Source: an uncultured Verrucomicrobiales bacterium
GTDB taxonomy: Bacteria; Verrucomicrobiota; Verrucomicrobiia; Verrucomicrobiales; Akkermansiaceae
DNA: 64,000 bases
NCBI GenBank assembly: GCA_947039485.1
Contig: CAMQZC010000013.1
Coordinates: 1-64,000 of the forward strand
Reading direction: 5' to 3'
This document shows positions 1-64,000 of the stretch, piece by piece. The translations under genes and the position numbers were made by a program. Each line of letters begins with the position of its first letter. The stretch's first letter is position 1. Below the pieces are notes generated by a model that was given only the letters and a program-made list of their open reading frames with translations, was not told where the DNA came from and did not search any database.

Positions 1-119
1 TGCGCATCTCAATATTTGCGCATCTCAATATTTGCGCATCTCAATATTTGCGCATCTCAATATTTGCGCATCTCAATATTTGCGCATCTCAATATTTGCG
101 CATCTCAATATTTGCGCAT
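1..119. repeat. Perfect 16-bp tandem repeat array, unit TGCGCATCTCAATATT, 7 full copies plus a partial, truncated by the window edge
   Basis: Unit repeats without mismatch from base 1 to 112, then TGCGCAT. Confidence 0.97.
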
Positions 120-204
120 TCGATCCGGCCTCCATAAGAGATTAATAGCTCCACGTGGGTGATACAAGCTTGACCTGCGATGATTTGATGCGTATATTCT
201 TCAC

Positions 205-612
205 ATGGTTAAATGCAAAATCTCTTATCAGGGTGACCTTCGCTGCGAGCTGCAACACGAGAGCTCAGGTGCGATTACTTACACAGATGCACCCGTCGAC
301 AATCAAGGCAAGGGTCAATCCTTCTCTCCTACAGATATGATGTGCTGCGCTGTTGGTGCATGCATGGAGACAATCATGGGTATTTACGCTAAACAAGAAG
401 AGCTAGATTTAACTGATCTGAGCATCACTGTGACCAAGCACATGAGTGCCAATCCTCGCCGTATCGCAATGATTGAAACTGATATCTATGTCCCCCTCCC
501 CTCCGATACGCCCCATCGCGAGGCTCTACTCAACTGCGCGCTCTCAAGCCCAGCTATGCAAAGCATCAATCCTGCGATTGATGTACCTATTAACTGGTCT
601 TGGCTCAGCTAA
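205..612 (+). CDS. OsmC family peroxiredoxin-like protein
   Basis: ORF; OsmC-like pattern SPTDMMCCAVGACMETIMGIYAK. Confidence 0.85.
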   Translation: MVKCKISYQGDLRCELQHESSGAITYTDAPVDNQGKGQSFSPTDMMCCAVGACMETIMGIYAKQEELDLTDLSITVTKHMSANPRRIAMIETDIYVPLPSDTPHREALLNCALSSPAMQSINPAIDVPINWSWLS

Positions 613-621
613 TTAACTAGC

Positions 622-1086
622 ATGAAGCGATCTAAATACATCTACTGGGCTCTCCCAAGCTTTACGGCACTGAGCTGCATTCCTATGCTCTTTGCTCAAT
701 TGGCTCCTTTGCTTGCCTTGGCTATCTCTGGTGCATTCGTGCTCCTCTGCTGGGGGCTTGTTTGGGTACGTCTCTATTATCAAAGCCGTTTTCGCCCTGA
801 ATTTGCTATATTAACGATCTTGCCCTATGCTATTTACGCTATTAGCAAAACTGCAGACGCCTCCTACATGGAGGTCTTTCAGAGCTCAACTTGGCAAAAC
901 ATCTACTTTGTTCTCTGGATTGCCGCTGGCTATATAGCAGCTGGCAGCATGCGCCTGCGCCCCGATGAAAAGCCAGCGGACCAGCAGCGCGACATGACTG
1001 GCATCATCATGTATACCCTTATTGCCGCTTACTGCGTCAGTGCATGGATAACAACAAGCTTTCAAATCTTCACACTCAACAATTAA
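622..1086 (+). CDS. Hypothetical multi-pass membrane protein
   Basis: ORF with several hydrophobic segments, tightly spaced after the OsmC gene. Confidence 0.6.
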   Translation: MKRSKYIYWALPSFTALSCIPMLFAQLAPLLALAISGAFVLLCWGLVWVRLYYQSRFRPEFAILTILPYAIYAISKTADASYMEVFQSSTWQNIYFVLWIAAGYIAAGSMRLRPDEKPADQQRDMTGIIMYTLIAAYCVSAWITTSFQIFTLNN

Positions 1087-1092
1087 ATTACA

Positions 1093-1806
1093 ATGAAAAA
1101 CCTGACATTAACAACTGCCGGCATCGGTATACTCGCGGTTTTTACCATGAGTTCTTGCTCCCATCGAGATCAACCCGATCTTGGTGCATTTTCCTTCGTG
1201 ACAAAGAGGAACGTGGTCATCCAAATGAACGATGGCCCCCCTGCTCAACCGATGATGATCACTGATCCCTCGGTCTTGGCTCGTGACAAATCAGCCTCCG
1301 CCGCCACACGCGCAGCTGCAGCTCACGCAGCGCGATCAGCCTATAGAGCGCCTGCCTACGTGGCTCCCGCAGTAGCGGCTCCAGTTGCAGCCCCCCTGCC
1401 TACAGTGCCTACACAGGCCCATACGGCAAACTTCTCACCTGTTCAAACGCAAAAGGTGAAGCAATCAGCAGTACCAGCAGCAGCTCCAGTTGCGCCCAAG
1501 CCCCAAGCTGTCGCGGCTCCCGTAGCTCAGCCTCTGCCCACCGTCGCTACCAAGCCTGCAAGCGCAAGCCTCACACCTACTCAAAAGCAAAAGCCTGTAG
1601 TGATCACACAGCCCTCTGTAGCAGCTCCTGTAGCAGCTCCTCTTCCTGTCGTGCAAAACACTTACACACCTAGCCCCTCACCTGCTCAACAGCAGAAAGC
1701 TACGGTCATCGACTACGGTAGGACTACACCATCTAAGAATATTTACAAGGTAGTCCCTGATGAGCTCATCGTCATGCCTGGTGTTGGACGCGGTCGTCGT
1801 CGCTAA
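1093..1806 (+). CDS. Putative lipoprotein with Ala/Pro/Val-rich internal repeats
   Basis: N-terminal signal with lipobox-like TMSSCS; three VAAPVAxPLPxV...QxQK repeats. Confidence 0.65.
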   Translation: MKNLTLTTAGIGILAVFTMSSCSHRDQPDLGAFSFVTKRNVVIQMNDGPPAQPMMITDPSVLARDKSASAATRAAAAHAARSAYRAPAYVAPAVAAPVAAPLPTVPTQAHTANFSPVQTQKVKQSAVPAAAPVAPKPQAVAAPVAQPLPTVATKPASASLTPTQKQKPVVITQPSVAAPVAAPLPVVQNTYTPSPSPAQQQKATVIDYGRTTPSKNIYKVVPDELIVMPGVGRGRRR

Positions 1807-1824
1807 GTTTAGCCTTTATTTTTC

Positions 1825-2580
1825 ATGGCTAAAATCCGATTAGATCAGCTCATTATGCAGCTTGCACTCTGTGATTCCCGAGAGCAAGCACAGCGCCTCA
1901 TCCTAGCTGGTGAGGTGACTGTCAACGAACAAATTATTACAAAACGCGGCACAAAGGTTGAGGATGACTCGACCATCGTCCTCAAGACAAAACCAAAGTA
2001 TGTCAGCCGTGGCGGACTCAAGATGGAGGGAGCTCTCGAGACCTTCCCCGTCTCTGCTCAGGACAAGGTCTGCCTCGACATTGGCTCCTCAACAGGTGGC
2101 TTTACCGACTGTCTCCTCCAGCATGGCGCGACGCGTGTCCATGCGATTGATGTGGGCACTAACCAGCTTGTTTGGAAATTGCGCACTGATCCGCGTGTGA
2201 TTGTCAAGGAGCAGTTCAACGCTCGCTACATGACCCCTGAGGACATTGGCGAGAAAGTGGATATCATCGTTAGTGACGTTTCTTTTATCTCCCTGACCAA
2301 GATTCTACCCCCAGCCAAGGCTTGCCTCGCTGCTGGTGGTGATTTTCTCGTGCTCATCAAACCTCAGTTTGAGCTTCAGCCCGAGGATATTGGACGAGGT
2401 GGTATCGTGCGCGACCCTGCGCTCCATGAGCGCGCTGTTGAGAAGATTCGCCTCTTTATCACAGAGGAACTCGGCATGATTTGGATGGGTGTAGCCCCCT
2501 CGCCCATCACAGGTATGGAGGGTAACAAGGAGTTCCTCGCTTGGATGCGCTGCGATCCCTATATCAAGCCAGAAGCCTAA
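1825..2580 (+). CDS. TlyA family rRNA methyltransferase (S4 + FtsJ-like)
   Basis: S4-like N-terminus, DIGSSTGGFTDCLLQHGA SAM motif. Confidence 0.9.
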   Translation: MAKIRLDQLIMQLALCDSREQAQRLILAGEVTVNEQIITKRGTKVEDDSTIVLKTKPKYVSRGGLKMEGALETFPVSAQDKVCLDIGSSTGGFTDCLLQHGATRVHAIDVGTNQLVWKLRTDPRVIVKEQFNARYMTPEDIGEKVDIIVSDVSFISLTKILPPAKACLAAGGDFLVLIKPQFELQPEDIGRGGIVRDPALHERAVEKIRLFITEELGMIWMGVAPSPITGMEGNKEFLAWMRCDPYIKPEA

Positions 2581-2597
2581 GATTTAAATACATTAAC

Positions 2598-2640
2598 ACA
2601 ATAAAGCCGCCAACTCACAATGAGTTGGCGGCTTTATTGT
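2598..2640. terminator. Bidirectional terminator hairpin, 20-bp perfect stem, 3-nt loop
   Basis: ACAATAAAGCCGCCAACTCA-CAA-TGAGTTGGCGGCTTTATTGT between convergent genes. Confidence 0.93.
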
Positions 2641-2654
2641 GATTTCGTCAGAAA

Positions 2655-3290
2655 TTAAAGTCTCTCTAAGATACGGCTATCCAGATCATCTTGGCCGCAG
2701 ATGAGCTCAGCAAGGACGGGTACATCTGTATAGCGCTCTATGAGCTGTCTGTTGGTGAGGCTAGCAGTATCCCACTCCTCGGACATGTGATTGAGGATGA
2801 TTCCTTTGCACTCTAGTCCTCGAGCAGCGATGGCTTGGAGGGTGAGTAGTGTGTGATTGACGGCTCCGAGGCGGTTGCCCACGACGAGGATAATGGGTAG
2901 ATTGAGCGCGACTGCCAGGTCTGAGATGCTCAGACCTGGGGCAAGTGGTACTTCCCAGCCGCCTGCACCCTCAACAATGATAGGGGCGTTGCTTTTGCAC
3001 AGCTCATGGTAGCATGCCATGAGATGCTCAATTTTAATCTCGACCTGCTCAAGCTCAGCTGCAATGTAGGGAGCTGTGGCAGTACGCAGGTAAATGGGGT
3101 TAATGGTATCAAGACTCAGGCTACTCTCTGTGGCATCACGCATGGCGCGTGCATCTGCACGGTCACCACAGGCGAGTGGCTTGTAACCGAGGGCTGGGAT
3201 GCCTCTCTGACGTAGATCGCGCAGCAAGGCGCAGCTGATATGGGTTTTACCAACATTAGTGTCGGTACCAGTGATAAAGAAGTTCTGCAT
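2655..3290 (-). CDS. bioD: Dethiobiotin synthase
   Basis: MQNFFITGTDTNVGKTHISCALL P-loop; VEGAGGWEVPL. Confidence 0.93.
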   Translation of the reverse strand: MQNFFITGTDTNVGKTHISCALLRDLRQRGIPALGYKPLACGDRADARAMRDATESSLSLDTINPIYLRTATAPYIAAELEQVEIKIEHLMACYHELCKSNAPIIVEGAGGWEVPLAPGLSISDLAVALNLPIILVVGNRLGAVNHTLLTLQAIAARGLECKGIILNHMSEEWDTASLTNRQLIERYTDVPVLAELICGQDDLDSRILERL

Positions 3291-3304
3291 TGGGCTGCTC
3301 TAGG

Positions 3305-3469
3305 TTAGGGTGCTGAGAGGATAATTTCACCATCGAGCACGCGACCGTACTCCTGCTCTTCGGTGACACGACCGTTGCGCACGACGAGCCAAATAACAAT
3401 GGCGAGCACGAGGCATATTAATTTTGCCTGCCAATTAACGGACAGGAATCTCTTGATTTTTTTCAGCAT
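3305..3469 (-). CDS. 54-aa membrane-anchored micro-protein resembling the N-terminal anchor of YbbR/CdaR proteins
   Basis: Not in ORF track (<60 aa). Translates MLKKIKRFLSVNWQAKLICLVLAIVIWLVVRNGRVTEEQEYGRVLDGEIILSAP*; overlaps the cdaA 3' end by 35 nt in another frame. Confidence 0.7.
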   Translation of the reverse strand: MLKKIKRFLSVNWQAKLICLVLAIVIWLVVRNGRVTEEQEYGRVLDGEIILSAP

Positions 3470-4220
3470 GATTCGCGGTGTAAAGGAGCTCGGTGAGTCG
3501 GATGGAAAGGTAGTTCATATCAACATTGCGCTCAACCATGTTACCAACAGCAAGTGAGACAGCACCTGTCTCTTCGGAGACGATGATGATGACAGCATCT
3601 GATTCCTCTGCCAGACCGATGCCTGCGCGGTGGCGCAGGCCCATGGATCTATCCTTGAGCTCACGGTTGGAGACAGGTAGAATCGAGCCTGCGGAGATGA
3701 TGCGCTCATTCTCAATGATGACAGCACCATCATGCAAAAGTGTTTTGGGCATGAAGATGGTGCCTAGCAGCTCACGGGAAAAAAGGGCATCCATCTTGAC
3801 ACCGCTAGCAACGTAGCTCTCAAGCTTGTTGCTGCGGCAGATGGCGATGAGGGCACCGTAGCGCTTGCTGACAAGATAGGGGATGGTGTCAATGATTTGG
3901 CTGACAAAGTCAGATTTGTCTTCTTGGTTCCAGAATCGGCGGATGACGTGATGATTACCAATACGGGCTAGTGCGCTGCGCATCTCGGGCTGAAAGACGA
4001 CCGCCAGCAGCGTGCCAATCCCGATAAATGAGGTCACAATGTACTTGAGAACTGTAGCTTGTACGAGCTCTAGCATAATACTTCCTACGAGGATAATACC
4101 AACGAGACCGACCAAAATAGCGGCACCTCGCGAGTTGCGAAAGCTGCGGTAGAGCTGGTAAAAGACGAACCAGAGGATAAGTATCTCAATTACTGGGGTG
4201 ATTTGAGTCAGTTCTGGCAT
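3435..4220 (-). CDS. cdaA: CdaA/DacA-type diadenylate cyclase (c-di-AMP synthase)
   Basis: N-terminal TM helices; DisA_N motifs DGAVII and LGLRHRAGIGLAEESDA-like. Track start 4226 is TTG; ATG at 4220 fits the promoter. Confidence 0.92.
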   Translation of the reverse strand: MPELTQITPVIEILILWFVFYQLYRSFRNSRGAAILVGLVGIILVGSIMLELVQATVLKYIVTSFIGIGTLLAVVFQPEMRSALARIGNHHVIRRFWNQEDKSDFVSQIIDTIPYLVSKRYGALIAICRSNKLESYVASGVKMDALFSRELLGTIFMPKTLLHDGAVIIENERIISAGSILPVSNRELKDRSMGLRHRAGIGLAEESDAVIIIVSEETGAVSLAVGNMVERNVDMNYLSIRLTELLYTANHAEKNQEIPVR

Positions 4221-4316
4221 GGGCAAATACTAGCTTATTGTACATCACTTGGCAAGCTGGAAATGCACAATCTGTAAGTTATTGAACTATGCGCCTCAAT
4301 AAGCTGTCTCCACCTC

Positions 4317-4628
4317 ATGAGCAATACCCCCCCGAAAAAAAATAAAAACATCACGCGCTACACCTACGAGAATACAGATTTCCAAGGATGGCGAGTGAGC
4401 ATTCAGCGCTGTGGACGCATTGTCACGCGCTACTTCTCTGACCTTCAATATGGCTCTGAGCGCATCTCCTATGCTGAGGCTCTGGAGTATCGTGACCAGA
4501 TTATCTCAGCGATTAAGCAGCACCCTGAGGATACAGAGAACTACATGGATGAGGAGATTGCTCAGATCCAGCAATTACTCAAGCACAAGGAAAATTTTAT
4601 GACGATTTCGCGGAGGAATCATCCTTGA
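4317..4628 (+). CDS. Small AP2-like DNA-binding-domain protein (putative)
   Basis: GWRVSIQRCGRIVTRYFSDLQYGSERISYAEALEYRDQIISAI resembles bacterial AP2-like domains. Confidence 0.55.
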   Translation: MSNTPPKKNKNITRYTYENTDFQGWRVSIQRCGRIVTRYFSDLQYGSERISYAEALEYRDQIISAIKQHPEDTENYMDEEIAQIQQLLKHKENFMTISRRNHP

Positions 4629-5010
4629 GCTCCTTAGCCATCAAGCTAAAAAGCATCTCGTAGAGCTGCTCGTTGTCATAGCATTTTACAGCTGCTAGTT
4701 CTTGCAAGACGAGTGTTTGGCGTCGAATGAGCCTAATGATCTCATCATTGCGATTTTTTGAGTTGAGGATGTACTTTAGAAAGTCGGTTGTATCAAGACC
4801 CTCGTTCTTGAGCAGACTCAGAGCAATACTGGCCTCCTTGTAGGGGGCGATGATGCGCTGGGCTGAGTCGGCATCGCTGACGCTCTCAAGAAGCTCAATT
4901 TGCTGCAAGATACCCTCTTTGAGTCTATTGTAACTATTGGAAAGCTCCGAGGCTTGAGTCGCGCTGGCAATAAGGCCGAGTGGGAGCAGGAGGTAGGAGC
5001 TTGCGTGCAT
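4597..5010 (-). CDS. Hypothetical exported protein
   Basis: Signal-peptide-like N-terminus; TTGACT-17-TATCAT promoter 6 nt before ATG on the minus strand. Confidence 0.65.
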   Translation of the reverse strand: MHASSYLLLPLGLIASATQASELSNSYNRLKEGILQQIELLESVSDADSAQRIIAPYKEASIALSLLKNEGLDTTDFLKYILNSKNRNDEIIRLIRRQTLVLQELAAVKCYDNEQLYEMLFSLMAKELKDDSSAKSS

Positions 5011-5106
5011 GGAGCTATGATAGGGATTTGCGGCATGGGAGTCAAGCTTCTTTCACTTAATGCTTGTCCTGATAATTTTGCTATGCTAGACTGTGTATCT
5101 ACTGTA

Positions 5107-5310
5107 ATGAAGGAGGAATTAAGCCAGAATGAGGATATAGTCTTTCAGCGGCAGAACCGTAAGGTTCAGCTTGCCGGCAGACGTATGCTCAATACTCTGC
5201 GCTGCCATATCGATCGTAGGACGATTTGCATCAGCCTACTCATTACCCTGCTCTCCCTCTTTCTTTGGTTGATGACTCTGCTCGATATTTGGGCAAAGCT
5301 ATCAGCTTGA
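5107..5310 (+). CDS. Small single-TM membrane protein (67 aa)
   Basis: MKEELSQNEDIVFQRQNRKVQLAGRRMLNTLRCHIDRRTICISLLITLLSLFLWLMTLLDIWAKLSA*; own promoter TTGTCC-17-TAGACT at 5064-5092. Track ORF 4900 start is too far upstream. Confidence 0.5.
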   Translation: MKEELSQNEDIVFQRQNRKVQLAGRRMLNTLRCHIDRRTICISLLITLLSLFLWLMTLLDIWAKLSA

Positions 5311-6342
5311 TGCTCGCCTTGATTGGAGTAGCAAATCCTGCGCTTGCGCAGCAACCCAGATTTTAATCATATCCTCGCATTGAGATATCTCTGCTGCTCG
5401 CTTTTCGCGTGTCTCTTGAGCCATGGTCTCGAGTGCGTCGACATCCATGAGCTGAGCATGGGGCAAGCTAGCAATATCTGGGTTGATGTTACGCGGCACG
5501 GATAAATCCATGTAGAGGCGTGGCTTGTTCAGATCCTGCTCACTTAGACTGTTCAGTGAGTTTTTGCTCAGCACGTAGACAGGGGATGCCGTGGAGACGA
5601 TGATGATATCAATGAGTCGCAGGTAGGGTATCCACTCGCTAAAGCGGATGACCTCGCCACCAATCTGTGAGGCAAGCTCTAGTGCTCGGTCATAGGAGCG
5701 GTTGGCGACAAATACGCCCTCTGCACCGCGCGATTTGAGACTCAGGGCGGTACTGCGTGCTACCGCTCCTGCTCCGACGATGAGGACACGCTTGCCTGAG
5801 AGCTCTCCCATGTGCTGCTGCGCCATCTGTACGGCTGCTGCCCCTACGGAGCTTGGTCCAGCGTTGATGCGGCTGCTGTGTCTCACCTTCTTACCGATGC
5901 TAAAGCATCGCTGAAAGAGGCGGTTGGCGCAGCGTCCTGTGGCCTGACTCTGGTAGGCGGAGTCATAGGCGTCCTTGAGCTGTCCAAATATCTCAGTCTC
6001 ACCGATAACCATGGAGTCTAGCCCTGAGGCGACTCGGGCTAGATGATAGAGGGCAGCCTGTTCGCAATGTAGATAAAAGTACTCGCTGCCCTGTAGCTGA
6101 GCAGAGCCGAGGAAGTACTCTAAGAGCAAGCGCTGTGAGCTTACGATATCGTGTGACCAGCCATAGAGCTCTGTACGATTGCAGGTGGATAGCAGGACAC
6201 ACTCCTCAAGAGCTGCTCGAGCGAGCAGCTCTTGGTTAACAGTTCCTAGCTGACTCTTGCCTACAGAGAATCTCTCACGCACAGCCACGGGGCAGCTGCG
6301 GTAGTTAACTCCTAAACAAAAGAAACGCGGTAATTCACTCAT
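5302..6342 (-). CDS. hemA: Glutamyl-tRNA reductase
   Basis: LLSTCNRTELYGW; NAD-binding VLIVGAGAVARSTA. Confidence 0.95.
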   Translation of the reverse strand: MSELPRFFCLGVNYRSCPVAVRERFSVGKSQLGTVNQELLARAALEECVLLSTCNRTELYGWSHDIVSSQRLLLEYFLGSAQLQGSEYFYLHCEQAALYHLARVASGLDSMVIGETEIFGQLKDAYDSAYQSQATGRCANRLFQRCFSIGKKVRHSSRINAGPSSVGAAAVQMAQQHMGELSGKRVLIVGAGAVARSTALSLKSRGAEGVFVANRSYDRALELASQIGGEVIRFSEWIPYLRLIDIIIVSTASPVYVLSKNSLNSLSEQDLNKPRLYMDLSVPRNINPDIASLPHAQLMDVDALETMAQETREKRAAEISQCEDMIKIWVAAQAQDLLLQSRRASS

Positions 6343-6360
6343 TAGTTCAACACAGGGGGC

Positions 6361-7878
6361 TCACTTGAGACACTTGGTGATGGCCTTGATGAGGCTTGCA
6401 ATGTTGTGCTTACTTGCCTCAATATCCGGCTTCATACCATACTCTGCAAGAGTTGCTGTGGTGATGGGGCCGATGCTAGCGACGCGGCAGTTCTCAGGTA
6501 ACTTGATGCCCATAGCCACGAAGTGCTTGACTGTGCTTGAGCTGGTAAAGGTGATGAGATCAGCTCCCTCTCTCTTGAGTCGGTCGCAGGCTCCTGTAGG
6601 ATCCTCTGTCTCGGGGACAGTGTTGTAGGCGCAGCATTCATCAATGATGGCCTTGCGCTCCATGAGTTGCTTGTAGAGGATGTCTCTCCCCTGCTCGCTG
6701 TGCACCCAGAGCATGCTGGTATGCGCGACACCGCCAAACTCATCAGCTCGGCGATCAAACTCAGCGACAAGTTCCTCTGCGACAGCTTTTTTGGGCATAA
6801 CATCTACCATGAGACCCTGCTTCTTAAGCTCTGCTGCGGTACCTGGACCTACGGCGGCGATACGTGCTCCACCCAATTCTCGGATGTCTTGGTAGACGGC
6901 AAAGAAGGCTTGGAAGAAGCGCTTGACGGCATTGGGGCTTGAGAAAATGAGCCAATCGTAGCGTGGGCAGTCAACTACAGACTCAGCAAAGCCGAGGCGA
7001 TCACTTGGATGGGTGATGCGGATTGTAGGCAGCTCAAGTACGTCTGCGCCTAGATCAGTGAGCTCACGGCTCAGTGCACTGGCTTGATCACGGCTGCGTG
7101 TGACAACGACGCGCTTGCCGCTCAGCGGTAAGCGGCTAAAGAAATCGAGCTTGTCAGAGAGCTTGACAACATCACCGATGATGACAACGGCAGGTGCCTC
7201 AAGTCCGGCAGCATCGACAGCATCAGCCAGCGTGCTCACCTTGGCGATGACCTTGCGCTGACGGTTGGTTGCAGCCCATTGAATGGCTGCTGCTGGGGTT
7301 TTTGCATCCTGACCGGCTGCAATGAGGGCGCTGAGTGTCTCATGGAGATTGCTCATACCCATGAGCATAATCTTGCTACCCTGAGCCGCTGCAATACCCT
7401 TAATGTCAAGAGAAGAACGATCTTTTCCGGGCATCTCATGCCCAGTGAATACGGTAAATTGAGAGCACACTCCACGCTGAGTCACGGGGATGCCGGCATA
7501 GGCTGGGCCTGCGATAGCGGAGCTGATGCCAGGTACAACCTCAAAGGGGATTTTAGCAGCGCGCAGCGCAAGAGCTTCTTCTCCACCACGTCCAAAGATA
7601 TAGGGATCACCGCCCTTAAGGCGTACTGTGTGGGCGTATTTAGCTGCACATTGGATGAGCAAACCATTGATATCCTCCTGTGCGAGGGCGTGATTTCCTG
7701 CGCGCTTGCCTACAAAGATTGCTTTACAGTCAGGCTTTGACCATGAGAGTATGGCTGGAGATGCGAGTGCATCATAGAGAATGCAGTCAGCTGATTGAAT
7801 AAGTTCACGACCTTTGATGGTCATTAATCGGGGGTCTCCTGGACCAGCTCCAATGAGATGAATGGTTCCTTGCGGCAT
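6361..7878 (-). CDS. Uroporphyrinogen-III C-methyltransferase / uroporphyrinogen-III synthase fusion
   Basis: VTIHLIGAGPGDPRL-like CobA motifs followed by HemD domain; start corrected from TTG 7884 to ATG 7878. Confidence 0.92.
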   Translation of the reverse strand: MPQGTIHLIGAGPGDPRLMTIKGRELIQSADCILYDALASPAILSWSKPDCKAIFVGKRAGNHALAQEDINGLLIQCAAKYAHTVRLKGGDPYIFGRGGEEALALRAAKIPFEVVPGISSAIAGPAYAGIPVTQRGVCSQFTVFTGHEMPGKDRSSLDIKGIAAAQGSKIMLMGMSNLHETLSALIAAGQDAKTPAAAIQWAATNRQRKVIAKVSTLADAVDAAGLEAPAVVIIGDVVKLSDKLDFFSRLPLSGKRVVVTRSRDQASALSRELTDLGADVLELPTIRITHPSDRLGFAESVVDCPRYDWLIFSSPNAVKRFFQAFFAVYQDIRELGGARIAAVGPGTAAELKKQGLMVDVMPKKAVAEELVAEFDRRADEFGGVAHTSMLWVHSEQGRDILYKQLMERKAIIDECCAYNTVPETEDPTGACDRLKREGADLITFTSSSTVKHFVAMGIKLPENCRVASIGPITTATLAEYGMKPDIEASKHNIASLIKAITKCLK

Positions 7879-7922
7879 GCGCAAATCATAGCAGAAAGTA
7901 GCAGCATTTGCAACAAGAGACT

Positions 7923-8918
7923 TTAGTATGTCAGCTCTTGAGTGCTTGCTTCTGGGCTTTCTTTCTGCAGGATTGGCTCCACAGGGATGGCAGCGCCTTG
8001 GATGATGAATGGCTGCATGGTAGGAAGTTGTCGCAGCTCTGGTGGGAGGCTTGCTTCGTCAATTTCCTCTGCAAGCACATCATCAGCGGCGTGCGTGGGC
8101 GCGAGATAACCAGCATGGAGGTTACGGATGCCCGTTTTACCCTCATCAATGAGAGCAGAGACTGTTAACACACGTATGCCGCGAGCTTGTAGATTGCTCA
8201 GAATATACTCACTGGCAAGGGTGCTAGGTGCGTGGATGTCGTGTAGCAGGATGATCGAGCCATCGCGTGCGCTGCGCAAAACTCGCTGGGCGACTATTGT
8301 GGAGCCCGGGCGCCTCCAATCCTGAGGATCGACATCCCAGAGAATAGCTGGGGTGCCATACTTCTCAAAAATCTTTTTGAAAGTCTTGTTGTTACCAGCA
8401 CCGTAGGGTGGGCGCATGGCTCGGGGTTTGATACCTGTGTACTTCTCGATGATCTCAGAGCTACGTGTGAACTCTCTTTGAGCGCGAGCCCAGCTGACCC
8501 TTGCGAGATTGCAGTGCGTCCACGTGTGAATTGCTACCTCATGTCCCTCTGCGACCATGCGGCTCAGCAGATGAGGGTTGCGAGCTACGCAGCTGCCTAA
8601 GACAAAGAAGGTAGCCTTGGCATTGTACTTCTTGAGCAAGTCAAGAATGCGAGGGGTGTGGATGGGGTGTGGACCATCGTCATAGCTCAGGGCAACGGCT
8701 CCTTTGATACCATTGACACGGCTGATGCGATAATCTGATACTTGGATGGGTTGATTAGCCTTTGCGGTCACCCCCACCCAAGTGGCAATATCCTCTTGGG
8801 AGTGGCTGGGGTAGGCACTCGCTCCGCTAGCATTACTAGCGTCACCTTGGATAATGGCTGCTGGCGCGCTCGGTATTAAGCAGAGGCTGAGCAACAATGT
8901 GAAGAGAGGTCGAATCAC
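7923..8918 (-). CDS. Polysaccharide deacetylase (NodB homology)
   Basis: ALSYDDGPHPIHTPRILDLLKKYNAKATFFVLG; HTWTH; RPPYG. Confidence 0.9.
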   Translation of the reverse strand: MIRPLFTLLLSLCLIPSAPAAIIQGDASNASGASAYPSHSQEDIATWVGVTAKANQPIQVSDYRISRVNGIKGAVALSYDDGPHPIHTPRILDLLKKYNAKATFFVLGSCVARNPHLLSRMVAEGHEVAIHTWTHCNLARVSWARAQREFTRSSEIIEKYTGIKPRAMRPPYGAGNNKTFKKIFEKYGTPAILWDVDPQDWRRPGSTIVAQRVLRSARDGSIILLHDIHAPSTLASEYILSNLQARGIRVLTVSALIDEGKTGIRNLHAGYLAPTHAADDVLAEEIDEASLPPELRQLPTMQPFIIQGAAIPVEPILQKESPEASTQELTY

Positions 8919-9700
8919 TCCGGTGCTACTTCTGCGTTAGCTGAGTTTGCAATCGCTGCCTCGGCAGCCTCACGGGCTTCCTTTTGTGATTGCGCGAGGA
9001 GTTCTGAGACTGTCACAAGCTTGTAACCCTTGGCCTGCAGCCCAATGATAACGCTCTCAACAGCGTCAATGGAACTCTTGTGGATATCATGCATGAGGAT
9101 GATGGAGCCCGGGCGTGCTGGATTGACGGCTCGTTGGATGACGGTATTGATACCAGGCTTGCGCCAGTCGTTGGTATCAATGCTCCACAGGACTGTGCTG
9201 AGTCCGTAATTGTTAGCAAAATTACTGATGAGACTCTGATTAATCGCGCCGTATGGAGGACGTATGGTACGTGGTGTCGTCCCTGTCGTACTCTTAATGA
9301 TGCCTACGCTACGGCTGAGCTCATCATTGAGCTTGGCCGAGCTGAGACGTGGGAGAAAGGGGTGTGACCATGTATGAACTGCTACTTCATGACCCTCTGC
9401 AGCTGTGCGAGCAGCAATGGATGGATAGCGACGCACATTGGATCCAAGCACGTAAAATGTAGCCTTCGCGTTATGCTTCTTAAGGATGTTGAGCAGGCGA
9501 GGTGTGTTGCTCGCGTGAGGTCCATCATCAAAGGTGAGGGCAACGTATGGAACCTTGACCTTGACCTGACCGATGCGCGCATGCGTGGTGGTGAAGTGGT
9601 TGCTCATCTCCGCCACTGGCGGGGCGATTTTGCTCTCTTGGCTGCAAGAGGCAATGAGGAGGGTAAGGATGAGTGATAAACTACGCTTGTTCATATGCAA
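8915..9700 (-). CDS. Polysaccharide deacetylase (NodB homology), paralogue of the adjacent gene
   Basis: ALTFDDGPHASNTPRLLNILKKHNAKATFYVLG; lipobox-like N-terminus. Confidence 0.9.
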   Translation of the reverse strand: MHMNKRSLSLILTLLIASCSQESKIAPPVAEMSNHFTTTHARIGQVKVKVPYVALTFDDGPHASNTPRLLNILKKHNAKATFYVLGSNVRRYPSIAARTAAEGHEVAVHTWSHPFLPRLSSAKLNDELSRSVGIIKSTTGTTPRTIRPPYGAINQSLISNFANNYGLSTVLWSIDTNDWRKPGINTVIQRAVNPARPGSIILMHDIHKSSIDAVESVIIGLQAKGYKLVTVSELLAQSQKEAREAAEAAIANSANAEVAPE

Positions 9701-9768
9701 AGGAAAAATTAACCTTTCCGGCCTGTAAATGCAAGCTTAATATGAGCTCTACATTAAAACCTTTCCAA

Positions 9769-11514
9769 TTAATGGAAGAGATTTGGATAGGATTTAATAG
9801 CAATCTCGCGTGAAAGTTTCTTAATAGCACTGCTATCTTGAGCCTTGAGTGCCAGCTGTGCCATCTCTCGACATTCCTCATAATTAAGGTGTCGGATAGC
9901 ATAGCGAATCAACGGCACGACATGCACGCCAACGGAGAGTTCTGTCGCACCGAGCCCAATGAGCAGGGGGACGAGGTTGAGGTCAGATCCAGTCTCTCCA
10001 CAAATAGCAGTGGGGATACCAGCTCGAATGGTCTGGTCGATGAGACGGATAACACCTGGGTGCGCTGGGCGGAACATGTCAGCAACGCGACGGTTTACGC
10101 GGTCAACGGCGATCGTGTACTGTGTCAAATCATTAGTACCGATGGAGAAGAAGTCTACATGAGGCGCGAGCACGTCTGCCATCATGGCAGCCGAGGGCAC
10201 CTCAATCATGACGCCAACACGAAGATTAGGGTCGTAGGCCTGTCCTCGTTCATTGAGCTCATCACGACAATCTTGCAGCAGTTTCTTGACTCGGATGACT
10301 TCCGTATAGCCAGATATCATGGGGAACATGACGCCCGCCTTGCCGTGCGCAGAGGCGCGGAGGATTGCTCGAAGCTGGTCTTTAAAAATCTCGGGGCGAC
10401 TCAGCGAGACGCGAATGCCTCGCCAGCCGAGGAAGGGGTTATCCTCCTTCACATCACGCTCAAAGGGCAACTTGTCTCCACCTGCATCGAGACTGCGGAA
10501 GATGACTTCCTCGGGCGCGCAGGCCTCAACGAGGTCCTTATAGTGTACATACTGCTCCTCCTCATTGGGCATATTGCCATCATTGAGCAAGAAGAACTCC
10601 GTGCGGTAGAGACCGACACCCTCAGCACCTGAGGCGGTGATGTTGCTGTACTCATGGGCGAACTCGACGTTGGTTGCTACCCGGATGTGGCGACCATCTG
10701 TTGTCTCTGCGGGCAGGTCGCGCATCAGCGCGAGTGCCTTATAGGCTTTTTCCTTCTCCGCGCGTAGATTGAGATACTCTTCCTTGGTCTCGGGGCTGGG
10801 GTTGAGGATAAAGAGACCTTCGTAGCCATCAATGATGACCTCCTGTCCTGCTTTAACCTCGATGGTGAGCTGCTCAATACCTACAATAGCGGGCAATCCA
10901 AGTGATCGCGCAAGAATAGCGGTGTGTGAGACGGTGGATCCAGCCTCTGTGACAAAGCCCCGCACGAGATCACGGTTAAGATCAGCGGTACTGCTGGGGC
11001 TGAGGTCGTATGCTGCGAGGATGTGGGGCTGCTTATCGCGGCTGCTGGGGCACTCGTGATGCTCGCCAGCCATATTTTTGAGCACACGGCGCAGCACATC
11101 CTCCATATCGGCGACGCGGCTGCGCAGGTAGGCATCCTCAACACGGCGCATAAGCTCCATGAAATTCTGCACAACAGCGTAGTACACCGCCTCCATGTTT
11201 TGCATGCGAGCATCAAACTCCACATGGAGCTTACTCATAATGGAGCGATCGCGCAGGAAGAGCAGATGCGCATCAAAGATAGCAGCCTCATCAGCACCAC
11301 TCATGTGCTCGACGCGAGCCTTGAGCTCATTGAGCTCTACCTCCGTGCGGCAAAGGGCCTTTTCTAACCGATCCCACTCGGCCTGCTTTTCGCAACGCCT
11401 AATCGAGTAAATACCAGGAGCCGTGCTACCAGCAACTTCTACCTTGACTGTTGCAATGACAATCCCCGGGGAGATTGGCATTCCCCTGAGGCGTCGTTCG
11501 AGTGTCTCCATCAT
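9769..11514 (-). CDS. ptsI: Phosphoenolpyruvate-protein phosphotransferase (PTS enzyme I)
   Basis: GSTVSHTAILARSLGLPAIVG active-site region; PEP-utilizing domains. Confidence 0.95.
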   Translation of the reverse strand: MMETLERRLRGMPISPGIVIATVKVEVAGSTAPGIYSIRRCEKQAEWDRLEKALCRTEVELNELKARVEHMSGADEAAIFDAHLLFLRDRSIMSKLHVEFDARMQNMEAVYYAVVQNFMELMRRVEDAYLRSRVADMEDVLRRVLKNMAGEHHECPSSRDKQPHILAAYDLSPSSTADLNRDLVRGFVTEAGSTVSHTAILARSLGLPAIVGIEQLTIEVKAGQEVIIDGYEGLFILNPSPETKEEYLNLRAEKEKAYKALALMRDLPAETTDGRHIRVATNVEFAHEYSNITASGAEGVGLYRTEFFLLNDGNMPNEEEQYVHYKDLVEACAPEEVIFRSLDAGGDKLPFERDVKEDNPFLGWRGIRVSLSRPEIFKDQLRAILRASAHGKAGVMFPMISGYTEVIRVKKLLQDCRDELNERGQAYDPNLRVGVMIEVPSAAMMADVLAPHVDFFSIGTNDLTQYTIAVDRVNRRVADMFRPAHPGVIRLIDQTIRAGIPTAICGETGSDLNLVPLLIGLGATELSVGVHVVPLIRYAIRHLNYEECREMAQLALKAQDSSAIKKLSREIAIKSYPNLFH

Positions 11515-11592
11515 GGGTTTAGTTCTCTATAGGCAGCTGGTTTTGACGTCTGTAAAAAACTTATTTGAGCGGTTATCCGCAGTTGAAAGCGC

Positions 11593-11859
11593 TTACGCCT
11601 CTCCAAACTTATTCTCTACCAAGGCAACGAGAGCAGCCATTGACTCTTCCTCATCAGGGCCATCAACCGTGATGTTGAAGCTAGCACCATGACCAACGGC
11701 TAACATCATGAGTCCCATGATGCTTTTTCCGTCAATAGATTCTTCATCACTAGCTACTACGACTTCCGCCTTGTAACGGCTAGCCGTACGTACAAACTGT
11801 GCAGCAGGACGTGCGTGAATGCCCAGCTTATTCAGGACAGTGAGTTGCTTTTTAATCAT
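11593..11859 (-). CDS. ptsH: HPr phosphocarrier
   Basis: GIHARPAA (His site) and GKSIMGLM (Ser site). Confidence 0.93.
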   Translation of the reverse strand: MIKKQLTVLNKLGIHARPAAQFVRTASRYKAEVVVASDEESIDGKSIMGLMMLAVGHGASFNITVDGPDEEESMAALVALVENKFGEA

Positions 11860-11999
11860 AATGAAGAATGGTGTGGTTAGGTTCGCTTCATATTATACAT
11901 GCACGCTGATACATTTCCAGCTTTATTTTCATTGCAACAGCTAATGTCATTATTTTTAAGTTTGATTTAAAGTCGCTCAGCGGCTATAATTACGGAGAT

Positions 12000-12566
12000 A
12001 TGAGCACCCCTATCCAAGAACTCCAACAAATCCTTTTGGCCAAATCTATCAAAACAGGTCACTTTGTCCTCGCCTCGGGCAAAGAGAGTGATCTCTACTG
12101 CGACTGCCGCGTCACAGCCCTCGACGCCATTGGTGCAAACCTCATCGGTCAATGCGGCTGGGAGCTTGTTCAAAAGCAGATTATGCCCCTCTTTCCCGAG
12201 GTCAACTCCATCGGTGGTATGACCATGGGTGCTGACCCCATCTCCCTCGCTATTGGTATGTACTCCGCCAAGGAGAAGACACCTATGAGCGTCTTCACCG
12301 TCCGCAAGGAAGTCAAGGAGCATGGGCGCACCAAGCGCATCGAAGGCAACTTTGCGGCAGGCCAAACAATCATCGTCGTCGATGATGTCATCACCACGGG
12401 CGGCTCCACACTCAAGGCCATTGATGCCATCGAAGCTGAGGGCGGCAAAGTCGTTGCAGCTCTCGTCCTCGTTGACCGCGAAGAAGGCGGCCGCGAAGCT
12501 ATCGAAGCTCGCAACATCCCCGTCTTCCCCCTCTTCACTCGCCAGAGCATCTTTGGCAGCAAATAA
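12000..12566 (+). CDS. pyrE: Orotate phosphoribosyltransferase
   Basis: TIIVVDDVITTGGSTLKAI PRPP motif. Confidence 0.93.
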   Translation: MSTPIQELQQILLAKSIKTGHFVLASGKESDLYCDCRVTALDAIGANLIGQCGWELVQKQIMPLFPEVNSIGGMTMGADPISLAIGMYSAKEKTPMSVFTVRKEVKEHGRTKRIEGNFAAGQTIIVVDDVITTGGSTLKAIDAIEAEGGKVVAALVLVDREEGGREAIEARNIPVFPLFTRQSIFGSK

Positions 12567-12594
12567 GAGCGCTAACCTTTAGCCATAGCCCGCT

Positions 12595-13653
12595 ATGTTG
12601 CCCATCCTTGTAGGTATTGAAGGCTCGATGCTCAGCAGTCGCGAGCTCGAGCTTTTCACAAGGTGGCAACCAGCGGGCTATATTCTTTTTAGCCGCAATA
12701 TCATCGACCACGAGCTCTGTCGTGAGCTCTGTGATGATTTGCAATCCCTGAGCGAGCATCACGCCATCATTGCTATTGATCAGGAGGGTGGTCGTGTCGT
12801 GCGTACGGCTGATATCGGGCTCAATCTCCCCTCTGCCAGCGCACTCGCTGCGACTAAGGATGCGCATCAGATATCTATCGCAGCACATTATACCGCGCGT
12901 ATGCTGCTTGATCTCGGAGTCAATTGCAATCTTGCCCCAGTCCTTGATGCTGGCTCAAGCCGCAGCAATGCCCTACCCGACCGCTGCTGGGGGAGCGAGA
13001 GTCAAGCTATCACCTCCTACGCGGGTATCTGGAACCGTGAGCTGCAGCGCAATGGCGTCCGTAGCTGCGGCAAGCACTTCCCTGGCATGGGAGGGGCTTG
13101 CAGTGATCCGCATTTTGAGCTACCTATCCTCAAGGGGAGCCGCGAGGACTTCCTGAGCGAAGCCGCTATCCCCTTTACCGCGCTCATGCCCGAGCTCCCC
13201 TCCATCATGATGGCGCATATCTTGCTGCCAGATATTGATACTGAACTCCCATCCTCTCTTTCTCCCTCCATTGTGCAGCAACTGCTACGTAATCAGCTCG
13301 GCTATGAGGGACTGGTGATGACAGATGACCTCTGTATGGGGGCAATTAGCACGCTCTACAGCCCTGCACAGTCCGCAGCGATGGCACTGCTGGCAGGCTG
13401 TGATCTGCCGCTACTCTGTCATGAGGTTGTGCAGCATCTCGATGCTGTAGCAAAGTCCATTGAGTCTCTCCCCGAGCACGTTCTAGACAGTGCCTGCGAA
13501 CGCATTGAGCGCTACAGCATGCTCTGCGAGACGGCTCCCCCGATGCCCTTCATCGCTTGGCGCGATTTCCAGCGATCTTGCGCCGCATTTCATACAAGCA
13601 TCAGCCCTACGCAGAGTGTCCGAGCAGCGGCATCCCCTGTGGAGAGCTATTGA
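12595..13653 (+). CDS. nagZ: Beta-N-acetylhexosaminidase (GH3)
   Basis: AIIAIDQEGGRVVR; CGKHFPGMGGACSDPH; MTDDLCMGAI. Confidence 0.9.
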   Translation: MLPILVGIEGSMLSSRELELFTRWQPAGYILFSRNIIDHELCRELCDDLQSLSEHHAIIAIDQEGGRVVRTADIGLNLPSASALAATKDAHQISIAAHYTARMLLDLGVNCNLAPVLDAGSSRSNALPDRCWGSESQAITSYAGIWNRELQRNGVRSCGKHFPGMGGACSDPHFELPILKGSREDFLSEAAIPFTALMPELPSIMMAHILLPDIDTELPSSLSPSIVQQLLRNQLGYEGLVMTDDLCMGAISTLYSPAQSAAMALLAGCDLPLLCHEVVQHLDAVAKSIESLPEHVLDSACERIERYSMLCETAPPMPFIAWRDFQRSCAAFHTSISPTQSVRAAASPVESY

Positions 13654-13725
13654 GCGAGCCTACTGATGTCACGTTACACTTGCTTTTGGCTTGAATGAAC
13701 AGCCTCCATATGGTATTTTCTAATT

Positions 13726-14409
13726 ATGCCCCACATGCTTGTCACATGGTTGTTTGCTCTTTTTATCTTTGCTAGTCTCAATACGCCAGTAGATGCGCAC
13801 ACTACTATGGCGAGAAAAACCCCTGATGGTAAATGGGCTTATGTCCCGCTCTCTGATGGGTTTGACTATCCCGTAGGCAAGCCAAATGCCGATGGCTACT
13901 ACAAAGCGCGCGGTCTGCGCCTGCGCACACCACGTCACTTGGGGGAGGATTGGAATGGCAATGGTGGCGGCAATAGCGATTTAGGTGATCCTGTCTATAC
14001 CATCGGCCACGGTCTTGTCTCCTATGCTGAGGATGCACGAGGGCGCTGGGGCAAGGTCGTCATTGTACGCCATGCCTTCCGCGATCCCAAGTCGGGCAAG
14101 GTATTCTGCTGTCAGACCCTTTACAGCCATCTCGACCGTATCGATGTCAAGCTCGGGCAACTCATACCACGCGGCTACCAAATCGGCACCCTTGGCTCCA
14201 ATCGTGGAATGTTCCAAGCTCATCTTCATGCGGAGCTGCATTACAATGTAAATGTCAATACGGGACACCAAGGCATCCCCAAGAACGCTCGCAACTATGG
14301 GAATCTGACTAATTTCATCAAGAAATACCGCAAACTTCCCCGCGAGCCTAAGCTCGTCAAGGTGCCCATCGGTGGATTCCTCCCCTACAAGGATACGAAG
14401 GGACTCTAA
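13726..14409 (+). CDS. M23-like metallopeptidase, secreted
   Basis: Signal peptide; GEDWNGNGGGNSDLGDPVYTIGHGLV...HLHAELHY. Confidence 0.8.
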   Translation: MPHMLVTWLFALFIFASLNTPVDAHTTMARKTPDGKWAYVPLSDGFDYPVGKPNADGYYKARGLRLRTPRHLGEDWNGNGGGNSDLGDPVYTIGHGLVSYAEDARGRWGKVVIVRHAFRDPKSGKVFCCQTLYSHLDRIDVKLGQLIPRGYQIGTLGSNRGMFQAHLHAELHYNVNVNTGHQGIPKNARNYGNLTNFIKKYRKLPREPKLVKVPIGGFLPYKDTKGL

Positions 14410-14423
14410 AGCCCCACGCTACG

Positions 14424-15008
14424 ATGAAGAAGATTTGCCTTTTTGGTGGTAGCTTTGACCCAATCCATAGCGGACATCTCCATATTGCCCAACAGGCCTA
14501 TGAGAACTGCGGCTTGGACTCTGTAATTTTCTTACCTGCAGCATGCTCCCCCTTCAAGCAGCATCAGCAGCTCATGCTCAGTGATGCCCAGCGTCTAGAG
14601 CTCATCCATCTCGCCACTGACAACCTGCCATGGGCTGAGGTCTCAGAGCTCGATTTAACACTGCCTCCCCCTAGCTGGACTTGGCGACTCGTCGAGCTAT
14701 GGCGCAAGCAAGAGCCAGACGCGGAGCTCTACTGGCTCATGGGTACAGATCAGTGGGCGCAACTTGATGCATGGGCTCGTAGTGATTACTTGCGTGAGCA
14801 ACTTCACTTTATTGTCTACCATCGCGGCAGCGCACCGCGGAGCCGTCCTGATGCTCAGGCTTGCTTTCTACATGGGGAGCACCCTGCCTCGTCCTCGGCT
14901 ATCCGAGAGAAATTAGCGCAGGGGCTGGCGATTGAGAGCAATTGGATGCCCTCAAATATACTCAGCAAGCTGCTCAGCTTTCCCAATGAATCATGTCAGG
15001 AGCCTTGA
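14424..15008 (+). CDS. nadD: Nicotinate-nucleotide adenylyltransferase
   Basis: ICLFGGSFDPIHSGHLHIAQQA. Confidence 0.93.
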   Translation: MKKICLFGGSFDPIHSGHLHIAQQAYENCGLDSVIFLPAACSPFKQHQQLMLSDAQRLELIHLATDNLPWAEVSELDLTLPPPSWTWRLVELWRKQEPDAELYWLMGTDQWAQLDAWARSDYLREQLHFIVYHRGSAPRSRPDAQACFLHGEHPASSSAIREKLAQGLAIESNWMPSNILSKLLSFPNESCQEP

Positions 15009-15606
15009 CGATGGCGACGTCCATACCTGCAGCAACAGCTGCTACAACTCCAGGTTGAGCATCCTCAAAGACGATGCAGTTCTCCGGGGCTACACCCATG
15101 CGCAGGGCGCAGCTCAGGAAGATATCAGGCTCGGGCTTGCCGCGCCGAGGTCCAACATCTTCAGGAGTGACAATAATAGGAAAGTTGCCATCAAGTCCTG
15201 CCGAGTTCAGTGTGGCAAGAGCTCCCGGCAGGGCACTACCTGTACCAATAGCATAGGGAATACCCTTTAACTGAAGGCTCAAAACGAGCTCAATGACCTC
15301 GTCAATTGGGCTGAGTGAACCCGAGTCAAGCAGGCGCATGTAGATTTCACGCTTCTGAGTAGCTACAGCACGAGAACTCATCTTCAAGTCATAGCGCTTG
15401 TTGAGGGCCGCGACAATATCAGTTGCTGCACAGCCACCATAGCTGACAAATTCCTCGGCTAAAAACACCTCATAAGGAGCGCCATTGGCGGCAAGTGCTT
15501 CTCGCCAAGCCTTGTAATGTAGCTCCATACTATCGACAAGGGTTCCATCCAAATCAAATATATATCCGCCGTAGCACTTGCTCGGCATTTCAACACGCTT
15601 ATTCAT
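14974..15606 (-). CDS. HAD hydrolase, beta-phosphoglucomutase-like
   Basis: YIFDLDGTLVDSMELHYKAWREAL. Confidence 0.88.
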   Translation of the reverse strand: MNKRVEMPSKCYGGYIFDLDGTLVDSMELHYKAWREALAANGAPYEVFLAEEFVSYGGCAATDIVAALNKRYDLKMSSRAVATQKREIYMRLLDSGSLSPIDEVIELVLSLQLKGIPYAIGTGSALPGALATLNSAGLDGNFPIIVTPEDVGPRRGKPEPDIFLSCALRMGVAPENCIVFEDAQPGVVAAVAAGMDVAIVKAPDMIHWES

Positions 15607-15624
15607 AAAATTAAGATTCAGTAA

Positions 15625-16329
15625 TTAGAGTTTGTACGCTTTGGCAAAGCACTCTAAATCACTATCCTTGCCAAAGATAACCAGCACATCATCCTTAAGG
15701 AAGACCAAATCAGGGGTAGCTGTGTCAATGACGGGTTGGTCAGAGAGCTCCAAGGCATCCTCAGTCAGAGCCTCATCAACAGCTGCGCCTCGGCGTAGGG
15801 TGAGAAGGTTGAGTTGAAACTTGGTTCGCAGGTTCACATCCATCAATCTCTTACCAATCCAGTCCTTGGGCAGATTGACTTCAGCCACCATATGCGTTTT
15901 ATCAATTCTCCGCCTACGCATCAGACCTTTATTGATAAAGTGATCGGCAAGCTGCTTTGCTGCGACGTCCTCCACGCGGAAGAGGTCACGAATACCGATG
16001 AGTTTGAGCACATTGCTGTGCAAGGAGTTCACGGAGCGCGCATAGAGATGCTTGACACCAATCTCTTTGAGCTGAGCTGTGATGAGGATACTACGCTCAA
16101 ATCCCTCTCCAATAGCAACAATCACGTGAATATCATCACCCACGAGGTCGAGTTGGTCGAGTACACGGCGGTCCGAGGCGTCGCCCACCTGGGCACTAGC
16201 AACCTCGCTCTTCATCTCATTGATGACATTCTCGTGCAGGTCTAACACGGAGACTTCATAGCCGTTTTGAGCTAAGTTGCGGGCAAGCGCGCGGCCAAAG
16301 TGGCCTAAGCCGATAATGACAAATTTCAT
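15625..16329 (-). CDS. TrkA/KtrA-type RCK potassium-uptake regulator
   Basis: MKFVIIGLGHFGRALARNLAQNGYEVSVLD; TrkA_C-like C-terminus. Confidence 0.9.
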   Translation of the reverse strand: MKFVIIGLGHFGRALARNLAQNGYEVSVLDLHENVINEMKSEVASAQVGDASDRRVLDQLDLVGDDIHVIVAIGEGFERSILITAQLKEIGVKHLYARSVNSLHSNVLKLIGIRDLFRVEDVAAKQLADHFINKGLMRRRRIDKTHMVAEVNLPKDWIGKRLMDVNLRTKFQLNLLTLRRGAAVDEALTEDALELSDQPVIDTATPDLVFLKDDVLVIFGKDSDLECFAKAYKL

Positions 16330-16356
16330 CTTATTAAATGTGGTTGGTTAAAGGGG

Positions 16357-18162
16357 TTAAGTGAGGGGGAGTCGAGTTTCAGGAAAGCGCAGTAGTTTGG
16401 GATCTCTCTGACGAACAAAGATCATCATGAAGGTAAACATACCCACGCGGCCAAAAAGCATATTGAAGGAGAGCAACCACTTAGATGCATCGCTGAGCGA
16501 TGAGCTAATGCCGAGAGAGTAGCCCGTTGTTGTATAGGCGCTCACCTCCTCAAAGAGTATGCTCATAAATCCATGCTTCTGATTGGCAATAACTGGATCG
16601 AGCAGGCAAAGAATCATGGTCATAAAGACAATCCAGACAATGGAGAGAACAACTGTTGCCATAGCGCGCGAGATTGTGGCTCGAGCAATGCGGCGCTGAT
16701 GCAATTCAAGGTCATTTGCGCCACGCAGCACGCGGACAATCTCTAAAACACAGAGCGCCACGACAACCGCAAAGACACCACCACCGGTACCTGCAGGATT
16801 ACCACCGATGAACATCAACACGCACAGGAAGAGCTTGTAGGCTGGACCATAGTCATCCAAATCACTGATATTAAAGCCTGTCGATCGACCAATAGTATTC
16901 CACAGAGCCTCCCACGAGATATTATACCAGATCTCCGTTTCCTGCCTAGCAGAGGGCTCTAGGATACCGAGTAATGAGAGAATCAACCAACCACCAACAA
17001 CAACAATGAAGGTAACGCGAGTCACGAGCCAGCAGTGGGTACTCCAGCGCAGAGGGGGACGCTTCTTATTAAATCGGCAGCGCAGACGCTGCCCTACTTC
17101 TAGATAGAAGCCAAAACCCATTGTACCTGCTAGGGTGACAAGCATCATAATACTCTGTCCCATTTTCGCGTAGGCAACGCAGGGCTCAGCCATATTATTG
17201 GGGAAGAGAGAAAGGCCTGCGTTACAGAAGGCGGAGACGGAGTGGAATACAGCGTTGGCCCAAAGATTGTCCTGAGGCATTCCGGGCAAGTCTTTCCACG
17301 AGAAATAGAGGAAGATTGCCCCGATGAGCTCCACGACAAAGGTCACAGCAATCACTGATTTGATTAGAGAGGGGACAATGCTAACACCCTGCTGGTCGAG
17401 GATGCCTGAGAGGGTCGTGCGATCTTTTACCGCGAGGCGCTTGCCCATCATCAACATGACAAAGTAGGTGAAGGTCATGACCCCAACGCCACCCAATTGG
17501 ATATCCATCAGGATTACCATCTTGCCCATGGCCGTGTAGGTACTGGCAATATCGACGGTTGATAGTCCCGTACTAGCGGTCGCACTGGAGGTGATGAAAA
17601 AGGCATCTACAACGCTGACAGGCTTGTAGGTAGCGCCGGGAGTGAGTAGCAGCAGCGTGCTCACAATCACAAAGGCGAGCATCGAGCTAAAGAAAATAAC
17701 CGCAGGAGACCAGCTTGATGCGTGCGTTTTGACTCGACCCTCTCTCGATTGTCGGACAAAGGAACCTATGTTCACCATCGAAAAGATACCAATAACAAAG
17801 CCAACAAAGACGCTTAACCAGTAGGAATGGTAGGTGAACTCTCGCTGAATCATGTTACCAACACCATTTGCAAACAAAAGGGAGGATAAGAGACCAACCA
17901 CCAGCTGCCAGATGATAAATCGTGGAATATAGGCGTGTTTTCTAAAATAGAAAACAGAGTGGATGAGCACCACCGCAGAATTGAACCACACCAAGGCGGT
18001 CATCATCATATGCGTCGACATGAAGAAGGATAACTTCTCAGCAGGCAACACTGCCGCGCGAAGGAAACACATCTCCCACAGGACAACTAGGAGCACCAAG
18101 AGCCCTGATATCATCTCAGGAAGTTCCCATATGCCATAGTGTCTCTCTTGCTTAATTTCCAT
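16357..18162 (-). CDS. TrkH/KtrB family potassium transporter
   Basis: SATASTGLSTVD, GRSTGFNISD, GGNPAGTGGGV pore motifs; ATG at 18162 preferred. Confidence 0.88.
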   Translation of the reverse strand: MEIKQERHYGIWELPEMISGLLVLLVVLWEMCFLRAAVLPAEKLSFFMSTHMMMTALVWFNSAVVLIHSVFYFRKHAYIPRFIIWQLVVGLLSSLLFANGVGNMIQREFTYHSYWLSVFVGFVIGIFSMVNIGSFVRQSREGRVKTHASSWSPAVIFFSSMLAFVIVSTLLLLTPGATYKPVSVVDAFFITSSATASTGLSTVDIASTYTAMGKMVILMDIQLGGVGVMTFTYFVMLMMGKRLAVKDRTTLSGILDQQGVSIVPSLIKSVIAVTFVVELIGAIFLYFSWKDLPGMPQDNLWANAVFHSVSAFCNAGLSLFPNNMAEPCVAYAKMGQSIMMLVTLAGTMGFGFYLEVGQRLRCRFNKKRPPLRWSTHCWLVTRVTFIVVVGGWLILSLLGILEPSARQETEIWYNISWEALWNTIGRSTGFNISDLDDYGPAYKLFLCVLMFIGGNPAGTGGGVFAVVVALCVLEIVRVLRGANDLELHQRRIARATISRAMATVVLSIVWIVFMTMILCLLDPVIANQKHGFMSILFEEVSAYTTTGYSLGISSSLSDASKWLLSFNMLFGRVGMFTFMMIFVRQRDPKLLRFPETRLPLT

Positions 18163-18280
18163 ATTGTTGACAAGCGGGACAATAACACATCTTGTGTTGA
18201 GTTGCAAGAGCAAGTTTTATAGCCCAATATTGAGATTTTCTACTTGGATTAGCATGGCTTGGATGCTAAAATAGGGAATC

Positions 18281-18772
18281 ATGAAAATCCTTTTAGCTAC
18301 AGACCTTGCAGAAGAAAGTATCCCAGCCCGCGATTTTGCCGCCAAGCTGGTCAAATCCTGTGGCAGCAAGATGTACTTGCTCCACATGGTTTCCCCCTGC
18401 CTCATCGACCCCCCTGGCACATCACACCATGAAGACAGCTTTGGCATCTCTTTACCTGACATACAGGTGCAGGAAGAGAGCCTTGAGTTCACCGCCTCAC
18501 TTCTCTCCATCGCTGATGCACGCAGCAAGGTGCTCGGCACACAAATTAGCTCGCAATGGGGCATCCAAGTCTACGCCAAGGCAGAGGAAGGCACTGATCT
18601 TATCGCGCACATCCTCAAGTTCTGCAGCCGACATCATGTTGACATGCTCGTTGTGGGCAATCACCACCACTCCTTGCTGGGCAATCTCCTGCTGGGCAAC
18701 ACAACCAATAAATTTGTGCAGCACAGCAATATCCCCCTCCTCATTGTCCCCTGTGACAAGCCTGAAGCATGA
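18281..18772 (+). CDS. Universal stress protein (UspA) family
   Basis: MKILLATDLAEES; VVGNHHHSLLGNLLLGNTTNKFVQHSNIPLLIV. Confidence 0.9.
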   Translation: MKILLATDLAEESIPARDFAAKLVKSCGSKMYLLHMVSPCLIDPPGTSHHEDSFGISLPDIQVQEESLEFTASLLSIADARSKVLGTQISSQWGIQVYAKAEEGTDLIAHILKFCSRHHVDMLVVGNHHHSLLGNLLLGNTTNKFVQHSNIPLLIVPCDKPEA

Positions 18773-19563
18773 GTTCCCTGCTCTTCTTCGGTGATATTGT
18801 TGGCGATCCCGGTCGCACAGCGCTCATGAAGGCGTTACCCGCGCTGCGCAAGGAGTTCAACGCTAGCTTTGTCATCGCTAATGCGGAGAATGCAGCTGGC
18901 GGACGTGGCATCACGCCCAAGCTTGCTCAAGAGCTGCTGCGCCATGGTGTGGACGTCATCACGCTGGGTGACCACGTCTGGGATCAAAAGGACTTGGTCA
19001 ATTGGATTGATAACGAGCCTCGCGTCCTGCGCCCCTTCAACCTACAGCCCGGCTGCCCAGGTCAAGGCTCTGGCATCTATGAGAGCGAGCATGGCCCCAT
19101 CGGCGTCATGAGCTTGCTGGGTCGCACCTTTATCGGCACCTATGCGGAGAATGCCTTTCAGCATGCCCGCGTGGAGTCAGCACGACTCAAGGAGGCTGGC
19201 TGCCTCGTCCAACTCATCGACTACCATGCTGAGGCTACCAGTGAAAAGGTGGCGATGGGTTATTATCTTGATGGCTACGCAACGGCCGTTGTGGGCACTC
19301 ATACCCATGTACAAACAGCAGATGCGCGCGTCCTACCCGGCGGCTGTGCCCACATCTGTGATGCTGGCATGTGTGGCCCTAGAGATAGTGTGATTGGGCG
19401 CGAGATTGACTCTGTCCTCTTTGCCTGCGAGAAGCGCATGCCCTGCAAGCTAGCAGTGGCTGGCTGGCCAGTCCAAATCAATGGTGTCGCTATTGAGCTC
19501 GACTGGCAGAGCGGCAAGGCCCTCTCCATCACCCCCATCAACAGAATCTACGAGAAGGAATGA
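18769..19563 (+). CDS. YmdB-like metallophosphoesterase
   Basis: SLLFFGDIVGDPGRTAL; ANAENAAGGRGIT. Confidence 0.9.
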   Translation: MSSLLFFGDIVGDPGRTALMKALPALRKEFNASFVIANAENAAGGRGITPKLAQELLRHGVDVITLGDHVWDQKDLVNWIDNEPRVLRPFNLQPGCPGQGSGIYESEHGPIGVMSLLGRTFIGTYAENAFQHARVESARLKEAGCLVQLIDYHAEATSEKVAMGYYLDGYATAVVGTHTHVQTADARVLPGGCAHICDAGMCGPRDSVIGREIDSVLFACEKRMPCKLAVAGWPVQINGVAIELDWQSGKALSITPINRIYEKE

Positions 19564-20345
19564 ATACCCAACGCTTTGGCGGCATCTACCGCCTCTATGG
19601 GAATAGCGCAGCTGAGTGTATCAGCCGTGCACGCATCGCCGTTGTTGGCATCGGAGGTGTTGGCTCTTGGGCTGCAGAATCTCTTGCACGCACAGGGGTT
19701 GGCTGCATCATCCTGATGGATATGGATGATCTCTGCATCACCAACACCAACCGACAAATCCATGCCCTCGATGGTAACTACGCTAAGCTCAAGACAACGG
19801 CCATGGCCGAGCGACTGCGCCTCATTAATCCTGAGATTGAAATTATTGAGCTATCGAGCTTTTACAAAACCTCCGACCCTGATCAGCTTTTTTACCAAAA
19901 GCCTGATGTTGTCATTGACGCGATTGATTCCATGCGCGCCAAGGCGCATCTCATCGCCAGCTGCTATCAGCGCTCTATCCCCTGCGTGAGCTGTGGTGGT
20001 GCTGGTGGCCGCATCGATGCCTCTGCCATTCGCATGGCGGATCTCGCACGAACCAATGGTGATAATATGCTCTCACAGCTACGAAGACAGCTGCGAGTCG
20101 ACTATGGCATGCCCCTGCAGGATCGCTGCCCCGACATTGGCATCCCCTGCGTCTATTCTCCTGAGAAGCCTCGCTTCCCACGCTGCGATGGCTCGGTGAG
20201 CCATCAGCGAGAGGCTGGACAGCTGGGCGGTATCGGCTGCGCGAGTGGATTTGGATCAGCTACACACATCACAGGTTGTTTTGGCTTCTACTGTGCAGGT
20301 GCTGCCATTGATCTTCTCCTCAAATCTCAAAACCAAAAAGATTGA
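19560..20345 (+). CDS. tcdA: tRNA threonylcarbamoyladenosine dehydratase-like ThiF/E1 family
   Basis: RIAVVGIGGVGSWAAESLARTGVG. Confidence 0.88.
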   Translation: MNTQRFGGIYRLYGNSAAECISRARIAVVGIGGVGSWAAESLARTGVGCIILMDMDDLCITNTNRQIHALDGNYAKLKTTAMAERLRLINPEIEIIELSSFYKTSDPDQLFYQKPDVVIDAIDSMRAKAHLIASCYQRSIPCVSCGGAGGRIDASAIRMADLARTNGDNMLSQLRRQLRVDYGMPLQDRCPDIGIPCVYSPEKPRFPRCDGSVSHQREAGQLGGIGCASGFGSATHITGCFGFYCAGAAIDLLLKSQNQKD

Positions 20346-20377
20346 CAAAGTCCAGCCCCTAACCTATCATTCTGCAC

Positions 20378-21034
20378 ATGACACCAAACGGAAGAGAACG
20401 CAACGCACGAGCAAACAAACACACATCGCGCCCCGAGCCCGCAGGTCGCCCAGCAGGTCGACCCGATGGTATCGGTCGCAACCCCCGTGCTGATGCTAGC
20501 TTTATCAAGAACCCTAGCCAGATTGTGGTCAAGCCACTGCCCGAGGGTATGCTGCTCGACTTACTCGAACAAGAGCCTCAGGGTCTCTACCTCATCCTCG
20601 ACTGCATCCAAGACCCTCATAATCTTGGCGCTATCCTTCGCAGCGCTGACGGCGCAGGCGTAACCGCAGTCATCGCCCCCAAGGACAAATCTGTAGGTAT
20701 CACCGAGACAGTTTTACGCATCTCTGTAGGGGCAGCCGAGAAGGTCCCCTTTATCCAAGTCACGAACCTAGCTCGCGCCATGAAGCAAATCAAGGATGCA
20801 GGCGTCTGGATTAGTGGCACCTCAGACAAGGCTGACCGCAGTCTCTACGACATAGATCTCAAGGGAGGTGTAGCAATCGTCATGGGAGCCGAAGGAGATG
20901 GCCTGCGCCGCCTCACCGAGGAGAACTGTGACTTCCTCATCAGTCTACCCATGCACGGATCAGTCCCCTGCCTCAACGTCTCGGTGGCTACAGGCATTTG
21001 CCTCTACGAGGCAGTCCGCCAGAGAAACCTCTAA
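20378..21034 (+). CDS. rlmB: SpoU-family rRNA 2'-O-methyltransferase
   Basis: LDCIQDPHNLGAILRSADGAGV; MGAEGDGL; LNVSVATGI. Confidence 0.9.
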   Translation: MTPNGRERNARANKHTSRPEPAGRPAGRPDGIGRNPRADASFIKNPSQIVVKPLPEGMLLDLLEQEPQGLYLILDCIQDPHNLGAILRSADGAGVTAVIAPKDKSVGITETVLRISVGAAEKVPFIQVTNLARAMKQIKDAGVWISGTSDKADRSLYDIDLKGGVAIVMGAEGDGLRRLTEENCDFLISLPMHGSVPCLNVSVATGICLYEAVRQRNL

Positions 21035-21059
21035 GCCAGGCTACCCATCTCTCTCTGCC

Positions 21060-21857
21060 ATGCATATCAAACTTGAACCAGCGGCAGGGGCACGCGTACG
21101 CGTCATCTCAGACCTGCATTATGGGCATGTGCGTTCTAATGCGCCCAGTCCTCAGCAGCTGGTAGCAGGCATGCAGGGAATAGATATTCTCATTGTCGCG
21201 GGCGATCTCGCTGAGCTGCGCCCCGGCCCTTGGCAGGCGGAGGGAGAGCGCCTCCACCTAGAGCTACAGCAAGCCTGCGAGCAGGCAGGCATCACGCTCT
21301 ACCACCTCGCGGGAAATCACGACCCCGAGGTACCCACAATGATGCTCAGCCTCTGGCAGGGTCGTATCGTTATCATCCATGGTCACGCGCTCTTTGATCA
21401 GGTCGCACCATGGGGCTGGGAGTACCTGCACCATCGTAAGCAGGTGCAGCGTATCATTGCGCAATACCCCAATCGCAACTCCGATCTTGAATCTCGCTTT
21501 GAACTGACACGCCGCATGAGCTCCGCTATAGAGCCTATCTACCACAGTCCGAGCAAGTGTCACTGCGAGATTCTTGCCAAACTACTACACTGCTTCTGGC
21601 CCCCTCAACGCCCGCTCAACATCATCGGAGCATGGCTCAGCGCACCCTATCGCGCCGAGCGATTTGCCAAGTCATTTGCCCCACAATGCGACTGCCTGAT
21701 CTTTGGGCATGTGCATCGTAATGGTCGCTGGAGGAGAGGAGCGAGACAACTCATCACCACAGGCGCTAGCTTTCGCAACGCAAGCCCCTCTTACGTTGAT
21801 TTGTGCGACTCTAAGATAATTAGCTACAATAAATTCGATTTTGACAATTATAAGTAA
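21060..21857 (+). CDS. Calcineurin-like metallophosphoesterase
   Basis: VISDLHYGH, AGDLAE, GNHD, FGHVH; true start ATG 21060, not track start 20898. Confidence 0.85.
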   Translation: MHIKLEPAAGARVRVISDLHYGHVRSNAPSPQQLVAGMQGIDILIVAGDLAELRPGPWQAEGERLHLELQQACEQAGITLYHLAGNHDPEVPTMMLSLWQGRIVIIHGHALFDQVAPWGWEYLHHRKQVQRIIAQYPNRNSDLESRFELTRRMSSAIEPIYHSPSKCHCEILAKLLHCFWPPQRPLNIIGAWLSAPYRAERFAKSFAPQCDCLIFGHVHRNGRWRRGARQLITTGASFRNASPSYVDLCDSKIISYNKFDFDNYK

Positions 21858-21953
21858 AATAATGTAATTCATCACCATTTATCTCTTGCCTCATGATGTT
21901 CGAATTGCTATGATGCTATCTGTCACAAATAAATTTACTTACCTACTAGTATT

Positions 21954-22226
21954 ATGAACAAAACAGAACTCATCGCTGCAATCCAAGAAGAACTTGGTCC
22001 AGAAACAACCAAAAGAATGGCTACTGAGGCTCTCAACGCCACACTCAGCGCCATCTCCAAGGCCGTAGCTACAGAAAAAGTCCAACTCGTCGGATTTGGC
22101 ACATTTGAAACCAAGAAACGAGCCGCGCGTACAGGTCACAACCCTGCAACTGGTAACCCCCTGAGCATCGCAGCAAGCAGCTACGTCGCCTTCAAGGCAT
22201 CCTCGGCACTCAAGAGCAAGGGTTAA
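21954..22226 (+). CDS. HU family DNA-binding protein
   Basis: MNKTELIAAIQEELG...VGFGTFETKKRAARTGHNPATG. Confidence 0.95.
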   Translation: MNKTELIAAIQEELGPETTKRMATEALNATLSAISKAVATEKVQLVGFGTFETKKRAARTGHNPATGNPLSIAASSYVAFKASSALKSKG

Positions 22227-22250
22227 TTCCAATTATCTCATTTGCAAAAA

Positions 22251-22286
22251 AGAGCGCTAGCCTCCATCAGGCTAGCGCTCTTTTTA
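22251..22286. terminator. Rho-independent terminator after HU gene
   Basis: AGAGCGCTAGCC-TCCATCA-GGCTAGCGCTCT TTTT. Confidence 0.93.
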
Positions 22287-22363
22287 TATTTATGCCGCTC
22301 TACAGAGGGTTTACGCTTGCAAGCAGAGTTGCAGAGCGTTAAAATAAGCTTATCAATCAACTT

Positions 22364-22957
22364 ATGTACGATCAGTATCTTCACGCTTACCAGAGACTCA
22401 GCCTTCAGACTGCAGGCATTATGATGGGGCTCATCCTCATCCTCATCCACATCATCCCCCTGCTCGCCCCCAAAGCCAGCATGCAATGGCTCACAGCAGC
22501 CCATAAAAATGTGCTACTCGGCCGCGTCACGCTCGGTATGGCCATGGGTTGGTTCATGCTACTGCTCATTGATAGCAATTGGAATCCGCTAAGCATCGAG
22601 CTCTACGTATTTGAGCCCATGCGCGGCGCACTCATCCTGCTCTGCCCCGTCATCTGGTTTGTACTCAGCACGATGGTCAAGGAGAACCTCTTCCCACGAG
22701 CTCTAGGTTTGCTCATTTTACTCGCTGTTAATGTGCCACTCACAGCAGCCTTTCTCAAGGACCCGATGACACGCCTGCTCATCCCCATCTACTGCTACCC
22801 CATCCTCACAGCAGCGATGTTCTGGGTGGCAAAGCCCTATCTTTTCCGCGATTGGATGAACTGGCTGGCTGCTCGCCCCGCCCTCATCCGCTACGGCAGT
22901 ATCGCAGGAGTCGCCTACGGTGCGCTCATCCTCGCCTTTGCTCTCATCAGCTGGTAA
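22364..22957 (+). CDS. Hypothetical multi-pass membrane protein
   Basis: ORF with multiple TM segments. Confidence 0.65.
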   Translation: MYDQYLHAYQRLSLQTAGIMMGLILILIHIIPLLAPKASMQWLTAAHKNVLLGRVTLGMAMGWFMLLLIDSNWNPLSIELYVFEPMRGALILLCPVIWFVLSTMVKENLFPRALGLLILLAVNVPLTAAFLKDPMTRLLIPIYCYPILTAAMFWVAKPYLFRDWMNWLAARPALIRYGSIAGVAYGALILAFALISW

Positions 22958-22969
22958 GTCCCTAGGATA

Positions 22970-24304
22970 ATGAGTAACTCACCCAATCAATGCGACGCAA
23001 TCTACTGCGCTCGCTACGTTGTCACACAAAATAAGTCGCGCGATATCATCGAGCAAGGCGCTATCGCCCTCGCAGGTGATAGCATCCTGAGTATTGGCCA
23101 CAGCGACATACTGCGCATCATCTACCCCAATGCCCGTGTCGTTGAGCTGGGCAATGCGGTGCTCCTACCGGGGCTCATCAATGCGCATACCCATGTACCC
23201 ATGAGCGCCCTGCGAGGCTACTCAGATGATAAAGCTCTCATGGACTGGCTCACACAGGACATCTTTCCCATTGAGGATCAGCTTACAGCTGAGATTATCG
23301 AGCTCTCTGCACGATTCAGCTTTGCGGAGATGATACGCACAGGAACAACGGCCTTTTATGACATGTACATGCTCCAAGAGGGCGTGATGCGCGCTGCCGA
23401 TGAGATGGGCATGCGTGGCGTTGTCGGCGAGAGCTATACACAGTACTTCCCCAGCCTCGTAGCTCCGAACAAGGAGGAGCTCTTTGCCATCATGAGTGAT
23501 CGCGCCGATCGCTGGCGCGGCCATAGCCGAGTCAAGATGGCGATCACCCCCCACGCCCCCTACACATCCACACCCGAGCTGCTTCAAGAAGGCTACGCAC
23601 TGGCCGAGAGCTACGACCTACTCTTTGGGATGCACCTTGCTGAGACCCCCTTTGAGACAGCAACCTGCTTAGAAAACTACGGCAAACGTCCCGTCGCCTA
23701 CTGCGCGGATTTGGGCATCGTAAGCCCCCGTAGCAGCTTCTTCCACCTCGTGGATGTCAATCAGGATGATCGCGACATGCTCTTTGAGGGTGGCTGCACA
23801 GTCGTGCACAACCCAGCCTCAAATATGAAGCTCGCAAGCGGTTGCTCCCCCATCGACTTGATGCGCAAGCAAGGTATCCGCCTTGCACTGGGCACAGATG
23901 GCCCTGCTAGCAACAACGCTCAAAACATGTTCCGCGAGATGTATGTCGCTAGCCTCATGCAAAAGCTCACGCAAGGTGACCCCACAGCCTGCCCCGCGCA
24001 AGCCGTCCTCGACATGGCGACACTGGGAGGAGCCAGCGCCATTGGTGAACCCATGGTTGGTTGTCTTGAGCCCGGGATGAAGGCCGACTTCTGCGCCCTT
24101 GATCTGAGCACACCCAACATGCAGCCCTGCCACAACATCGTCTCCAACCTCGTCTATGCCGCCTCTGGCCATGAGTGCTTCCTCAGCGTCGTTGACGGTC
24201 GAGAGCTCTACCGCAATGGCAAGCACCTGAGCTGTGACTACGATGCGCTCTGCGATGAGATGGAGAAAATCCGCCTCTGGGTCAAGAGCCAGAGTAAGAG
24301 CTGA
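22970..24304 (+). CDS. Amidohydrolase, SAH/MTA deaminase-like
   Basis: LPGLINAHTHVPMSALRG; LGTDGPASNN. Confidence 0.9.
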   Translation: MSNSPNQCDAIYCARYVVTQNKSRDIIEQGAIALAGDSILSIGHSDILRIIYPNARVVELGNAVLLPGLINAHTHVPMSALRGYSDDKALMDWLTQDIFPIEDQLTAEIIELSARFSFAEMIRTGTTAFYDMYMLQEGVMRAADEMGMRGVVGESYTQYFPSLVAPNKEELFAIMSDRADRWRGHSRVKMAITPHAPYTSTPELLQEGYALAESYDLLFGMHLAETPFETATCLENYGKRPVAYCADLGIVSPRSSFFHLVDVNQDDRDMLFEGGCTVVHNPASNMKLASGCSPIDLMRKQGIRLALGTDGPASNNAQNMFREMYVASLMQKLTQGDPTACPAQAVLDMATLGGASAIGEPMVGCLEPGMKADFCALDLSTPNMQPCHNIVSNLVYAASGHECFLSVVDGRELYRNGKHLSCDYDALCDEMEKIRLWVKSQSKS

Positions 24305-24305
24305 G

Positions 24306-24905
24306 ATGAGCTCCAATATCCAGCAGATTGCCCTAAGTAAACTCCCCCTTGCCGCCATTGACTTTGAGTCAGCTGGCTGCATGGCGGGGCAGACTGACCA
24401 GCCTGTACAAATTGGAATCCTGCGCGCAGATGCTCTATTGGCAGCTCCTGAGACCTACGTCTCCTACATCGCCTGCAATCGCCCTGTGCATTGGTCCGCG
24501 GCAAAGGTGCACGGCATCACCACACAGGATCTCGCCTATGCGCCAAGCATGAGCAACCTCTGGCCTGAGATTAAGACTCAACTGCGAGGGCGCGTCCTCA
24601 TCGGTCACAACCCATCCACCGAGCAGCGCTTTCTTGCGGCGGCCTTTCCCGGCCACGGATTTGGCCCCTACATCGACACCCTCGCTCTCGCGCGCAAGGT
24701 CATTCCCGACGCGCCCAACTACTCCTTGGGTGAGATCTGTGAGGGGCTGGGACTACTCGGAAGCATCCAAGCCCTCGTTCCAGCCAAGAGATGGCACGAT
24801 GCGCTCTTTGATGCGGCAGCCAGTTTTGTGCTGCTGCGTCACATCATCTTGGAGCTTGAGATGCAGGATTACTGCCTCAAGGATATAGCCTTTGCCGTCA
24901 AATGA
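24306..24905 (+). CDS. DnaQ-like 3'-5' exonuclease family
   Basis: AIDFESAG...HGIT...VLIGHNPSTEQRFL. Confidence 0.8.
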   Translation: MSSNIQQIALSKLPLAAIDFESAGCMAGQTDQPVQIGILRADALLAAPETYVSYIACNRPVHWSAAKVHGITTQDLAYAPSMSNLWPEIKTQLRGRVLIGHNPSTEQRFLAAAFPGHGFGPYIDTLALARKVIPDAPNYSLGEICEGLGLLGSIQALVPAKRWHDALFDAAASFVLLRHIILELEMQDYCLKDIAFAVK

Positions 24906-24909
24906 GCTT

Positions 24910-25518
24910 TTAGCTCATGCGGCGCAGAGCTGAGCGGATGAGCTCATCGGTATCAGAGTCCGGAGATTCCTTGAGATGAGCGGCAATTGACTTGCGGGCA
25001 TCAACCTGCTTGAAGCCAAGTGCGATGAGCGCGAGCTCTGCATCAGCAGCCGCACGGCTGGTTGTACCCAGAGCCTGTGATTGCCATGTCGATGCGAGTC
25101 CTACCTTATCCTTGAGCTCAAGGATAATGCGCTCAGCTGTTTTCTTGCCCACACCCTTGGCACGAGCAATCATGGCGGCATCACCTGCCACCACAGCAGC
25201 CTTAAAGGACTCCACATTAAGCCCACAGAGGATAGAGAGTGCCATTGATGGGCCAATACCGCTCACGCGATCAATGAGCAGGCGAAAGATATCGCGCTCC
25301 TCATCTGTAGCAAATCCATAGAGCACATGCGCGGTCTCACGGATATGGAGATGCGTCTTGAGTGTCACCTCCATCCCCTCCACAGGGTTCAAAAAATCAA
25401 AGGTCGAGAGAGGCACATTGAGCTCATAACCTACGCCATTGACATCAAGCACCAAGCTCTGAGGACGAGCCTCTGCTATCTTACCACGCAAAAATGAAAT
25501 CATATCTGCCCCCATCAT
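24910..25518 (-). CDS. ruvA: Holliday junction DNA helicase RuvA
   Basis: MISFLRGKIAEARPQSLVLDVNGVGYEL; GVGKKTAERIILELKDK. Confidence 0.95.
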   Translation of the reverse strand: MMGADMISFLRGKIAEARPQSLVLDVNGVGYELNVPLSTFDFLNPVEGMEVTLKTHLHIRETAHVLYGFATDEERDIFRLLIDRVSGIGPSMALSILCGLNVESFKAAVVAGDAAMIARAKGVGKKTAERIILELKDKVGLASTWQSQALGTTSRAAADAELALIALGFKQVDARKSIAAHLKESPDSDTDELIRSALRRMS

Positions 25519-25600
25519 GCCCTATTTACGCTAAGAAATCAAGCGTACAATCTGTCAAACTGCTTGCTAATAGCGCGCAGAGCCGCTACAATGCGCTCAG

Positions 25601-26944
25601 ATGAATTCCAGTGAAATTAAGAGCGTCCTTGAAGACTTTGACGTAACACCCTCCAAATCCCTCGGCCAAAACTTTCTCGTTGATGAGAATGTCGCAATCT
25701 GGATTGTCGAACAACTCGAAATTGGTCCTGATGATTGCGTGGTCGAAGTAGGTCCCGGCACAGGCGCCCTCACAGAGCATCTTGTCCCCCTCTGCCGCAA
25801 GCTCATCCTCATTGAGTTTGATGCTCGACTCGCTGACTATCAGCGTCAGCGCTGGGCTGACTTCCCTCATGTGGAAGTACATCAAGCCGATGCCTCCAGC
25901 TGGGATCCTCGCCCCCTCTTTGCCGAGCGTCCTATCAAGTTCATGGGCAATCTCCCCTACTCTGCAGGCGGAGCTATCCTTGCCAACCTCTTAACATCCC
26001 CTTGCGCCTTTGAGCGAGCAGTAGTCATGCTGCAAAAAGAGTTTATTGACCGCATCCTTGCCACTGAGGCTGATGATGCCTATGGTCTACTCTCGCTACG
26101 CATGCAGATGGACTGGGTACCAACGGCTCTCAAGACTGTGCCGCCAGAGGCATTCTCCCCCCAACCACGCATCGACTCCACCGTCATGCTGCTCACGCCA
26201 CGCGATGAGAAGGAGATGCCACCCTACAGCCATAAGCTCATGGATGAGCTGATGCGCCGTTGCTTCTCTCAGCGTCGCAAGCAGATGCACAAGCAACTTC
26301 CCGCGAGCCCAAGCTGGGCAGATATCTCAAGCAAGCTTGATATTATCCCAACGGCGCGCCCTGAGGAGCTCAGTCTGGTAAAGTGGGCAGCCCTTACAGC
26401 GGCTTACGACTGCAACCCTCTGGCTAATATCGCACAAAATGTAGATGAGATGTTTGACGTGGTTGATGATCAGAATATCGTCCTGCGCCAAGCCTCACGC
26501 AAAGAGGTACACGAGCAGAAACTCATGCACCGAGCCGTACACGTGATTGTCTTTAACAAGAACCGTGACTGCTACCTCCAAAAGCGCTCCGCGTACAAAG
26601 ACTGCAATCCCTCCGTCTGGGACTCATCCGCTGCTGGTCATCTCGCCGTTGGTGAAGATTCCGAGAGCGCCGCTATCCGCGAGCTCAAGGAGGAGTTGGG
26701 CATTGTTGACTCAAAGCTCATCCCCGTCTGCACCCTAGCCCCCTGTGAGAAGAATGGCTGGGAGCATGTCTCTGTCTATATTGCAGCCTACACTGGTAAG
26801 CTGAGCTTCCCTGCGGCTGAGATTTCAGGAGTAATGCCATTCTCCATGGAGCTCATTGATTGCTGGCTTAAGCGTTGCCCCGAGGACTTTGCTAGCTCCT
26901 TCCCCGAGGTCTGGAATGCAGCTCGCAACTTCTTTAACAGCTGA
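25601..26944 (+). CDS. rsmA: Fusion: RsmA/KsgA 16S rRNA dimethyltransferase + C-terminal Nudix hydrolase
   Basis: SLGQNFLVDENV...VEVGPGTGALT...GNLPYSAGGAI, then Nudix box GHLAVGEDSESAAIRELKEELGI in the same uninterrupted ORF. Confidence 0.93.
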   Translation: MNSSEIKSVLEDFDVTPSKSLGQNFLVDENVAIWIVEQLEIGPDDCVVEVGPGTGALTEHLVPLCRKLILIEFDARLADYQRQRWADFPHVEVHQADASSWDPRPLFAERPIKFMGNLPYSAGGAILANLLTSPCAFERAVVMLQKEFIDRILATEADDAYGLLSLRMQMDWVPTALKTVPPEAFSPQPRIDSTVMLLTPRDEKEMPPYSHKLMDELMRRCFSQRRKQMHKQLPASPSWADISSKLDIIPTARPEELSLVKWAALTAAYDCNPLANIAQNVDEMFDVVDDQNIVLRQASRKEVHEQKLMHRAVHVIVFNKNRDCYLQKRSAYKDCNPSVWDSSAAGHLAVGEDSESAAIRELKEELGIVDSKLIPVCTLAPCEKNGWEHVSVYIAAYTGKLSFPAAEISGVMPFSMELIDCWLKRCPEDFASSFPEVWNAARNFFNS

Positions 26945-26959
26945 TTAATTTATCACACA

Positions 26960-26998
26960 TAAAAAGCGCCCAGCTCATGATGAGCTGGGCGCTTTTTA
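26960..26998. terminator. Bidirectional terminator hairpin
   Basis: AAAAAGCGCCCAGCTCAT-G-ATGAGCTGGGCGCTTTTT between convergent genes. Confidence 0.93.
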
Positions 26999-27015
26999 TT
27001 GATTAAATTCCTGGA

Positions 27016-30000
27016 TTAGATATCCCAGTGATCAAGCCAGCGGAAGTTGACAACCTTCATCTTGCGACCAAGTGTCCTATTGACGTCGCTGAGAGTTTCA
27101 CCGCGTGAGCCATCGGGACGATACTGTGCCTCATCAGCTGTATTGCTGGGGTCAACGTAGTCAATTGTGCGCTGTACGGTTGCCTCGCACCATGCCTGAG
27201 CTATGACAGCGTCATTGACATTCTTGATGCAGCCATAGGCGCGTACAATAAAGGTATCGTCACGCAGCGTCATGATATTGCCCAAGGACATGAGCACATC
27301 GCTTTGAATGAGATAACCGGGAGCAGCCGTGTGGATTGAGCCCTCATCAGCCCTGGGGAAGCGGTAGAGTGATCCATCGACAGCATCCCCTACCTCGTAC
27401 TCGTCAAAATCCTCATTGACACCTGAGTCATCGATGGCCGTCTGAAGAGCACCCTTGAGAGAGAGCTCCTCATCCCCGCTGTCAAGACGGCGGTTGATAA
27501 AGTCGGACATATTCAAGAAGGGACCGCGCTTGCGAACCTGCTTGACCATTTCCTCAGACAGCAGACGAATACCGTCAAGGTCGAGCTTGCGCACTTCTCC
27601 CCAAGCAGCAGCTTCACCAGAATTGCTACGCAATTGTGAGCTACCCTGCATCATGCTGTAACCACCGAGATCATCAATGCTCTTATCAGAGGTCGATACC
27701 ATAAAGCGAGAGAAAAGCACTTCATCATCGCTCTTGGACTCCTCAACCAGCGAGAGGCGATTTTCATTCTTGTTGGACGCCAGCTTACGATTAGCAAGCC
27801 CTTGTAGCGTGGCTGCCCATGCCTCAATTGAGGTGGAGTTGATATTAAATCCACCGTCGATGACGAGGTACTGAGCGATGACTTCCCAGCCATCATCCTC
27901 CATGATGCGCTCAACGAGAGCATCGTTGTTCAGAGGGCTGTTGGACTTCTTATAACGGGCTACAGGCAGAGCGCTCTTTCCATCGAGGAAGTCCTTGAGT
28001 ACCTCCTCAGCCTTTTTGACTCCCTTTGATCCCTCAGGGCGATCCGAGATAGAGGAGCAGAAGAAGCGATCCCAGAGACCATCATTAATCAGCAGACCAT
28101 GGTCGTAGAAATCATTGAGTACAGCAGAGCTGCCAGCATCTTCTGCGCTGGGGTAATCAACATTATGGCGCACATAGACATCATCCGATGGTAAGCAGGG
28201 GTCAGCAAAGGAATTACCAATACCAATAGAGGGTACACCCGAGTAGTAGACGTGGCGTGTGTAGCGATCCTTATAGGAATCACCTGAGGAGTACCAGCCT
28301 GGGGTGAGGCGCATACCTGCAAAGCCTGCGATAGAGTATGGAGGATGCACGGGCAGCTCCATGCTGGAGATGAAGGAGACATTCTCACCGCTACTGGTGA
28401 TGCCAAAGATACCATTCTTGCCGATGGAGTCCATGGGAGCACCCATAGCTGTATCGAGCTGCACGAGCTGGTAGGGGCTATAACGACGTGTCTGCTCATC
28501 AGGGCGATAGGTCGTTGTACCATAGCTTGCGGGGTTAGAGTGCTGCCAAATCTTGGTGCGATAATCGTTATCGGCGAATTTAGTACGCAGGGAATTGTTA
28601 GCCGACTTGACCACAACACCCATAGCTGCTACCCAGTTAGGGGATTCCTCATCCGTGTAGATATCGACATCCTCGTAAGTCTTACCTTCGGTATCGCTAC
28701 TCCAATAAGTCTTACCAAGGAAGGCCGCATCATCAGAGAGAAGGTTGCTGGGATCATACCAGCCGAGGGTCCAGCGACCAGGGGAGTGCATCTGGCGTCC
28801 ACTTAAACGCTCACCAGCACCAGAAGAATCTTCTTGTTTACCGCCAAAGCCAAACATCACAGACATGCGCTCAGCTGATCCTGACAAGTTGAATGCATCG
28901 TTCTTTTGGCCTTGCAAGAAATTAGCTTGCTCAACAAGTCCGCCCGAGGACGTCCCATCAAAAACACCCGTCAGCTGGGCATTCATCTTCGGATCATTAA
29001 TACCAAAGCGCAGACCAACAAAAGGTGGCGTTTTCGTAGCTACATTTATCTCGGAGAGTGTGTAGAAGTGCATGCGCTTCTTGGCGAGCGTGTTCACATT
29101 ATCACCAAGCACCCATGGATTTTGTGCATCTTCGCCATGACCACCTGTTGGAGAGAAGTAAAGGATCTCGCCTGGGCGGAAGACGATGTCGCCAGTCTTA
29201 TCGTTTTCAGACAGGATAAAGCTCTCGCCTGTATCAAGTTCTACTTTATTGCTAACATAAACACCCTTATCCTGCATAGCTACACCGATATTGACACCGT
29301 AGTAGGACCATTGATGGCTAGAGGTATCCGCATAGTTAATAACATAACTTTGAACCCATCCGGTTGTATTGGGGTAGGAGTTTGCCCACATTTGACCACC
29401 GCGAATCTTCATGGGGACGTTGTATGGGTTCCACCAGAGAACGGTTGGAGCGTAGGCCATACGAGCCCAAGCGGTGCCGTCTAGTATCAACTTGCCAGTC
29501 TCCTCATTGTACTTAATCTCCTCACCTTCCTTGACATCAATAATCTGAGCAAAGTTCTGTACAAAAGCGAGCATGACAGGGGAGCGAGCATAGCCTGAGG
29601 CATCCGAACCCTCCTCAAGCAGAGCCATCGTGTCAAAGAAGGTGGACGACGAACCATTACTTCCGCTGGGCTCAAGGGCAGAGTACTTGCTACCTTTCTC
29701 ATCAAATTGGGCACCACTCATACGAGTGTAGGCATCATCGACAGAGCCAATGAGGCGAGCGGTGAAGTTCTTACTTTCAGATGCTTTGCCATTGGGCCAA
29801 GTGTTGAAGTAGGCGTGCATATTCTGCCATGAGCCAATGGGCATATTGCTATCTGAGCCTGTTGGCAAATCACCGCCCTGCTCCACGATGGGGCAATCCT
29901 GATTGGTGCGGCGAGCAAACTCTGTATTCTTGAGGGTCTCCTTGTTGAGCAGGAGGTTGAGGTCTTGCTTGAGCCCCCCCATACGCACATTGGTAGGCAG

Positions 30001-30870
30001 GGAGTATGAGCTCGTTGTCACATCAAAGTAATAGGGGGAGCCTGCTTGCTGTGATCCCGCGGCCAAGAGAGGAAGCGAGTTCATGCTCAGAATCTTGATT
30101 GGGTCTTCAATCTGATCTGGAATAAAGCTCAGATCATTGTTGTCGCGGAATAGAGGGGCTGGTGTATTCCAAGTGCGGCGCAAGACCTCATAGGGGTCAT
30201 CGCTCTCCTCCTCGTCTTTGACGGTGATTTTTGCTTTTTGGTTCTCACCACTGACCCACCACGCATAGTAGGCCGTATCCTTACCGTTTCCAGTCATCTT
30301 GATGAGGTCTGCAAAAATGTAATTAGTCGTGCTACCCATACTACCCAGAGTACCCTCACCCAAGAGGCAAATACGCTCACCGGGACGACGGCTAGCCAAG
30401 TCCTCATAGGCGTTAATATCGGTCTGAGCATTACGATCAGTAGAGGATATCAACCAACGGCGGAACATCTTACTGCGACCCTTGTCGTAGGTCTCGTCGA
30501 TTTTAGATACCTTGCCGCTAACGCTCTGCCCATAGATAGGTCCATCCCAACTATTCCAGACGCCGAGAATATTGCTCGCTTGGCCATTCTCATCATTATT
30601 GAGAATACCAGAGTTGGCTGAGATGCGCTGATCGGGTCCAAGCTCAAGCTGAAGCTCAGCAATAGCAGCATCCAAACCAATGATTGCCTGCTGGCGAGCA
30701 CTCGCTGTGAGCATGGTTTGTGTAGCGATACGGCTCTGTCGTGACGCGGTCGCCATCAAGCCTACGGCTATGATAGTGAGTAGCATCATTAAAATGAGGG
30801 TCGCAATAATCGCGAAACCGCGATTATTGCGGTTTGATGAGAGAAAATGGGGGAGCGTTCTTATCTTCAT
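27016..30870 (-). CDS. Giant pseudopilin-like protein (Verru_Chthon cassette protein A-like), 1284 aa
   Basis: Prepilin-like NNRGFAIIATLILMMLLTIIAVGLMATASRQSR; GPFLNMSDFINRRL near C-terminus. Confidence 0.75.
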   Translation of the reverse strand: MKIRTLPHFLSSNRNNRGFAIIATLILMMLLTIIAVGLMATASRQSRIATQTMLTASARQQAIIGLDAAIAELQLELGPDQRISANSGILNNDENGQASNILGVWNSWDGPIYGQSVSGKVSKIDETYDKGRSKMFRRWLISSTDRNAQTDINAYEDLASRRPGERICLLGEGTLGSMGSTTNYIFADLIKMTGNGKDTAYYAWWVSGENQKAKITVKDEEESDDPYEVLRRTWNTPAPLFRDNNDLSFIPDQIEDPIKILSMNSLPLLAAGSQQAGSPYYFDVTTSSYSLPTNVRMGGLKQDLNLLLNKETLKNTEFARRTNQDCPIVEQGGDLPTGSDSNMPIGSWQNMHAYFNTWPNGKASESKNFTARLIGSVDDAYTRMSGAQFDEKGSKYSALEPSGSNGSSSTFFDTMALLEEGSDASGYARSPVMLAFVQNFAQIIDVKEGEEIKYNEETGKLILDGTAWARMAYAPTVLWWNPYNVPMKIRGGQMWANSYPNTTGWVQSYVINYADTSSHQWSYYGVNIGVAMQDKGVYVSNKVELDTGESFILSENDKTGDIVFRPGEILYFSPTGGHGEDAQNPWVLGDNVNTLAKKRMHFYTLSEINVATKTPPFVGLRFGINDPKMNAQLTGVFDGTSSGGLVEQANFLQGQKNDAFNLSGSAERMSVMFGFGGKQEDSSGAGERLSGRQMHSPGRWTLGWYDPSNLLSDDAAFLGKTYWSSDTEGKTYEDVDIYTDEESPNWVAAMGVVVKSANNSLRTKFADNDYRTKIWQHSNPASYGTTTYRPDEQTRRYSPYQLVQLDTAMGAPMDSIGKNGIFGITSSGENVSFISSMELPVHPPYSIAGFAGMRLTPGWYSSGDSYKDRYTRHVYYSGVPSIGIGNSFADPCLPSDDVYVRHNVDYPSAEDAGSSAVLNDFYDHGLLINDGLWDRFFCSSISDRPEGSKGVKKAEEVLKDFLDGKSALPVARYKKSNSPLNNDALVERIMEDDGWEVIAQYLVIDGGFNINSTSIEAWAATLQGLANRKLASNKNENRLSLVEESKSDDEVLFSRFMVSTSDKSIDDLGGYSMMQGSSQLRSNSGEAAAWGEVRKLDLDGIRLLSEEMVKQVRKRGPFLNMSDFINRRLDSGDEELSLKGALQTAIDDSGVNEDFDEYEVGDAVDGSLYRFPRADEGSIHTAAPGYLIQSDVLMSLGNIMTLRDDTFIVRAYGCIKNVNDAVIAQAWCEATVQRTIDYVDPSNTADEAQYRPDGSRGETLSDVNRTLGRKMKVVNFRWLDHWDI

Positions 30871-31048
30871 TGGATAGGCTTTGTCTAATAAGTAGAAGAT
30901 ACACCAAACATCGATGACAGGTCAAGCAAAAAGCCATTTCCTAACGATGAATTACTATCTATCTCATTGAGAAAAGCAAAAATGAGACTTGCTGGCAAAA
31001 TCAAGATTGAACGCAGAGCCCATCTATGCTAACATAGCTGTACAAGAT

Positions 31049-32113
31049 ATGACGCTAAACGAGCTCAGAGACAATATTGATAACATCGATGCCCAAATCG
31101 TGGAGCTGCTCAAGCAGCGTTCCACATTTGTCCACGGAGTAGGCGAGATTAAGATGGCTCAGCAGAGCCCCATCTTCGTACCCGAGCGCGAGAGCGACAT
31201 GCAAGATAAACTCCTGCGTCTCAATGCAGGAGTGCTCCCAGAAAAAGGACTTCTGAGCATCTATCGTCAGATTGTAAGTTGCTCCTTCTTCCTCGAGGGT
31301 GGTATGAAGATTGCCTACCTCGGCCCCGAAGGAACATGGAGCCACCAAGCAGCGCTGGCTCGATTTGGAGAGAGCGTTGAGTTCTTCCCCTTTGATAGCT
31401 TTGAGGACGCCTTTGCGGCCGTTGAGCGAGGTGAGGTTGATTACGGAGTCATCCCCATTGAGAACAGCACGGATGGATCCGTCTCTCAGGCGATGGATCA
31501 ATTCGCCAACACCGACTTGCAAATCTGCGCGCAAATGCGACTGAGCGTGCAAAACTGCCTGATGGCAAATATCGAGCCTGTTGCAATCAAGGCTATCTAC
31601 TCACACCCACAGGTGCTAGGTCAGTGCCGTGACTGGTTACTCAAGAACTACCCCAAGGTGGAGCTTGTCCCCATGTCCTCAACCTCAGCAGCAGCCCATC
31701 TTGCACGTGCTGAAGCCCTCAACGGAGCCGCGGCTCTGGGCAGCAGCATGACCGCAGAGATCGCAGGGCTCACCGTCTTGCAACGCAACGTGCAAGACAA
31801 GGCTAGCAACACCACACGCTTTGTCGTCATCGGCAAGCAGGGCACGAGCGCGAGCGGAGACGATCGCACGACCATTTGCTTCTCCGTGCCCCACACGGCT
31901 GGTAGCCTCGTAGAGGTCCTGCAATACTTCAAGAACCACGGCATTAACATCTACTGCATCGGATCTCGTCCGACCCGTGATACCGCTTGGGAATACCTCT
32001 TCTACATCGATGTGTCAGGTCACCAGCTGCAATCCCCCCTGCAAGACTGTATCACCGACCTGCGCGCCCACTGCCCTCTCTTTAAGGTACTGGGCTCCTA
32101 CCCCGAGCAATAA
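31049..32113 (+). CDS. pheA: Chorismate mutase / prephenate dehydratase
   Basis: LRDNIDNIDAQIVELLKQR; IAYLGPEGTWSHQAAL; GVIPIENSTDGSV. Confidence 0.93.
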   Translation: MTLNELRDNIDNIDAQIVELLKQRSTFVHGVGEIKMAQQSPIFVPERESDMQDKLLRLNAGVLPEKGLLSIYRQIVSCSFFLEGGMKIAYLGPEGTWSHQAALARFGESVEFFPFDSFEDAFAAVERGEVDYGVIPIENSTDGSVSQAMDQFANTDLQICAQMRLSVQNCLMANIEPVAIKAIYSHPQVLGQCRDWLLKNYPKVELVPMSSTSAAAHLARAEALNGAAALGSSMTAEIAGLTVLQRNVQDKASNTTRFVVIGKQGTSASGDDRTTICFSVPHTAGSLVEVLQYFKNHGINIYCIGSRPTRDTAWEYLFYIDVSGHQLQSPLQDCITDLRAHCPLFKVLGSYPEQ

Positions 32114-32125
32114 AGCTGAGCTCCC

Positions 32126-33109
32126 ATGGCATTCACCAAGCAACAAGCAAGCAATTTGCTGCGCAATACGCGCCTCAATGGTCGCATCCCTCATGCCCTG
32201 CTCATCGCAGGCACAGAGGCCGCAGGCTGCCATGAGATTGTCCTACAGCTCGCCTACGACCTCAATGGTGCAGAGGCTAGCAGCATTGAGAGCCTGCGCC
32301 ACCCCTCCTGCCGCGTCCTACGCCCCAGCTCAAGAAGCCGTAGCATCCTCATCTCAGATATCCGCGAGGTCGAGCCCTTTCTCTCCCTGAGAGCCGCTGA
32401 GGGACAGACCAAGCTTGTCATCATCCTTGAGGCTGACCGCATGAAGGAAGAAGCAGCAAACGCCTTTCTCAAGACCCTTGAGGAGCCACCAGACCACACG
32501 CTCATCATCCTGATGACTGAGCAACCCGCGCGTCTCCTGCCCACCATCCTCTCACGCTGCATCCGCATGGAGCTGCGCGACACGGATAGCAGCCTGCGCC
32601 TCAGCAAGGTGCAAAAGCTATTCCTACCCAATTTACAATACGCTCTGAGCCTCGTCTCGAAGAAAGAGGGCGATATCGCGGCTATGGGACTCTCTAGCGA
32701 CTTCCGCAAGCTACTCGATGGCCGCAAGCAAGAGATTAGCAAGCGCGTGAATGACGCGCTCAAAATCGAGGCAAAAAGCATCTCTGAGGGCAGCGATTAT
32801 AGTAACTGGGAGGCCAGCCAAAAAGATGCCACCCTCGCCCTAATTGAGTCTGAGTACCTCTCCGAGCGAGAAGAGCTCCTTGAGCTCATGAGCCTAGCGC
32901 TCGGGCAGGCCGTGCTGATTGCCTCTGAGGCACCCCAGCTCAGCCCCCTCTGCCCCGAGCTCATTGAACTCTCGCAGCGATGCAGCATCCATGAGCTCAT
33001 CTATCGGATGCGTGCCGTAGACAAGCTGCGCCAAAAAATCAACTTTAACGTCAACGAGCCACTCTGCCTCGATGTCCATATGCTTGACATCATCGGTAGC
33101 CGCGGCTAA
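32126..33109 (+). CDS. holB: DNA polymerase III delta' subunit-like
   Basis: RIPHALLIAG; ADRMKEEAANAFLKTLEEPPDHTLIILMTEQPARLLPTILSRC. Confidence 0.85.
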   Translation: MAFTKQQASNLLRNTRLNGRIPHALLIAGTEAAGCHEIVLQLAYDLNGAEASSIESLRHPSCRVLRPSSRSRSILISDIREVEPFLSLRAAEGQTKLVIILEADRMKEEAANAFLKTLEEPPDHTLIILMTEQPARLLPTILSRCIRMELRDTDSSLRLSKVQKLFLPNLQYALSLVSKKEGDIAAMGLSSDFRKLLDGRKQEISKRVNDALKIEAKSISEGSDYSNWEASQKDATLALIESEYLSEREELLELMSLALGQAVLIASEAPQLSPLCPELIELSQRCSIHELIYRMRAVDKLRQKINFNVNEPLCLDVHMLDIIGSRG

Positions 33110-33123
33110 TAGAGAGATACACC

Positions 33124-33999
33124 ATGAATAGCATGACAGGATTTGGAGCAGCTAGCTCCACAATAGAGGGCGGCAATCTGCGCGTCGAGATTAGCGGCGT
33201 CAACCGCAAGCAGACAGAGATAGCCATGAGCATGCCCCGCTCATGGACAGAGTTTGAGACAGCCCTCCGCGCACTAGCCAATGCCGCTGTATCACGAGGA
33301 CGCGTGCAGATATCCGTCAACTGGGAGCCCAACGCCGCCGCATCATCTACCATGAGCCTCAACGAGGTAAAGATGCAGGCTCTCTCAGAGCAGCTCCCCA
33401 TCATCAAGAGCCAGCTCGGGGAGAGCGTCAGTATCAGCCTTGACTCACTCTGCCGCCTAGGCATCTTGAGCGAGGAGAAAAAAGCAGAAACCAGCAAAGA
33501 GGAAATCTGGCCCTCCCTTGAGCAGATGACCATCGAAGCACTTATCGCCTTTACCCGCATGCGCGGAGAAGAGGGCGAGAAGCTCAAGGCGGAGTTCCAC
33601 GAGCGCATCAATACCCTGCGCCAATATCGCGAGCAAATCATCCAGCTTGCACCCAGCGTCATCACCCGCCATCGCGAGAACATGCTACGCCGCCTCGAAG
33701 AAAGCGGCCTCCCTCTCCCTGCAGATGATGACCGCATCATTAAAGAGATTGCTCTCTTTGCCGATCGCTGCGACGTGAGCGAAGAAATGTCACGACTCGC
33801 CTCCCACCTCGACCAATTTGACTGCATCTGTGCACGAGATGAGGCTGTTGGACGCCCTCTTGACTTCCTCTGCCAAGAAATCTTCCGCGAGCTCAATACC
33901 ACGGGCTCCAAGGCTAATGACGCCCAGCTTGCCCAGCTCATCGTCAACGCCAAAACCGAGCTTGAGAAAATCCGCGAGCAGGTACAAAACGCAGAATAA
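33124..33999 (+). CDS. YicC family endoribonuclease-like protein
   Basis: MNSMTGFGAAS; GRPLDFLCQEIFRELNTTGSKANDAQL. Confidence 0.93.
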   Translation: MNSMTGFGAASSTIEGGNLRVEISGVNRKQTEIAMSMPRSWTEFETALRALANAAVSRGRVQISVNWEPNAAASSTMSLNEVKMQALSEQLPIIKSQLGESVSISLDSLCRLGILSEEKKAETSKEEIWPSLEQMTIEALIAFTRMRGEEGEKLKAEFHERINTLRQYREQIIQLAPSVITRHRENMLRRLEESGLPLPADDDRIIKEIALFADRCDVSEEMSRLASHLDQFDCICARDEAVGRPLDFLCQEIFRELNTTGSKANDAQLAQLIVNAKTELEKIREQVQNAE

Positions 34000-34026
34000 G
34001 CATCTAGCGACAACGACACACACAAC

Positions 34027-34611
34027 ATGTTAGGAACACTCCTCATTCTCTCTGGCCCATCAGGATCAGGCAAGAGCACACTTAGCCGCCGCGCCGAGGC
34101 CGAGCATCTCTGCAAATTCTCAGTCTCCTGCACCACGCGCAGCCCCCGTGAGGGAGAAGTCGATGGTGTGGACTACCACTTCCTGAGTCAAGAAGACTTT
34201 GCCACAAAGGTAGCCGCAGGTGACTTTCTTGAATACGCTACAGTACACGCCAACAGCTATGGCACACTGCGCAGCCATGTCATCAATCAACTCATCGCAG
34301 GCGAAACCGTCGTACTTGATATCGACGTGCAAGGAGCAGCCCTCATCCGCGAAGTTGAGGATAGCACAATCCGCCGCGCCTATGCTGATATCTTTATCCA
34401 CCTTGATAAAGCAGAGCTCGAATCACGTCTGCGCGGACGTGAGAGTGATAGCGATGAAGTGATCGCTCTGCGACTGAGCAATGCAGCGGCCGAGGAGGCC
34501 CGCCGTCATGAGTATCAATTTATCCTCAACTCAGCAGACCGAGAGCAGGACTACAGCAAGTTCCTGAGCCTGCTTTGCAGCCTCTCAATGCGCAGGCAAT
34601 TGCTTGCCTGA
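34027..34611 (+). CDS. gmk: Guanylate kinase
   Basis: LLILSGPSGSGKSTLSRR; CTTRSPREGEVDGVDYHFL. Confidence 0.95.
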   Translation: MLGTLLILSGPSGSGKSTLSRRAEAEHLCKFSVSCTTRSPREGEVDGVDYHFLSQEDFATKVAAGDFLEYATVHANSYGTLRSHVINQLIAGETVVLDIDVQGAALIREVEDSTIRRAYADIFIHLDKAELESRLRGRESDSDEVIALRLSNAAAEEARRHEYQFILNSADREQDYSKFLSLLCSLSMRRQLLA

Positions 34612-34789
34612 GTAAATATTTTTGCTCAACAAATTTGACCTTTATATTAAATCGTCCTCTAATTTGCACACTCGGCTAGGTGGCTCAAAGCTCTATAATA
34701 AAGCGAAATTCCCACTTTTGTGATTAGAATCTCAAATCACAATGCTACATAAGCACATGCCAATGAGGAACATGTCATATATATATTAC

Positions 34790-34818
34790 TTGACGCATTG
34801 TGAAAAGCGTGCTATTTT
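34790..34818 (+). promoter_or_regulatory. Sigma70-type promoter for candidate small RNA
   Basis: TTGACG-N17-TATTTT. Confidence 0.7.
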
Positions 34819-34825
34819 TCATATA

Positions 34826-34936
34826 GTCCATGAGGCTGGGGCTCTACAAACAGCCTCACGCCGCAATAATATGCGGCAATACAACATTGGGTAGTTGGGG
34901 CTCCTTGCATCGATAAGATGTGGGGAGCCTTTTTTG
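34826..34936 (+). ncRNA. Candidate structured small RNA or riboswitch-like leader, ~110 nt, ending in intrinsic terminator
   Basis: Three hairpins: TGAGGCTG...CAGCCTCA; GCCGCA-ATAATA-TGCGGC; GGCTCC..CATC-GATAA-GATG..GGAGCC followed by TTTTTT; promoter upstream, no ORF. Confidence 0.6.
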
Positions 34937-35003
34937 TCGCTAGCAGCATCATAACAACTAGCAAGTTAGTTTGTCCCTGTATTTTAAATTGCTATAATGA
35001 ACT

Positions 35004-36221
35004 ATGCCTAGCTCTAGCCTGTCGCGCTTTCGACTCATTTTCTTAGCAGTTTTTCTTCTTGTCTGCCTCAATCTGCGCATGCCCATCTCTGCGGCAGACC
35101 CCCTACTCAAATCATTGATGGATGATTTGAATATAAGTGTGATGAATGCGAGCCTCTTTGCGCTTATGCCCGTGATGGTCTTAGGGATCGCCTCACCCCT
35201 AGGCAGCGTGCTCTGTAATTACATATCTCCTCGCATGTTAATTCTCTATGCGCTTTGCTTGTGCCTAGCAGGTGCAATCATCCGCGCGTGGGGCGATATG
35301 ACTGCACTCTATGCTGGCAATATCATACTTGGTCTCGGTCTCGGTGTGACAGGTAGCATCATCCTAGGGATGGTCAAGCGTATCTACTCCGATCAAATCC
35401 CAAGCATAATGGGGCTCTACACAGCGGTCATGAACGCAGGCACTGCCCTCGGCTCCGCGCTAGCAGCACCTCTCATGCTCCTACTGGGTGGCTGGCAGGC
35501 TGGACTGCTCATTTGGGCTGCGCCACTCGCCCTGCTGCTGCTGGTATGGCTGCTGATATGCATCAAGCTACCCTCTGGCGGAGGAGAGGGACTCTCTACT
35601 AGCGCGCTCAATATACGCTTTCGGCCACTATTTACCCATCGCAAGGCATGGTACATCACTCTTTTTTACCTCCTCCGAGTCGCAGCTAGCTGGATGTTCA
35701 TCGTCTGGCTGCCCGTGCTGATGCAGCAGCGAGGACTCTCACTTGATGAGGGTGGACTCGTGATTGCCATCTGTACCTGTGGAGCCATCCCTGGAGGACT
35801 GCTGATGAGTAGGGTAAGTCGCTGGCTTGGTAGCGCGAGAGCGCTCATCCTCATCTGTATGCCCTGCACAGCCTTGGGTGCTGCCCTCATTCTGCTAGGC
35901 CCACTCAATCTATGGCCAATTTGGGCACTCATCTACGGGCTGAGCTCTGGATTCATGTTTGCACTAGCTGCGACTCTCATTGTATCGAGCTGTGCCAATG
36001 AGGAGAGCACCATTGCGCTCTCTGGCATGTCGCAGGGGATAGGGTTTTTGGGCGGATCCTGCCTAGCATGGATGGGAACCCTCGTCTTCAAACTCCCTTC
36101 CCCCCATCTAGGCATGGTATTTGCCTACTTCATCATGATGGTGCTTGGGCTCTACTTTGGCTATTACTGCGATACCGAGGAGAAAATAGACACAAATCTT
36201 ATCGATACCGCACAAAGCTAA
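35004..36221 (+). CDS. MFS transporter, CynX/NimT-like
   Basis: 12-TM ORF; LVCLNLRMPISAADPLL...GLGLGVTGSIILGMVKR. Confidence 0.85.
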   Translation: MPSSSLSRFRLIFLAVFLLVCLNLRMPISAADPLLKSLMDDLNISVMNASLFALMPVMVLGIASPLGSVLCNYISPRMLILYALCLCLAGAIIRAWGDMTALYAGNIILGLGLGVTGSIILGMVKRIYSDQIPSIMGLYTAVMNAGTALGSALAAPLMLLLGGWQAGLLIWAAPLALLLLVWLLICIKLPSGGGEGLSTSALNIRFRPLFTHRKAWYITLFYLLRVAASWMFIVWLPVLMQQRGLSLDEGGLVIAICTCGAIPGGLLMSRVSRWLGSARALILICMPCTALGAALILLGPLNLWPIWALIYGLSSGFMFALAATLIVSSCANEESTIALSGMSQGIGFLGGSCLAWMGTLVFKLPSPHLGMVFAYFIMMVLGLYFGYYCDTEEKIDTNLIDTAQS

Positions 36222-36235
36222 TTCAATCACAAAAA

Positions 36236-36263
36236 AGCTCCCAACCTGTGAAGGTTGGGAGCT
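36236..36263. terminator. Bidirectional terminator hairpin
   Basis: AGCTCCCAACCT-GTGA-AGGTTGGGAGCT. Confidence 0.88.
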
Positions 36264-36286
36264 AAAATCAATGTGTTGAATTGAAC

Positions 36287-37279
36287 TTAGCCGATGAGGT
36301 TGGAAACGTCGCAGCGCTCAGCAAGGAGTTCGTCGCAAGTAGCGGCGATCTTTTCCTTGGAGAATGCGTCGATAACGAGGCCTTCAACGATGCTGTAGCT
36401 ACCATCAGCGTTGCTGCGAGTAGGCTGGGAGCAAATGATACCAACTGGGAGACCGTAGGCGTTGCCTTCGACAGTAATGGTGCAAACTGAGAACCAGTCA
36501 CCTTCAGGAGTAGGATTGACGAGTTGCTTAACAGTCATGAGAGCTGCATTTGCAGCAGAAGCTGCGGAGGAAAGACCACGAGCCTTGATGATAGCTGCAC
36601 CGCGCTGTTGAACAGTAGCGATGAACTCACCCTTGAGCCATTCTTCGTCAGTGATGACTTGAGTAGCGGGCTTACCAGCGATCTTAGCGTTGGTGAAGTC
36701 AGGGTACTGTGTAGCGGAGTGGTTGCCCCAGATGCACATGTTGGTGATCTCGGAAGAGTGAACACCAGCCTTAGCTGCGAGTTGGCTCTTAGCGCGGAGT
36801 TCGTCAAGCATGGTCATTGCGAAGAAGTTTTCCTTTGGAAGACCTGTAGCATTGTGCATAGCGATGAGGCAATTTGTGTTGCAGGGGTTACCTACGACAA
36901 ATACCTTGCATGTTGGCTTAGCGTTAGCAGCGATTGCCTGACCTTGGCCGACAAATACTTTGCCATTGATGCTAAGGAGATCCTTGCGCTCCATACCAGC
37001 CTTGCGGGGAACGGAACCAACAAGCATGCACCAGTCAGCATTCTTGAAAGCGACAGCTGGTTCGTCAGTAGCGACGATACCTGCGAGGAGGGGGAATGCG
37101 CAGTCATCAAGCTCCATTACAGTACCTTGCAGCTTTTCGAGGCAAGGTGTGATTTCGAGGAGATTAAGGATCACAGGCTGATCAGCACCAAGCATTTCGC
37201 CAGAAGCGATGCGGAAAAGTAAAGAATAAGCGATGTTGCCAGCAGCACCAGTTACAGTAACGGTTACAGGAGTTTTCAT
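36287..37279 (-). CDS. mdh: Malate dehydrogenase
   Basis: [36 protein letters not shown]. Confidence 0.95.
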
Positions 37280-37487
37280 AACAGCAGCTATTATGCTGAC
37301 AACGCGACAAGAGTCAACACCAAAGTTATTTTATCAAAGCAATATGACGGTATTGCCCAAGCTACGACACATTCCTCATCAATTATTTGATGACACTGTA
37401 TTATAATCGGGGCAGATGAAACAGTTAAATAGAACGCAAATATAGGGGCATGCTATCACGGAATCGTGCACAAGAGACACAAGAAAA

Positions 37488-37518
37488 CCCTCTGCAGCTC
37501 TGCTGCAAGAGGGCTTTT
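37488..37518. terminator. Terminator hairpin
   Basis: CCCTCTGCAGC-TCT-GCTGC(A)AGAGGG then CTTTTT. Confidence 0.75.
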
Positions 37519-37579
37519 TAATATTATCGTTCTTATTGATGATAAGATAGGCGTGAAAATCGCGTTCTCGCTGATTGCT

Positions 37580-38773
37580 TTATTCCTCGATAAGGACGTT
37601 ATTTCCTGCAAACCATCCACAAAAGGCCAAGAACAAAATAAGCACACAAAAGATAATCATTGCAATGGTCCATGTGTGGAATATATCGAAAACACCGCCC
37701 ATTAAGACGGGCCCTAGCGCGGCCAGTAGATAGCCCGCCGACTGTGACATCCCTGACAATTCAGCAGTTCGCATCGCATTGGGACTTCTGAGGGAAATGA
37801 AGATGATCGATAAACTAATACTTCCTCCCATCGCCAATGACATCAACACACAAGAGAGCAAAATGCAAATAGGAGTACTTGTAATCAACAGCCCCAACAC
37901 ACCCAATATATAGGTCAGGCAGATAGAGAAAACAAGACCACGCTGATTTTTAAACTTATTGTGGAGGATGGGTATCATAAGCGTCGCGGGGATTGCGAGT
38001 AATTGATAGGTCAATGCAGCTGACCCAGCAAAGGAATCACCCATGCCCTTTGATATGATGATTGTTGGCAACCATGCCACTAAGGAATAGAACAATAATG
38101 ATTGAGTTCCCATAAATAAAGTAACCCACCACGCTGTAGAGGATTTCCAAATGCTCATTGATTTTTTCTCCGGTGAGGATTCTAAACGAGTAGCCGCAAC
38201 AGGCCTGCTGCTTGGTTTGAATTTCAGCTGAGGCAACCAAATTGCCAAGGAGACCAAACATAATATAATCCAAGAGGCTAACGAGTTTCTCCACCCCAAG
38301 TCCAAGCCTTTTGCAAGAGGTACGCTAACGCCTGCCCCAATTGCTGCAAAAATGCACAGGCAGGTAGTGTACACACTAATCATACCCCCTACGCTGTTGG
38401 GGAATTTCATTTTGATGATACTAGGAATTAAGACATTGCCTATCGCAATTCCTATACCAAGAAATGCAGTACCCACAAACAAACCAATATTATTAGTATA
38501 GGAGCGCACAAGCTCGCCTAACAAAATTAGCAAAAGACCTATTGCCATGGTTTTCCCATAACCAACATGTTTCGAGAGCTTGGATACAAATGGAGAAACT
38601 AAGGCAAAGGCAATCAATGGTAGAGTCGTAATAAATCCCGATTCCGCACTCGTTAATCTGTATTCACTTGAAATCATATCGACAACAGAACCAACAGCTG
38701 TAATAGGAGCCCTCAAGTTAAATGTGATGAATACGACCCCTAAAAACATCCATAGTCTCTCTCTTTTTGTCAT
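37580..38773 (-). CDS. MFS transporter, CynX/NimT-like (second copy type)
   Basis: FNLRAPITAVGSVVDMI...; 12-TM; AT-richer than neighbours. Confidence 0.85.
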   Translation of the reverse strand: MTKRERLWMFLGVVFITFNLRAPITAVGSVVDMISSEYRLTSAESGFITTLPLIAFALVSPFVSKLSKHVGYGKTMAIGLLLILLGELVRSYTNNIGLFVGTAFLGIGIAIGNVLIPSIIKMKFPNSVGGMISVYTTCLCIFAAIGAGVSVPLAKGLDLGWRNSLASWIILCLVSLAIWLPQLKFKPSSRPVAATRLESSPEKKSMSIWKSSTAWWVTLFMGTQSLLFYSLVAWLPTIIISKGMGDSFAGSAALTYQLLAIPATLMIPILHNKFKNQRGLVFSICLTYILGVLGLLITSTPICILLSCVLMSLAMGGSISLSIIFISLRSPNAMRTAELSGMSQSAGYLLAALGPVLMGGVFDIFHTWTIAMIIFCVLILFLAFCGWFAGNNVLIEE

Positions 38774-39113
38774 CTCTAATTCTTTATTCTAATTCATTTT
38801 GACACAGATAGAGCGAGCACAAATCGCAACTAGAAAATTGCCGTAGTCGCGGTCATATTATAATAAATGATTCCTTCTTTCAAGCTGCAATATGAGAAAT
38901 TATTTTACCGAGCTCTCGAATATGAGTTATACTAGACTACGCACCTCAGAATAATTATAGCAAAAATTATACATCAACCCTATCAATATCATGTTTGATC
39001 GCGGAGCGCGGCAACTCCACTATGTCGTTTAATTTTATTGATAACTTTGTTTACGTCTAGATTGAACGCAGCACATGATGTCGTGGCTTTTTAGATTTAT
39101 ATGCTCAAAAAGT

Positions 39114-39142
39114 CTTGCTTTTCTACTCGCTTTCTGTATGAT
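39114..39142 (+). promoter_or_regulatory. trp leader promoter
   Basis: TTGCTT-N17-TATGAT, 9 nt before leader-peptide ATG. Confidence 0.65.
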
Positions 39143-39151
39143 TGCTCTCAG

Positions 39152-39226
39152 ATGACATCTTCCCCCAAGTTACGATACAGCAGCTACCGAGCCGAAGCTT
39201 GGCTTTGGCGTCGCCCACATCTTTAA
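39152..39226 (+). CDS. trpL: trp leader peptide, 24 aa
   Basis: MTSSPKLRYSSYRAEAWLWRRPHL*, two Trp codons (TGG CTT TGG), directly upstream of terminator and trpB. Confidence 0.75.
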   Translation: MTSSPKLRYSSYRAEAWLWRRPHL

Positions 39227-39289
39227 CTTTTTAGGGAAGTGCTCGCAGCAGAAGCTGTGCGTGCAGAGTCAGCTAGCAGTTTATCTGAT

Positions 39290-39321
39290 GCCTTGGCCCC
39301 TAAGGGAGCTGAGGCTTTTTT
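39290..39321 (+). terminator. trp attenuator terminator
   Basis: GCCTTGGCCCC-TAA-GGG(A)GCTGAGGC followed by TTTTTT. Confidence 0.8.
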
Positions 39322-39381
39322 ATTGCTCCAATCTACATTTTTAACCATTTAACATATTAAACAAAAAATCTATATAAAATT

Positions 39382-40575
39382 ATGAAGACACTTGATGGTA
39401 AGCCACGTCCTGGCTATTTTGGTGAGTTCGGCGGCCGCTATGTTGCGGAAGTACTGCTACCCCCCCTCGTTGAGCTTGAAAAGGCTATTGAGCAGATTAT
39501 GCCTACACCTGAGTTTCAGGATCGTTATGCTGATCTGTTGACTAACTACTGTGGCCGCGAGACGCCTGTGTTCTACTGCGATATTCTCTCGGAGCAGCTC
39601 GGCTTTGATCTCTATCTCAAGCGTGAGGACTTGCTGCACACTGGCGCTCACAAGATCAATAATGCAATTGGTCAAGCTCTGCTCGCCAAGATGATGGGCA
39701 AGAAGAATATCATCGCAGAGACTGGTGCTGGACAGCACGGTGTTGCCACGGCGACGGCGGCGGCTAAGTTCGGCTTGGGCTGCACGATTTTCATGGGTGC
39801 AAAGGATGTGGAGCGTCAGGCGCCGAATGTGCAGCGCATGAAGTTACTAGGTGCCACGGTGGTGCCTGTAACTTATGGCACAGGCACACTCAAGGCTGCT
39901 ATCAATCAAGCTCTGCGCTTCTGGATTACCTGCCAAGAGGACACGCTCTATGTCTTTGGCACAGCTGCTGGCCCCCACCCCTTCCCCACGCTGGTTCGTG
40001 ACCTGCAAAAGGTGATTGGGACTGAGGCTCGTCGTCAGATGGTTGAGCGCACAGGCTCCCTGCCCGACATTGTTGTGGCTGCTGTCGGTGGTGGCTCTAA
40101 TGCAATTGGTATGCTCTATCCCTTTATTGAGGACAAGGAGGTGAAGCTTGTTGGAGTTGAGGCTGGTGGTACGGGTGAGCCCGGCTGCATGACCTCAGCC
40201 TCTCTAAATCTTGGTCGCCCAGGTGTGGTGCATGGAGAGCTCACGATGCTGCTGCAGGATGAGAATGGTCAAATTGATGACTCAGGCTCCATCTCTGCTG
40301 GTCTAGACTACCCCGGTGTGGGCCCAGAGCACGCTTATTTGCACTCCATCGGTCGTGTGAATTACGAGGTTGCCTACGATGATCAGGCTATTGATGCCTT
40401 CCAGCGATTGACTCGCTTTGAGGGTATCATCCCTGCTCTTGAGTCCAGCCATGCTCTGGCTTGGGTCTTTAATCACGTGGATGAGATTCCTGCTGGCTCC
40501 AAGGTGCTCGTCAATCTCTCTGGCCGTGGCGACAAGGATCTTAACCACGCGATGAAGTACATCAACCTCAAATAA
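39382..40575 (+). CDS. trpB: Tryptophan synthase beta chain
   Basis: [35 protein letters not shown]. Confidence 0.97.
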
Positions 40576-40595
40576 TTTTAACTCATTTTAAACTG

Positions 40596-41369
40596 ATGAA
40601 AAACGCTATTAAGAAAGCCAACAGTCAGGGCCGCAAGGCCGTCATTCCTTACATCACCGCTGGATTCCCCAACACGAAGCGCTTTTGGTACGAGCTCAAA
40701 GAGATTGATGAAGCAGGGGCTGATATCATTGAGATTGGTGTCCCTTTCTCCGACCCTGTCTCTGATGGTCCTGTCATTGAGAAGGCCTCCGCCGATGCTA
40801 TTGCTCACGGTGTGAGCCTCAAGTGGATTCTCGAAGGGCTCAAGGAGCGCAAGGGTCTCTATGACGCCAAGCTCGTACTCATGGGCTATCTCAACCCCTT
40901 CATGCAGTACGGCTATAATCAGCTGGCTGAGGATGCATCCGACGCAGGTATCTCGGGATTCATCATCCCTGACCAGATTCTTGAGGAGTCTGTGGAGATT
41001 CGCGAGGCTTTTGCCACAAAGGGTCTCACCCTTATCACGCTAGTTGGTCCTAATACGAGCTTGGAGCGGATGAAGGAGTACGCCCCCTACAGCGAGGGGT
41101 TCATCTACGTTGCCTCAGTACTGGGTACCACGGGTCACAACGATCAAGATATTGCGGCGCTGAGCAAGACGATGGTTGAGGCGCGCGAGGCCTTTGCCGA
41201 TACGCCACTGAGCATCGGCTTCGGGCTCCAACGCCCCGAGCAGCTCAACTCTCTGCCCTCATATGCTCATCCAGATGCGGCTGTACTTGGTACATCCCTG
41301 CTGCTTCACATTGAGAGCGGTAAGCCCGTAATTGACTTCCTCTCCCCTTGGACGCATCCAGCGAACTAA
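40596..41369 (+). CDS. trpA: Tryptophan synthase alpha chain
   Basis: PYITAGFPN; EIGVPFSDPVSDGPVIEKAS. Confidence 0.96.
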   Translation: MKNAIKKANSQGRKAVIPYITAGFPNTKRFWYELKEIDEAGADIIEIGVPFSDPVSDGPVIEKASADAIAHGVSLKWILEGLKERKGLYDAKLVLMGYLNPFMQYGYNQLAEDASDAGISGFIIPDQILEESVEIREAFATKGLTLITLVGPNTSLERMKEYAPYSEGFIYVASVLGTTGHNDQDIAALSKTMVEAREAFADTPLSIGFGLQRPEQLNSLPSYAHPDAAVLGTSLLLHIESGKPVIDFLSPWTHPAN

Positions 41370-41390
41370 GAGCATAGAGGCGATTCTTTC

Positions 41391-41426
41391 AAGCCCAGTT
41401 GAGCTTAGTGGCTCAGCTGGGCTTTT
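41391..41426. terminator. Terminator hairpin after trpA, overlapping the 3' end of the convergent HAD gene
   Basis: AAGCCCAGTTGAGC-TTAGTG-GCTCAGCTGGGCTTTT. Confidence 0.85.
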
Positions 41427-42244
41427 GCGTGGAGCTTATTCCAGACATGTAGTGCCTCAATGACTCCGCCGCTGGAGATATGTCCATCATTCGCTCGCAG
41501 GTAAGCGAGCACATCAGGGTGTGACTGCGCAGGCGCGGAGCAAAATGCGCGAGGGAGCTGGCGAAATGCATCGAGATCATTGTGCCCATCCCCGATAATA
41601 AAGAGTGATTCCTCATCCACATGCCAGAGCTTGGCTACATGACGCAGGGCAGAGCCCTTGTTATATCTTGTGTCGCTCAGGCGCATGTAACGACCTGCGC
41701 GCTGCATGCAGAGACCGGGAAGATGGGGCAGCATCGCCTCAATCTGGGGGCTAATGGCATCCATGGTGGCGGAGTTAACAGCCTCAATGGAGAAGCTATC
41801 ATCCAGCGCGATGCTCCACTGCAATTCGAGCTGGCTGGCTTGTATGGCCGCAAATCCTAGAGCAACATGCTTATCAAAGCGCTGATGCAACTGCTCATTA
41901 TCGCGCGCGCAACGCGTGTTATGCTCCTGTGCAGGATGCAGCTTACCGCTCTTAGGACTAGCTATGTAGACATAGCGCTCGCAGCTACAGATAAAGTCTG
42001 GCAGGATGGGCGAGACGGGGAGGATGGACTCTAGTAGGTCTGGCAGTGAGCGTCCAGTATTGATACCCCAACGCACGCCTGAACTGCGCCAGACAGCCAT
42101 GAGCTCAAAGAACTCAGGCGATATGCAGGGTCCTGTGCGTGAGCGCAGGGTGCCATCAAAATCAAAGGAGAGCAGCCATCGGCACTCACCATCAAAGGGA
42201 GCAGCTCGTCCGGGCAAGTTCTCCAGCTCCTCAAGTCGCATCAT
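41405..42244 (-). CDS. HAD superfamily hydrolase (Cof/sucrose-phosphatase-like)
   Basis: LLSFDFDGTLRSRTG; FIIGDGHNDLDAF. Confidence 0.82.
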   Translation of the reverse strand: MMRLEELENLPGRAAPFDGECRWLLSFDFDGTLRSRTGPCISPEFFELMAVWRSSGVRWGINTGRSLPDLLESILPVSPILPDFICSCERYVYIASPKSGKLHPAQEHNTRCARDNEQLHQRFDKHVALGFAAIQASQLELQWSIALDDSFSIEAVNSATMDAISPQIEAMLPHLPGLCMQRAGRYMRLSDTRYNKGSALRHVAKLWHVDEESLFIIGDGHNDLDAFRQLPRAFCSAPAQSHPDVLAYLRANDGHISSGGVIEALHVWNKLHAKAQLSH

Positions 42245-42265
42245 AAGATCGTCTCTGCATTAGAG

Positions 42266-43468
42266 TTATCTTTTACCCTTCTTTTTTGCACTTTTAGACG
42301 CATCAGGGGGCGGAGGTGGATATGCAGCGGGCACGAGCACGCCCTTGGAGAGCTGCACGGTCACGGCTGTCTTGACGTCAACCTTGTAGGTGTCAGGCAC
42401 AGCGCCCATGGGGAGAGGCTCGCTGCCGCTGCGCATGTGAATCTCCACGCGTCGATTAAGTCTCTGCGCATCGGCATCCCCATCGGTGCTCACTAGTGGG
42501 TTGTTGGTACCGCAAGCGCGTAGGTAAATATTTCCCGTAGGGATACGGTTATCGTGCAGCCACTCACGCACGGCGGCGGCACGCTGCAAGGAGAGGAGGT
42601 TGTTAATATAGGATGAGCCAAAGCTATCAGTATGCCCCTCGACGATAAACTTCGTCTTGGGATTCTTGAGAACGAGGGCGGCTAGTTGCAGCATTGTGAC
42701 GCGTGCTGAGTTGCGCATCTCATTTTTGCCAAAAGCAAAGAGCAAATCCGCGCCAAGGCGCGCCACTCCAGAGCTTGCACCCAAATTCCTCATCTTGATG
42801 AGCTCACCAAGGCTGCGCGTATCCTCAGGCAGACCATCTGTCTGGCCTGCTTGCTCAATGAGCTCAGACTTAAGCAGCTCGCTCGCGTCATCTACCCCCT
42901 GCTCGGAGGCAATTGTATTAGCGATCACATCATTCGCATTGATGGGCGTAGGCTCAGGCATCAAATCGATTGCCTCAGTGGGCAGCTCCTCAGGCAACTC
43001 AAAGGTGTCCGTTCCCAACGGAGCGATAGACTCCATACTCAGCTCCTCATTGGGCAAGGTCTCGGGCGCCTCAGGTTCAGGGATGTTAGTCTCTCCCGGG
43101 GCAATGCTGAGCTCCTCCATCTCAAGGTCAATGATATCAATCTCAGCATACTCAACTTCCTCATGAGTCATTTCGAGCTCCTCAGGTACAGCCCCATCAG
43201 TCTTCACCACCTCCATCTCAATCTCTGAGGGAGCAACAACAACGCGGATGACATCATCCACCACCTTTGTTGCCTCTACTGGGCGGATGATATTGTAGTG
43301 TAGTAGCACGGGGATGGAGAGGAAGAGCAGAGCATGAGCCACGATGGCTGCCAAAGTGGCAACGCAAATCACAGGGAGAATGCTAGATGACTCTCCACTA
43401 AAGTCCTTGTTAGTACGGCGACGATTTGCGTGGTGCCTCGAAGGCTCGCTATTCAGGGGGTAATTCAT
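42266..43468 (-). CDS. TM-anchored protein with acidic linker and C-terminal OmpA domain
   Basis: One TM near residue 30-55, Glu/Pro-rich linker, KFIVEGHTDSFGSSYINNLLSLQRAAAVREWL. Confidence 0.85.
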   Translation of the reverse strand: MNYPLNSEPSRHHANRRRTNKDFSGESSSILPVICVATLAAIVAHALLFLSIPVLLHYNIIRPVEATKVVDDVIRVVVAPSEIEMEVVKTDGAVPEELEMTHEEVEYAEIDIIDLEMEELSIAPGETNIPEPEAPETLPNEELSMESIAPLGTDTFELPEELPTEAIDLMPEPTPINANDVIANTIASEQGVDDASELLKSELIEQAGQTDGLPEDTRSLGELIKMRNLGASSGVARLGADLLFAFGKNEMRNSARVTMLQLAALVLKNPKTKFIVEGHTDSFGSSYINNLLSLQRAAAVREWLHDNRIPTGNIYLRACGTNNPLVSTDGDADAQRLNRRVEIHMRSGSEPLPMGAVPDTYKVDVKTAVTVQLSKGVLVPAAYPPPPPDASKSAKKKGKR

Positions 43469-44574
43469 GATATGGAGCTCTTGATGAAGTCCGGGCGTTG
43501 TGGCTGCAAGCTACCTGGAGCTTGGATTGCCTCAATAAAATCTGTTTGCAACCAGCGCAGCATGTCGAGTAGGGCCTCATCACTACTGGATTTGAGTTGA
43601 ATCTCCTCCGCCTCCTTGTTTCTGTCACTTGGAGATTTGATCATGCGCGTCTTGCTCTGCGCGTCATCTCTGGCATCACGCAGTGCCCAGACCTGCTTGC
43701 GCAGGCTGCTCGCCTGCCAGAACAAATTAATAGCATCATCCACGCTCACCACCTCGCTATCCTGTGTGAGATTGATTAGCAGCAGCGGCACATCCTCATT
43801 GAGGCGTGAGATATGCTCCACAGGTGCCACATCAAAGCACTCATAGCCCACAATGCTGCTGATGCGGCGATCCATCAGCCAGAGCATAACCATGCTCAGG
43901 TGGTTGTCTGGTAAAGTAGCTTGTAGTGATTTACTCAGAGAGGAGTAGGAATCAATCGACACCACGCCGCGGATGCGCCCATCGAGAGGGGCCGCTTGGA
44001 GCAGCATAGCCGCACCATAACCCTGCCCTAGGGCTAGACAGATGAGATTCTCCTTGCCATCGCGCTGGCTGAGCGCATCAATCAAGAGGGGAACATCAGC
44101 ACTCTCCTTCAGCCCATGCGTGCAGTATGCGCGAGCATTATCCGCGCCGCGCGACTCCCAGAGCACACAGCGATAGCCAGCCGCCGTCAGAGTCTCTGCC
44201 AGAGGGAGGGCGGAGAGAATACCATGATCCCACTCCACGCTAATGAGCACATAATGGACCTTTTTCGCCTCAAGTTTTGCCTGCTCATCCATCTCTCCAA
44301 TCACATTGAGCTGACGAGAGGAGTCCTCTGGCCCCTTGGTCACGATGAGCGCAGGTAGAGTCTCGCCATCCCATCCATTAAAATTAAAATACTCAAGCTC
44401 CAGCCCCAGATGTTTCTCAGGCAGGTACACCTGAGACTGATACTCAGCGTTGAGTGGCTTCATCACTGGCTTGGATTGATAATCCACATACCACCAGAGG
44501 TAGCTCCCAGCCAAGACAGCTCCGATCAGGAGCAGCAGCAAAAAGAGGCGGGTGAAAATACGGCGGATGTTCAT
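43465..44574 (-). CDS. Membrane-anchored alpha/beta hydrolase-like protein
   Basis: N-terminal TM; CLALGQGYGAAMLLQAAPLDGRI (GxGxG nucleophile-elbow-like); 4-nt overlap with OmpA gene. Confidence 0.6.
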   Translation of the reverse strand: MNIRRIFTRLFLLLLLIGAVLAGSYLWWYVDYQSKPVMKPLNAEYQSQVYLPEKHLGLELEYFNFNGWDGETLPALIVTKGPEDSSRQLNVIGEMDEQAKLEAKKVHYVLISVEWDHGILSALPLAETLTAAGYRCVLWESRGADNARAYCTHGLKESADVPLLIDALSQRDGKENLICLALGQGYGAAMLLQAAPLDGRIRGVVSIDSYSSLSKSLQATLPDNHLSMVMLWLMDRRISSIVGYECFDVAPVEHISRLNEDVPLLLINLTQDSEVVSVDDAINLFWQASSLRKQVWALRDARDDAQSKTRMIKSPSDRNKEAEEIQLKSSSDEALLDMLRWLQTDFIEAIQAPGSLQPQRPDFIKSSIS

Positions 44575-44676
44575 AGCGAAGCGTCCCCTATATTATACGC
44601 GAGAGTGCGCAGATTTCAACCACAAAGAGAGCAAAGAATCAAAGCTGACACAAGCCCGAGACTACACAGCCCAATC

Positions 44677-45270
44677 TCAACCCCAAGTTGCCCAGAGACG
44701 GCGCATCTCAGCCCAATCAGTCTGATGAAAAAGCTTGGGGATATTGCTGTACCAGAACTCGTGAAAACCGTACTCGGGCCTGCGTAACTCCTCCTCAGCA
44801 GCCCTAGGGCAACAGCCCTGCACGACAATACGATAAGCTGCCAGCAGAGCCCCCGTACGATCAGAGCCATGCCAGCAATGAATGAGCATCGGCTTAGGAG
44901 CCTTGCGCATCACATAGAGAGCATGCATCAGCTGAGGGGCGGTGAGGCTACCAGCCGACATGGGCACGCGGTAGAGTTTGAGCGACATCCCTGAGGTGCG
45001 AGCCTCATCGCTATGATACTCGCGCAGGCTCATCACCGACTTAATACCCATCTTGACCCAGTTTTTAAAGCCCTCACGGCTAGGCTGGCCTGAGCGATAG
45101 ATATCCTCCGTCACGCGATAGCATTTGGCCGTATCGGGCATGTCAATGAGGAGAAGCGGAAATAATTCCAACTTCTGCGGGACAACACCAATAATAGGGC
45201 ATGGCCCCGTAGGATTTGAAGATTGGCAAATGGAGCAGTCCATGGCTGAAAGGTGGTGAAGTATACTCAT
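44677..45270 (-). CDS. Tyrosine/dual-specificity phosphatase family
   Basis: LIHCWHGSDRTGALLAAYR = CX5R-type active site; start uncertain. Confidence 0.8.
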   Translation of the reverse strand: MSILHHLSAMDCSICQSSNPTGPCPIIGVVPQKLELFPLLLIDMPDTAKCYRVTEDIYRSGQPSREGFKNWVKMGIKSVMSLREYHSDEARTSGMSLKLYRVPMSAGSLTAPQLMHALYVMRKAPKPMLIHCWHGSDRTGALLAAYRIVVQGCCPRAAEEELRRPEYGFHEFWYSNIPKLFHQTDWAEMRRLWATWG

Positions 45271-45837
45271 AGCCCAGATGAGAATCGTGCAAATGAGAGA
45301 ACGAGAGGGAAGCGATTATATTAACTCGGCCATCAGTCGGTCATTTTGCGCTCCAAAAACCGCCATCAAAACAAATCCCGATACTGCCTGTTTATTGCAT
45401 TGTTGGCAGCACAGCATCCAGAGGGACGAGGGGGCTTGCGGGTGGGGTTTAGTCATACGCTAGATAATATTCTATTTGATGCATCTTGTCACGTCAAATT
45501 AGACCGCTGAGGGCTCACTTAGTAAGCTACATTACACGCAGAAATTCAGCCCAAGGAAGCATCTTATTAGTCTTATGAAGATTATATAGCGAGCCCACCC
45601 ATACTTAGCGCATTGGAGATGGCAATAACATAAGAAATAGAGCCAATGTAAACCAACGAGTTTTTTGCCGCTGACATCCCAGATTTCAGCGTGGCATTTA
45701 TATACGTTAGCCGCATGCCACCATTCTACAATGAAAGATCGAGATTAACCTGCGTTTCCTCCCACTTCAACACCATAAACATTTAGATGAAATTTTTTCT
45801 TTACAGTCTTTGTTCCTAGTTATAAACTTAACAAGTT

Positions 45838-46296
45838 ATGTCAAATGCAATATCAAAACCAGATAACGACCCTTCCTCTCCTGAAGCGAAAAAACTAAGT
45901 TGTTTTCAAAAACTGGGAATTTACCTTCTCTGTTACTGCGCTGGGTTTCCTATTTTTATATTGTTTACGATTTTAACACCTCTGATACCATCCCAATACT
46001 TATTCTCCCTTTTTTTCCTCTTAGTTAAATTTAGTAGTTGTGTACTTACACCTATGTGGACTGCTAACATAATCATCTCTTTTGTTAATAAAAAACGAGG
46101 ATTTAATAATGCCAAAGACAAGCTCTCACGAGAGCGTTCTCTCAAGTATGCTCTTTGGTCCGTGTTCATCAATGCCACGTTTTATATTGCGGCAGGATCG
46201 GCCCCCAATGGTGATATTTTTGCGCGTGTGATGATTTCCTCTTACCTGCTATCCTTAGCTGTGTCCACATTTATTGCTAAACAAATAAGCAAATAA
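45838..46296 (+). CDS. Hypothetical membrane protein
   Basis: AT-rich ORF with several hydrophobic helices. Confidence 0.5.
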   Translation: MSNAISKPDNDPSSPEAKKLSCFQKLGIYLLCYCAGFPIFILFTILTPLIPSQYLFSLFFLLVKFSSCVLTPMWTANIIISFVNKKRGFNNAKDKLSRERSLKYALWSVFINATFYIAAGSAPNGDIFARVMISSYLLSLAVSTFIAKQISK

Positions 46297-46482
46297 TTGT
46301 CGGAATAAGTTCGACTCTCCTTACGTAGGCATCGTAACACGCGCCCCTTACGATGCCCCCATTTCTATTTTTTCTACCTAAAGAAGTAAAAATGCGGGCA
46401 TTTTTTAATCCTCATCCATAATTCTCAATCCGCCCGCGTCTTTAGCTTGCCGATATACGATCAAAACAAGAACAAAAAGGTC

Positions 46483-46734
46483 ATGAAGCTTTTAAACACA
46501 CTCAAAATCACAGCGTTGATTATATTCTCTGGCATCACATCACTGAACGCAATCGGCGCAAATGAAACAAGCCATGAGCGAATCTATAGCGTTTCATTAA
46601 AAAAACAATATTGGATTTCTTCGACAAGCAAAACGCATAACCGAAGTTGCCGTTATTACAACAACTGCAAGGGCTTTTTTTCTTCTACAGGCTCAGGCAA
46701 CAACTGCAAAATATGCGGCGGAGATCGTAGATAA
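46483..46734 (+). CDS. Small secreted Cys-containing protein
   Basis: Signal peptide then YWISSTSKTHNRSCRYYNNCKGFFSSTGSGNNCKICGG. Confidence 0.6.
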   Translation: MKLLNTLKITALIIFSGITSLNAIGANETSHERIYSVSLKKQYWISSTSKTHNRSCRYYNNCKGFFSSTGSGNNCKICGGDRR

Positions 46735-46942
46735 GAAGAGCAATGAACAGTCCCTTTCACTCAATGGGAATCGACCTATCACTGTTGAAGCGCTTGGTTT
46801 CTTATTTTCAAACCATGACATCATTCGATTTCATTAATCTCATCAAAATGCGCCACTTTTTCGCCACATAAGGCGAAATTACCGCGTTTTTCGCCTCATC
46901 ATCATAGCATCCTGCCAGTAAGCCGCAAGCTTGTAGGCAAGC

Positions 46943-46975
46943 AAAAAACCCTGTACCCACAGGGGGTACAGGGTT
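46943..46975 (-). terminator. Terminator of tRNA-Arg
   Basis: On minus: AACCCTGTACCC-CCTGT-GGGTACAGGGTT TTTT. Confidence 0.88.
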
Positions 46976-47005
46976 CAGCAATGTTATATGGCCCTTGCTA
47001 GCCAA

Positions 47006-47077
47006 TAGCCCCGAGGGGAATCGAACCCATATCTACCCTTTAGGAGAGGGTCGTTCGATCCGTTGAACTACGGGGCC
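47006..47077 (-). tRNA. tRNA-Arg (anticodon CCU)
   Basis: Minus-strand cloverleaf GGCCCCGTAGTTCAACGGATCGAACGACCCTCTCCTAAAGGGTAGATATGGGTTCGATTCCCCTCGGGGCT; anticodon loop CTCCTAA, T-loop GGTTCGATTCC. Confidence 0.9.
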
Positions 47078-47160
47078 TTGATGCCCGAGTATTACAACGC
47101 GAAAATGACTCAATTGCAAGTCTAAATGCCCCACTACGATGAAAAAGCTCTCTATAGGGC

Positions 47161-47649
47161 TCATTTAGCACTGTCAATAAGCCATGCGTAAATCTCCTTC
47201 TCTAACTGCCCTGGCTTGCCTATGTCACAGGGAGATAGGAAATGACGGGGCTGCATGTAGCTTTTAAATAGTGGGTACTTTGATATCATTTTACCATCAC
47301 GGTCAAATTCATCAGGCAAAGAGTAGCGGAAGTAGCCAGACTCATCAATACGACATAATTCGGAGTTACCAAGCCAATAATAATCTTGATTATTCAACAA
47401 GAATCGACACATCGGAGGCATGAATTTCATAAAATAGCCGCTACTTGTAGCTGTTATTAAGACACCTGAATTGATTTCTTCTTCCATCGCTTCCGCGAAT
47501 TGTCTCATTTTATAACTCATATCGGGACTGAGCTCCACGGTCAACTCCTCTTCCTTTGATGGAATGGAGATGCTAAAGCTATCCGCTTGCTTAGGTGTAC
47601 AACAGCAAGCAAGCAGGAGGGGAAGGAAGCAGAGGAGGTAACGTTTCAT
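47161..47649 (-). CDS. Putative lipoprotein
   Basis: MKRYLLCFLPLLLACCCTPKQ lipobox-like. Confidence 0.6.
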   Translation of the reverse strand: MKRYLLCFLPLLLACCCTPKQADSFSISIPSKEEELTVELSPDMSYKMRQFAEAMEEEINSGVLITATSSGYFMKFMPPMCRFLLNNQDYYWLGNSELCRIDESGYFRYSLPDEFDRDGKMISKYPLFKSYMQPRHFLSPCDIGKPGQLEKEIYAWLIDSAK

Positions 47650-48119
47650 GACTTCTTGACAGTAACCTTAAAAATTTGCTCTTTGACAGGGGGGGTGTCC
47701 TTCTCCCATGGGCGTTTGTAGAGGAGCCTGAAGCTATACTCCCCCGCTTTATCAGCGATGATGGTCACGACGGTACCAGCAGGACTCCCCATGAGTTGCT
47801 TATTCTTGGGGGCAAGTTGCAGGATATCCACGCGCAGGCCTTCAATTGGCGTAGGCTGGCAAATCCAGAGATAGCCTGTGCTGGGATTGGAGGGGAGAGA
47901 AAAGCTACTTTTGGCACCCACGTTGAGCTCGATATCCAACTCAACGACAGAGTCATCATGGCGAACTTGGCGCACCTTATAGTCTTTCATCTCGACATAC
48001 TTCGCGTGAATTGGCTCCCCGCGAAAAACCTGATCTGTCGCAGATTCTGGGCAGGTAGCGGCGATCTCTGCGCACAAGATTGGCGCGGAGAATACAAAAG
48101 GAATAAGAAGAAGCTTCAT
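47646..48119 (-). CDS. Chagasin/I42-type protease inhibitor-like protein, exported
   Basis: SLPSNPSTGYLWICQP...KAGEYSFRLLYKRPWEKDTPPV. Confidence 0.8.
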   Translation of the reverse strand: MKLLLIPFVFSAPILCAEIAATCPESATDQVFRGEPIHAKYVEMKDYKVRQVRHDDSVVELDIELNVGAKSSFSLPSNPSTGYLWICQPTPIEGLRVDILQLAPKNKQLMGSPAGTVVTIIADKAGEYSFRLLYKRPWEKDTPPVKEQIFKVTVKKS

Positions 48120-48239
48120 TGAATAATAGCATATACCTTGATCCATGCCGCGTCAAATCAAAAGTCAAGCTCCTGACAGATGTGTCATTGATGTTGAAAA
48201 TGCTTGCCTTGCAGGCTTCTAAAGCGTACAATCGCGCGC

Positions 48240-49940
48240 ATGACCAATGAGCCGACAGAACCAACTGCCACCAAGCGCGACTTTATCCGCGAGATGGTAG
48301 CCCATGATCTTGCTGAGGGTTACTGCGAGGTACCCATCACTCGATTTCCTCCTGAACCCAATGGCTACCTGCATATTGGACACGCTAAGGCTATTTGCCT
48401 TGACTTCGGTTTGGCTCAAGAATACAAGCATCTTGGTGCACGCTGCCATCTGCGATTTGACGACACGAATCCCTGCAAGGAGGATGTGGAGTTTGTCAAC
48501 TCTATCCAAGAGGATATCAAGTGGCTGGGCTTTGACTGGGGTGATCACCTCTACTTTGCCTCTGATATCTTCCAATTCTACTACGACTGCGCCATCCACC
48601 TCATTGAGAATGGCCTCGCATACGTCGACCTCCAAGACCGCGAGACGATGCGCGCCCTGCGTGGTAACGTCACGACTCCAGGCACGGACTCTCCCTACCG
48701 CGACACGACGCCAGCGGAGAATATTGAGCTCTTTACAGCGATGAAAGAAGGCAAGTATCCCGAGGGTGCTGCTGTCCTGCGCGCCAAGATTGACATGGCT
48801 AGCAGCAATATGAACATGCGCGATCCTGTCATCTACCGCATCTCCTACGATTCTCATCACAACACTGGGACTCAGTGGTGCATCTACCCCATGTATGACT
48901 TTGCGCATCCTCTGGAGGATGCCTACGAGCACATCACACATTCCCTCTGCACGCTGGAGTTTGAGAACCATCGCCCCCTCTATGACTGGGCCATTGAGAA
49001 CTGCCCCGTACCAGCTAAGCCAAAACAGCGCGAATTCTCCCGCCTCAATATCACCTACACAGTCATGAGCAAGCGTAAGCTGCGCCAGATGGTGGAGGAT
49101 AAGCTCGTCGCTGGCTGGGATGACCCCCGCATGCCCACGCTCTGTGGTATGCGTCGCCGCGGCTACCCAGCTGCAGCCATTGTCGAATTCTGCCAAGGCG
49201 TGGGTATCACCAAGTTTAACGGCAATACAGACGTAGCGCGCCTTGAGAACTCGGTGCGCTCGCAGCTCAATACCAATGCTGAGCGTCGCATGGCTGTACT
49301 CGCCCCCCTCAAGCTCGTCCTCAGCAATGTCCCCGAGGACTTTGAGGAAGAAATCTCCGTCGCCATCAACCCAGAGAAGCCAGAGCTGGGTCATCGTCAG
49401 GTCAAGCTCACGCGTGAGCTCTTTATCGAGAAAGAAGACTTCATGGTAACGCCTCCTAACAAGAAGTACAAGCGTCTCAGCCCCGGTGCCTGCGTGCGCC
49501 TGCGCGGTGGCTACTGCATCATCGCCACAGACTATGATCTGGACGACGAGGGCAACGTTACCGAGCTGCGTGCAGAGATTATCCCTGACACGATTGGCAA
49601 TCCAGCCCCTGAGGGCATCAAATGTAAGGCTGCGATCCACTGGGTCTCTTCCAAGTATGGTGTGCCAGCTGAGCTGCGTCTCTATGATCGCCTCTTTGGC
49701 GATGAAGCTCCTGATGCCAATCCCGAGGGATTCCTCGCATCGATGAACAAGGACTCTCTTACAATCATTACTGATGCAATCGTCGAGCCAAGCCTCGCCG
49801 CAGTTGCTCCTGAGTTCCTCTGCCAATTCGAGCGCACAGGCTACTTTGTAGCAGACCGCTACGACCATAGCCCCGAGAAGCCCGTCTTCAACCGCTCTGT
49901 CGGTCTGCGTGACTCTTGGAGCAAAATGAACAAATCTTAA
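48240..49940 (+). CDS. glnS: Glutaminyl-tRNA synthetase
   Basis: TRFPPEPNGYLHIGHAKAICLDFG; VMSKRKL. Track start 48204 falls in the -35 element; ATG at 48240. Confidence 0.95.
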   Translation: MTNEPTEPTATKRDFIREMVAHDLAEGYCEVPITRFPPEPNGYLHIGHAKAICLDFGLAQEYKHLGARCHLRFDDTNPCKEDVEFVNSIQEDIKWLGFDWGDHLYFASDIFQFYYDCAIHLIENGLAYVDLQDRETMRALRGNVTTPGTDSPYRDTTPAENIELFTAMKEGKYPEGAAVLRAKIDMASSNMNMRDPVIYRISYDSHHNTGTQWCIYPMYDFAHPLEDAYEHITHSLCTLEFENHRPLYDWAIENCPVPAKPKQREFSRLNITYTVMSKRKLRQMVEDKLVAGWDDPRMPTLCGMRRRGYPAAAIVEFCQGVGITKFNGNTDVARLENSVRSQLNTNAERRMAVLAPLKLVLSNVPEDFEEEISVAINPEKPELGHRQVKLTRELFIEKEDFMVTPPNKKYKRLSPGACVRLRGGYCIIATDYDLDDEGNVTELRAEIIPDTIGNPAPEGIKCKAAIHWVSSKYGVPAELRLYDRLFGDEAPDANPEGFLASMNKDSLTIITDAIVEPSLAAVAPEFLCQFERTGYFVADRYDHSPEKPVFNRSVGLRDSWSKMNKS

Positions 49941-49950
49941 TTTTTATATT

Positions 49951-51360
49951 GTGAATAAAACCGTCGAATTTCGTCCTGAAGGAAGTTCCTTCAACATGAA
50001 CAGCTTTATTAGCCAATGCGATGCAGCGGTGAGTGGTCAAGACACCACCGCCCCAGCCATCCAGCAAGAGCCCTGCCCTTGCTGCGAGGAGAAGCAAAAC
50101 ACTCCACCCTTAGCTCCCATCGAGGCATCAGCCTATCCACCTCCAGTTGCTGGTGGTACTGATCCTTTGATTTTCTCCCCTCTTGAGGAGGTGATTGAGG
50201 AGCTGCGCATGGGTAAGATTGTGCTGGTAACAGATGATCCTAATCGTGAGAATGAGGCTGATCTCGTCTGCGCTGGTCAGTTTGCTACACCTCAGAACAT
50301 CAACTTCATGGCCATCCATGCACGCGGTCTCATCTGCGTGCCTATGTCCCTCGAGCGCGTAGCTCAGCTCAAGCTGCCCATGCAGACCACTCACAACACA
50401 GAGAAGCACTTCACAGCCTTCACCGTGAGCGTCGATGCTCTTGATGGCGTGACCACGGGCATCAGCGCCTTTGAGCGATCCATCACCACGATGAAGCTCG
50501 CTGACCCACGCGCAACGAGCGATGACTTTGTCCAGCCTGGTCACAGCTTCCCCCTGCGTGCGCGCAAGGGCGGCGTACTGCGCCGCGCTGGTCACACTGA
50601 GGCAACTGTCGACCTCATGGATATTGCGAAGCTGGAGCCCGTTGGCGTCTGCTGTGAGATCATGAAGGAAGACGGCACCATGGCTCGCATCGGCGATCTT
50701 GGTAGCTTCCAAAAGCATCATCAACTCAAGGCCTGCTCCCTCGACCAAATCATAGCCTACCGCCAGCGCACAGAGACCCTCGTCATCCACGAGGAGACTG
50801 TCTCCATGCCTACAGACTTTGGTAACTTTAACTGCCACTCCTTCCTCAGTGAAGTAGACGGACAGACCCACCTTGCCCTCGTGCACGGTGTTATCGACCC
50901 TGAGAAACCTGTGCTCTGCCGCGTGCATAGTGAGTGCCTCACCGGTGATGTCTTTGGCAGTCGCCGCTGTGACTGTGGCGACCAGCTGCACACAGCGATG
51001 AAGCTAGTATCTCAAGAAGGTGGTGTCATCCTCTACCTGCGCCAAGAAGGTCGCGGCATTGGTCTCTCTGCCAAGATTAAGGCCTATAAGCTCCAAGAGC
51101 AGGGTCTTGACACAATTGATGCCAACATCAAGCTTGGCTATGCAGCAGACCTGCGCGACTATGGCGTTGGTGCGCAAATCCTGCGCCAACTCGGGGTACG
51201 CAAGCTGCGCCTCCTCACCAATAATCCCAAGAAAATCATTGGTCTTGGTGGTCACGGCATCGAAATCATCGAGCAAGTACCCATCGAAATTGCAGCACAT
51301 TGCGACAACAGTCGCTATCTGAATACCAAGAAGCAACGCATGGGACACACCCTGTCCTAA
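49951..51360 (+). CDS. ribBA: Bifunctional DHBP synthase / GTP cyclohydrolase II
   Basis: VTDDPNRENEADLVCAGQFAT; CRVHSECLTGDVFGSRRCDCGDQL; N-terminal extension with CPCC. Confidence 0.93.
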   Translation: MNKTVEFRPEGSSFNMNSFISQCDAAVSGQDTTAPAIQQEPCPCCEEKQNTPPLAPIEASAYPPPVAGGTDPLIFSPLEEVIEELRMGKIVLVTDDPNRENEADLVCAGQFATPQNINFMAIHARGLICVPMSLERVAQLKLPMQTTHNTEKHFTAFTVSVDALDGVTTGISAFERSITTMKLADPRATSDDFVQPGHSFPLRARKGGVLRRAGHTEATVDLMDIAKLEPVGVCCEIMKEDGTMARIGDLGSFQKHHQLKACSLDQIIAYRQRTETLVIHEETVSMPTDFGNFNCHSFLSEVDGQTHLALVHGVIDPEKPVLCRVHSECLTGDVFGSRRCDCGDQLHTAMKLVSQEGGVILYLRQEGRGIGLSAKIKAYKLQEQGLDTIDANIKLGYAADLRDYGVGAQILRQLGVRKLRLLTNNPKKIIGLGGHGIEIIEQVPIEIAAHCDNSRYLNTKKQRMGHTLS

Positions 51361-51368
51361 GCTAAGCG

Positions 51369-51402
51369 ATAGCCCCTAGCATGACAAATATGCAGGGGCT
51401 AT
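51369..51402. terminator. Hairpin after ribBA
   Basis: ATAGCCCCT-A-GCAT-loop-ATGC-AGGGGCTAT; weak T tract. Confidence 0.6.
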
Positions 51403-51486
51403 GTCTCACTATATCGTTTTCAAGACACCTAACCTAGAGTAGACTCTTTGGAAACATCAACATCCTAGTCATCTAAGCCTACAACC

Positions 51487-53778
51487 ATGCCTCCCATTCC
51501 CTCCTCCCCCAAACAGCAAAACTGGGGTCTCCTCGTCCTCATCGCTGTCGTCGCAGGCATCCTGCTCATCGCCTTCAATTTCAACGGCGCTATGGGCGCT
51601 CCTGCCCGTGAAATCAAGCTTGACGAGCTCGCCAAAATCTACCAAGATGGATCCATTGTCAGCAACAGCCCCAAGAAGTTCCCCCTGACGGTAACCACGG
51701 CCGCTAATGGTGAGGGCATCATCTCGGGCTATGCCTACAAGAAGACACCCCCTGCCCAACTCAAGAGCTTCTACCTGCCCTACACCCCCAGCGAGAACGT
51801 CAAGACACTCTGCAACAGCCTCGGCATCACAGAGACTGTAGATGGTCCAGCCCCGCAAAATGACAAGACTCTGCGCATCTCCTCCACCGATGAACTCGCT
51901 AAGCTCGGCAAGGAAGGCCGCATCGTCAACAGCAAGGAAAGCCAGCCCAACATCTACCTCAACAATGGCCATCCCGTCATTGTAGGTCAATTCCGCGAAT
52001 CTAACACAGCCGAGCCACAGCGCAAAGAGCTTGAGCCCTTCCGCGTCAATTTCGTCAACGCATTCCAAGCCCTGCAGGTCAAGGACATCCTCGGCAACTC
52101 AGCCAGCTACAAGGTTGATAGCAACTTCTGGAGCTCGATGATCTTCAACTTCCTGCCAATCATCCTCATCGTCATCTTCTTCATCTTCATCTTCCGCGCC
52201 CAGAGTGGTGGCGGCCCAGGAGGTGCTGCCAAGTTTGGCAAGAGCCGCGCTCGCCTGATGGACCCCAGCCAAAACAAGGTCACATTCAAGGACGTTGCCG
52301 GTATCTCTGAAGCCAAGGAAGAAGTCTGGGAGATTGTCGAGTTCCTGCGCAATCCCGAGAAGTTCCGCAACCTCGGCGCAACCATCCCTAAGGGCATCCT
52401 CATGGTCGGTAATCCAGGTACAGGTAAGACCCTTCTGGCTCGCGCCATTGCAGGCGAGGCTGATGTGCCCTTTTACACCATCTCAGGCTCTGACTTTGTT
52501 GAGATGTTTGTCGGTGTGGGTGCTAGCCGCGTGCGCGATATGTTCACAGAGGCCAAGCGTCACACCTCCTGCCTCATCTTCATCGATGAAATTGATGCTG
52601 TCGGCCGCCATCGCGGCCACGGTGTAGGAGGCGGGCATGATGAGCGTGAGCAGACCCTCAATGCACTGCTCGTTGAGATGGACGGCTTTACCGCCAACCA
52701 AAATGTCATCGTCATCGCAGCAACCAACCGAGTCGATGTACTCGACCCCGCTCTGCTGCGCCCCGGTCGCTTTGACCGTCAGGTGATCGTCAACCTGCCC
52801 GATGCCCTCGGTCGCGAGCAAATCCTCAAGGTACATGCCCGCAAGGTCAAGTTATCTCCAGAGGTAGATTTCAGCCCGATCGCCCGCGCAACAACAGGAT
52901 TCTCCGGCGCAGAGCTAGCCAACCTCATCAATGAGGCCGCCCTCATCGCCGCACGTCGCAATGCGGAGAATGTCGGACAAAGCGACCTTGAAGAGGCCCG
53001 CGAAAAAGTCCGCTGGGGCCGTGAGCGTCGCTCCCTTAGCATCTCTGATAAAGAGAAACACATGACCGCTATTCATGAGGCTGGCCACGCCATCTGCCTG
53101 CTCAAGACCCCCCTTGCCAAGAGCCTGCCCCTGCACAAGGTCACCATCATCCCTCGAGGGCCAGCACTGGGTGTCACCATGATGCTGCCTGATGAGGACA
53201 AGTACAGCGAGCACAAGAATGAACTACTCGACTACATTACCGTCGCCATGGGTGGACGTGTGGCTGAGGAGGTCGTCTTTGGCGACATCTCAGGCGGTGC
53301 CCGTGGAGATATCCAGAGTGCTACAAATATCGCCCGCAAGATGGTGTGCGTCTACGGAATGAGCGATAAGCTCGGACCTGTCGAGTACGGCAACGGCAAC
53401 AGCGGTGGAGAAGTCTTCCTCGCTCGCGATATGGGTCACTCCTCACGCAGCTACTCCGAGCACACAGCTCAACTCATCGACGAGGAGATCAAACGCATCA
53501 TTGAGGATAACTACAAGCGTGCGCAAGTTATCCTCAACGAGAACAGCGAGCAACTCAAACTCATTGCCGACAAGCTCATCGAGTTTGAGACACTCAACGG
53601 TGAGCACATCAAGGAGCTACTTGAGACTGGCACCATGCAAAGCCCCCCTGACCGTGAGCTCCCTCCCCCCCTCCCTGAGGATGATGAGAGCTCCGAGCAA
53701 GACTCATCCACAGACTCTGAGTTAAACTCAGAGTTCAGCCCCACTTCTCCCGAGCAGGAAGAAAACAGGAGTATCTAA
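51487..53778 (+). CDS. ftsH: ATP-dependent zinc metalloprotease FtsH
   Basis: Walker [24 protein letters not shown]; acidic Ser/Glu-rich C-tail. Confidence 0.97.
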
Positions 53779-53860
53779 TCGATACCTACTCTGCTCATCC
53801 CTCATCCAAAACAACGTAACGAACAGCTAAAAGCATTTTATACACAACATATATCCCCCT

Positions 53861-54220
53861 ATGACCCATCTCGAACTAGCATACATCTGCGCAAAAGCAG
53901 CATCCGACATGAAAGCCACCGGCATCGAAATCTACGACCTGCGCGGTAGCTCCACTATCACAGACTACGCCATCGTCTGCACAGCCACTTCCGTCCCCCA
54001 TCTTCGCGCCATCCTGCGTGAGATTGACAAGGACATCTTTGCCAAGCACAATATTGATCCAGTCTACGCTGAGCGTACACCCAACGGTCTCTGGTCCGTA
54101 CTCGACTACATCGACGTCATGGTTCATGTCATGGCTGGTGAAGTACGCGAGTTTTACGCACTTGAAGAACTCTGGAAGCCAGAGAACCGCATCGCCATCC
54201 CAGCAGGGCTCCTCGACTGA
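53861..54220 (+). CDS. rsfS: Ribosomal silencing factor
   Basis: DLRGSSTITDYAIVCTATSVPHLRAI; LWSVLDYIDVMVHVM. Confidence 0.92.
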   Translation: MTHLELAYICAKAASDMKATGIEIYDLRGSSTITDYAIVCTATSVPHLRAILREIDKDIFAKHNIDPVYAERTPNGLWSVLDYIDVMVHVMAGEVREFYALEELWKPENRIAIPAGLLD

Positions 54221-54348
54221 GTTCGCTGAGAATCAAGAGCAGCGATTGAGTTGGCTCGACTTTTCTAACTCCTTTGCTTGACTCTTGCTCTATAAAGGTG
54301 TAACCTGAATGAAATGAAGTACAAACTGTGCTTTTAAACTGATTTTTT

Positions 54349-54804
54349 ATGTCTGAACAACTCAATTTACTGGCTAGCGTTCGCCAGTACCTCATCGCGA
54401 AGAACGAAGACTACCAATGGATCACCATGGGAGATGATGAACAGCGCATCGGTATTGCCTATCTGCCCAATGCAGAGACGGCTGTACCAAGCACATTCAT
54501 GTTCACTGAGCTGGAAAATCCAGCTAGCCTCGTCTTTGATGCCCACTTTGCCATGCGCTTTGCACGTGAAGATATTCAAGAGCTCAGTCTCATGATCCTC
54601 ACACTCAATGCCAACCTACCTGAGGGCCAGCTCCTGCTGGATATAGATGGGGGCTTTGTCTACTACCGCATGAAGCTCACTCCTAGCATGACCATCAGCC
54701 CCGATGATATGGATAAAGAGATCGAGCACATGGAGGCACTCGGCGTGAGCATGAGCATGACCTACGCGCGCATTATCCAGCAAGAGTTCTACGGTGAACT
54801 CTAA
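54349..54804 (+). CDS. YbjN-like / hypothetical protein
   Basis: ORF; compact acidic domain, no strong motif. Confidence 0.55.
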   Translation: MSEQLNLLASVRQYLIAKNEDYQWITMGDDEQRIGIAYLPNAETAVPSTFMFTELENPASLVFDAHFAMRFAREDIQELSLMILTLNANLPEGQLLLDIDGGFVYYRMKLTPSMTISPDDMDKEIEHMEALGVSMSMTYARIIQQEFYGEL

Positions 54805-54840
54805 GATTAATACCCTACACACAAATTAACAATACGATTT

Positions 54841-55635
54841 ATGTCATTAGCAAAACCATTAGAAGGTAAAGTCGGCATCGTCACAGGCGTCGCCAACAAG
54901 CGAAGCATCGCATTTGGCATCGCCAAGGCGTGGCACGAAGCAGGTGCAAAGCTCATCTTTAACTACCAAGGCGATCGCCTCAAGGATAGCGTCATCAAGC
55001 TGGTGCGCGAGAACTTCGGTGAGGACACTCCCATCTGCGACCTCGACGTAGGCTGCGATGAGTCCATCAGCAACTTCTTTAACTTTGTGCAACAGCACAC
55101 CAATCGTGTCGACATGCTTCTGCATGCCATCGCCTTTGCGCCCAAGATGCCTGGTACACTTGATGGACATTTCTCTGACATCCCACGTGAGGCATTCAAT
55201 ACCTCCCTGCAGATCTCAGCCTACTCCCTCATTGCTCTCGCTCGTGGCGTAGCCCCCCTCATGACTGAAGGCGGCTCCATCACAGCTCTCAGCTACTACG
55301 CTAGCAAAAAGGTTGTTCCTAACTACAACCTCATGGCTATCTCCAAGGCAGCCCTTGAGACTAGCAGCATGTATCTTGCCCACGACTTTGGTGGTCGTGA
55401 GAAGCCAATCCGCGTTAACTGCATCTCTGCAGGTCCCGTACAGACCCTCGCCGCTCGCGGTGTAGGTGGTTTCTCTACTATGTTCAAAATCTACGAAGAG
55501 CGCTGCCCCATCGGTCGCTCCTGCTCTCTCGCAGAACTCGGTGCAACGGCTACATTCCTCGCTAGCGACGGTGCAGCCAGCATCACGGGTCAAGTCCTCT
55601 ACGTGGACGGCGGCTACGAGATCATGGGCATGTAA
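54841..55635 (+). CDS. fabI: Enoyl-ACP reductase (NADH)
   Basis: KVGIVTGVANKRSIAFGIAKAWHEAGA; YYASKKVVPNYNLMAISKAALE. Confidence 0.95.
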   Translation: MSLAKPLEGKVGIVTGVANKRSIAFGIAKAWHEAGAKLIFNYQGDRLKDSVIKLVRENFGEDTPICDLDVGCDESISNFFNFVQQHTNRVDMLLHAIAFAPKMPGTLDGHFSDIPREAFNTSLQISAYSLIALARGVAPLMTEGGSITALSYYASKKVVPNYNLMAISKAALETSSMYLAHDFGGREKPIRVNCISAGPVQTLAARGVGGFSTMFKIYEERCPIGRSCSLAELGATATFLASDGAASITGQVLYVDGGYEIMGM

Positions 55636-55668
55636 GCTCTGCGCAGCAACATCAACAATCAAAATAAA

Positions 55669-55698
55669 GGGAGAGCTCATCGAGCTCTCCCTTTTTTT
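55669..55698. terminator. Terminator after fabI
   Basis: GGGAGAGCTC-ATC-GAGCTCTCCC TTTTTTT. Confidence 0.92.
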
Positions 55699-55717
55699 GA
55701 TCCAATTTTTCAATAAA

Positions 55718-55924
55718 TTGACTCAATCATCCACATAGTTCTTGAGATACTGGCGTAAAACGATTTCAAATACAGGGCTGTGAGCAGCTACTTGCTAATA
55801 ACTAGCTTCTCCTTGGTGGTATAGGGCACGTTATTTGGTACTGAGCTACGGACAAAGACGGAAAACGCTACAATTAATATCGGCAGTCGAGTCCCTAAGC
55901 CTTGTACTGCCGCAGCTATAACAA
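55718..55924 (-). pseudogene. Decayed partial duplicate of the dsbD 3' end
   Basis: Imperfect direct repeat of ~55974-56180; translated VFVRSSVPNNVPYTTKEKLVISK* matches live DsbD LLGRSSVPVNVLYIPDEKPAITKELL. Confidence 0.82.
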
Positions 55925-55927
55925 AAA

Positions 55928-55952
55928 AGAGAGAGCTCAATGAGCTCTCTCT
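55928..55952. terminator. Terminator after dsbD (duplicated copy of the 55669 hairpin)
   Basis: AGAGAGAGCTC-AAT-GAGCTCTCTCT. Confidence 0.8.
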
Positions 55953-55981
55953 TTGTTTGTTTGCGTTTGCAACAAATTGAA

Positions 55982-58168
55982 TCAATTAACCAAGTAGGTC
56001 TTGAGATGCTGGAGTAAAAACTCTTTCAAATACGAGGCTGTGAGCAGCTCTTTAGTGATAGCAGGCTTCTCATCAGGGATGTAGAGTACATTGACTGGTA
56101 CTGAGCTGCGCCCAAGGAGTGTGAGCTCGGCATCAATAGCGGCATTGGGTGCAGTCTTGTCAGCACGCATCAGGATAACGCCTGCATCCTCCATGAGAGC
56201 ATAGACATCATCTGAGTAGGCAACCTCCTTGTTGAGCAAGCAGGTAGCGCACCATGAGGCGGTGTAATCCACGTAGACGGGATAGCCGTCGTCGAGAGCC
56301 TCCTCCATCGCAGTAGGAGTCCATGTGACCCAGTCCTGCTTGACATTGAGCACAGTACTAGGATTGCTATAAACAACACCTACCACAAGCAAGGCCATCA
56401 TCACGATGAGACCCGAGATACGGCTGAGCTTGCTGCGGAAGATTGGGCACCAGCGACCATAGACCCAAAAGGCGGAGCTAATCAAGACCATACCTATGAG
56501 CATCCAGAGCATCTGGACATTGTTTTGCTCAGGTATAAAGGTAATATAAACACCCACCAACCACGCCACGGCGAGAAAGATCAGGAAGGAGAGGCCTTGC
56601 TTGAGAGACTCCATCCATGCACCGGGGCGAGGGAGGAATCGCAGCAGCGAGGGGAAGGCAGCAATCAGTATATAGGGCAGTGCCAAGCCGAGAGCCATGC
56701 AGGTCATCGCCAGCATCAACCAGAGAGAAGGCATCGCCATGGCAACAGGCAGCGCCGCACCGAGGAAAGGACCGCTGCAAGGTGTTGCCACCACGGTGGC
56801 GAGCAGGCCTGAGAAGAAGGAGCCAGAGAGACCCTTCTTGTTCTGTAGATTCTGCCCAGCACCCGTAGCCGAGACGCCAATTTCAAAGATACCGTACATG
56901 CTCAGACCGAGAATGAGCAGGATAAGTGAGAGAATATAGACAACCCAAGGGTTTTGCATCCATACCGCCCAAGAGCGGGTAGAGGAGCCTCCATCATTCC
57001 AAATAGCGGATGCCCACTGCGACCAAGGCAGCTGCAGAAGCATATCAATTTTGGAGGCGATGATAATCCCCAGTGTGAGAATCCAGAAGGAGACGACAAC
57101 ACCGAGCACAAATGCACCAGCGTGCATCAGTACCTTGCGTCGATCACCACCGGCCATCTCCACAAAGCTCATAATCTTAAGACCAATCACAGGAAAGACG
57201 CAAGGCATCAGATTCAGGATAAAGCCACCGAGGAAAAGCGAGGCAACCACCGTCCAAAATCCCGAAGGAATCCCAGCCACTGCCACAGTAGCAGGCTCAG
57301 CGAGCAGGGGGATATCAACACTCACGTGACTGTCATCAAAAACGAGCAGACCACGCAGATTTGCAGAGGGTGTTTTAGGGGCTGGATAGAGAGGATTGCT
57401 GCCATCATTGATGGGTAGTACCAGCTGATAGACGCCATCTTTATCTGCGATGAGCTCTTGAGCGAGCTGTGGGGCGACGAAGTTATCCTCAGAGAAGAAA
57501 TAGGCGCTCTTAACATCTCCAGCCGCCGCGCTAAATTGCAAGACGATGCTATGGGGCCCCTGCTTGCTAGCTTGCAACTCTACGTCGCTCTCGCCGAGGG
57601 TCTCCACCTCTGACTCCTGCGACTTCCACTCAGCATTAGCGCTGCCATCGCCTAGCTTGAGGCTAAGGCTAGCAGAGCTAGTCTCTGGGGGAAGGCAGCC
57701 CTCATCATTGCAGAGCTGAGCCACGGAGCTCACCTTGAAACTCGCCTCAGCAGGCGCGTCACCCTTGGGCGTGAGCTGCCAGATAGCGAGAGCCTGACTA
57801 TAGCCGTAGGAGACACCAGTTGCGCCCTCCATGCGATGAGGAATAGACCAATAAGGCCCCTTGAGCTCAAATCCCGAGGGTGCCTCAATCGAGAACTCCA
57901 GCGGAAGACCTACCGTTGCGGGGTTGCGGTAGTAGGCGTGCCATGGCTTTTCTACATCTAGCGTGTAGGCAAGATAGAGGGACTCCCCCTGCTTGTAGCT
58001 GCTACGGCTCGCTTGCAGAGCTGCCGTGAGCTTGCTTGAGTTCGGTTGAATCTCAGACCGTGCACTTGCTAGTCCAAAACCTAGACCTCCGAGGGGGTCG
58101 GGGAGTTGGGCTGAGCTAAGTGACAACCAAGAGGCACAGGCGATGGTGCAGACGCAAATTAGTTTCAT
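55982..58168 (-). CDS. dsbD: DsbD-like thiol:disulfide interchange protein
   Basis: N-terminal DsbDalpha-like region, 8-TM core, C-terminal TASWCATCLLNKE thioredoxin motif. Confidence 0.9.
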   Translation of the reverse strand: MKLICVCTIACASWLSLSSAQLPDPLGGLGFGLASARSEIQPNSSKLTAALQASRSSYKQGESLYLAYTLDVEKPWHAYYRNPATVGLPLEFSIEAPSGFELKGPYWSIPHRMEGATGVSYGYSQALAIWQLTPKGDAPAEASFKVSSVAQLCNDEGCLPPETSSASLSLKLGDGSANAEWKSQESEVETLGESDVELQASKQGPHSIVLQFSAAAGDVKSAYFFSEDNFVAPQLAQELIADKDGVYQLVLPINDGSNPLYPAPKTPSANLRGLLVFDDSHVSVDIPLLAEPATVAVAGIPSGFWTVVASLFLGGFILNLMPCVFPVIGLKIMSFVEMAGGDRRKVLMHAGAFVLGVVVSFWILTLGIIIASKIDMLLQLPWSQWASAIWNDGGSSTRSWAVWMQNPWVVYILSLILLILGLSMYGIFEIGVSATGAGQNLQNKKGLSGSFFSGLLATVVATPCSGPFLGAALPVAMAMPSLWLMLAMTCMALGLALPYILIAAFPSLLRFLPRPGAWMESLKQGLSFLIFLAVAWLVGVYITFIPEQNNVQMLWMLIGMVLISSAFWVYGRWCPIFRSKLSRISGLIVMMALLVVGVVYSNPSTVLNVKQDWVTWTPTAMEEALDDGYPVYVDYTASWCATCLLNKEVAYSDDVYALMEDAGVILMRADKTAPNAAIDAELTLLGRSSVPVNVLYIPDEKPAITKELLTASYLKEFLLQHLKTYLVN

Positions 58169-58222
58169 TGAGCTATCTTAGCATAATCAATCAGCCCCAA
58201 CAAGGGAGCGTCATGTCTTATT

Positions 58223-58861
58223 TTATGATTCTTGATTCTGAGCATCACGCCCCGAGGCGAGGGCAATAAATAACAGCGTCCAACCAGAGAACACCATCTC
58301 CACAGCAATCAGCGTACCGATAAGCCAAAGAGCCGAGGCTGGCCAGCTATAGAGTACCAAAATGCCAAGCCCGAGGGTAACGAGAGCTTGGATGAGGCGC
58401 CATGCCATGCGCCTGTGCTTAAGCATCGTCAGGCACACCACCGTGCGAATCGCGCCGATGAGTAGCAGGGTGATACCAATGAGCAAGGTCCAGATGGAGA
58501 GGCTGAGCAGAGGGGCTGAGAGCATCATGACCGCCAACGACAAATAGAGCACAGCGGCAAGTAAATTCCACCATCGCTCAACGGGACTAGACACGGTCTG
58601 GATGAGGCGCACGAGCGAAGCGGCCCCGAGCGCAAAGCCACCCACCCAAATTGCGGATGCCGCCAGCAAGTAGGGGAAGCTCAGCAGCACAAAGCCCAGC
58701 ATAATCTCAGTAACCGCCAGAGCGGTCATCATCCAAGTGCTTGAGAGCGCACGGCAGAGCCAAGCAGGGCGGCAGGACTCAACACATGGAGCGGCCTCAA
58801 TCACGAGATTCTCCTGCGTCTCAACCCCAGCCTTTGCCTCAGGTGTAAGTTGATCAGACAT
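58223..58861 (-). CDS. HdeD-like membrane protein
   Basis: Six hydrophobic helices typical of HdeD/DUF308; start MSDQL at 58861. Confidence 0.7.
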   Translation of the reverse strand: MSDQLTPEAKAGVETQENLVIEAAPCVESCRPAWLCRALSSTWMMTALAVTEIMLGFVLLSFPYLLAASAIWVGGFALGAASLVRLIQTVSSPVERWWNLLAAVLYLSLAVMMLSAPLLSLSIWTLLIGITLLLIGAIRTVVCLTMLKHRRMAWRLIQALVTLGLGILVLYSWPASALWLIGTLIAVEMVFSGWTLLFIALASGRDAQNQES

Positions 58862-59492
58862 TGCAGTTACAGGAGTCAAATTGCTGCTGGGCGTAAGTCC
58901 AGCTGATATGACCGAGGAAAGCCGCAACATAATCAGCCCTCACATTCTTATAACGCAGGTAGTAAGCATGCTCCCAGACATCGCAGACGAGCAGAGGGTG
59001 GAAGCATGGCAACATCGCATCCTGATGTTTCTGCACAGATATCAGCATCAAACGCTTACTCATCACGTCTACGCCAAAGACAACCCACCCGCTACCCTGC
59101 ACCGCGAGGCAGAGGCGCTCAAAGAGCGAGAGCAACGCCTCATAGCTACCAAAATCGCGCTCAATTGCCTCCATAAACAGACCCGTTGGGGGAGCAGCCT
59201 TGGCGCAGGGTCCAACACTCTTCCAATAAATACTGTGCAGGATATGCCCCGCCAGATTGAAGCTCAAATCCAATGTTGCGGAGGGCAGCAAAGCAGCATC
59301 GGCCTTACCATCTGCAATCTCGCGCAGCAAAGCGCGAGCCTTATTAGCACCTGCGACGTAGGCCGCATGATGCTTGTCGTGGTGTAGACTCAGCGTCTCA
59401 GCATCAATAAAGCCCTCAAGAGCAGCAGCATCGCAACTCAACTTTGGCAAGACATATTGCTCGCCCTCAAATCCATGAATGTGACAGTTCAT
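58854..59492 (-). CDS. Superoxide dismutase (Fe/Mn)
   Basis: LSLHHDKHHAAYVAGANKA; VCDVWEHAYYLRYKNVRADYV. Confidence 0.93.
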   Translation of the reverse strand: MNCHIHGFEGEQYVLPKLSCDAAALEGFIDAETLSLHHDKHHAAYVAGANKARALLREIADGKADAALLPSATLDLSFNLAGHILHSIYWKSVGPCAKAAPPTGLFMEAIERDFGSYEALLSLFERLCLAVQGSGWVVFGVDVMSKRLMLISVQKHQDAMLPCFHPLLVCDVWEHAYYLRYKNVRADYVAAFLGHISWTYAQQQFDSCNCNV

Positions 59493-59779
59493 ACATCATA
59501 GAGTACCAAACGTAACACCATGTTCAATATCCGTTATCATAACACAGCTTATTGATTCTTGATGAGCTAGGGCTTTGGTCTCGCGAGAGTTAGCATGTTG
59601 GCAATCCCTTCATTATTTTGCTCAAGAGCATGGAGTATGCATGAATAAAGCGCGCTGTGTTTTATCATCAACAGCAATCACCCGGCCCCATCATCTGAGC
59701 GGAATTTTCGCAGCTATTGAGCGACTGGTGGACGATGATGAGTTGACAAGCGCGGACAAAATCGCTAGGATGAGAACCG

Positions 59780-60763
59780 ATGATCGCCCCCCTGCTCCAA
59801 GTTAGCCATCTCAATATAGAGTTCCGTCAGCGTAGCGGCAGCAACTTTGCGGTCAACGACCTGAGTTTTGATCTGCATCGCGCTGAGACCCTCGGCATCG
59901 TCGGTGAGTCAGGCTCTGGCAAGTCTGTAAGCTGCTGCGCTCTCATGGGACTACTGCCTAGCCCCCCTGCCATCATCGGCAAGGACTCGCAGGCCATCTT
60001 TGAGGGAGCCAACCTGCTGAGCCTCTCTGCCAGCGAGCTACAAAAAATAAGAGGTCAGCGCATCAGCATGATTTTCCAAGACCCCATGACCAGTCTCAAC
60101 CCCTACATCCGTGTCGTTGACCAAGTGGCAGAGCCCCTCGTCATCCATCAGGGTATGAGCTGGAAAGAAGCGCGCAGGGCGGCTATTGAGGAGCTCGCAC
60201 GCACAGGCATCCCCGATACAGAGACACGCGCGCGTTGCTACCCCCACGAGTTCTCAGGCGGTATGCGCCAACGCGTCATGATTGCCATGGCACTCATCAC
60301 CCGCCCCGATATTTTGATAGCCGATGAGCCCACGACCGCCCTTGATGTCACGGTGCAAAAGCAGGTACTCGACCTCCTCCAAGAGAGGCAGCGGGAGCTT
60401 GGCACCGCCATCATCCTTATCACCCACGATCTCGGACTGGTCAAGTCCTATGCCAACCGCATCCAAGTCATGTATGCAGGCAGCATCGTCGAGAGTGCCC
60501 CTAGTGATGAGTTATTGCGCAACCCCAAGCACGCCTACACACGCGCCCTAATTGCCTCTATCCCAGCGAGGGCAAAGAAGGGGGAACCCCTGCAGAGCAT
60601 CCCGGGCATCGCACCAAGCCTCAAGCATGCGCCCTGTGGCTGCACCTTTCGCGAGCGCAACATCATCGGCCGGCCCGAGCTCTGCTTGCGTGACCAAGTC
60701 CCAGCCCTGCAGGAGATTTGCCCTAATCACTGGGTACGTAGCTGCCCTGGCTGCCTGAGTTAA
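59780..60763 (+). CDS. Oligopeptide/dipeptide ABC transporter ATP-binding protein (DppD/OppD-like)
   Basis: GESGSGKSVSCCALMGLL; EFSGGMRQRVMIAMAL; C-terminal Cys-rich oligo_HPY-like tail. Confidence 0.92.
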   Translation: MIAPLLQVSHLNIEFRQRSGSNFAVNDLSFDLHRAETLGIVGESGSGKSVSCCALMGLLPSPPAIIGKDSQAIFEGANLLSLSASELQKIRGQRISMIFQDPMTSLNPYIRVVDQVAEPLVIHQGMSWKEARRAAIEELARTGIPDTETRARCYPHEFSGGMRQRVMIAMALITRPDILIADEPTTALDVTVQKQVLDLLQERQRELGTAIILITHDLGLVKSYANRIQVMYAGSIVESAPSDELLRNPKHAYTRALIASIPARAKKGEPLQSIPGIAPSLKHAPCGCTFRERNIIGRPELCLRDQVPALQEICPNHWVRSCPGCLS

Positions 60764-61575
60764 ATAGCTGCCTTGGGATTGAGGCGGAAGAACTGCTTAG
60801 CCGTCGCGGTTGTGATGGCTGCGAGCTGCTCTCTATCCATGCCACGTAGATCAGCAATCTTATCCAGAACAAAACGCGCGCGCCCTGGGATATTGAGCTG
60901 CCCACGGTAGGGCTCAGGTGAGAGATAGGGAGCATCAGTCTCAGTCATGATACGATTGAGAGGACTATTGATGAGCACCTGATGGAGGGCATCCATCTTC
61001 TTAAAAGTCACGACACCAGTAATGGAGATATAACCATCCAGTGTGTTAAAGATGCTCTCGGCCTGATCCATCGTCCCAATAAAGCAGTGAAAGACTGGTC
61101 GCACCTTGGGAAAATTGCGCGCGATGGCAAACACATCATCAAAGCAGACTGAGCCGCTGCGGTCACGGGAGTGCAGCGAGATATTGAGCCCCAGCTGGGC
61201 AGCTAGCTCAAACTGAGCTTCTAGCAGCCCACGCTGACGAGCGCGATAGCTCTCCTCACTCCAGCCCTCAGGGGCTGGCCAGTAGTAGTCGAGCCCCACC
61301 TCACCGATGGCGGCTTGGGGGTACTCTTGGCAGAGGGCGGCAAGCTCAGCCAAATCACCATCCTGAAGCGCATGGGCATCTGTGGGATGCACCCCAAGGC
61401 AGGAGCTCAAAAACTCAGGATAAGCACGCACAAGCTCCAGCGTCGGCTGCCAATCCTTGCGATGCGTCCCCTGAGTAATGGCATGAGTTACGCCAAGCTC
61501 TTTAGAATCAGATATTAACTGCTCCATATCACTAAATTTTGATGAGGCGATGTGGCAGAGTGTGTCGATTATCAT
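60760..61575 (-). CDS. TatD family DNase
   Basis: IIDTLCHIAS; AIGEVGLDYYW; TETDAPYLSPEPYRG; start corrected to ATG 61575. Confidence 0.92.
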   Translation of the reverse strand: MIIDTLCHIASSKFSDMEQLISDSKELGVTHAITQGTHRKDWQPTLELVRAYPEFLSSCLGVHPTDAHALQDGDLAELAALCQEYPQAAIGEVGLDYYWPAPEGWSEESYRARQRGLLEAQFELAAQLGLNISLHSRDRSGSVCFDDVFAIARNFPKVRPVFHCFIGTMDQAESIFNTLDGYISITGVVTFKKMDALHQVLINSPLNRIMTETDAPYLSPEPYRGQLNIPGRARFVLDKIADLRGMDREQLAAITTATAKQFFRLNPKAAI

Positions 61576-61696
61576 GCGCATGTTCTACGATAAATTGAGC
61601 CGTCTGTCAAGAAAAGCTCGCAATTAGCAGCTCTGAGTATAGCAAGAAGTCTTGACAGAAGTACAGTTATCCACTATAACATCTGGCAGTATCCTC

Positions 61697-64000
61697 ATGA
61701 AACAATTTTTTTTATACGGCTCTCTCTGTCTTGCTTTACTGTTGGCCCCTGCCCTCGCAGATGATCAAAAGAACAAGGCTGTTTGTGTCGCGTTTAGCAG
61801 CACCCTTGAGCAGGCCCATGCTGATCAGTTGAGCAATCTGGATAGCATTGCCAATGTTTCAGACCTGCCACTCATCGCCATCATGCGAAGCCTGCAGCGT
61901 GAAGTGAGCCGTATCAACGCTCTCGATACTCACCTAAAAAGTCAAAGCATCAAAGCCGAAAACAGCATTAAATCGGTAGAAAAACGGCTCAACGAACTCA
62001 CGATAGCAGTCTATTACCAAGACTTTAGCAATTTCTTTTTCCTCACATACTACTGCCGTCAAATAGCGAAGCTCAACGAAGAGCACAACAGCGGAGAATC
62101 CCCCTTTAGCAAGATTCAAAGACGTATCGAGATTGCAAGTAGTCGTCTCGACCACCTCTTGCAAGTGCTGGAAGTTCGCAAAAAAACGATTAATATCTCT
62201 GCAGTGGATGCCCAAGTTATTGATATATCAATCAAAGATGGCAATAAGATTTTAGCATCTTACAAGAAATATAACAAAGAGCTCAAATCTGCACAAAATC
62301 GTTTTGATAACATCGGCAAGCGCATCGCCTTACTCAATCGCTACGCCAACGGCACGACTGAGAACGGAGAAGAGAACACGCAGGCTGTAGCCACAAAAAA
62401 TGTGCCATCCATCACATCAAGGCAACCGATTCAAGGTCAAATCAGGCTCATGCTCAACGGAGACAAAACAACCAATACCCACACTGCCGCTCTAATCCCC
62501 AGCCCTGCGCCTGAGCATAAGAACACGAATGTTGAGAGCAACACGAAATCAAGCTTCCATGATGACCTCAGAAAAGAAGGCACACTCACCAATCGCGTTA
62601 AGATGGCCCTGTTTGACCCCAACAATGCCTTCCGCTCCAATAATTCCGGTCTTGGCTTGCGCCAAACATGCTACTTCCTCGGTCTCACCTTTTGGAATAG
62701 CTGCATCAACCCCCACGACCTAGAGTTTGCACACGATTTACGCAATTTACTCATCTTCATTACTCTATCAGGCATTGCAACGGCCTTAATTGCACACTTC
62801 TTTATCCAAAATTTACCTAAGATTACAGGAATCACGATATCAGCGCGTTTTACAAAGATGCAGCGTCCCATCATCTTCTTTGTGTTGGGGTGTGCCCTTC
62901 TAATCTACTCTGGATACGCAAAGAAAGGCTACCTTGATCAACATATATCCTCAGCTGGAATGTACCTCTTGATCTGCGCGACGCTCTACGCCTCAATCGT
63001 ATTAGGACAGGTATCACGCAAGCTAGCCTACTCAGCGAAGATGGTCGCGCCTCTCGTGACGCTCAGTGGCATCATCATCCTCTACAGCATCATGATGCTG
63101 AGTACATTCTTAATTGATATCACATCACCCATCATCTTCCTCGTCTGCGGTTTTTGGCAGCTCTTCATCTTGCTACGCCACCTCAATTACCTCAGTACAA
63201 GCTCACGCATCATCTCCATGATGAGCATCTTGATCATGTTCTTGGGTGCCTATTTCTGCAAGATTGGCTACAGCTACATGACACTCATCGGCACACTGGG
63301 ATGGCTCGTCATTGTGAGCAACATCTGCATCATCACGGCACTCGTCAAGCTCTCCAAATTTGTCAGCAAGCGCATCCTGCGAATCAAGAAAATGCTCCCC
63401 TACCAGCGATATATCAAGCTCTGGGTCAACAGCCTCCTCGCACTACTTATCATCCCGCTTCTCTCGATAGAGATTCTGCACTATGGCATGATTTGGACAA
63501 CTCAGCTCTTTGATTTAGAGCACTTTCTTGATGCCGCGCTGAATCATCGCTACATGCTCTACAGCTTTATCCAAGAGATTACCATTGGCTATATTCTCCT
63601 CTTAATTACAATGGCGATTGTTCTCAACTACATCATCAGTATCATGCAGGCTACACTGCGCCTCGTCTATGAGAATCGCCCTGAGTTTGGCCAGATCCAA
63701 ACAGCCATCACCTTGAGCTCTCTCATCATCTGGTGCATCTACTGCCTCTTTGCGCTCAATTTATTGAAAGCCAACTACAGCAGCATGCTCGTCATCATGG
63801 GTGGTATGTCCGTGGGTATCGGTTTGGGCTTGAAAGACACCATTGAGAACCTCGTCAGCGGTCTCTCCCTCATGCTGGGACGCATGCGCCCTGGTGACGT
63901 AGTCGAGTGCAATGGGATACGTGGCAAGGTCTCCCACGTCGGCTACCGCACCACTACCATCGAGACTCTGGATGGCTCAATTATCTGCTTCCAGAACATG
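61697..64000 (+). CDS. Large MscS/MscK-type mechanosensitive channel, incomplete (runs off the right edge)
   Basis: Not in ORF track because no stop in window; signal peptide MKQFFLYGSLCLALLLAPALA, coiled-coil, >8 TM, MGGMSVGIGLGLKDTIENLVSGLSLMLGRMRPGDVVECNGIRGKVSHVGYRTTTIETLDG. Confidence 0.9.
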   Translation, partial: MKQFFLYGSLCLALLLAPALADDQKNKAVCVAFSSTLEQAHADQLSNLDSIANVSDLPLIAIMRSLQREVSRINALDTHLKSQSIKAENSIKSVEKRLNELTIAVYYQDFSNFFFLTYYCRQIAKLNEEHNSGESPFSKIQRRIEIASSRLDHLLQVLEVRKKTINISAVDAQVIDISIKDGNKILASYKKYNKELKSAQNRFDNIGKRIALLNRYANGTTENGEENTQAVATKNVPSITSRQPIQGQIRLMLNGDKTTNTHTAALIPSPAPEHKNTNVESNTKSSFHDDLRKEGTLTNRVKMALFDPNNAFRSNNSGLGLRQTCYFLGLTFWNSCINPHDLEFAHDLRNLLIFITLSGIATALIAHFFIQNLPKITGITISARFTKMQRPIIFFVLGCALLIYSGYAKKGYLDQHISSAGMYLLICATLYASIVLGQVSRKLAYSAKMVAPLVTLSGIIILYSIMMLSTFLIDITSPIIFLVCGFWQLFILLRHLNYLSTSSRIISMMSILIMFLGAYFCKIGYSYMTLIGTLGWLVIVSNICIITALVKLSKFVSKRILRIKKMLPYQRYIKLWVNSLLALLIIPLLSIEILHYGMIWTTQLFDLEHFLDAALNHRYMLYSFIQEITIGYILLLITMAIVLNYIISIMQATLRLVYENRPEFGQIQTAITLSSLIIWCIYCLFALNLLKANYSSMLVIMGGMSVGIGLGLKDTIENLVSGLSLMLGRMRPGDVVECNGIRGKVSHVGYRTTTIETLDGSIICFQNM

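Follow-up and report, generated by a model that had tools for sequence, protein, structure and literature searches.

A single-helix, anchor-only form of CdaR encoded in overlap with cdaA in Verrucomicrobiales is a probable subunit of the diadenylate cyclase CdaA

The gene directly downstream of cdaA in an uncultured Verrucomicrobiales bacterium encodes a 54-residue protein that very probably serves as an anchor-only CdaR, binding CdaA in the membrane and tuning it. The relationship to CdaR is drawn from anchor homology, gene order and the stepwise loss of YbbR domains, and we infer the binding and tuning from natural CdaA::anchor fusions and published contacts between membrane helices. The features of the locus within the window, the whole 64,000-nt stretch analysed, are as follows.

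3305..3469, minus strand: gene predicted to encode the anchor-only CdaR (54 aa), running from an ATG at 3469 to a stop that ends at 3305
3435..3469, minus strand: 35 nt shared with the 3' end of cdaA, read in a different frame
3389..3436, minus strand: conserved core N12-W13-x-x-K16-L-...-A23-...-W27, from homologue alignments
3371..3433, minus strand: predicted membrane helix (approximately residues 13-33), preceded by a short helix at the N-terminus (residues 3-11)
3308..3370, minus strand: C-terminal tail, predicted periplasmic, ending GEIILSAP here
3435..4226, minus strand: cdaA, membrane-bound diadenylate cyclase with CdaA_N and DAC domains
2655..3290, minus strand: bioD (dethiobiotin synthetase), the next gene, 14 nt after the stop of the short gene

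The preliminary description, in which the strand was unstated, had placed a 54-aa ORF at 3305-3469, beginning 35 nt inside cdaA in another frame and followed by bioD; this arrangement is confirmed, on the minus strand. The encoded protein (MLKKIKRFLSVNWQAKLICLVLAIVIWLVVRNGRVTEEQEYGRVLDGEIILSAP) is predicted to form two helices, spanning residues 3-11 and 13-41, and a disordered tail, with a pLDDT of about 93 for residues 21-30 and lower values elsewhere. The cdaA frame opens with a TTG at 4226, an ATG at 4220 being the more likely start; its product retains intact LHDGA and GLRHR motifs, and the catalytic region is among the conserved columns of a class-wide alignment. On the downstream side, bioD occupies, in the genus, the position held by glmM in several sister families. 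Elsewhere in the window, the contig start (1-119) is a perfect tandem array of a 16-bp unit (TGCGCATCTCAATATT, 7.4 copies), probably an assembly break point. Two consecutive polysaccharide-deacetylase-like genes (7923-8918 and 8915-9700, minus strand) overlap by 4 nt and, by reading, are alike over much of their length, and a long ORF beside hemA (6361-7884, minus strand), again by reading, resembles a uroporphyrinogen-III methyltransferase fused to a uroporphyrinogen-III synthase.

A profile built from the short proteins only and run on 241 genomes of the phylum reveals the link to CdaR. Outside the class, its best matches immediately precede YbbR matches within ORFs of about 320-400 aa, as in genome G085, where the anchor match (77721-77816, E 3.9e-10) lies ahead of YbbR matches at 77841-78638; the profile also matches in genome G061 (E 3e-9). 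Alignment of the short family by hhalign to the N-termini of YbbR-bearing CdaR proteins from other phyla (Clostridia, Nitrospirota, Acidobacteriota, Planctomycetota, Omnitrophota and others) gives a probability of 97.2% (E 3.7e-11) over 35 columns, with K, A and W included. By both the profile matches and hhalign, the 54-aa protein carries the N-terminal membrane anchor of CdaR. Its genomic place, directly downstream of cdaA in the window and its relatives, is also that of CdaR: the cdaA-cdaR-glmM order has been described for Firmicutes (PMC10243994), and the order cdaA-short gene-glmM is found in many sister families (loci L064, L069, L070, L073, L077-L079, L166, L168-L171, L174 and others), with bioD following in the window. 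Pfam yields no model above cut-off for the 54-aa ORF or for five further anchor-only proteins, and NCBIfam no convincing match among 29 homologues. Among solved structures, none matches the anchor profile, and with full-length CdaR as query the matches were confined to fragments of its YbbR region; PDB 9g69, considered as a possible CdaA-CdaR complex, was rejected as CdaA-GlmM.

The absence of YbbR repeats from the ORF, as first described, holds: no YbbR domain (PF07949) is matched in it or anywhere in its genome. None is found above cut-off in the searched genomes of the genus or order, where the sole borderline match (G449) contains three stops; transfer of the YbbR domains to another gene is thereby ruled out. 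The short protein lacks the defining feature of YbbR-domain proteins and is therefore not to be filed as one. Of the 241 phylum genomes, 134 contain YbbR, as do 31 of the 286 class genomes. CdaR proteins with one domain (about 130-150 aa; two of them give Pfam E-values of 3e-8 and 5e-5) and with two domains (229 aa) occur in sister lineages; these domain numbers rest on PF07949 and length, a self-made YbbR profile undercounting the repeats. Since the number of YbbR domains in related lineages ranges from one or two to several, the YbbR ectodomain was lost, independently in several lineages.

A maximum-likelihood tree built from 152 CdaA proteins by a short search, with SH-aLRT support values, places the window within a 92-row branch (support 89) in which every member has either an anchor-only CdaR or none, surrounded by CdaA proteins with YbbR-bearing CdaR, outgroup phyla included. 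The YbbR/anchor label changes 7 times on this tree, against 36 or more in shuffles, and one of the 7 is spurious, as L195, labelled anchor, has a YbbR match. Anchor-only CdaR is also present at L208-L210 (family f35, another class), L168 with L177, L257 (a Methylacidiphilaceae MAG), L267 and L269 (Omnitrophota) and L294 (one Acidobacteria MAG contig). Separate losses of the YbbR domains thus number at least three and probably five or six, a count in which single MAG contigs may mislead. The CdaR origin proposed in the preliminary description is borne out by the anchor homology, the cdaA-short gene-glmM order and this graded loss, and by these sequence relationships the short protein is a CdaR reduced to a single membrane helix, one that probably works as the anchor of CdaR does.

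There are also three unrelated cases in which CdaA itself ends, at its C-terminus, in the anchor. The first fusion, found in two records that are 98% identical, belongs to the isolate Verrucomicrobium sp. BvORR106 (NZ_BATR01000164.1, L237) and its near relative G053 (L071). The second lies within the genus of the window (G150, L178) and retains the genus ending EIRRSHP on its fused tail; it is seen in one of 76 genus genomes and could be a local or assembly event. The third is encoded by an Omnitrophota MAG (L269). Topology is preserved in these fusions, the cytoplasmic cyclase domain being followed by a helix going out, and the fusion model (pLDDT 82, pTM 0.57) matches the known cyclase domain in the PDB. 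When aligned jointly with CdaA and the fusions, the short proteins fell on the CdaA N-terminus, and this alignment was left out of the modelling.

The proposed mechanism starts from an ancestral full-length CdaR, with one membrane helix and extracytoplasmic YbbR domains, encoded in a cdaA-cdaR-glmM operon. Comparative sequence indicates that the YbbR domains were lost in this part of the Verrucomicrobiota and that the helix and a short tail were kept. The short protein would be made together with CdaA from the overlapping frame, probably through translational coupling, and would lie N-in/C-out, packed against the N-terminal membrane helices of CdaA. This placement is suggested by the natural fusions and by the contacts that full-length CdaR makes with CdaA via membrane domains (PMC10243994; two-hybrid, PMC6368335). 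From there it may set how stable or how active the cyclase is, or its oligomeric state, and hence the c-di-AMP level, and sensing, if any, would be performed by the helix and the ~20-residue tail, not by YbbR domains. The direction of control is not predictable, since in S. aureus c-di-AMP goes up when ybbR carries an insertion (PMC11520302), whereas in Chlamydia YbbR is needed for full DacA output (PMC12422730) and seems to be an activator. Reports conflict on whether CdaR is an activator or an inhibitor of CdaA (PMC5207132), and its function is described as unknown in a review (PMC10243994). The minimal CdaA-binding regulatory subunit initially put forward is thus supported, its binding to CdaA indirectly, by the fusions and the published contacts.

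The same evidence accommodates a narrower role, which we consider possible although clearly less probable: a membrane chaperone-like micropeptide that supports the stability or assembly of CdaA, holding the cyclase in place or in the right oligomer with no signal-dependent regulation, the lost YbbR domains having done the sensing. The fusions to CdaA, the predicted architecture of a single helix and short tail, and the published contacts in the membrane (PMC10243994) are all compatible with such a factor. The tail, however, is conserved and selected, and its genus-level ending, D-D-I-R-x-S-x-P-(E) in the short proteins, suggests more than a passive helix. Selection and this genus-wide ending suggest that the tail adds something beyond the helix; one genus member, G028, has the helix with the tail almost absent.

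Conservation and selection support the anchor-only CdaR as a functional gene. A homologue of the 54-aa query is present in 52 of 59 related genomes at E<=1, with the best match adjoining cdaA in nearly all. Genus neighbourhoods, when read, show short ORFs mostly of 50-65 aa that start mostly 11 to 50 nt inside cdaA, and overlapping or near-abutting starts recur among relatives. The homologues follow the pattern N-W-x-x-K-L-x-x-L-x-x-A-x-x-x-W, in which K16, A23 and W27 are invariant in alignments of both 29 and 41 sequences. The type MKKLLLLNWPAKLFCLVLAVIIWSFINHW...EIRRSHP, carried by G004 and its relatives, appears to be that of Akkermansia muciniphila. The assignment of the genus to Akkermansia rests on L218 (JAFYWX010000006.1, a named Akkermansia record), which encodes a short protein identical to that of the same-genus genome G036. 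Among regions picked by the anchor profile and not by cdaA, about 37 of 40 in the class and 19 of 20 in the phylum contain both genes. Neither a CdaA end nor an anchor has a candidate in the genus genomes G031 and G425, and G031 also lacks a cdaA match, so that the absences of CdaA and anchor go together.

Substitution patterns were compared between closely related genus members in 46 pairs, restricted to the codons beyond the stop of cdaA. In the ORF frame outside the overlap, pS is 0.54 and pN 0.07, a ratio of 0.13, versus 1.18 and 3.27 when the same strand is read in its two other frames; the pairs share sequences, so this contrast is a description rather than a test on independent samples, and it is nonetheless large. 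The tail alone (0.135) and the helix (0.127) give similar ratios. A lack of conservation beside cdaA in relatives and a lack of coding signature outside the overlap had been named in advance as refuting results, and neither appeared: homologues follow cdaA in nearly every genus genome, and the coding signature is strong. A chance ORF is ruled out by conservation together with frame-specific selection, and on the sequence evidence the 54-aa ORF is a real, conserved gene.

These data also bear on the suggestion that the ORF is a decaying, functionless remnant of CdaR persisting through its overlap with cdaA. The loss of all YbbR domains is in keeping with decay, as is the complete loss of the gene in some lineages: cdaA without an anchor gene found beside it occurs at L081, L083-L086, L246 and L247, with glmM following directly in L081 and L247, and G038, G046, G052, G055, G057 and their relatives keep cdaA with no adjoining anchor, which is accordingly dispensable there. 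Against decay stand the pN/pS of 0.13 outside the overlap, tail included, the invariance of K, A and W across families, the retention of the gene through a deep Verrucomicrobiia clade and the lack of frameshift decay in the genus. A remnant in the sense of decay is unsupported, as selection is strong and acts equally on tail and helix, and we regard this reading as very improbable. Less credible still, and refuted on the evidence, is an unrelated one-helix protein merely adjoining cdaA, or else an overlap that codes for nothing: proteins with one helix are common, and only about 35 residues resemble CdaR, but profile matches on full-length CdaR N-termini, the 97% hhalign probability, the operon place of CdaR before glmM, the one- and two-YbbR intermediates and the coding signature all oppose it.

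The anchor-only CdaR can be set beside three known arrangements. The CdaR (YbbR) of Firmicutes, Chlamydia and others is a CdaA regulator composed of one membrane helix and YbbR domains, three or four of them in Firmicutes (PMC10243994). The short protein shares its homologous N-terminal anchor, its place after cdaA (before glmM in sister families) and its predicted N-in single helix, and differs in having no YbbR domain, in its size of about 50-60 aa in the genus versus over 300, and in overlapping cdaA. CdaA-CdaR fusions exist in some streptococci (PMC10243994); those at L071/L237, L178 and L269 similarly join cyclase and CdaR anchor in one chain, but fuse the anchor only, without YbbR domains. 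A literature search, with most subscription papers outside its scope, retrieved no description of CdaR in Verrucomicrobiota or of an anchor-only CdaR.

Small single-helix subunits of membrane complexes include CydX, KdpF and AcrZ. With them the short protein shares a size of about 30-55 aa, one helix and a gene encoded with, or a product serving, a larger membrane complex, no sequence relation being claimed; unlike them, it is a shortened multidomain regulator.

The part of CdaR that is conserved and repeatedly retained or fused is the helix, and the anchor-only form in most of the class suggests that the helix is its essential part. We see evenly balanced prospects for a wider proposal: that a separate subunit made of one helix controls CdaA in most Verrucomicrobiia and, independently, in a few further lineages, the core of CdaR being a membrane anchor that acts within the membrane with a short tail, and its YbbR domains being optional. 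If this is true, no known regulator of a c-di-AMP cyclase would be smaller, and the role of CdaR would have to be redefined. The lineages described here constitute a natural truncation experiment, in which YbbR domains were lost several times and the helix either persisted under strong selection or became joined to CdaA, making the idea of the anchor as the core of the regulator directly testable. A 54-residue protein is, moreover, small enough for synthesis, NMR or cryo-EM with CdaA. Akkermansia is among the gut bacteria whose c-di-AMP is linked to STING signalling in tumour immunity (PMC8670957), and the short protein would be the partner of the cyclase there, outside current family models.
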